IMG/VR virus record: IMGVR_UViG_3300022223_000026
Coordinates: 1 to 23,393 of that record
Reading direction: 5' to 3' (one strand)
Source of the DNA: a virus
Length of the DNA: 23,393 bases
Of the stretch, positions 1-23,393 are shown piece after piece; within the stretch, counting starts at the first letter, position 1; the number at the start of each line of letters is the position of its first letter. The translations under genes and the position numbers were made by a program. The notes beneath the pieces were generated by a model. The model was not told where the DNA came from. It saw nothing but the letters and a program-made list of their open reading frames with translations, and ran no database searches.

Positions 1-366
1 TTTGGTGAACTAGCCAAGCTAGAGAGTGAGATACAATTAGCTGAAAATGGAAAGCATAAAGGTCCACTGGGTAGACTAAGCTCATCTGAAGAGGAGGGCT
101 TCGCTATAGCCCAAGCTAAGATGAAACACAAAGAAGCGATGGATGAGCTAAGGCAGACTTGTAGATTGTTTGGACCACCAGGAATGTGGGATTTAGTTGT
201 AAAAGAGCAAGCAGCGGCTAGACAAAGACATAAAGATGCGTTAGAATTACAAGCGAAGAAAAGAGATCAGTTGTTCTGGGGTATATCTTTAGCAATAGGT
301 GTAATAATATTCTTAGGTGGTATTGGTGCAATGGTCTGGGGTCTTAACGAAGTAGTGAATGGATAA
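1..366 (+). CDS. C-terminal part of a tail-anchored coiled-coil protein (5' end outside window)
   Basis: The reading frame is open from base 1 to the stop at 364-366, so the Met at 121 is probably internal and the gene starts upstream of the window. The visible 121 residues are charged and helical (many Lys, Glu, Ala, Gln), with a Phe-Gly-Pro-Pro-Gly turn near the middle. They end in one clear membrane segment encoded at about 271-342 (Leu-Phe-Trp-Gly start, rich in Ile, Gly and Val), followed by only seven residues. This is the topology of a C-tail-anchored protein with a soluble helical domain. The next gene starts 7 bases after the stop, so both are probably co-transcribed with the virion genes. 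I do not recognise the family. A lysis accessory or a small virion membrane protein would fit the setting, but nothing proves either. Confidence 0.7.
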   Translation, partial: FGELAKLESEIQLAENGKHKGPLGRLSSSEEEGFAIAQAKMKHKEAMDELRQTCRLFGPPGMWDLVVKEQAAARQRHKDALELQAKKRDQLFWGISLAIGVIIFLGGIGAMVWGLNEVVNG

Positions 367-372
367 TAAGAT

Positions 373-3300
373 ATGGCTGAAGAAACAAACACAACTAATA
401 TAAATAATCAACCTGATCTTAGAGATACAGTAGGTCCAGATGAGAATACTATACCTACAACTGTACTGTCTCAAGGTACAGCTACTCCTGAGGTAACTGA
501 GGCTGCTATCGCTTTAGATACTGCACAGACAGACTACTCTGCTTCTATGGCTACACTAACAGAGGCACAGAAAGCACTCAGTGGTGTTCCTGAAGATAAT
601 CCTGGATATGATCAACTTGTAAAGGCTGTAGAAGATGCGGAGCTAGATGCTACAAATAAGCAAGCTTCACTATCCACTAAGCAGAAACAGTTTGAGACTA
701 CAGATGTACCCTCTACAGGTGAGGCTTTAGGTAAAGCTATTAGTACTCCTAGTAGTATTCTATCACAGCCTACAGTCTATGGGCTTGACATTAAAGATGG
801 TCAACTTATTGATGGTGCTACAGGTAAGGTAGCTAACGCTGCAACCCTGTTAACTAAACAAGCTACAGCAGCAGATGCAGTAGAAGACCCTGCAGTTAAA
901 GCTACTATGGCTTACTTGAACAAGTTCACTGATGAAGAGCTTAATGAAAAGTATCCTCTGCCTGACATTCCATTTGAAATTATGTCATTGCCTACGACTA
1001 GTCTATCTGTAGAGCAGAGCACAGTACGTACAAACTTCTTTGAAAAACTACAACAGCGTCAGGCTCAGATTGAACAGGACGCTAAGTCTGAATCTGCTGA
1101 GACTTATGATGCTGTAACATCACAAACTAAAGTAAAGACAGCCTTAGAAAACTTAGCTGCAGCTACAGGTACACCATCAGAAGAATCTCTCATGAAAGCT
1201 GAGAGCATGTCATCTGATGAGCTATCTCAGTTAGACCTAGATGCAGAAACTCTAGATGTAATACGTCAGATACCTGAACTTAAGAGATCTCTTGATGCTG
1301 GTGAAACACCTACTGCTGCACTATTTGATGAGTACACTAAGAGCGTAGACGTTACAGCAGAAGCACCTGATGAGATTGAGGCTGCAGAGTTTGCTACTGA
1401 AACACCAGAAGCTACTGCGGAAGTAGACTATAACTTACCGCCAACAGAAGTAGCTAAAGTAGAAGAGTCTGTAATAGAAGACGCTACTAAGTTTGATGAG
1501 TACGCTACAGCAGAAGAGAAAAAATCAGAGTACGTACCAGATGTAACTGCAGAAGAAACTACTGTAGGTACAGAAGAGATAGCTGACATTAATGAGATCC
1601 TTAATAGTGAAGAGGTTATCGTTACAGCTAAAACACTTGAGGCTCTTAATGATGCTTCTACAGCTAAGGCTGCTACCGTAACCTTTAGCCAGCAACTAGA
1701 AGCTAAATCTGTTACAGGTACAGTGAGTGCAAACTCTACAGTGCAGTTTCAGATGGAGAAGCTTATGGCTTCTTTCAATGATGGCACACCTGCATGGGCT
1801 GCTGGCGCACTGCGTAAAGCTAATGCTGCTATGGCTGCACGAGGTCTATCTGGTAGTTCTATGGCTATGGCTGCTATTGCTCAAGCTACCATTGAGAGTG
1901 CTCTACCTATTGCTGTACAGGATGCGTCTACCTTTGCTGCAATGGACATGGAGAATGTTCGTAATGAACAGGCTGTAGCCCTAGCTAACGCAGCAGCAGC
2001 ACAGAACTTTGAGCTATCTAACTTGTCTACGGAACAGGCTGTACGTATTCAGAACAGCATGAACAATACTAATCTACAACTGCAGAACTTATCTAATGAG
2101 CAAGAGGCTGTGCTTGCTATGGCACAGTTCAAGTCAGCGTTGCAGGGTCAAGAGTTAAGCATTAGTGCTAACGTAGCGCTGGCTAATGCTGCACGTTACG
2201 CTGCAGTGAATGACATCAACTTGACTAACAGACAGCAAACTACATTGCTTAAGAGTACGCAGAACTTAGAGGTAGACTTAGCTAACCTGTCTAATGCACA
2301 GCAAACAGCTCTGTCTAACTTACAAGTACAGGCTTCCATGATGGGTCAGGAGCTAACTAACGAACAGCAGATGGCTGTGATAGAAAGCACCCAAGCCTTT
2401 GAAGCTAACATGCAAGAGGCAACAAATAGTCAACAGGCTTTTATGCAGGACGCCGTAGCTAAGGCTGCTATGGAAGGGCGTGTACTAGATAACAAACAAC
2501 AGACTGCACTATTCAATGTATCTAACCAAGTCACAGAGCGAGGCATTGAGTTAAACAACGAGCAGCAAACTCGTATCTTTAACATGGGCAACAGAATGAC
2601 TATTGACGTAGAGAACCTCTCTAATCGTCAGCAGACAGCACTAGCTAATGCTCAGATTGAAGCTGCTATGAAAGGCCAAGAGCTAACTAATAAGCAACAA
2701 GTTAATGTGATTACTGCAGAACGTATTGCTGAGATAGCTAATATGAACTTCACAGCAGAGCAGTCTCGTGCTTTACAGAATGCTCAACTAGCTCAGACAG
2801 TAGACCTAGCTAACTTATCTAACAAGCAAGCTAAGCTGATGGCTGATGTAGCATCTATGTCACAGCTAGACATGGCTAACTTAGATAATCGTCAACAGGC
2901 TGCAGCACAGCAAGCCTCTGCATTCCTGCAAATGGATATGGCTAACTTAGATAATGAACAACAAACTGTAATGTTTGAGGCTCAGTCTCTTGTGCAGAGC
3001 ATCTTCTCAGATCAGTCTGCAGAGAATGCACAGCTACAGTTCAACGCTGAGAATATCAACCAAGTTAACCAGTTCTTTACTAGCATGTCTACACAAGTAG
3101 AACAGTTTAACGCTGCACAGGCTAACGCTATTGAGCAGTTCAATGCAGGTGAAGAGAACACAATGACTAAGTTCCAAGCAGAACTTGGTAATCAGCGTGA
3201 CATATTCAATGCACAGAATGAACTCGTTATAGCACAAGCTAACACAGTGTGGCGTCAGAGTGTAGCCACTGCCAATACTGCTGCACTTAATGAGTCTAAC

Positions 3301-3552
3301 ATGCAAGAAGTAATGGCTGCTAATAACTTGACTATGCGTGGTCTTAATGAGCTATGGCAGCAAGAGCGTGACTTAATGGACTGGGCATGGAGAACGTCAG
3401 ATAATGCTCTAGATAGATCCGCAAGTATAGCAGTAGCTGAAATTGCTAAAGAAGGTAAGTCTAGTAGCGGTAGCTCTTGGGGTGATATGCTATCCAAGTC
3501 AGCAGGTACTATCTTAGTTAAAGGTATATCCAACATTCTGGGCTTTGGATAA
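373..3552 (+). CDS. Giant Gln/Asn-rich 22-residue-repeat virion protein (candidate internal/ejection protein)
   Basis: This 1059-residue protein has three parts. Residues 1 to about 450 are acidic, Thr/Ala/Glu-rich and probably extended. Residues 529-880 hold sixteen consecutive 22-residue repeats, most containing a Leu-x-Asn-x-Gln-Gln core, and a weaker continuation runs to about residue 990. The last ~40 residues contain a Ser/Gly-rich stretch followed by a hydrophobic tail. No signal peptide or enzyme motif is visible. The 22-residue period with few charges predicts a very long helix or hendecad-type coiled coil. Size, composition and position before a lysozyme-domain protein and two more large proteins suggest an internal or DNA-ejection protein of a T7-like virion; this is inference from context. 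A fibre or tail component is the main alternative. The ribosome-binding site before the ATG is weak. Confidence 0.85.
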   Translation: MAEETNTTNINNQPDLRDTVGPDENTIPTTVLSQGTATPEVTEAAIALDTAQTDYSASMATLTEAQKALSGVPEDNPGYDQLVKAVEDAELDATNKQASLSTKQKQFETTDVPSTGEALGKAISTPSSILSQPTVYGLDIKDGQLIDGATGKVANAATLLTKQATAADAVEDPAVKATMAYLNKFTDEELNEKYPLPDIPFEIMSLPTTSLSVEQSTVRTNFFEKLQQRQAQIEQDAKSESAETYDAVTSQTKVKTALENLAAATGTPSEESLMKAESMSSDELSQLDLDAETLDVIRQIPELKRSLDAGETPTAALFDEYTKSVDVTAEAPDEIEAAEFATETPEATAEVDYNLPPTEVAKVEESVIEDATKFDEYATAEEKKSEYVPDVTAEETTVGTEEIADINEILNSEEVIVTAKTLEALNDASTAKAATVTFSQQLEAKSVTGTVSANSTVQFQMEKLMASFNDGTPAWAAGALRKANAAMAARGLSGSSMAMAAIAQATIESALPIAVQDASTFAAMDMENVRNEQAVALANAAAAQNFELSNLSTEQAVRIQNSMNNTNLQLQNLSNEQEAVLAMAQFKSALQGQELSISANVALANAARYAAVNDINLTNRQQTTLLKSTQNLEVDLANLSNAQQTALSNLQVQASMMGQELTNEQQMAVIESTQAFEANMQEATNSQQAFMQDAVAKAAMEGRVLDNKQQTALFNVSNQVTERGIELNNEQQTRIFNMGNRMTIDVENLSNRQQTALANAQIEAAMKGQELTNKQQVNVITAERIAEIANMNFTAEQSRALQNAQLAQTVDLANLSNKQAKLMADVASMSQLDMANLDNRQQAAAQQASAFLQMDMANLDNEQQTVMFEAQSLVQSIFSDQSAENAQLQFNAENINQVNQFFTSMSTQVEQFNAAQANAIEQFNAGEENTMTKFQAELGNQRDIFNAQNELVIAQANTVWRQSVATANTAALNESNMQEVMAANNLTMRGLNELWQQERDLMDWAWRTSDNALDRSASIAVAEIAKEGKSSSGSSWGDMLSKSAGTILVKGISNILGFG
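1957..3012 (+). repeat. Sixteen tandem 66-bp coding repeats (22 residues each)
   Basis: Within the giant virion protein I counted sixteen units of exactly 22 residues with no insertion or deletion. The first starts at Val529 and the last at Leu859. The unit begins with a hydrophobic residue, then Ser/Thr/Asp-Asn-x-Gln-Gln, and is followed by an Ala/Leu-rich stretch. Units differ at many positions, so this is an old protein-level array and not recent DNA amplification. About five weaker units follow to near base 3342, in which Phe-Asn replaces the Leu-containing core. Strict length conservation despite sequence drift implies selection on helix length or register. Confidence 0.9.
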
Positions 3553-3617
3553 GCATATGAAAGCTTGTGCTACTACTACTCATACTAACCCTGATCAACT
3601 TTGAAGGTATAATAAAA

Positions 3618-4802
3618 ATGTCAGAGATAGAAAACATCCTACTTAGAGATCTCTATAAAGATTTACCTGAAGTACCTGTAGTAGAACGACAGGGCTTAGG
3701 TGCTATGACAGGGCGTGGTACTGTAACTACACAGCAAGACACACAGCAGAGAGATATTAGTTCTGCACAGAGTAGTGTAGCTGAGTACATGAAGAAGATA
3801 ATCCAGAAGCAAATACAGGATGGTGCATCTATTTCAGCAGCAGCACAAGACGTACCCTTTGATCCCGCCATAGATAACATGGAAACTCTCAGTGCTAGAG
3901 GTTACGACAGTGATGACGTACTTAGATCTAGTGTAGCTACAGGTGCTGTGTCAGCTACTAAGCAGAAGAACGTCAGGCGTGACGTGATGGAACAAGCTGA
4001 GCGTATGATACAAGAGATGCAACAAGAGCGCACCCCTGTCAGGAAGCAAGAAATACAAGACTATCTTACAGGTGTTGACATTGATAAAGCACAAGGCAAC
4101 CTAGAGGACTCTGTACTAGAAACTATATCGGGGATACTGGGTGTACCTGTGCCACCTAAGGATACAACTACAGAAGATGATAGCGTCACTATTGAAGATG
4201 CACCTGATGCTGACGTTGTGTTGGATAAGCCTGTTGAGATTACTGAAGAAGGTCTTATGTCTCCTAAGACAGTAGCGGAAGAAGATCCACGAGGGCGTGT
4301 AAGACCAAAGGCTAGACCAGAGGTGGAAATAAAGGATAATAAAGGTTTTAATTTTAAAGATACAAGTATAAAATTAGTTTCTGATTTAATGAAAGACTTT
4401 GATCTTACTAAGACACAGGCTGCTGCCCTTGTAGGTAATTTAGCTTGGGAGTCGGATAACTACCGAGGTATGCAAGAGTATGAGCCTGCGGTAAAAGGTA
4501 GTAGAGGGGGTTATGGGTTTGCTCAATGGACAGGCGCAAGAAGAAGAATGTTTGAGGCGTGGTCTAAAGAAAACGAGTTAGACCCAAACAGCTATGAAGC
4601 CAACTATGGGTTTTTAAAATTTGAGCTATCTAGTGCTAATAATGAAATAGGAAACATGGGTGTAAACACTATAAAAAAGTTAAAAGAGACTAAAGATTTA
4701 GATGCCGCAACAAGCATAGTTATGAACGAATATTTAAGACCAGGGATTCCACACGAAGAAAAACGTAGGAAACGTTCCTCGCAGATTTTGGATTTAATTT
4801 AA
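3618..4802 (+). CDS. Virion protein with C-terminal phage tail lysozyme domain
   Basis: Starting at the ATG at 3618 this gives 394 residues. An in-frame GTG at 3567 would add 17 residues with a hydrophobic run, but the ATG has a GAAGG about 10 bases upstream and is preferred. Residues 1-240 are a polar, acidic linker-like region with no recognisable domain. Residues about 243-394 match the Phage_lysozyme2 fold (peptidoglycan hydrolase of tail proteins): a Gly-Asn-Leu-x-Trp-Glu-Ser segment with probable catalytic Glu278, followed by Gly-Tyr-Gly-Phe-Ala-Gln-Trp-Thr-Gly-Ala-Arg at 299-308. The likely role is local wall digestion during DNA entry, comparable to the lytic domain carried by T7 internal protein gp16. 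A role in release cannot be excluded, because no separate endolysin lies in the window. The lysozyme part has lower GC than the rest of the gene. Confidence 0.8.
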   Translation: MSEIENILLRDLYKDLPEVPVVERQGLGAMTGRGTVTTQQDTQQRDISSAQSSVAEYMKKIIQKQIQDGASISAAAQDVPFDPAIDNMETLSARGYDSDDVLRSSVATGAVSATKQKNVRRDVMEQAERMIQEMQQERTPVRKQEIQDYLTGVDIDKAQGNLEDSVLETISGILGVPVPPKDTTTEDDSVTIEDAPDADVVLDKPVEITEEGLMSPKTVAEEDPRGRVRPKARPEVEIKDNKGFNFKDTSIKLVSDLMKDFDLTKTQAAALVGNLAWESDNYRGMQEYEPAVKGSRGGYGFAQWTGARRRMFEAWSKENELDPNSYEANYGFLKFELSSANNEIGNMGVNTIKKLKETKDLDAATSIVMNEYLRPGIPHEEKRRKRSSQILDLI

Positions 4803-4805
4803 CTA

Positions 4806-5249
4806 ATGTTTGGCTTACCCTTAGAACTCATAACGATGCTCTTCTCTACGGTGCTAGGTGGAGTCATGTCTGTCATTGGGCAGAACCAGAAGAACAAGAT
4901 AGAGCAACAGAAGATGATGCTCCAGACTGCAAGCTTCAGGGCAGACCAAGTTAACGAAGCTAGGAATGCTGGCAAGACTGACAAGCACTTCGCATGGACA
5001 CGTAGACTTATAGCATTATCTGCAGTATTTAGCATTATTGTCTTGCCAAAGCTAGTAGCAGTGTGGTATCCTGAGGTTGGCGTTATCGTAGGTTACACTG
5101 AAGCTACAGGTGGTTTCTGGAACTGGCTATTTGGTCCAGCAGAAACAGTGCAGTGGCGTACAGCGCAGGGCTTTGTAATCACACCATTAGATACGCACAT
5201 AGTATCAGCAATCATAGGTCTGTACTTCGGTGCAGGTTTCACTAAGTAG
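4806..5249 (+). CDS. Three-helix membrane protein, probable holin
   Basis: The 147-residue protein has three predicted membrane segments: residues about 5-25, 68-88 and 128-144. A basic Gln/Lys-rich stretch separates the first two, and a Trp-rich turn (Gly-Phe-Trp-Asn-Trp-Leu-Phe-Gly, 103-110) lies between the last two. The Trp-Thr-Arg-Arg motif just before the second helix is what I remember from the three-TM holin family of gene transfer agents and marine phages (PF11351). A holin would form the inner-membrane lesion that ends infection. The gene begins three bases after the lysozyme-domain stop, which supports a lysis or ejection cassette. The family match is from memory; a structural membrane protein is the alternative. 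Confidence 0.6.
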   Translation: MFGLPLELITMLFSTVLGGVMSVIGQNQKNKIEQQKMMLQTASFRADQVNEARNAGKTDKHFAWTRRLIALSAVFSIIVLPKLVAVWYPEVGVIVGYTEATGGFWNWLFGPAETVQWRTAQGFVITPLDTHIVSAIIGLYFGAGFTK

Positions 5250-5259
5250 GATAAACACA

Positions 5260-5850
5260 ATGGCAATATCTATTCTTGCAGCACCTATTGCAGGTCAGTC
5301 TCTAACGACACAACCTAAGAATAACCCGTGGGAGAACCCGCCACAGTTAGATACAGTAGAAGAGACATTGATGTTTTACACTAAGCATCTATCTAAGCCT
5401 GACGTAGTAGATGATCTGATGGTTATGCTTGAGGTAGGCTTCCCTGTTAAACCCTTAGCTAGAACTATTAGAACTACAGGCGTTATGAAGGGTACGCATA
5501 CATTAGATGTAGGGCTTCTAGTTGAACCTGCCTTAGTTAAATTCATTACAGCTACAGCAGACTCACTAGGTGTACCCTATGAGATGGGTGGTCCTAACAC
5601 AGATGAACAGAAAGCACAGCGAGAGAAAGATAAGATCTCTATGTTGCTTACCGCTGCGCTGTCTCGTGCAGATAGGACTGCTGAAGAGGATGAGGGTGTA
5701 GCTCTGATGCAAGAGATCTCAGATAACTTAGATGTACTAGACGAAGAACAGGAAGAGATGGCTGCAGAGCCTGAGATGGAAGCTGCACCTGAAATGGAAG
5801 AGCAACCTGCTGCACCTGAGGGTGCTGGCTTAATGGCAAGAGGACAGTAA
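5260..5850 (+). CDS. Conserved-type phage virion-associated protein, function unknown
   Basis: I choose the ATG at 5260, giving 196 residues beginning Met-Ala-Ile-Ser. A GTG at 5230 would overlap the upstream gene. The N-terminal ~130 residues contain an Asn-Pro-Trp-Glu-Asn-Pro-Pro motif followed by helical segments. I associate this pattern with uncharacterised proteins placed beside internal virion genes in marine podoviruses, but that is memory only. The C-terminal ~45 residues are an acidic tail rich in Glu, Met, Ala and Pro. Its coding DNA at 5752-5780 is nearly identical to a segment in the next gene. The next gene starts one base after this stop, with a GAGGA site inside this gene's last codons, so the two are translated together. 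No enzymatic motif is visible. Confidence 0.75.
   Translation: MAISILAAPIAGQSLTTQPKNNPWENPPQLDTVEETLMFYTKHLSKPDVVDDLMVMLEVGFPVKPLARTIRTTGVMKGTHTLDVGLLVEPALVKFITATADSLGVPYEMGGPNTDEQKAQREKDKISMLLTAALSRADRTAEEDEGVALMQEISDNLDVLDEEQEEMAAEPEMEAAPEMEEQPAAPEGAGLMARGQ
5752..5780 (+). repeat. 29-bp near-identical direct repeat, copy 1
   Basis: These 29 bases match 7091-7119 at 28 of 29 positions by hand alignment. They encode Glu-Glu-Met-Ala-Ala-Glu-Pro-Glu-Met-Glu in the acidic tail of the 196-residue protein. Both copies lie in low-complexity acidic linkers and are read in the same frame. Confidence 0.85.
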
Positions 5851-5851
5851 C

Positions 5852-7687
5852 ATGGGTTTGTTTGATAATTTGTTTGACGGATTTAACCCACAGGCTTTTG
5901 CTGCAGGTGCGCTGGGCGAAGTAGAAGAGGGTATGACTCGCCGTGAGGAAGAGGCACGTAAGTACGAAGAAGAGCAGCGAGAGTTAGCTAAACAGAGTCG
6001 TGCTGAGATACAGCGCCGTAGAAGCGTAGTAGGTTCTCTTGTTAGCGAGGCCCGTAGACTAGAATCACTGGGCGTTACTAAAGCACAGATACAGGCTGCA
6101 CACTCCTCTGGACCTAATGGTTTAATGGAGCTATCTAAACAAGTACAGGCTGAAGTAAAACGGCGTGGTGGTAAGGCTCGCCTTAGTGAGTATGACATCT
6201 CAGCTATGATAGATGGCTCAGCTATTGATCCTAAGTTTGCAGAGATGGACTACGAAGAGTTTATCTCACGTAGTGCTGGCCTGTTAGACACCACAGTAGG
6301 TGATCTAAAAGCACCAGAGAGAAGTCTAGCACAGAGATTTCTTGGTTCGGGTGCTAAGGATGTAGTACGTGCTAAGCTTGATGCAGAGAAGACAGTGGGT
6401 GGTATGTCTGTCTACGACATCAATGAGTTAGCTAGAAGTCAAGCCTACCAGAGTGCTATTCCAGGTGCATACGCTACGTTCACACCGAGTGAGTTCTACG
6501 ATCAAGAGGCTGCACTTAAGAGTTGGTCACTTGCACAGAGACGTATTGACACAGCCCTAAAGTCAGATCCGATACATTTAGGTTTGGTCGGAGATAACAA
6601 AATGGAAGAAGCACTAGAATATAGACGTAAGAAGTATGCTGCTTTTGCACAGGCCCAGTTTAACAAGTACGGTAAAGACGCTATTAATGATCCTGTAGTA
6701 AACTGGAAAGACATCTTAGGCGAAGAGATGTACACTGAACTAGCTATAGCTAATGAAGCAGATGAGGATATTATCTCTGCAATAGATGCAGGTGCTTCTG
6801 AAATAATAGGTAATAGCACTACTAGATCTTTTGCTGGTGGTAGCTATACACTATCAACAGGGTTAGGTGATACTGTAGCAAGGATTAAGCTAGTAGGTGA
6901 GAAGGGTGAGAAAACTATAGATGACCCACAGCAGATCTCTGAGTTCTTAGATACCCTAGTTGCTAGAGGTGAGATGACACAACAGGCTGCTAATAAGTTG
7001 AAACCTATAACTGTAGAAGGCTTAGGTATGGCGGGTGAGCTAGACATCAGCGCTATAACAGAGGCTGCACTGGGTGCTGCAGAGGAAGAAGAAGAGATGG
7101 CTGCAGAGGCTGAGATGGAGGTTGGACCTGCTATAACAGAAGCGCCTGATGTAGAAAGTATATCTGCACCTACCGCTGAAGAGTTTAAAGTAAATGGTGT
7201 TACCTTTGAAGAGTGGCAAGGTATGTCACGTAAAGAGCGTAAAGATGCTGGCCTACCTGAGGGAGAAGTAGCTGGACAAATAAAGTTCAAGCGCTTCCAG
7301 AAAGGCTTAGGCGTTAACATAGCCAGTGACCAGTCTGCTGCATCCTTTGAAGATATGGGTAAAGCACAGATGGGTATTAGTGGCATAGATGTAGACACTG
7401 TTGTAACCATTGGTGGTGAAGAGTACAAGGTACAGGAAGCATTAGGTGATAAGTACTTTGAGAAAGTAGATGGTGGTATACCTGAAGCTAAGTCTAAAGA
7501 GATAACGGATCAGGCAACCAAGACTTTCTTAGAAACACTGAAGAACATAGAGTACTCTACTAACCCAGACAGAGATGTTGATGCAGCCTTTGCTCAGTTT
7601 ATCTTTGACAATGACTTACCTGATGAAACTATAAAGTATATTGAAGATAGACTAGATCAAGTAAAAGCAGCATTAGCGGATAAATAA
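5852..7687 (+). CDS. Large virion/internal protein (611 aa), function unknown
   Basis: The N-terminal ~100 residues are a charged helical region rich in Glu, Arg and Gln, beginning Met-Gly-Leu-Phe-Asp-Asn. The middle is mixed and soluble. Residues about 414-425 are a run of Glu, Ala and Met acting as a linker, and the C-terminal part is a compact-looking acidic domain. There is no membrane segment or signal peptide. Size and position just upstream of a 1218-residue protein mirror the T7 gene 15-gene 16 pair of internal core proteins. No sequence motif confirms it, so the gp15-like role is positional inference. The start is supported by a GAGGA nine bases upstream. Confidence 0.75.
   Translation: MGLFDNLFDGFNPQAFAAGALGEVEEGMTRREEEARKYEEEQRELAKQSRAEIQRRRSVVGSLVSEARRLESLGVTKAQIQAAHSSGPNGLMELSKQVQAEVKRRGGKARLSEYDISAMIDGSAIDPKFAEMDYEEFISRSAGLLDTTVGDLKAPERSLAQRFLGSGAKDVVRAKLDAEKTVGGMSVYDINELARSQAYQSAIPGAYATFTPSEFYDQEAALKSWSLAQRRIDTALKSDPIHLGLVGDNKMEEALEYRRKKYAAFAQAQFNKYGKDAINDPVVNWKDILGEEMYTELAIANEADEDIISAIDAGASEIIGNSTTRSFAGGSYTLSTGLGDTVARIKLVGEKGEKTIDDPQQISEFLDTLVARGEMTQQAANKLKPITVEGLGMAGELDISAITEAALGAAEEEEEMAAEAEMEVGPAITEAPDVESISAPTAEEFKVNGVTFEEWQGMSRKERKDAGLPEGEVAGQIKFKRFQKGLGVNIASDQSAASFEDMGKAQMGISGIDVDTVVTIGGEEYKVQEALGDKYFEKVDGGIPEAKSKEITDQATKTFLETLKNIEYSTNPDRDVDAAFAQFIFDNDLPDETIKYIEDRLDQVKAALADK
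7091..7119 (+). repeat. 29-bp near-identical direct repeat, copy 2
   Basis: This partner of the repeat at 5752-5780 lies in the acidic linker of the 611-residue protein. The single difference is a C-to-G change that turns Pro into Ala. Such near identity between two different neighbouring genes suggests copying or recombination and not independent drift. Confidence 0.85.
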
Positions 7688-7688
7688 T

Positions 7689-10600
7689 ATGGCTCAGACT
7701 TTAGAAGATATCTTTAAAGAAGTATACGGTACAGATAAACTACCTGCGCTTGACTCTGAGTTAGAGAGTAGCGCTGATGAAGTAGATCCTCGTGAACTAG
7801 AACCAACAAGCGTACAGTCTCTGTTCGATCTTATGGAAGGCAAGGACATAGAGAAAGAGGCTGTGACTGCATACGAAGGTAATGTAGATCCTGGTGAGAA
7901 GCTAAAGCAAGCAGACCTATTACAGCCACAGAACCTTAACACCATTCGTGAGTACATGATAGCTAAGAAGGGTGTAGACTACGAAGACATGGATGCAGAC
8001 AATGTAGTTGATGACTTTGTAGAGGACATGCGCTGGTTTAATACAAACACTATCTCTACTGCTGGCGAAGTAGTCTTTATGAATAGGGCCAACGAGCGCC
8101 AGAAGCAGGTCGCTGGTGAGGCTTACAAGCTTTACGATAGGCTGGGTAGCTTCTGGACTAATGATGGCCTGTACGGTAAGGCAGAGGGCATCTACGACTA
8201 CGTTACTGCTGCTGCTGCAGACCCGTCTAACTACATTGGTTTGATTACTGGTGGCTTAGCTAAGGCTGGTACTGTCACTATCGCACAGGGTGGTAAGCTT
8301 GCCATCAAGAAGGCTGCAGAGGAAGCTGCACAGAGAGCCGCTAAGAGTGGGGCTACTAAGCAAGCTGCACAGAAGGCAGGTACTGAAGCCGCTGAAGCTA
8401 CAGCTAAGAAGCTTGAGAAGATGGAAGTCAGTAACGCTGCAGCTAAGAAAGCTAAAGAAGTTGCAGTAGAGAACGCTAAGAAGTTAGTCGTAGCTAAACA
8501 GCAACAGGCTGCAGCTAAACTGGTTACTGCAGAGGCAGCTAAGAAGGGTAATCGTAATGCTCTGATAGCTACCGCTGTTACGGATGGAGCTATAGCTTAC
8601 TTTCAAGACGGTGCTATTCAAGACATATACATTGAAGCTAACTACCAAGACAAGTTCAACCGTATGCAGTCCCTGATGACTACAGCTATGGGTGGCTTGG
8701 TTGGTCCTGCAGCACAGTTTGGTTTTGGTAAACTAAAAGGTAAGTCAGGCTTTGAGGCGGGTGTAGAAACGCTGGACATAGCTAAACGTACTGGTCCTCT
8801 GGAAGACTTACTGCCTAGACTAAGTAAGAAGAACCAAGAGAGAGCTAAGAAAGCTGTACGTCAGGCATATGATTCGTGGAATAAAAAGGTAGCTCGTGGT
8901 GAGGCTAAGATCTCTGACAAGATTATGCCTGAGACTGTGTTCGCTGAGATCATTAATGGTGTTGACGGTAAGGGTGGCTTGACTCAGATAGCCATTGATG
9001 CTGGCATTAAGGTACGGAAGAAAGGCTCTACTGTATCTGACATCTTAACTAACATGGTTAAGTTCATGCCAGAAGAGGACTTCATTGAGATCTCTAAGAT
9101 GATTGAAGAGTCAACTATGGTTCCTCTTGGTGAGCACATAAACAATCCACTAGAACTGGGTGACATCCTAGCTAAGTCTATCAACGGGCTAGGCTCTTCG
9201 ATGTCTGTACTAGCTCACTCTAGAAACAGAATTAACAAAGCTACAGTAGCTGGCAATGACATACTCAATGCAGCAGTAGATGAGATTGACGCTAAGAAAG
9301 CAGAAGAAGTTACCATGCAGCGTTTAGGTTATGCACAGAATGTATGGAAGCGTTTGCTTGTATCGTCACCAGCTACAACTGCAGCTAACGTTGCTGGCTT
9401 TGGATCGTTTGCACTAGGACAGGCAGCGTCTGACTTGATGAGCTTTGGTATGGTAGGGGCTAAGGCTGTACTAACTAATAACGCAGACCTGTACAGACAA
9501 GCTAAGGTGTATAAGCGTATTCAGGGTCAGAAGATGAAGAACTTTGTAGACCCATTAACTACATATGATGCGTATATGAAACTACTAGATGCTAAGCCTG
9601 ACGTACAGAAGGTTCTATTTGAAACAGTAGGCGCTGGGGTTGAGCGTACAGCAGACCGCTTTGGCATTAACCCTAAGAGTAAGTTAGTCTTTGGTAAGTA
9701 TGGTGTAGAGAAAGTTGTTGGTGCAGCTAACGATCTAACAGGTGTACGAATCCAAGATAGCTTTACTAAGTCACAGATGTTTATGTCTGAGCTAGATAAG
9801 TACCTAGACTTGAAGCACAAGAAGACACTAGCTCAAGTGCTGGAAGAGGGTAGCTTAGAACTTATTGATGAAGAGGTCACAGGTCTAGCGCTAGATACAA
9901 CTATGAAGTCTGTGTTCGCTAAGGACTACACTACTAAGGATCAAGCCAGAGGTGTACGTGACATGGCTAAGTTAGTAGAGACATTCTCTGCTATTCCCGG
10001 CTTAGGTACAATACTTCCGTTTGGCAGATTTATGAACAACGTTGTTGCGTCAGCCTATCAGTGGGGTCCATTAGCATTTGCTGGTCCTGCTAGTAACATC
10101 TTCCGTAAGCAGAAAAGCTTAGGTAAGACTATGAAAGATAGAGAAGCATTTGGACGTGCTGCAGTAGGTACATCTGCACTGCTGTACGCTACACAAATAT
10201 CTGAGTCACAGGAAGAGCAGGGCTTAGGTACATATCAGCTTAGGAATGGTAGTACTATTGTTGACGTAGAGAATGTTTACCCTCTGTCGTACTTACTGGC
10301 TGCAGGTAAAGTACTTAGGTCTTCACTGAAGGGTGAACCTATTACACCTGAGATGCGAGAAGATCTAGGTAAGCAGTTAGCTGTAGGTCAGGTGGCTAAG
10401 GATGCACAGTTTGGTACAGACTTAGGTGCTACACTAGACTACTTCATGCCTATCGGTGGTGCTGAAATGGGCGGTGAAAGAACTAACATGTTCAGAGATC
10501 TGTACAACAGCTTCACTGATCCTGGAAAAGAATACGTTGATGGAGAGCAACCCGGTGTATTCAAACGTGCATATGAAATGGGTGAGGGTACAGCAGAAGC

Positions 10601-11345
10601 TGTAGGTAAACCTCTAGGTAACATTGTAGCTGGTGTGTTTAGACCGCTAGACCCTATCAATAAGCTGACTGGGTTTATGTTTGATGTTGATACTATCAAA
10701 GACCCACGTCAAGCTAGAGGCTACGCTAAGTTTAACCAGTCAGCTACACGTTACTTCGATAACATACTTGAGGCTATTGGTGGTGAGACAGAGAACATCA
10801 CAGGTGAGAGCCTACGTGTGGCGTCACGAGAGGGTGAGATCTACGATCCTAATCCGTTAGCTAGAATATTTGGCTTGAAGATTGTACCGGGCAGAACAGC
10901 TACAGAGAAGATGTACTCACTGTCTGGCATTAAGTCGTGGACTAAAGACCAGCGCTCTAACATACCAGCATACGATAGGATCTTCAATGAGACTATGGCT
11001 CCTATTCTAGAGCGCCGTATGGGGCTACTGCTTAACAATCCAAAGTTTAAGAAGCTTAACATCACAGACAAGCGTAGTCGTATCAATAAAGAAGTACAAA
11101 CTATTCGCTCAATGGTTCGTGATACTGTAGAGATTACATCAACAGGTCAGGACTACCTGCAGGTGCTACGTAAGAAAGCACTGAGTAATGGTACGTCTGA
11201 GCAACGAGCACAAGCTATGCGTCAGATGCGTGAGGATGGCATCAAAGCTAACATAAAAGATTTTAACTGGGATGAGCTAAGGATCTTCAACGCTAAGATA
11301 GACCTACAGAAACTCAGGGCACAACCCTACTCAGCCATAGAGTAA
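7689..11345 (+). CDS. Very large internal/ejection virion protein (1218 aa, gp16-like by position)
   Basis: The N-terminal ~180 residues are acidic and helical. A Gly/Ala/Ile patch at about 183-200 precedes a striking Ala/Lys-rich helical stretch at about 204-287 made of repeated Ala-Ala-Lys-Lys patterns. Further small-residue hydrophobic segments follow, including about 290-304 and 329-345, and then a long mixed region with further hydrophobic, Gly/Ala-rich patches around residues 560-600 and 760-810. The basic C-terminal third ends Ser-Ala-Ile-Glu. There is no lytic motif here; that activity sits on the separate lysozyme-domain protein. As the last and largest gene of the structural arm it fits a T7 gp16-like channel protein injected with DNA; this is inference from size and order. 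The gene starts one base after the upstream stop and ends just before the terminator. Confidence 0.8.
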   Translation: MAQTLEDIFKEVYGTDKLPALDSELESSADEVDPRELEPTSVQSLFDLMEGKDIEKEAVTAYEGNVDPGEKLKQADLLQPQNLNTIREYMIAKKGVDYEDMDADNVVDDFVEDMRWFNTNTISTAGEVVFMNRANERQKQVAGEAYKLYDRLGSFWTNDGLYGKAEGIYDYVTAAAADPSNYIGLITGGLAKAGTVTIAQGGKLAIKKAAEEAAQRAAKSGATKQAAQKAGTEAAEATAKKLEKMEVSNAAAKKAKEVAVENAKKLVVAKQQQAAAKLVTAEAAKKGNRNALIATAVTDGAIAYFQDGAIQDIYIEANYQDKFNRMQSLMTTAMGGLVGPAAQFGFGKLKGKSGFEAGVETLDIAKRTGPLEDLLPRLSKKNQERAKKAVRQAYDSWNKKVARGEAKISDKIMPETVFAEIINGVDGKGGLTQIAIDAGIKVRKKGSTVSDILTNMVKFMPEEDFIEISKMIEESTMVPLGEHINNPLELGDILAKSINGLGSSMSVLAHSRNRINKATVAGNDILNAAVDEIDAKKAEEVTMQRLGYAQNVWKRLLVSSPATTAANVAGFGSFALGQAASDLMSFGMVGAKAVLTNNADLYRQAKVYKRIQGQKMKNFVDPLTTYDAYMKLLDAKPDVQKVLFETVGAGVERTADRFGINPKSKLVFGKYGVEKVVGAANDLTGVRIQDSFTKSQMFMSELDKYLDLKHKKTLAQVLEEGSLELIDEEVTGLALDTTMKSVFAKDYTTKDQARGVRDMAKLVETFSAIPGLGTILPFGRFMNNVVASAYQWGPLAFAGPASNIFRKQKSLGKTMKDREAFGRAAVGTSALLYATQISESQEEQGLGTYQLRNGSTIVDVENVYPLSYLLAAGKVLRSSLKGEPITPEMREDLGKQLAVGQVAKDAQFGTDLGATLDYFMPIGGAEMGGERTNMFRDLYNSFTDPGKEYVDGEQPGVFKRAYEMGEGTAEAVGKPLGNIVAGVFRPLDPINKLTGFMFDVDTIKDPRQARGYAKFNQSATRYFDNILEAIGGETENITGESLRVASREGEIYDPNPLARIFGLKIVPGRTATEKMYSLSGIKSWTKDQRSNIPAYDRIFNETMAPILERRMGLLLNNPKFKKLNITDKRSRINKEVQTIRSMVRDTVEITSTGQDYLQVLRKKALSNGTSEQRAQAMRQMREDGIKANIKDFNWDELRIFNAKIDLQKLRAQPYSAIE

Positions 11346-11377
11346 AAGAAGAGGGAGCAACTAAGCTCCCTTTTTTT
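11346..11377. terminator. Rho-independent, possibly bidirectional terminator between converging arms
   Basis: The stem GGGAGC at 11353-11358 pairs with GCTCCC at 11365-11370 around a six-base loop and is followed by seven T (11371-11377). A/G-T pairs can extend the stem outwards. It lies directly after the last + strand gene. On the - strand the hairpin is followed by a less perfect T-rich stretch (TCTTCTTTTAC), so it may stop transcripts from both arms. Confidence 0.88.
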
Positions 11378-11585
11378 ATTTCAATCCATATTGTTCTGCA
11401 GCAAACCTAGCTATCAGTGTTACATCGTCTAGCCTTTCCTTTGCTCTATCCTTATGGCGAGACTCATACAAGTTAGCGTCTATGTGTTTATGCGCTGGTA
11501 TAAGTAGCGTGACTAATTGATCGTAGAACTTTTCTTGTTTAGCTTTTGTGAGCCTTAAGGCTTCTTGTTCCAAGCTGTTATTCAT
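11376..11585 (-). CDS. Small helical protein of 69 aa, last gene of the replication arm (possible Acb2/Tad1-type hairpin)
   Basis: The ATG at 11585 overlaps the phoH stop as ATGA and has an AAGGA seven bases upstream, so it is preferred over an upstream start at 11615. The 69 residues are charged and fully helical in appearance. They would form a helix-turn-helix hairpin: residues about 1-40, then Glu-Ser-Arg, then a helix reading Asp-Arg-Ala-Lys-Glu-Arg-Leu-Asp-Asp-Val. The spacing Tyr-(20 residues)-Ser-Arg followed by Ala, Leu-Asp-Asp and Ala-x-x-Ala resembles the pattern I remember for the Acb2/Tad1 hairpin domain that sequesters cyclic nucleotides made by CBASS or Thoeris defence. This is a remembered pattern without an alignment, so the function stays hypothetical. 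The gene itself is well supported. Confidence 0.75.
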   Translation of the reverse strand: MNNSLEQEALRLTKAKQEKFYDQLVTLLIPAHKHIDANLYESRHKDRAKERLDDVTLIARFAAEQYGLK

Positions 11586-12289
11586 AAGTTTTCCTTCATA
11601 AAGACTTTGACCCACTCAGCACAGATGTCACTACGTATAATGTCATCCACACCAAACTCAATGATAGGCACGGGCAGCATGTACTTCTTAGCTAGATGTA
11701 TCACTTTAGATAAACCGTCTGCTTCTTTTAAGTCTGACTGCTGTACGTCACCATTGAGAACTATTGTACTGTTTTCACCTACTCTTGTCAACAGCATCTT
11801 TAACTCATGGGTTGTAATGTTCTGTGTCTCATCAACTATAATAAAGCTATCATCAAAGCTACGCCCACGCATCAACGCTAGTGGGGCCATCTCTATGTTA
11901 CCATTCTTTATAGCTGTGTCTACACTGCCCTTACCTAAGTGTTTCTCTAACACGTCAAGCACAGGCAAAGCCCACGGGTAAGTCTTCTCTTCTAAGCTAC
12001 CGGGTAGATAGCCTAAGTCTTTACCTACAGCTACATGTGGTCTAGTGATAACTATCTTGTCGATCTTCTTTAAGATGTACAAGTCAGCAGCGTAGGTAGC
12101 TGTAACGTATGTCTTACCTGTACCCGCTGGACCTAGCACAAAGACTTGTGAGTGTTCCTTCAGGGCATCTAGGAACAACTTCTGTGTGTTTGTTCTAGGT
12201 ACTAGCCCTGAAGTATTCTTTTGTTCGGCGTTCTTATAGTTTGTCTTTCGACGGGTGCGCCGTTGCTTAACTGGTATTACATTATCCAT
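11582..12289 (-). CDS. phoH: PhoH-like P-loop ATPase
   Basis: The 235-residue protein has the PhoH core. Walker A Gly-Pro-Ala-Gly-Thr-Gly-Lys-Thr is at 53-60, a Thr-Arg-Pro motif at 82-84, a Gly-Tyr-Leu-Pro-Gly motif at 93-97, and Walker B Phe-Ile-Ile-Val-Asp-Glu-Thr-Gln-Asn at 149-157. The first ~30 residues are basic. PhoH proteins are cytosolic ATPases, often found in marine phages and often linked to phosphate starvation or RNA handling; what they do in infection is not settled. The gene overlaps endonuclease VII by eight bases upstream and the 69-aa gene by four bases downstream, so it is in the same transcript. Confidence 0.95.
   Translation of the reverse strand: MDNVIPVKQRRTRRKTNYKNAEQKNTSGLVPRTNTQKLFLDALKEHSQVFVLGPAGTGKTYVTATYAADLYILKKIDKIVITRPHVAVGKDLGYLPGSLEEKTYPWALPVLDVLEKHLGKGSVDTAIKNGNIEMAPLALMRGRSFDDSFIIVDETQNITTHELKMLLTRVGENSTIVLNGDVQQSDLKEADGLSKVIHLAKKYMLPVPIIEFGVDDIIRSDICAEWVKVFMKENL
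11763..11791 (-). promoter_or_regulatory. Possible internal sigma-70 promoter inside phoH
   Basis: Read on the - strand, TTGACA (11791-11786) is followed by a 17-base spacer and TACAAT (11768-11763). That is 11 of 12 consensus bases at ideal spacing. A start near 11756 would feed the 69-aa gene. It lies wholly in coding sequence, where TTGACA encodes Leu-Thr of the ATPase, so chance is quite possible. Confidence 0.3.
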
Positions 12290-12668
12290 AATGTTTCTTT
12301 AAGTACTCCACTGCATTGTTTAACCCTTCAACTGTGTCACCTAAATGTCCTATCCCTACGTTACATCCATTACAGATCCACCCTCTAAACTTTAAAGTCT
12401 TGTGACAGTGATCTAATATTAGAGCATCTTCCGCACCACAACAGTCACATCTATCTGGCATAGGAGAAGCCACAGCTTTTAACGTATCTCTGGTTTGTCT
12501 CTGTGTCTCCTTGCAACCCTTACAGACTTTAGAGTATGATGGTATGTTATCTTTTTTATAACACTGTATGTGAAAGCCTACTATAGGTTTAACTTCTTTG
12601 CAGACTTTACATTGTTTAGTTTCTTCTGTATCATCATAAGGTAGGGATGAGAACATTTGTAATTGCAT
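12282..12668 (-). CDS. Recombination endonuclease VII family protein with extra N-terminal zinc ribbon
   Basis: The 128-residue protein ends in the endonuclease VII fold: Cys74/Cys77, Leu-Asp-His-Cys-His at 85-89, Cys99-x2-Cys102-Asn103, and an Asp-Thr-Val-Glu-Gly-Leu segment at 111-116. In the T4 enzyme the Asp-His pair and the Asn after the second cysteine pair bind metal and cleave branched DNA, while the four cysteines bind zinc. A second cysteine set (20/23 and 49/52) forms a separate zinc ribbon at the N terminus. The protein probably resolves branched replication products before packaging, or acts as a small HNH-like nickase. The genome therefore carries two junction-cutting nucleases, this one and endonuclease I. 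Confidence 0.88.
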   Translation of the reverse strand: MQLQMFSSLPYDDTEETKQCKVCKEVKPIVGFHIQCYKKDNIPSYSKVCKGCKETQRQTRDTLKAVASPMPDRCDCCGAEDALILDHCHKTLKFRGWICNGCNVGIGHLGDTVEGLNNAVEYLKKHYG

Positions 12669-12856
12669 TATGCACTTTCTGGTACTTGGAAACAGTATGT
12701 GTTAGCTGATGATTCTGGAGTAGGTCTAGTACTCATAAGACGCTCTTCCATTTCGGTAGCTAGTTGATTACAGGACTTAACATCCATAAACAAACCATCA
12801 AAAGATTGAACCTTAATCTTACCTTCAAACATCATTATGAGTACTAGAACATACAT
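12668..12856 (-). CDS. Small protein of unknown function (62 aa)
   Basis: The 62-residue frame begins with a short hydrophobic run, Tyr-Val-Leu-Val-Leu-Ile-Met-Met, and then becomes polar with two cysteines. Its stop overlaps the endonuclease VII start as TAATG, and its start lies one base after the stop of the 39-aa gene, so it is embedded in translationally coupled genes. A GAGG lies about 12 bases upstream of the ATG at 12856. I do not recognise it. Confidence 0.65.
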   Translation of the reverse strand: MYVLVLIMMFEGKIKVQSFDGLFMDVKSCNQLATEMEERLMSTRPTPESSANTYCFQVPESA

Positions 12857-12857
12857 C

Positions 12858-12977
12858 TTAGAACCAGCCTCTTACTTGATCAACCAGCGCTGGGCCATGC
12901 TCAGATGCAAGGCTGATAACCTCACCAATGGCTACCATACCAATAGTTGCTACTGCCATAAATTCAATACCTGTCAT
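12858..12977 (-). CDS. Tiny hydrophobic protein (39 aa)
   Basis: An ATG at 12977 preceded by AAAGGAG (seven bases upstream) opens a 39-codon frame ending TAA at 12858. It fills the gap between glutaredoxin and the 62-aa gene, with one base on each side, which is exactly operon-like. The product is mostly hydrophobic in residues 5-22 (Met, Ala, Val, Ile, Gly) and ends in Arg-Gly-Trp-Phe. That suggests a membrane-associated or amphipathic peptide. I do not recognise it. Confidence 0.7.
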   Translation of the reverse strand: MTGIEFMAVATIGMVAIGEVISLASEHGPALVDQVRGWF

Positions 12978-12978
12978 G

Positions 12979-13209
12979 TTATTCTCCTTTCAAGAGAGTT
13001 TTAAGTTGAGTATAACCACCTATGTGATTACCTTCCTGATCCCATATCTGGGGTACAGTCTTTATACCAGACTTTTTAAATAAGTCAAGTACCCACTTTG
13101 AGTCGTTGAGAGAATAGTACTGTACTTCAATACGATTATCTCTCAGTAGACCCATAGCATTAGAGCAGTGAGGGCAGTCAACCCGCCCCACTAATGTGTA
13201 TATACTCAT
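12979..13209 (-). CDS. Glutaredoxin/NrdH-like redoxin
   Basis: The 76-residue protein has the redox centre Cys12-Pro-His-Cys15, the cis-proline motif Thr51-Val52-Pro53 and Gly64-Gly65-Tyr66, all standard for glutaredoxins. It is near the minimal domain size. Its start overlaps the RNR stop by four bases (ATGA). It is therefore the likely electron donor that re-reduces the reductase C-terminal cysteine pair during dNTP synthesis. Whether reducing power comes from glutathione or thioredoxin reductase cannot be read from sequence. Confidence 0.93.
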   Translation of the reverse strand: MSIYTLVGRVDCPHCSNAMGLLRDNRIEVQYYSLNDSKWVLDLFKKSGIKTVPQIWDQEGNHIGGYTQLKTLLKGE

Positions 13210-15101
13210 GTTAGATCCACTATCTCACAAGTGTCACCCGTACACGCCATAGTCTGACTACCTGCAGTATTGTCTTCATCTTCATACTGCGTAAGCTCTG
13301 ACCAGTCAATGTTGTTAGGCATCTCTTGTAACAGATCTATGTACTCTTCTTTCGTACAATCCTGGTATGGTGCTTGCTGATATGTATGATCTGAGTGTGG
13401 CAAGAAAGACACACCTGACATCTCATCAAAGTGTTCATGCACAAAGGCACCTACATGCAGCCACTCATGGTCACGCACTGAGATCGTCACGCTAGGCTTA
13501 TGCTCACACCATGAACGTTGGTACGTTAGCCATGTCTGTAGCTGCTCAATGGCTGTCATGTCGTTACGTGTAACAGCTTTATCAGGAGACTTAACTGGGA
13601 AGCTAAACACTGTAGTAGTGTCACCCTTCATAACGCATGGCTCATTAGGTACACCCTTGTCTTTCATGAACTGCGTTAGCGGATCTTTATTATCACCACG
13701 CACAGTACGGATATAATAGGGACTGTGGCGAGCATGTATGCCAGAGGCACTATCCACCAGTTGCGAGACTGTGCCCGATGGTTTGACACATGTAATCGCA
13801 GCAGATACAGGTATATTAAGACGGTCAGCCCATTCAGTATTAGTAGATACAGCGATCCCACGAAGATATTCAAGAGTCTTCTCCAAGCCTTTATTCTTAT
13901 GAGTCATCAGAGGATTGTCCATTATTCCCGTAAGTGACACACCAAGCAAGCGCTCCTCTTCTGTGTTGTTCGTCCACACCTTACGCAGGTAGGGGAACTT
14001 TGTGTATGAGGACTGAATGGTTCCCAGAATCGTAGCCAGTTTAACTTTTCTAGCAAGGTCTTCCACAGTATCCGTAGCACGTACAACTACCTCTGTTAAA
14101 TTACAAAACTGATATGGGCGCAGGATGATTTCGCTGCAGGGGTTAGTACCAAAGTCGTAGTTACTATCCCTTCGGTTATACTTCTCAGCTTGCTTCTTGC
14201 TTGCTTGCCGATTGAATACACCACGCTCACCTGACTTGCTCTCTACCAGTGACTGCCACTCACGCATGAACGTTTCCATGTCTGGCTTCTCAGTGTAACA
14301 CACAGAGTTATTAGCTAATGCTCTCCACGCTGCAGTCTCCCACCACTGACCTGACTTAGCGTGACGCATACGGTCATCACTGAGGTTAGACAGAGAGATC
14401 ATAGCACTACGGCGTACACCACCTACTACTACGATCTGACCAATGAAGCACATCAAGTCATGGCACTCTACGCTGCTTAACTTTCTTCCTTGTGCATTCT
14501 TGAAAGTTGTGATAGCAAAGTTAAACAGTTCTACTAGAGGCGCTGGGCCACTAGCTCTACCACCAAACGTCTTAAGCCTAGCACCTGCAGGACGTACACG
14601 AGACACATCCCACTTAGGGATCTCACCAGCCCAGAGGAGTGCAAGAACTTGACGGAACGCCTTAGCCCAACCTTCCTTACTGTCTTTGACAACGACAACG
14701 GTATCACTGTCGAACAACTCAGGTACTTCAGGGAGCTTACTAACGTACTGCCTCTCGACGCTGAACCCGACACCAGTACCACACAAGAGGATGTACATAG
14801 CCTCATCGAAGGACTTAGGGTCATCTACGGGTAGGTAGCTACAGTTATACCCAGCAGTGTTATCTCTGTCAAGCGCTGGGCCAGCAGTCATTAGTGCTCG
14901 CATAGAGGGCATGACTTCTAGATTCAAGATGGCGTTGTGTATTTCATCTGTCGTAGCTTGATCTACTTTGTTGTCTACTAAGTTAAGTATGTAGCGCCCT
15001 ACGGTATCGCCCCAGTTCTCACGCCCTTCACCATCATAGTACTTGGCGTATCGTGATAGAGCAATGAAGCTCTGATAGTCTGTCGGTAAGTAGTTGCTCA
15101 T
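13206..15101 (-). CDS. Class II (adenosylcobalamin-dependent) monomeric ribonucleotide reductase
   Basis: The 631-residue enzyme shows the features of monomeric B12-dependent ribonucleotide reductase. Active-site Asn320-Pro321-Cys322-Ser323-Glu324 carries the thiyl-radical Cys and catalytic Glu. The redox pair is Cys87 (Tyr-Asn-Cys-Ser) and Cys333 (Gln-Phe-Cys-Asn). A Lys-Pro-Ser-Gly-Thr-Val loop is at 440-445, and the C-terminal shuttle pair is Cys620/Cys625. No small subunit gene is nearby, as expected for this class. It converts ribonucleotides to deoxyribonucleotides in the cytosol without oxygen but needs cobalamin, which the host must make or import. It follows MazG with a TAATG overlap and precedes its glutaredoxin with ATGA. 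Cobaviruses are named for such an enzyme. Confidence 0.95.
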   Translation of the reverse strand: MSNYLPTDYQSFIALSRYAKYYDGEGRENWGDTVGRYILNLVDNKVDQATTDEIHNAILNLEVMPSMRALMTAGPALDRDNTAGYNCSYLPVDDPKSFDEAMYILLCGTGVGFSVERQYVSKLPEVPELFDSDTVVVVKDSKEGWAKAFRQVLALLWAGEIPKWDVSRVRPAGARLKTFGGRASGPAPLVELFNFAITTFKNAQGRKLSSVECHDLMCFIGQIVVVGGVRRSAMISLSNLSDDRMRHAKSGQWWETAAWRALANNSVCYTEKPDMETFMREWQSLVESKSGERGVFNRQASKKQAEKYNRRDSNYDFGTNPCSEIILRPYQFCNLTEVVVRATDTVEDLARKVKLATILGTIQSSYTKFPYLRKVWTNNTEEERLLGVSLTGIMDNPLMTHKNKGLEKTLEYLRGIAVSTNTEWADRLNIPVSAAITCVKPSGTVSQLVDSASGIHARHSPYYIRTVRGDNKDPLTQFMKDKGVPNEPCVMKGDTTTVFSFPVKSPDKAVTRNDMTAIEQLQTWLTYQRSWCEHKPSVTISVRDHEWLHVGAFVHEHFDEMSGVSFLPHSDHTYQQAPYQDCTKEEYIDLLQEMPNNIDWSELTQYEDEDNTAGSQTMACTGDTCEIVDLT

Positions 15102-15487
15102 TATCTGTTGTCTCCTGATCCCTTAAGTTTACCACGCTGTTCTCTGTCATTCAGCTTAGCCATATTCATTTCCATAGTCTTACGTAAGTTACCACCAAAG
15201 ATGTTAGACAGTGCGGTAACGTAGAACAATACATCACCTAACTCTTTGAGTACTTCTTCATCAGAGAACTTAGAGCTATCACGAAATAGTTTCTTGATCT
15301 TCTCTGCTACTTCACCTGCCTCACCTGTTAAGCCTAGCGTGTTCTCTACTAAACGATCACGGCCTTTAGTGAATACCTTATCCTCTACAAACTGACTATA
15401 GAAACGTATTGGATCTGTGTCATAGTCAGAACTATTTTGAAACATCTCAAAGTATCCGAATGCTTCTAGGTCTGTCTCATTAATCAT
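15101..15487 (-). CDS. mazG: MazG-like nucleoside triphosphate pyrophosphohydrolase
   Basis: The 128-residue protein has the all-alpha NTP-PPase metal-binding signature: Glu56-Ala-Gly-Glu59 on one helix and Glu82-Leu-Gly-Asp85 on the next, followed by Val-Leu-Phe-Tyr. Family members hydrolyse NTPs or dNTPs to monophosphates. Phage copies are proposed to feed nucleotide recycling or alter host stringent signalling, though this is debated. The first ~45 residues are an extension before the core. It overlaps the upstream small gene by ATGA and the RNR gene by TAATG, which supports a nucleotide-supply role. Confidence 0.9.
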   Translation of the reverse strand: MINETDLEAFGYFEMFQNSSDYDTDPIRFYSQFVEDKVFTKGRDRLVENTLGLTGEAGEVAEKIKKLFRDSSKFSDEEVLKELGDVLFYVTALSNIFGGNLRKTMEMNMAKLNDREQRGKLKGSGDNR

Positions 15488-15657
15488 GGGCGTTCCTTTA
15501 CATATAAGTTTTCTACTTCGACATCATCAGTATCATAAAACGTATCAACTATCAAGTCGTATACATCTTCACTGTGTGACCTGTCATCTGACGATAGTAT
15601 GTTATTGTTCTTATCTACCGCCATCACAAATGTAACACTGAATCTTTTATCCTTCAT
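15484..15657 (-). CDS. Small protein of unknown function (57 aa)
   Basis: I place the start at the ATG at 15657, which overlaps the DUF3310 stop as ATGA and has a GGAG eight bases upstream. An upstream start at 15675 is not needed. The protein begins Met-Lys-Asp-Lys-Arg-Phe, looks like a short beta strand set followed by a helix, and is acidic with several Asp pairs. I do not recognise it. Confidence 0.7.
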   Translation of the reverse strand: MKDKRFSVTFVMAVDKNNNILSSDDRSHSEDVYDLIVDTFYDTDDVEVENLYVKERP

Positions 15658-15908
15658 TTGTGTGTCTCCAACCAACGCTTACGTAGTCTGTTCAAGTACC
15701 AGATAGCTTTATCAATATCTTCTAGTCCGTTCTTGTACTCACAGCGCCACATATACTTCAACACGTTAGCTGCTTGCGGTGCTAAAGCTCCCGACATATT
15801 CTCTGTCATAGCTTCTATTGCATCTATACATTCAATACCTGCTTGGTTGTAATGTACAGGCTTATTTACTGGATCATGTCCTGTCATTGGTGGTTCTTCT
15901 TTAATCAT
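15654..15908 (-). CDS. DUF3310 (SaV-like) phage protein
   Basis: The 84-residue protein carries the DUF3310 signature: Val-Asn-Lys-Pro-Val-His-Tyr at 14-20, Gly-Ile-Glu-Cys-Ile-Asp-Ala-Ile at 24-31, and a second helix with Asn-Val-Leu-Lys-Tyr-Met-Trp-Arg at 48-55 and Lys-Asn-Gly-Leu-Glu-Asp at 59-64. The family is widespread in phage nucleotide-metabolism regions, and a related domain sits in the T7 gp1.7 nucleotide kinase. The isolated domain has no proven function known to me. The ATG at 15908 overlaps the upstream stop as ATGA. An internal Met8 is an alternative start. Confidence 0.88.
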   Translation of the reverse strand: MIKEEPPMTGHDPVNKPVHYNQAGIECIDAIEAMTENMSGALAPQAANVLKYMWRCEYKNGLEDIDKAIWYLNRLRKRWLETHK

Positions 15909-16252
15909 GCGTTACCCTGTGTCTTAGTGAATGCAGTAAGGCGTAGTACCTTACCGCCTGTACCTTCTACTTCCTCGTATATATCAGATTCCTCTTGCAT
16001 GTCAAGGTCTATTAGTCTATTTCTTTCAGCCTCTACTGTATCGTATACATAATCATCCCACTGTGACACCTCTAAGAAAGCTCCTAGCAGAGTAACTAAG
16101 TTAATCATCTGTGCTAGATCTGTTTTGTTAAGAGTATTGTCTGGGTGTAGTGCTATACCTGTAGATAGTTCGCCTGTCCAGTCACCATTCTTGTCATAGT
16201 CTAGGGGTTTAAGTATGAACGCTACCTCGTTACCTTCAATCTTGTATGACAT
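15905..16252 (-). CDS. Protein of unknown function (115 aa)
   Basis: The protein starts directly after the endonuclease I stop, with an AGGA inside that gene's last codons. It has an N-terminal beta-rich part, a central hydrophobic helix (Leu-Ala-Gln-Met-Ile-Asn-Leu-Val-Thr-Leu-Leu) and an acidic helical tail. No known motif is visible. Being locked in the operon by abutting and overlapping codons, it is very probably a real early protein. Confidence 0.75.
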   Translation of the reverse strand: MSYKIEGNEVAFILKPLDYDKNGDWTGELSTGIALHPDNTLNKTDLAQMINLVTLLGAFLEVSQWDDYVYDTVEAERNRLIDLDMQEESDIYEEVEGTGGKVLRLTAFTKTQGNA

Positions 16253-16699
16253 TTAAGTTTTCCTTTTATGCTTGAGGGGAATACGATCTGACTTGATCGG
16301 CTTACCTTTTTCTTTTAGCCATGCTTCAGGTATAACTCTATGTGCCCACATGAAATCATTCTTATCACACCAATCAAAGTAGCGAGACTTAGCTCCCTTG
16401 TATAGCTTAGCTTTGGCGTTACTGAAAACAAATCGTATGTCTAACTCAGGGTGCTGCTTCCGTACCTCTAAGTGCTTACGTCTGTCATCACTATCAAAGA
16501 TTCCTTTGGTTTCTATTATGATACCGTTATCTAAAACGAAGTCAGGTGTGTACGTCCGATAGCGTAGGTCTTCCCATTCTATCTTCAGTAACTCATACCT
16601 GACTTCTTTCTGCTCAGACTTTAGGTACGCAGCAACCTCTTTCTCTAGGCCACTGCGATACCTTCTAGAGTTATGCTTACGCTTCTTCAGTGGCGGCAT
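16253..16699 (-). CDS. T7-type endonuclease I (Holliday-junction resolvase)
   Basis: The protein is strongly similar to T7 gp3 along its length. It has Arg-Ser-Gly-Leu-Glu near the N terminus, Thr-Tyr-Thr-Pro-Asp-Phe, Ile-Glu-Thr-Lys-Gly, Ser-Asp-Asp-Arg-Arg-Lys-His-Leu and Gln-His-Pro-Glu-Leu-Asp-Ile-Arg. With the ATG at 16699 (148 aa) the catalytic residues are Glu19, Asp53, Glu63 and Lys65, close to the T7 Glu20, Asp55, Glu65 and Lys67. A TTG at 16711 would add four residues and overlap more of the upstream gene. The enzyme cuts branched DNA, helps degrade host DNA and resolves replication intermediates as a dimer. It overlaps the DUF6447-like gene by 23 bases. Confidence 0.95.
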   Translation of the reverse strand: MPPLKKRKHNSRRYRSGLEKEVAAYLKSEQKEVRYELLKIEWEDLRYRTYTPDFVLDNGIIIETKGIFDSDDRRKHLEVRKQHPELDIRFVFSNAKAKLYKGAKSRYFDWCDKNDFMWAHRVIPEAWLKEKGKPIKSDRIPLKHKRKT

Positions 16700-16892
16700 C
16701 AGGCGCTTCAATACCTAGTGACTGCCGTAGCTCTGCTGTCTTCATCTGTCCTACAGCCTGAACACAACCCATCTGGTGACTGAGTTGATTTAGTATGACA
16801 GTGTTCTGCTGCAGTAGAGTAACGATCTCTCGCTGCTCATCTGTTAGCTTCTCAAGTTCATACTCTTTATCGTCAATAGTAACTGCGGTCAT
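16677..16892 (-). CDS. DUF6447-like coiled-coil protein (71 aa)
   Basis: The N terminus Val-Thr-Ile-Asp-Asp-Lys-Glu-Tyr-Glu-Leu-Glu-Lys-Leu-Thr-Asp-Glu resembles the start of the DUF6447 phage family, in which a short strand is followed by a long helix of Gln/Leu pattern. Here the helix runs about residues 18-58. It starts three bases after the Cas4-like nuclease stop. The function is unknown. A helical partner or regulator of the adjacent nucleases is conceivable but unsupported. Confidence 0.75.
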   Translation of the reverse strand: MTAVTIDDKEYELEKLTDEQREIVTLLQQNTVILNQLSHQMGCVQAVGQMKTAELRQSLGIEAPDAATEEA

Positions 16893-16895
16893 CTA

Positions 16896-17756
16896 TTAAT
16901 ACTCCTTATTTAGTGACACATACTCTACAGTAGGTGGCGTCTTACCACCCTTGTATACTTTAGATGGCAAGGCTTGCAATCCTGGCCAGCATTTCTTTTT
17001 GTGTGAACAGAAACTACACTGCTTAGTTAGCTTCATGTTACCACTAGGCTTACCCCGATACGTTTCAGGTTCAGCAGAGAAGCAACGCTCAAACGGTTCA
17101 TCATTAGCGATGTAGTTATGGGTCTGCTGAATGTCATCCAGTACAGCATCTTTGTCCACAGAGGCAGCAGGTACGTACTTGAACTCACCATTACCCTTGT
17201 TGACTACCCACCATCCACCAACGTTCTTACCTGCAGCGTGTGCGTATCCTATAAGCTGTGAGACATACCCAAAGCTATCACCTGCTGCCAGTGTTTCTAC
17301 ATCAATGAACTTGTTAGTGTAAGACCACGGCGATGCACTCTTAACATCATCCACTGCCCCGTCCAACACCATGTCGTACTCACCGCTTACTTCAGCGCCA
17401 CCCTCTAGTTTAAGGGTAACTCTATCGTTGTCTTCAAACGTAACATCAGAAGCCCGTAGTAGTCCTTTGAAGATAGCCTCAACCAAATCCCCTATGAGCA
17501 TGTTGATCATAAAGGATGTTGGCTTAAGGATGTCTGTCTCAGGATCATTCTTCTCGAACCAAAGCTGGCACTTAGGACGCCCTACGTTGGACATCCTAAG
17601 CTTGAACTTATCTCGTGGGCCACTGTTGAACTGCTTGTCTAGGGCTGCATGTATATCTTTACACACACCTTCGATGATCTCTTGCGACATAGATGCGTTA
17701 CCATCTATAGCCTTACGCAAGAAAGAATGTACTGACAGTTCAGCAGGATGTTCCAT
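16896..17756 (-). CDS. Cas4-like PD-(D/E)XK exonuclease with probable 4Fe-4S cluster
   Basis: The 286-residue protein combines a PD-(D/E)XK nuclease core with an iron-sulphur cysteine set. The core shows Gly125-Glu-Tyr-Asp128, Asp137-Val-Lys139 and Tyr164-x-x-Gln167, the metal and DNA-strand residues of RecB/Cas4-type nucleases. The cysteines are Cys63 before the core and Cys247-x2-Cys250-x5-Cys256 after it, the split arrangement that locks the Cas4/AddB fold around 4Fe-4S. In T7 the equivalent step uses the unrelated gp6 exonuclease, so this probably supplies the exonuclease for host-DNA breakdown or recombination. Its start overlaps the SSB-candidate stop as TAATG. No cas genes are nearby, so a CRISPR role is unlikely. 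Confidence 0.85.
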   Translation of the reverse strand: MEHPAELSVHSFLRKAIDGNASMSQEIIEGVCKDIHAALDKQFNSGPRDKFKLRMSNVGRPKCQLWFEKNDPETDILKPTSFMINMLIGDLVEAIFKGLLRASDVTFEDNDRVTLKLEGGAEVSGEYDMVLDGAVDDVKSASPWSYTNKFIDVETLAAGDSFGYVSQLIGYAHAAGKNVGGWWVVNKGNGEFKYVPAASVDKDAVLDDIQQTHNYIANDEPFERCFSAEPETYRGKPSGNMKLTKQCSFCSHKKKCWPGLQALPSKVYKGGKTPPTVEYVSLNKEY

Positions 17757-18589
17757 TATTCAAAGTCCTGCACTTCAACGATACTACCTACGATAGCTGC
17801 GTCTTCTGGTGAGATGTTAGCTACGTTACGTTCATCCCACTTGCTGAGTATCCATGAGTTTGTACGCTCAATGTATGCAATGAAGTCTCGTAACGTTTCG
17901 TTGTCACCATCAGTGAAACCTACACGCTCACCTAGTGATGCAGATACTTCAGCAAACATGTTACCGTTAGGCATGGTCTGTTGATTAGCGCCTAACAAAA
18001 TGGTGTGCTCAATAGGTGTGATACCTTTACCCATCAGTGCACCTGTTGCTGCATTCATAGACTTCAGACTTGTAGGGTTCTTAACGTCAAAGATAAATGG
18101 TACTTCACCACTGAACTCTACACTGTCACCATCCTCGTTAGTAGCATTAGCAGCACCAGCCATACCCATGAATACTTTGGTACGCTTAACGCTACGCATT
18201 ACATTCTTAGTAGTCTCAGGTAATGCATCCCAGTCCTGCACGTAACCAGTAGGACGCCCTAAGTTAAACCCACCTAGTGTATCCTTCAAGTCGTTGTTAA
18301 GGTTCTGCGCTAAGACAGTCTTCTGTGTGGTGTTAGCTTCGCTATCCCACTTAGTCCACTGCTGACGCTCAGCAAACAAACGCATACTAAGTGATTCAGT
18401 GTACACTTCCTCGTCACCTTTACGCAGTTTAAACATAGGTGTGTTGACGATCTTCTTACCATCAATACCTTGCTTAACTACAGCAGTCACACGCCATAGT
18501 GTTGACTGTGCCTGTGTTGTTGTAGCGGTGAACCCCATAGCATCTGCTAAGTTCATACCGTCTACTGATAGTGCTACTTCTGTGCTCAT
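17756..18589 (-). CDS. Candidate single-stranded DNA-binding protein (277 aa)
   Basis: No catalytic motif is visible. The protein is soluble, has alternating beta-like segments and a long central region, and ends in an acidic tail (Val-Glu-Val-Gln-Asp-Phe-Glu) like the protein-binding tails of phage SSBs such as T7 gp2.5. It sits immediately between DNA polymerase and the exonuclease/endonuclease I genes, the place expected for an SSB, and it has its own strong promoter and an AAAGGAT site, which fits a protein needed in large amounts. The assignment comes from position and tail only. An abundant recombination mediator is the main alternative. Confidence 0.55.
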   Translation of the reverse strand: MSTEVALSVDGMNLADAMGFTATTTQAQSTLWRVTAVVKQGIDGKKIVNTPMFKLRKGDEEVYTESLSMRLFAERQQWTKWDSEANTTQKTVLAQNLNNDLKDTLGGFNLGRPTGYVQDWDALPETTKNVMRSVKRTKVFMGMAGAANATNEDGDSVEFSGEVPFIFDVKNPTSLKSMNAATGALMGKGITPIEHTILLGANQQTMPNGNMFAEVSASLGERVGFTDGDNETLRDFIAYIERTNSWILSKWDERNVANISPEDAAIVGSIVEVQDFE

Positions 18590-18606
18590 TATATATCCTT
18601 TCTGAG

Positions 18607-18628
18607 CTAAGTTAAAGAGACTAAGTTA
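18607..18628 (-). repeat. 8-bp direct repeat at the promoter (possible operator)
   Basis: On the - strand TAACTTAG occurs at 18628-18621 and again at 18614-18607, a 14-base period with a six-base spacer. The first copy overlaps the -10 hexamer and the second lies just after the predicted start of transcription. Such placement is typical of a regulator site or an RNA-start element, but no matching protein is identified here. Confidence 0.6.
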
Positions 18629-18653
18629 TACTATATAACGTCCTTTGTGTCAA
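18625..18653 (-). promoter_or_regulatory. Near-consensus sigma-70 promoter for the SSB-candidate operon part
   Basis: Read on the - strand, TTGACA (18653-18648) is followed by exactly 17 bases and TATAAC (18630-18625), 11 of 12 consensus bases. The -35 lies in the last codons of the polymerase gene and the -10 in the 41-base gap, the largest in this arm. Transcription would start near 18618, about 29 bases before the ATG at 18589, leaving room for the AGAAAGGAT ribosome site. Confidence 0.7.
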
Positions 18654-20682
18654 GCCAATTCGGGCCAATCTTTGCCTCTAATAGTAAAGGCACGTTCATC
18701 TGTATGTCATACGCTTCTTCGATAAGTTTGTCAAGATCTTTATTTAATGTATCTATAGTTGCAAGTACATATTCCTTCTCGTTAGGGTGAACATCTACTA
18801 CCATTGAGTCATGCACACTGTTGACTACACATGACTGTAGCTTCTCTAGTCTAGCCTCTAGCTCAATTAGTACAAGAGGCACAACATCACCAGTAGCAAA
18901 CCCCTGCACTGGGTAGTTCTTTATCATAGTGAAGTGCGTAGGAGAACCATTCTCTCTACGTGATACATCAGGGAAAGCATACTGCCTACCACTGACGTTA
19001 GTGATCTTGTGTAACCGTATAGCCTCATCACCCAGCTTCTTGTGCCACGCAGCTACACCCTGATACTTCTCGTTGAAGTGCTCGTAGTATGCAGCCTCTG
19101 CCTTAGATCTACCATACCCAGTAGCACCAAAGAGAGGAGCGAAGGTGTGTGCCTTAGCATCCTGCCTACCCGTAGGTTGACCTGCATCAGTAATAACCTG
19201 TGCAGTGTATGCGTGTACGTCGAAGCCTGTGTTGATCTCTTCCATAGCTACCTTGTCTTGTGCTAAGAACGCTGCGGTTCTGAACTCAAGCTGGGCAAAG
19301 TCAGCTTCCATAATGTAGCCACCCTTCCAGCGTGACACGAATACTTTCTTAACTGGGAAGGTGTTACCTCGTGGCATGTTCTGCATGTTAGGGTTACGCC
19401 CACTGAACCTGCCTGTTGCAGTTATGTGTTGGGTAAGACCGACATGAAGGTATCCATCAGGCTTAGTATAAGTATGTATGCCATCAACGAAGCTAGAAAG
19501 ATAAGAACTGACAGCGCTAAGACGCTTAAGATCCGCAAGAAATAGTGCAGCACTTTCCATACGATTGTTTTTAGCTGTTGCAATAAGTGCATCTAAGTTG
19601 TCCTTTCCTGTGCTGAAACCGTTAGCACTGACCCACTTCTTGCTAGGTGCAGAGAACCCTAAGCCAGCCATCTCGTTTGTTTCTTTTAGTTGATACCCTC
19701 TAGCGTCACAGTCCTTACACTTGTTAGGTCTAGCGTACTTAGTTCCATCCTTCTTTAGTTTGTATGTCTTGCCTTCTCCTTCACATGTAGGGCAGGTAAA
19801 AGCTTTTGTTTTCAGTATCTTAGTAGAGTTAGCTTGCACTGCATCCTTGAACTCTTGTGTAGTCTTAACGTAGTCAAACAGGTCAGCCCATTCTTTCTTG
19901 TCGTTAACCTTACGGCTAAACAAAACCTGCGAGGCTTGCTCTGGGCTATTTATGTTGATAGGTGTATCACCCATTAGGTTACGGATCTGTTTGTGTAGCC
20001 TGTCTTCTATGTCTGCCTTCTCTTGCTCAAACTCTACTCTAACTTGTTCGAGGGCGGGTTGATCCACCCTGATACCTGACATGTACATTCTTGTGAGAGT
20101 GGTACAGGTTTTGAAGGTAATGTCTCTGATGTTATGGAGGGAGGCGCTTGCAGGATCGGCATATCTTTCTTCTTGCTTGAGGTACAGCCCACGAGTTGCG
20201 CCGAGATCAGACCTAAGATAAAAGCTAAGCTCATTGAGAGGTATTTCATTTGTGTTGTACCCTTCTTTAAAGTATTTCTTTAGTGTGTCATCCTTCTGTA
20301 CTTCCAATTCATAGCGCTGGGCACATGCCTCTAGGCTCAGCGGTTCCTTAACACTGCGTAGTAGTATGTACTCTGCCAGCATAGTGTCGTAGATCTTACC
20401 GTCATACTTAAAGCCACACTCCCACAACCACATCAGGTCATGTTGTGCATTGTGCATGATCAGTAAGGTAGTCATGTCTAACACCTTCTGTATCTCTCTA
20501 CGCCCAGCGCCTGTAGTATCCTTCTGTTCGACGTGATCTAGTGTGACTATGCACACGCTATCCTCTGCGTCAACAGCTTGCATACCTACCTGTACCAGTA
20601 TGTTGCCTGGTTCAAACGGATCTAGATGCATCTTACCATCACGCTTGTTGGTAGTGTTCTCTACATCCAATACTATTTTCAT
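18631..20682 (-). CDS. Family-A DNA polymerase with 3'-5' exonuclease and inserted zinc ribbon
   Basis: The 683-residue enzyme has all landmarks. Exo I Asp6-Val-Glu8, Exo II His81-Asp82 and Exo III Tyr155 to Asp159 form the proofreading site. Polymerase motif A is Asp461-Phe-Ala-Gln-Leu-Glu, motif B runs Arg506 to Lys510 to Phe514, and motif C is His624-Asp625-Ser626. In motif B, Phe514 aligns with E. coli Phe762 and Phe518 with Tyr766. Between exonuclease and palm lies a zinc ribbon, Cys297/Cys300 and Cys322/Cys325, of DnaJ-like type. There is no 5'-3' nuclease domain, as in T7. The start has TAAGGAG upstream. A second frame inside the gene, at 20034-20249, reads as a lipoprotein. Confidence 0.97.
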   Translation of the reverse strand: MKIVLDVENTTNKRDGKMHLDPFEPGNILVQVGMQAVDAEDSVCIVTLDHVEQKDTTGAGRREIQKVLDMTTLLIMHNAQHDLMWLWECGFKYDGKIYDTMLAEYILLRSVKEPLSLEACAQRYELEVQKDDTLKKYFKEGYNTNEIPLNELSFYLRSDLGATRGLYLKQEERYADPASASLHNIRDITFKTCTTLTRMYMSGIRVDQPALEQVRVEFEQEKADIEDRLHKQIRNLMGDTPININSPEQASQVLFSRKVNDKKEWADLFDYVKTTQEFKDAVQANSTKILKTKAFTCPTCEGEGKTYKLKKDGTKYARPNKCKDCDARGYQLKETNEMAGLGFSAPSKKWVSANGFSTGKDNLDALIATAKNNRMESAALFLADLKRLSAVSSYLSSFVDGIHTYTKPDGYLHVGLTQHITATGRFSGRNPNMQNMPRGNTFPVKKVFVSRWKGGYIMEADFAQLEFRTAAFLAQDKVAMEEINTGFDVHAYTAQVITDAGQPTGRQDAKAHTFAPLFGATGYGRSKAEAAYYEHFNEKYQGVAAWHKKLGDEAIRLHKITNVSGRQYAFPDVSRRENGSPTHFTMIKNYPVQGFATGDVVPLVLIELEARLEKLQSCVVNSVHDSMVVDVHPNEKEYVLATIDTLNKDLDKLIEEAYDIQMNVPLLLEAKIGPNWLDTKDVI
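20034..20249 (-). CDS. Candidate hidden lipoprotein (Rz1-like outer spanin) inside the polymerase gene
   Basis: In the +1 frame relative to the polymerase and on the same strand lies an ATG-started frame of 71 codons. It reads as a textbook type II signal peptide: Met-Lys-Tyr start, hydrophobic residues 4-18, lipobox Leu19-Val-Gly-Cys22, then Thr-Ser-Ser-Lys-Lys-Lys. The 50-residue mature part has eight prolines, including two Pro-Pro pairs, and a Cys-Thr-Cys, without any membrane helix. That is the build of Rz1-type outer-membrane spanins, known for living inside other genes. An AGAAGGG lies about 10 bases before the ATG. Codons in this stretch include CTC, GGC and TCC, which look uncommon elsewhere in the arm. 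It may still be a chance frame; no expression evidence is available from sequence. Confidence 0.45.
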   Translation of the reverse strand: MKYLSMSLAFILGLISAQLVGCTSSKKKDMPILQAPPSITSETLPSKPVPLSQECTCQVSGWINPPSNKLE

Positions 20683-20698
20683 ATTCTATGTCTCCTTA

Positions 20699-21922
20699 CT
20701 AAGCTGTGTACTGACTACGTTCACCGTCTAACTCACAGTGTACTACGCCATGCCAGCCACCCTTAAGCTTATTCTTTGCGATGTTCAAGTGCCTCTGTGT
20801 ATCTTGTTCCTCTGCTCCTTCTACCTGTGGGTTCTTAGAGATCAGTACCATCAGGTCTGCCTCTGCTGCCTTACCTGTCTTACTACCTTCCATCATTGAT
20901 TGATCTACGTACACCTTACCTTCCGCTACTGCACTCAACTGTGACATCCATATGATAGCACAGCCATACTGCTTAGCTATGTTACGTGCATGGATGGCTG
21001 CTTCCTTCAAGTACACGTCAGACTTATCGCTTGTCTTGCTAGAGAACTTATCACCCATGTCAAGCACTACGATGTCAGGCTGGTATGCCTTGATGATAGC
21101 CTCAACCCACGTCATGTCTTTACCTGTCGAGTCATACAGTTTAATGTTCTCACGCACAGGCTCATAGCGTGACGCAGCGAGGGCGTAGTTACCCTTGACT
21201 TCTTCCATTGACATTGACGTAGCTGCACTGAGGTAACGTGCTCCTACACGCTCGTATGCTTCCTCGTTACACAGTACAATACACTTAGCACCCTGAGTAG
21301 CAAAGCCATCTGGCCCACCAATCAGTGAGGCATGGAAGGATGTCTTACCTGTGTTAGGTCTAGCACCTACGATAACTAAGTGACCACCACTGATGCCCTC
21401 TACCTTACGTGTCAGTGAAGGGATGTTGAACTTCCACTTAGACTGTATGTCATTAGCTTGCAGTAAGTTATCAATAGAGATGTCACCCCAGTCGATCTTG
21501 AGGTTAGGCATGAAGTCATCCTGATAGTCAGACAGTAGCTTACGCATAGGCTCCAAGCTAGTCTCAGTACCGTTCACATAGTCGAACCCTAAGTTAGCTA
21601 TCTCTTCGCCTACTACCTGCTGGAACAACTTGCCTAACACTTCTTCAGCTATACCCTCAGACATAGCATCCTGCTTGCTGATGTTGCGGAAGATCTGTTT
21701 GTATACATCCTTGTTAGCTGTGGTCATGGTAGAGTTGTGCGTAAAGAACAACCCCTCTAGTTCTGGTAGTGTAAGATCCTTATCGTATGTCTCCATAGCA
21801 TAATCTAAAGTGTTCTTAATCTTACGAACATCTTTAGTGAACAGCTTGTCTGGTGTACGGATACCTTTATTGTTATCATAAAAGTCCTTACTCATCAGTG
21901 TTCTAAGTAGTGCTAGTTCCAT
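20699..21922 (-). CDS. DnaB-type replicative helicase (no primase domain)
   Basis: The 407-residue protein has a helical N-terminal half and a RecA-like C-terminal half: Walker A Gly186-Ala-Arg-Pro-Asn-Thr-Gly-Lys-Thr194, Walker B Asp-Ile-Val-Val-Leu-Asp (283-288), a Met-Ser-Gln-Leu motif, and a Gly-Ser-x-x-x-Gly-Lys-Ala-Ala-Glu-Ala-Asp stretch typical of DnaB family motif H4. It should unwind DNA as a hexamer ahead of the polymerase. Unlike T7 gp4 there is no zinc or TOPRIM primase part, so primers must come from a separate protein outside the window or from the host. The start overlaps the upstream gene by 20 bases. It is 16 bases from the polymerase start. Confidence 0.92.
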   Translation of the reverse strand: MELALLRTLMSKDFYDNNKGIRTPDKLFTKDVRKIKNTLDYAMETYDKDLTLPELEGLFFTHNSTMTTANKDVYKQIFRNISKQDAMSEGIAEEVLGKLFQQVVGEEIANLGFDYVNGTETSLEPMRKLLSDYQDDFMPNLKIDWGDISIDNLLQANDIQSKWKFNIPSLTRKVEGISGGHLVIVGARPNTGKTSFHASLIGGPDGFATQGAKCIVLCNEEAYERVGARYLSAATSMSMEEVKGNYALAASRYEPVRENIKLYDSTGKDMTWVEAIIKAYQPDIVVLDMGDKFSSKTSDKSDVYLKEAAIHARNIAKQYGCAIIWMSQLSAVAEGKVYVDQSMMEGSKTGKAAEADLMVLISKNPQVEGAEEQDTQRHLNIAKNKLKGGWHGVVHCELDGERSQYTA

Positions 21923-22169
21923 TCTGTCTCTCTTTCTTCTTTGACTCTAGGTAGAACGCACCCTCTGGACTATTCCACGCAGCCATCAAGTCCATCCACT
22001 GCTGTATAGACATGTAGATAACTTGATGCTCAGCCAGCTTATCGTCATACTGCCTGATGAATACTACGTTGTCATCTGTACCAATGATTAACTCTACATC
22101 TTCAAACATATCTTGTTGATCTAGTGATGTTATCACTGATGCGTCTGGCTCATACTCAACCGTATACAT
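21903..22169 (-). CDS. Protein of unknown function (88 aa)
   Basis: An acidic N-terminal beta-like region (residues 1-55) is followed by a helix containing Trp-Met-Asp-Leu-Met-Ala-Ala-Trp and a basic tail. No motif is recognised. It overlaps the 57-codon coiled-coil gene by 14 bases upstream and the helicase by 20 bases downstream, and it has an AACAGGG just before its ATG. Tight packing supports it as real. Confidence 0.72.
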   Translation of the reverse strand: MYTVEYEPDASVITSLDQQDMFEDVELIIGTDDNVVFIRQYDDKLAEHQVIYMSIQQWMDLMAAWNSPEGAFYLESKKKERQNGTSTT

Positions 22170-22329
22170 CCCTGTTCATCCTTTCACGTTCTGCTGCACG
22201 TTTGCGTTCCTCTTCATCGAACTCTCGTATGAGATTGTTATCATATATAAACCTCTTAAGTCTAGCTATCTCTTTCTCTTGCTGTTTAATCTGCCAGCGC
22301 ATGTCTTCTATTGTTCCAGCCATACTCAT
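22156..22329 (-). CDS. Small coiled-coil protein (57 aa)
   Basis: An ATG at 22329, placed after GAGGA and one base past the previous stop, opens 57 codons ending TGA at 22156; a Met two codons later is an alternative start. The product is almost entirely charged and helical, rich in Glu, Arg, Lys and Gln, with heptad-like Ile/Leu positions over residues 10-30. It fills an otherwise empty gap and overlaps the next gene. The function is unknown. Confidence 0.7.
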   Translation of the reverse strand: MSMAGTIEDMRWQIKQQEKEIARLKRFIYDNNLIREFDEEERKRAAERERMNRDVYG

Positions 22330-22330
22330 G

Positions 22331-22546
22331 TCATTCTTCCTCTAAGCAAAAGCCACACATATCATTCATTGCAGGGCCACCACAACTTACACAGGTTCGC
22401 CACTTCTCATTTTCTAAACCTCTCTTTACTAGAGTTACAAAGCCAACGTTAAAGATAGCTGCGAATATCTCAGGCGCACACTCTACTTGTAGTGTAGCAC
22501 TACCATCACGGTGCTCTTCTACATCTGTTACTTTAATGTCATTCAT
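22331..22546 (-). CDS. Small protein with C-terminal zinc ribbon (71 aa)
   Basis: The ATG at 22546 has GGAG seven bases upstream; a GTG three bases earlier is less likely. The N-terminal part is mixed beta/helix. The end holds Cys52-x2-Cys55 and Cys64-x2-Cys67, a compact zinc ribbon. No family is recognised. Similar zinc-ribbon mini-proteins are common in phage early regions. The gene overlaps the stop of the 51-aa membrane gene by eight bases. Confidence 0.75.
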   Translation of the reverse strand: MNDIKVTDVEEHRDGSATLQVECAPEIFAAIFNVGFVTLVKRGLENEKWRTCVSCGGPAMNDMCGFCLEEE

Positions 22547-22694
22547 CACTTACTCCTATACATGGTAACAAGATCGACAGCTTACAATACTTTGGGTAAT
22601 CATCATACGTCATAGCTATCAACACAGGTGGCGCAGCTATAAGTAAAGCCACAATAGCAGACGCCTTGATTGCGCCATTGATATTACCTCTCAT
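22539..22694 (-). CDS. Tiny single-pass membrane protein (51 aa)
   Basis: The ATG at 22694 overlaps the thyX stop as TGATG and opens 51 codons ending TGA at 22539. Residues about 9-28 are a hydrophobic run with Ala, Val, Leu, Ile and a Pro-Pro, preceded by Arg and Lys, so the N terminus is likely inside the cell. The rest holds two cysteines and charged residues. The function is unknown. It fills the whole gap between thyX and the zinc-ribbon gene. Confidence 0.65.
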   Translation of the reverse strand: MRGNINGAIKASAIVALLIAAPPVLIAMTYDDYPKYCKLSILLPCIGVSDE

Positions 22695-23374
22695 CAGTAC
22701 TCATCCCTTAATGCTACCCATGACACAGGGAATAGATCTTCCATTTTAAGGCTAATAGCCCACGCTACCTCTTGTGTCTCTGCTTGTGTGTCAGACGCAC
22801 AGCGTAGCTTACACATGTCAGCAAAGGCATCCAAGCTACCTGACCAGTACCACTCAGTCATGGTGCTTTGAGGCAACACCATACGTGCTTGCTCTGGGCA
22901 TACACCTGCCGCCAACATATCATTGTATAATTTAAGCTGTTCGCCATCAAAGCTATTAACGGCTTCTGCCATACTGTCGAATCCATAAAAATCACATGGG
23001 TTGACTTCCTCGTCCGTAGACCCTTGCTTCTTGTCTTCACTGCGTCCACGCCACTCTGTTGGCTGATAGAACTCAGGCTCATGGTCAACATACCTACGGC
23101 TGATCTCATTCCATCGTAGGAACTTATGCTTGACTAGCTGTCTAGCTACAAAGACTGGTGCCTTAACATGAAAGCTGGCAAAGCAATGCCCAAAGGGGCT
23201 GATGTGCTCATGCTTAGCAAGGTAGCGTATCAGCTTGGCATCCTTCTCCTTCAACTTGGGTGGACTCCAAGGGTCACTCCAATCCAGATCACTCTTCTTG
23301 CCAAAGCTTACCCGTGCTGCATTAGCAACGCTCAAGTCTTTGCCCATGTGATCTACGTGTGTTACTTCAATCAT
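22694..23374 (-). CDS. thyX: Flavin-dependent thymidylate synthase ThyX
   Basis: The 226-residue protein is a ThyX: Glu56-His-Ile-Ser-Pro-Phe-Gly-His63, Arg79-Gln80, the signature region at 82-95 ending Asn-Glu-Ile-Ser92-Arg-Arg-Tyr95, and Glu161-Gln-Ala-Arg164 to Pro168. It methylates dUMP to dTMP using FAD, NADPH and methylene-tetrahydrofolate, without making dihydrofolate. The classical Arg-His-Arg of the motif is Lys82-His83-Lys84 here. With RNR and MazG it forms the nucleotide-supply set. The start has GGAG eight bases upstream, and the upstream neighbour lies outside the window. Confidence 0.95.
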   Translation of the reverse strand: MIEVTHVDHMGKDLSVANAARVSFGKKSDLDWSDPWSPPKLKEKDAKLIRYLAKHEHISPFGHCFASFHVKAPVFVARQLVKHKFLRWNEISRRYVDHEPEFYQPTEWRGRSEDKKQGSTDEEVNPCDFYGFDSMAEAVNSFDGEQLKLYNDMLAAGVCPEQARMVLPQSTMTEWYWSGSLDAFADMCKLRCASDTQAETQEVAWAISLKMEDLFPVSWVALRDEY

Positions 23375-23393
23375 CTACTATCTCCATTATCTT

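Follow-up and report, generated by a model that had tools for sequence, protein, structure and literature searches.

Lambda Rz1, a small Pro-rich lipoprotein, is encoded within Rz in the +1 frame, and the part rich in Pro is indispensable (PMC5295617, PMC6139136). A survey of 677 phages described embedded, overlapped and separated spanin pairs together with unimolecular spanins (u-spanins); the greatest separation between paired genes was about 1 kb, and pairs lying farther apart could not have been identified (PMC6139136). HMO-2011-type phages have been described as dominating in the ocean and as widespread there (PMC9038755), and neither spanins nor holins are mentioned in the publication that reports most of the isolates. 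The DNA analysed here, a stretch of 23,393 nt referred to below as the window, is assigned to this group and carries a reading frame for a predicted Rz1-like lipoprotein inside a DNA polymerase gene. For an embedded spanin gene this is a location without earlier report in the literature searched, and in none of the open-access papers covered by the search are embedded spanins connected with HMO-2011-type phages or with DNA polymerase genes.

A predicted lipoprotein frame within the polymerase gene

The host gene (18631..20682, minus strand) encodes a family A DNA polymerase of 683 aa with a 3'-5' exonuclease domain (PF00476, E 6.8e-50); its DNA_pol_A_exo1 match falls slightly below the cut-off, and phrog_17 is matched as well. 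The enzyme is 72-75% identical to the polymerases of roseophages CRP-603 (75%), CRP-2 and CRP-207 and 58% identical to that of Puniceispirillum phage HMO-2011, and on the strength of these identities the window is regarded as part, 23 kb long, of the genome of a marine phage of HMO-2011 type. The sequence retains both the Exo I motif (DVE) and the Exo III motif YLRSD (20206..20220, minus), a motif known for family A exonucleases; since both are intact, the enzyme does not look sacrificed. Residues 292-333 form a DnaJ-type CxxCxGxG zinc-finger-like insert (PF00684, E 0.002, below the cut-off), a feature noted in the HMO-2011 record too.

The nested frame occupies 20034..20249 on the minus strand, stop codon included, in the +1 frame of the polymerase. 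It opens with the ATG at 20249, at nucleotide offset 433 of the polymerase gene (20682..18631, minus), runs to 20034 and encodes 71 aa: MKYLSMSLAFILGLISAQLVGCTSSKKKDMPILQAPPSITSETLPSKPVPLSQECTCQVSGWINPPSNKLE. A preliminary description of this DNA had placed a lipoprotein frame over the Exo III motif, and both its exact position, on the minus strand and with an ATG start, and the overlap are confirmed, the predicted signal peptide overlying polymerase residues Y155-LRS-D159. This Sec/SPII signal peptide (20187..20249, minus; residues 1-21) consists of the n-region MK, the h-region LAFILGLIS and the lipobox residues LVG before the Cys. The predicted lipidation site, Cys22 (codon TGT, 20184..20186, minus), is spelled by polymerase Leu166 (CTG) together with Tyr167. 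After LVGC comes TSS, and the mature domain (20037..20186, minus) has 50 residues, eight of them Pro, with no hydrophobic segment; the family pattern LPSxPVKPSPECTCQESGWIxxP is kept in the alignment. In relatives the mature part measures about 45-76 residues; it is hydrophilic and expected to be disordered. The lipoprotein plan drawn in the preliminary description thus stands in its h-region, LVGC, TSS and 50-residue Pro-rich tail, and less well in its "basic start", the n-region being weakly basic with a single Lys.

A Shine-Dalgarno-like sequence, AAAGAAGGG (20260..20268, minus), lies 10 nt 5' of the nested ATG; no selection for such a site was detected beyond the KEG codons of the polymerase, and pairing was no better than under the synonymous null. 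A promoter scan around the locus gave background levels, a DNA pattern search of the 23,393-nt window returned nothing of use, and Pfam and NCBIfam family searches gave no match for the nested protein.

In its plan the predicted product resembles lambda Rz1: a very small SPII lipoprotein, read in the +1 frame of its host gene, with a flexible Pro-rich mature part that lacks a membrane helix, extra periplasmic Cys residues, and a gene that annotation usually misses. Unlike in Rz1, the host gene is a DNA polymerase gene rather than the i-spanin gene Rz, and the i-spanin would be unlinked; the nested protein has neither a penta-proline run nor significant sequence similarity to Rz1, and its gene lies in the replication region, outside any holin-endolysin cluster. 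Separated spanins, such as T4 PseT.3/PseT.2 and those of B40-8 with genes about 1 kb apart, have subunits encoded apart, as is proposed here; but the candidate partners considered below are encoded in the other transcription arm, at a distance of tens of kb, and the outer gene shares its DNA with an unrelated gene by overprinting. U-spanins (T1 gp11 type; here CRP-345 gp68, CRP-1 gp54 and the proteins of genomes G026 and G035) share the lipobox and apparently serve the same step, and in this group they occur in close relatives without the nested gene. In comparison with them, the nested protein has no C-terminal TM domain, possesses extra Cys, is Pro-rich and is about half the size; with no hydrophobic segment after Cys22, it was rejected as a u-spanin itself.

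The nested protein has the lipobox Cys, the short helix-free periplasmic domain and the richness in Pro by which outer spanins are recognised in sequence, while its gene is not in, overlapping or beside an i-spanin gene. PHROG searches matched four Rz-like spanin families, weakly (best E 0.0039) and in part compositionally, and a control with the mature part shuffled gave one weak Rz-like match at 0.03. Because linkage fails and homology to known spanins is not significant, the protein is not filed here as a proven outer spanin.

Lysis genes in genomes with and without the nested frame

All gene families were compared between nine near-complete genomes that carry the nested gene and five that do not. 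A single family, that of a holin-like protein with three TM segments, was present in 9/9 of the former and 0/5 of the latter, in raw counts that ignore kinship. Its member in the window (147 aa; 4806..5249, plus) has a weak full-length match to GTA_holin_3TM (E 0.87) and belongs to phrog_38283 (function unknown); because the best Pfam match is weak, "holin-like" refers to topology and position. Profile comparison found no similarity between this protein and the holin-like protein of HMO-2011 type. Beside it lies a gene for a peptidoglycan hydrolase (Phage_lysozyme2; 3567..4802, plus; PF18013, E 2.5e-21; start codon uncertain). The adjoining hydrolase varies, from Phage_lysozyme2 in the window to Hydrolase_2 in CRP-603 and a LysM protein with a weak GH19-like match in CRP-207; the cassette looks as if the endolysin alone gets exchanged, the holin-like gene staying in place.

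Different cassettes are found where the nested gene has been lost. Genomes G026 and G035 encode an M15 endolysin and a u-spanin; in G061, G062, G063 and G058 a different holin-like protein accompanies a GH108 endolysin (PF05838, E 2.4e-30), the cassette of G061 lying near the terminase genes. Among phages outside the clade that carries the nested gene, an M15 endolysin goes with a u-spanin in the sister phages CRP-1 and CRP-345, and HMO-2011 has a lysozyme with the phrog_2524 holin-like protein. A swapped cassette is present in each of the three separate loser lineages with data (the L041 group, L298 and the L240/L252 group); one fragment, G059 (L249), departs from the rule, its nested ORF being broken but its 3-TM gene still there. 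In the nested-positive genomes there was no match to M15, GH108 or T4-type endolysins and no u-spanin, and a u-spanin together with an intact nested gene occurred in 0/29 IMG/VR records, many of them fragments, and in 0/3 isolates carrying the nested gene. The u-spanins, which combine an N-terminal lipobox with a C-terminal TM domain, match NCBIfam spanin2_3 (NF037952) below the cut-off. Those at L096:44790-45131 (minus), L312:6461-6826 (plus) and L306:626-997 (plus) lie beside M15 endolysin genes, and the u-spanin gene of CRP-1, gp54, is annotated merely as a hypothetical protein.

The preliminary description had advised looking for another spanin in the same genome, and an all-frame scan of the complete genomes of CRP-603 and CRP-2 found no credible lipoprotein besides the nested ORF. 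A second small lipoprotein family (C-TTITYTASCRxxDxxCQRNQxAQTLxxIGQ...) lies near the genome end in four nested-positive genomes, at L095:48061-48270 (minus; CRP-207, where it is unannotated), L111:1651-1860, L110:13602-13874 and L114:4509-4745, and could be a structural or second envelope protein; its presence counts against the spanin reading of the nested gene. The window also encodes, at 12668-12856 (minus), a protein of 62 aa that begins with a short hydrophobic stretch and contains two Cys; it is possibly a small exported protein, and relatives are encoded at a similar place in CRP-207, G003, G010, G012 and G017.

As for an inner partner, each of the nine near-complete nested-positive genomes encodes one protein with an N-terminal TM helix and a coiled coil. 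These proteins fall into two families, A (MDNLKLP...; CRP-603 gp76) and B (GGYNIKGWM...; CRP-207 gp73), and look like inner spanins in their sequences. Since family A occurs also in CRP-345, a u-spanin phage, and a remote relative of family B is found in G061, both are treated as candidate partners only; the CRP-603 protein was rejected as a strict partner of the nested gene, the association not being strict. No gene for an N-terminal-TM coiled-coil protein adjoins the polymerase gene.

Taken together, the nested protein is probably an Rz1-like outer spanin, overprinted on the polymerase and unlinked to any inner-spanin gene. The main alternative, judged unlikely, is an outer-membrane lipoprotein with another job, for example a receptor or superinfection block like T5 Llp, made early together with the polymerase. 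Small phage lipoproteins with receptor- or superinfection-blocking roles exist, and those of the T5 Llp type likewise are small outer-membrane proteins for which early expression is plausible. The location in the replication operon suits such a role, and the evidence that the gene is real fits it equally well. Moreover, as the gene lies on the strand of the replication genes, it would be expected to be expressed early, which speaks against the spanin reading, for spanins act late. Against another job stands the distribution of the gene: its presence tracks the lysis cassette, the 3-TM holin-like gene being the best-tracking family, and lineages that have lost it carry a u-spanin or another endolysin cassette. 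Proteins of the T5 Llp type are not nested in a polymerase and have no reason to follow a lysis cassette, and selection on the nested frame keeps many prolines, as in Rz1.

We know of no precedent for a holin-regulating lipoprotein. A lysis helper of another kind than a spanin, which might for instance regulate the 3-TM holin-like protein, would show the same cassette association and would gain from the i-spanin being only a candidate, but it is very improbable, given that those small lipoproteins with many Pro and a link to lysis that have been described are spanins (PMC6139136).

Selection on the +1 frame and its evolutionary history

The nested ORF is almost certainly a real gene and not a product of chance. 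Relatives were gathered with four polymerase queries and from annotated isolates, and the first three queries plus the isolates make up a set of 147 unique polymerases. A +1 frame was counted as intact if it stayed open over 60 codons or more and had Cys as residue 22; by this measure it is intact in 104 of the 147. By sequence rules, the lipobox L-x-[G/S/A/N]-C at residues 19-22 is present in 104/104 open frames of the clade, and in the same set of 147 no frame inside the clade was open for 60 codons and without Cys22.

The codon signal relevant to the nested ORF is that of the wobble base. The preliminary description had called for a search for reduced synonymous change in aligned polymerases, and such a reduction was found. 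In a codon alignment of 70 non-redundant intact polymerases, the ratio of observed to expected synonymous difference over the ORF was 0.744 (z -8.8; 0 of 20,000 permutations), and all 70-codon windows outside it gave ratios of 0.93-1.12; in the first set, of 54 polymerases, the drop starts and stops at the ORF borders. No drop was seen in 21 non-redundant polymerases with a broken ORF (ratio 0.995) or in 63 polymerases of the sister clade (1.056). The expectation comes from a simple pairwise model with resampling, for which this contrast between intact, broken and sister sequences is the main safeguard. Frame and start are thus kept across divergent relatives while synonymous change in the host gene is reduced, the pattern by which overprinted genes are recognised. 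Loss of the lipobox and absence of constraint had been named in advance as grounds for abandoning the idea; neither was seen in open frames, though the frame is broken in several lineages and the constraint is gone there.

Stop codons are equally telling: in +1 codons 145-204, synonymous resampling of the 70 non-redundant intact relatives predicts 279 stops and none occurs, the next lowest +1-frame window having a ratio of 0.33. Under the null, the probability per sequence of an open 65-codon frame is 0.35%, and of such a frame with Cys22 0.06%.

The selected features are those of a lipoprotein. Hydropathy of the h-region is 1.69 as against 0.81 under the synonymous null, a full lipobox is present in 100% of intact members as against 5.8% under synonymous resampling, and Pro makes up 16.9% of the mature part as against 3.1%; P45, P48, P51, P66, W62, E54 and S60 are conserved far above the synonymous null. 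Polymerase Thr163, the source of the lipobox Leu, is encoded by ACT in 70/70 sequences, compared with a usage of 29.5% elsewhere, and in just 9/63 sister-clade polymerases. The Cys22 codon was downgraded as proof to weak evidence, because the sister clade, which has no ORF, already prefers xTG at Leu166 (TTG or CTG in 53/63), and Cys55 follows for the most part from residues that the polymerase conserves (85% under the null). Fourteen members (L045, L046, L047, L048, L050, L058, L072, L075, L080, L023, L027, L037, L148 and L180) have ACG in place of the usual nested ATG; 14/14 of them have another ATG farther upstream in frame, with no stop between it and the nested frame, compared with an in-frame upstream ATG in 31/89 members keeping the usual start, which suggests start-site turnover within the overlapped gene.

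A chance ORF, with the +1 frame kept open and a lipobox spelled by codon bias and conserved residues of the polymerase, could account for Cys55 and for the xTG codon behind Cys22, yet it is extremely improbable in view of the missing stops, a Pro content five times the null, and a sharp-bordered synonymous constraint that vanishes in loser lineages and in the sister clade; the sole sister polymerase with an open +1 frame, L383, is without the lipoprotein plan. Chance, which the preliminary description had still allowed for, is therefore rejected on three grounds: the dearth of stops, the synonymous constraint and the surplus of Pro. Reduced synonymous variation by itself would fit a functional element in the nucleic acid as well as a coding frame. 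Such an RNA or DNA element (a regulatory structure, packaging or codon-usage signal) is nevertheless scarcely credible as the source of the reduction here, the constraint having the grammar of a +1 protein: stop avoidance, an h-region, Leu at -3, a small residue at -1 and Cys, Pro, and a replacement upstream start. Of the original proposal of an Rz1-like lipoprotein nested in the polymerase, the gene is accordingly strongly supported by constraint, lipobox and Pro content, and the outer-spanin role indirectly, by the tracking of the lysis cassette.

The nested gene owes its origin to overprinting. The polymerase tree is consistent with a single gain at the root of the clade to which HMO-2011, CRP-1 and CRP-345 do not belong, followed by about five losses, in L042, L041/L051, L182/L298, L169-L176, and L039 with the L244-L282 group. 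The starred (supported) branches alone require at least four label changes; because support is SH-aLRT from a quick tree search, the exact number is uncertain.

A proposed course of lysis and its implications

Under the outer-spanin reading, a gene that arose a single time, through overprinting of the exonuclease domain of an HMO-2011-type polymerase, would be translated from the internal start ATG 20249 on the polymerase mRNA. After export, its product would receive its lipid on Cys22 and be delivered to the outer membrane, where it would sit in the inner leaflet with a flexible Pro-rich tail of ~50 residues reaching into the periplasm. The holin and endolysin of the structural-region cassette would first open the inner membrane and wall, and the nested o-spanin may then join an inner-membrane coiled-coil protein encoded elsewhere, by which the outer membrane would be fused or disrupted. 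That this amounts to a new architecture, in which an o-spanin overprinted de novo once in the polymerase acts with a partner encoded tens of kb away and is discarded when the lysis cassette is swapped for one with a u-spanin or another endolysin, is put forward with confidence a little beyond even.

If true, the nested gene would supply the missing outer-membrane lysis step of HMO-2011-type phages, and an outer spanin would not need to sit in or beside the gene of its inner partner. With an o-spanin located away from its partner, the "spanin-less" phages of published surveys would therefore merit a search in all frames of unrelated genes. The locus would also offer a clean case of overprinting, with one gain, several losses and constraint relaxed after loss, all on a highly constrained host enzyme. 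The nested gene would also tie the evolution of a replication gene to that of lysis genes, and it yields a prediction testable in the cultured phages CRP-603, CRP-2 and CRP-207.
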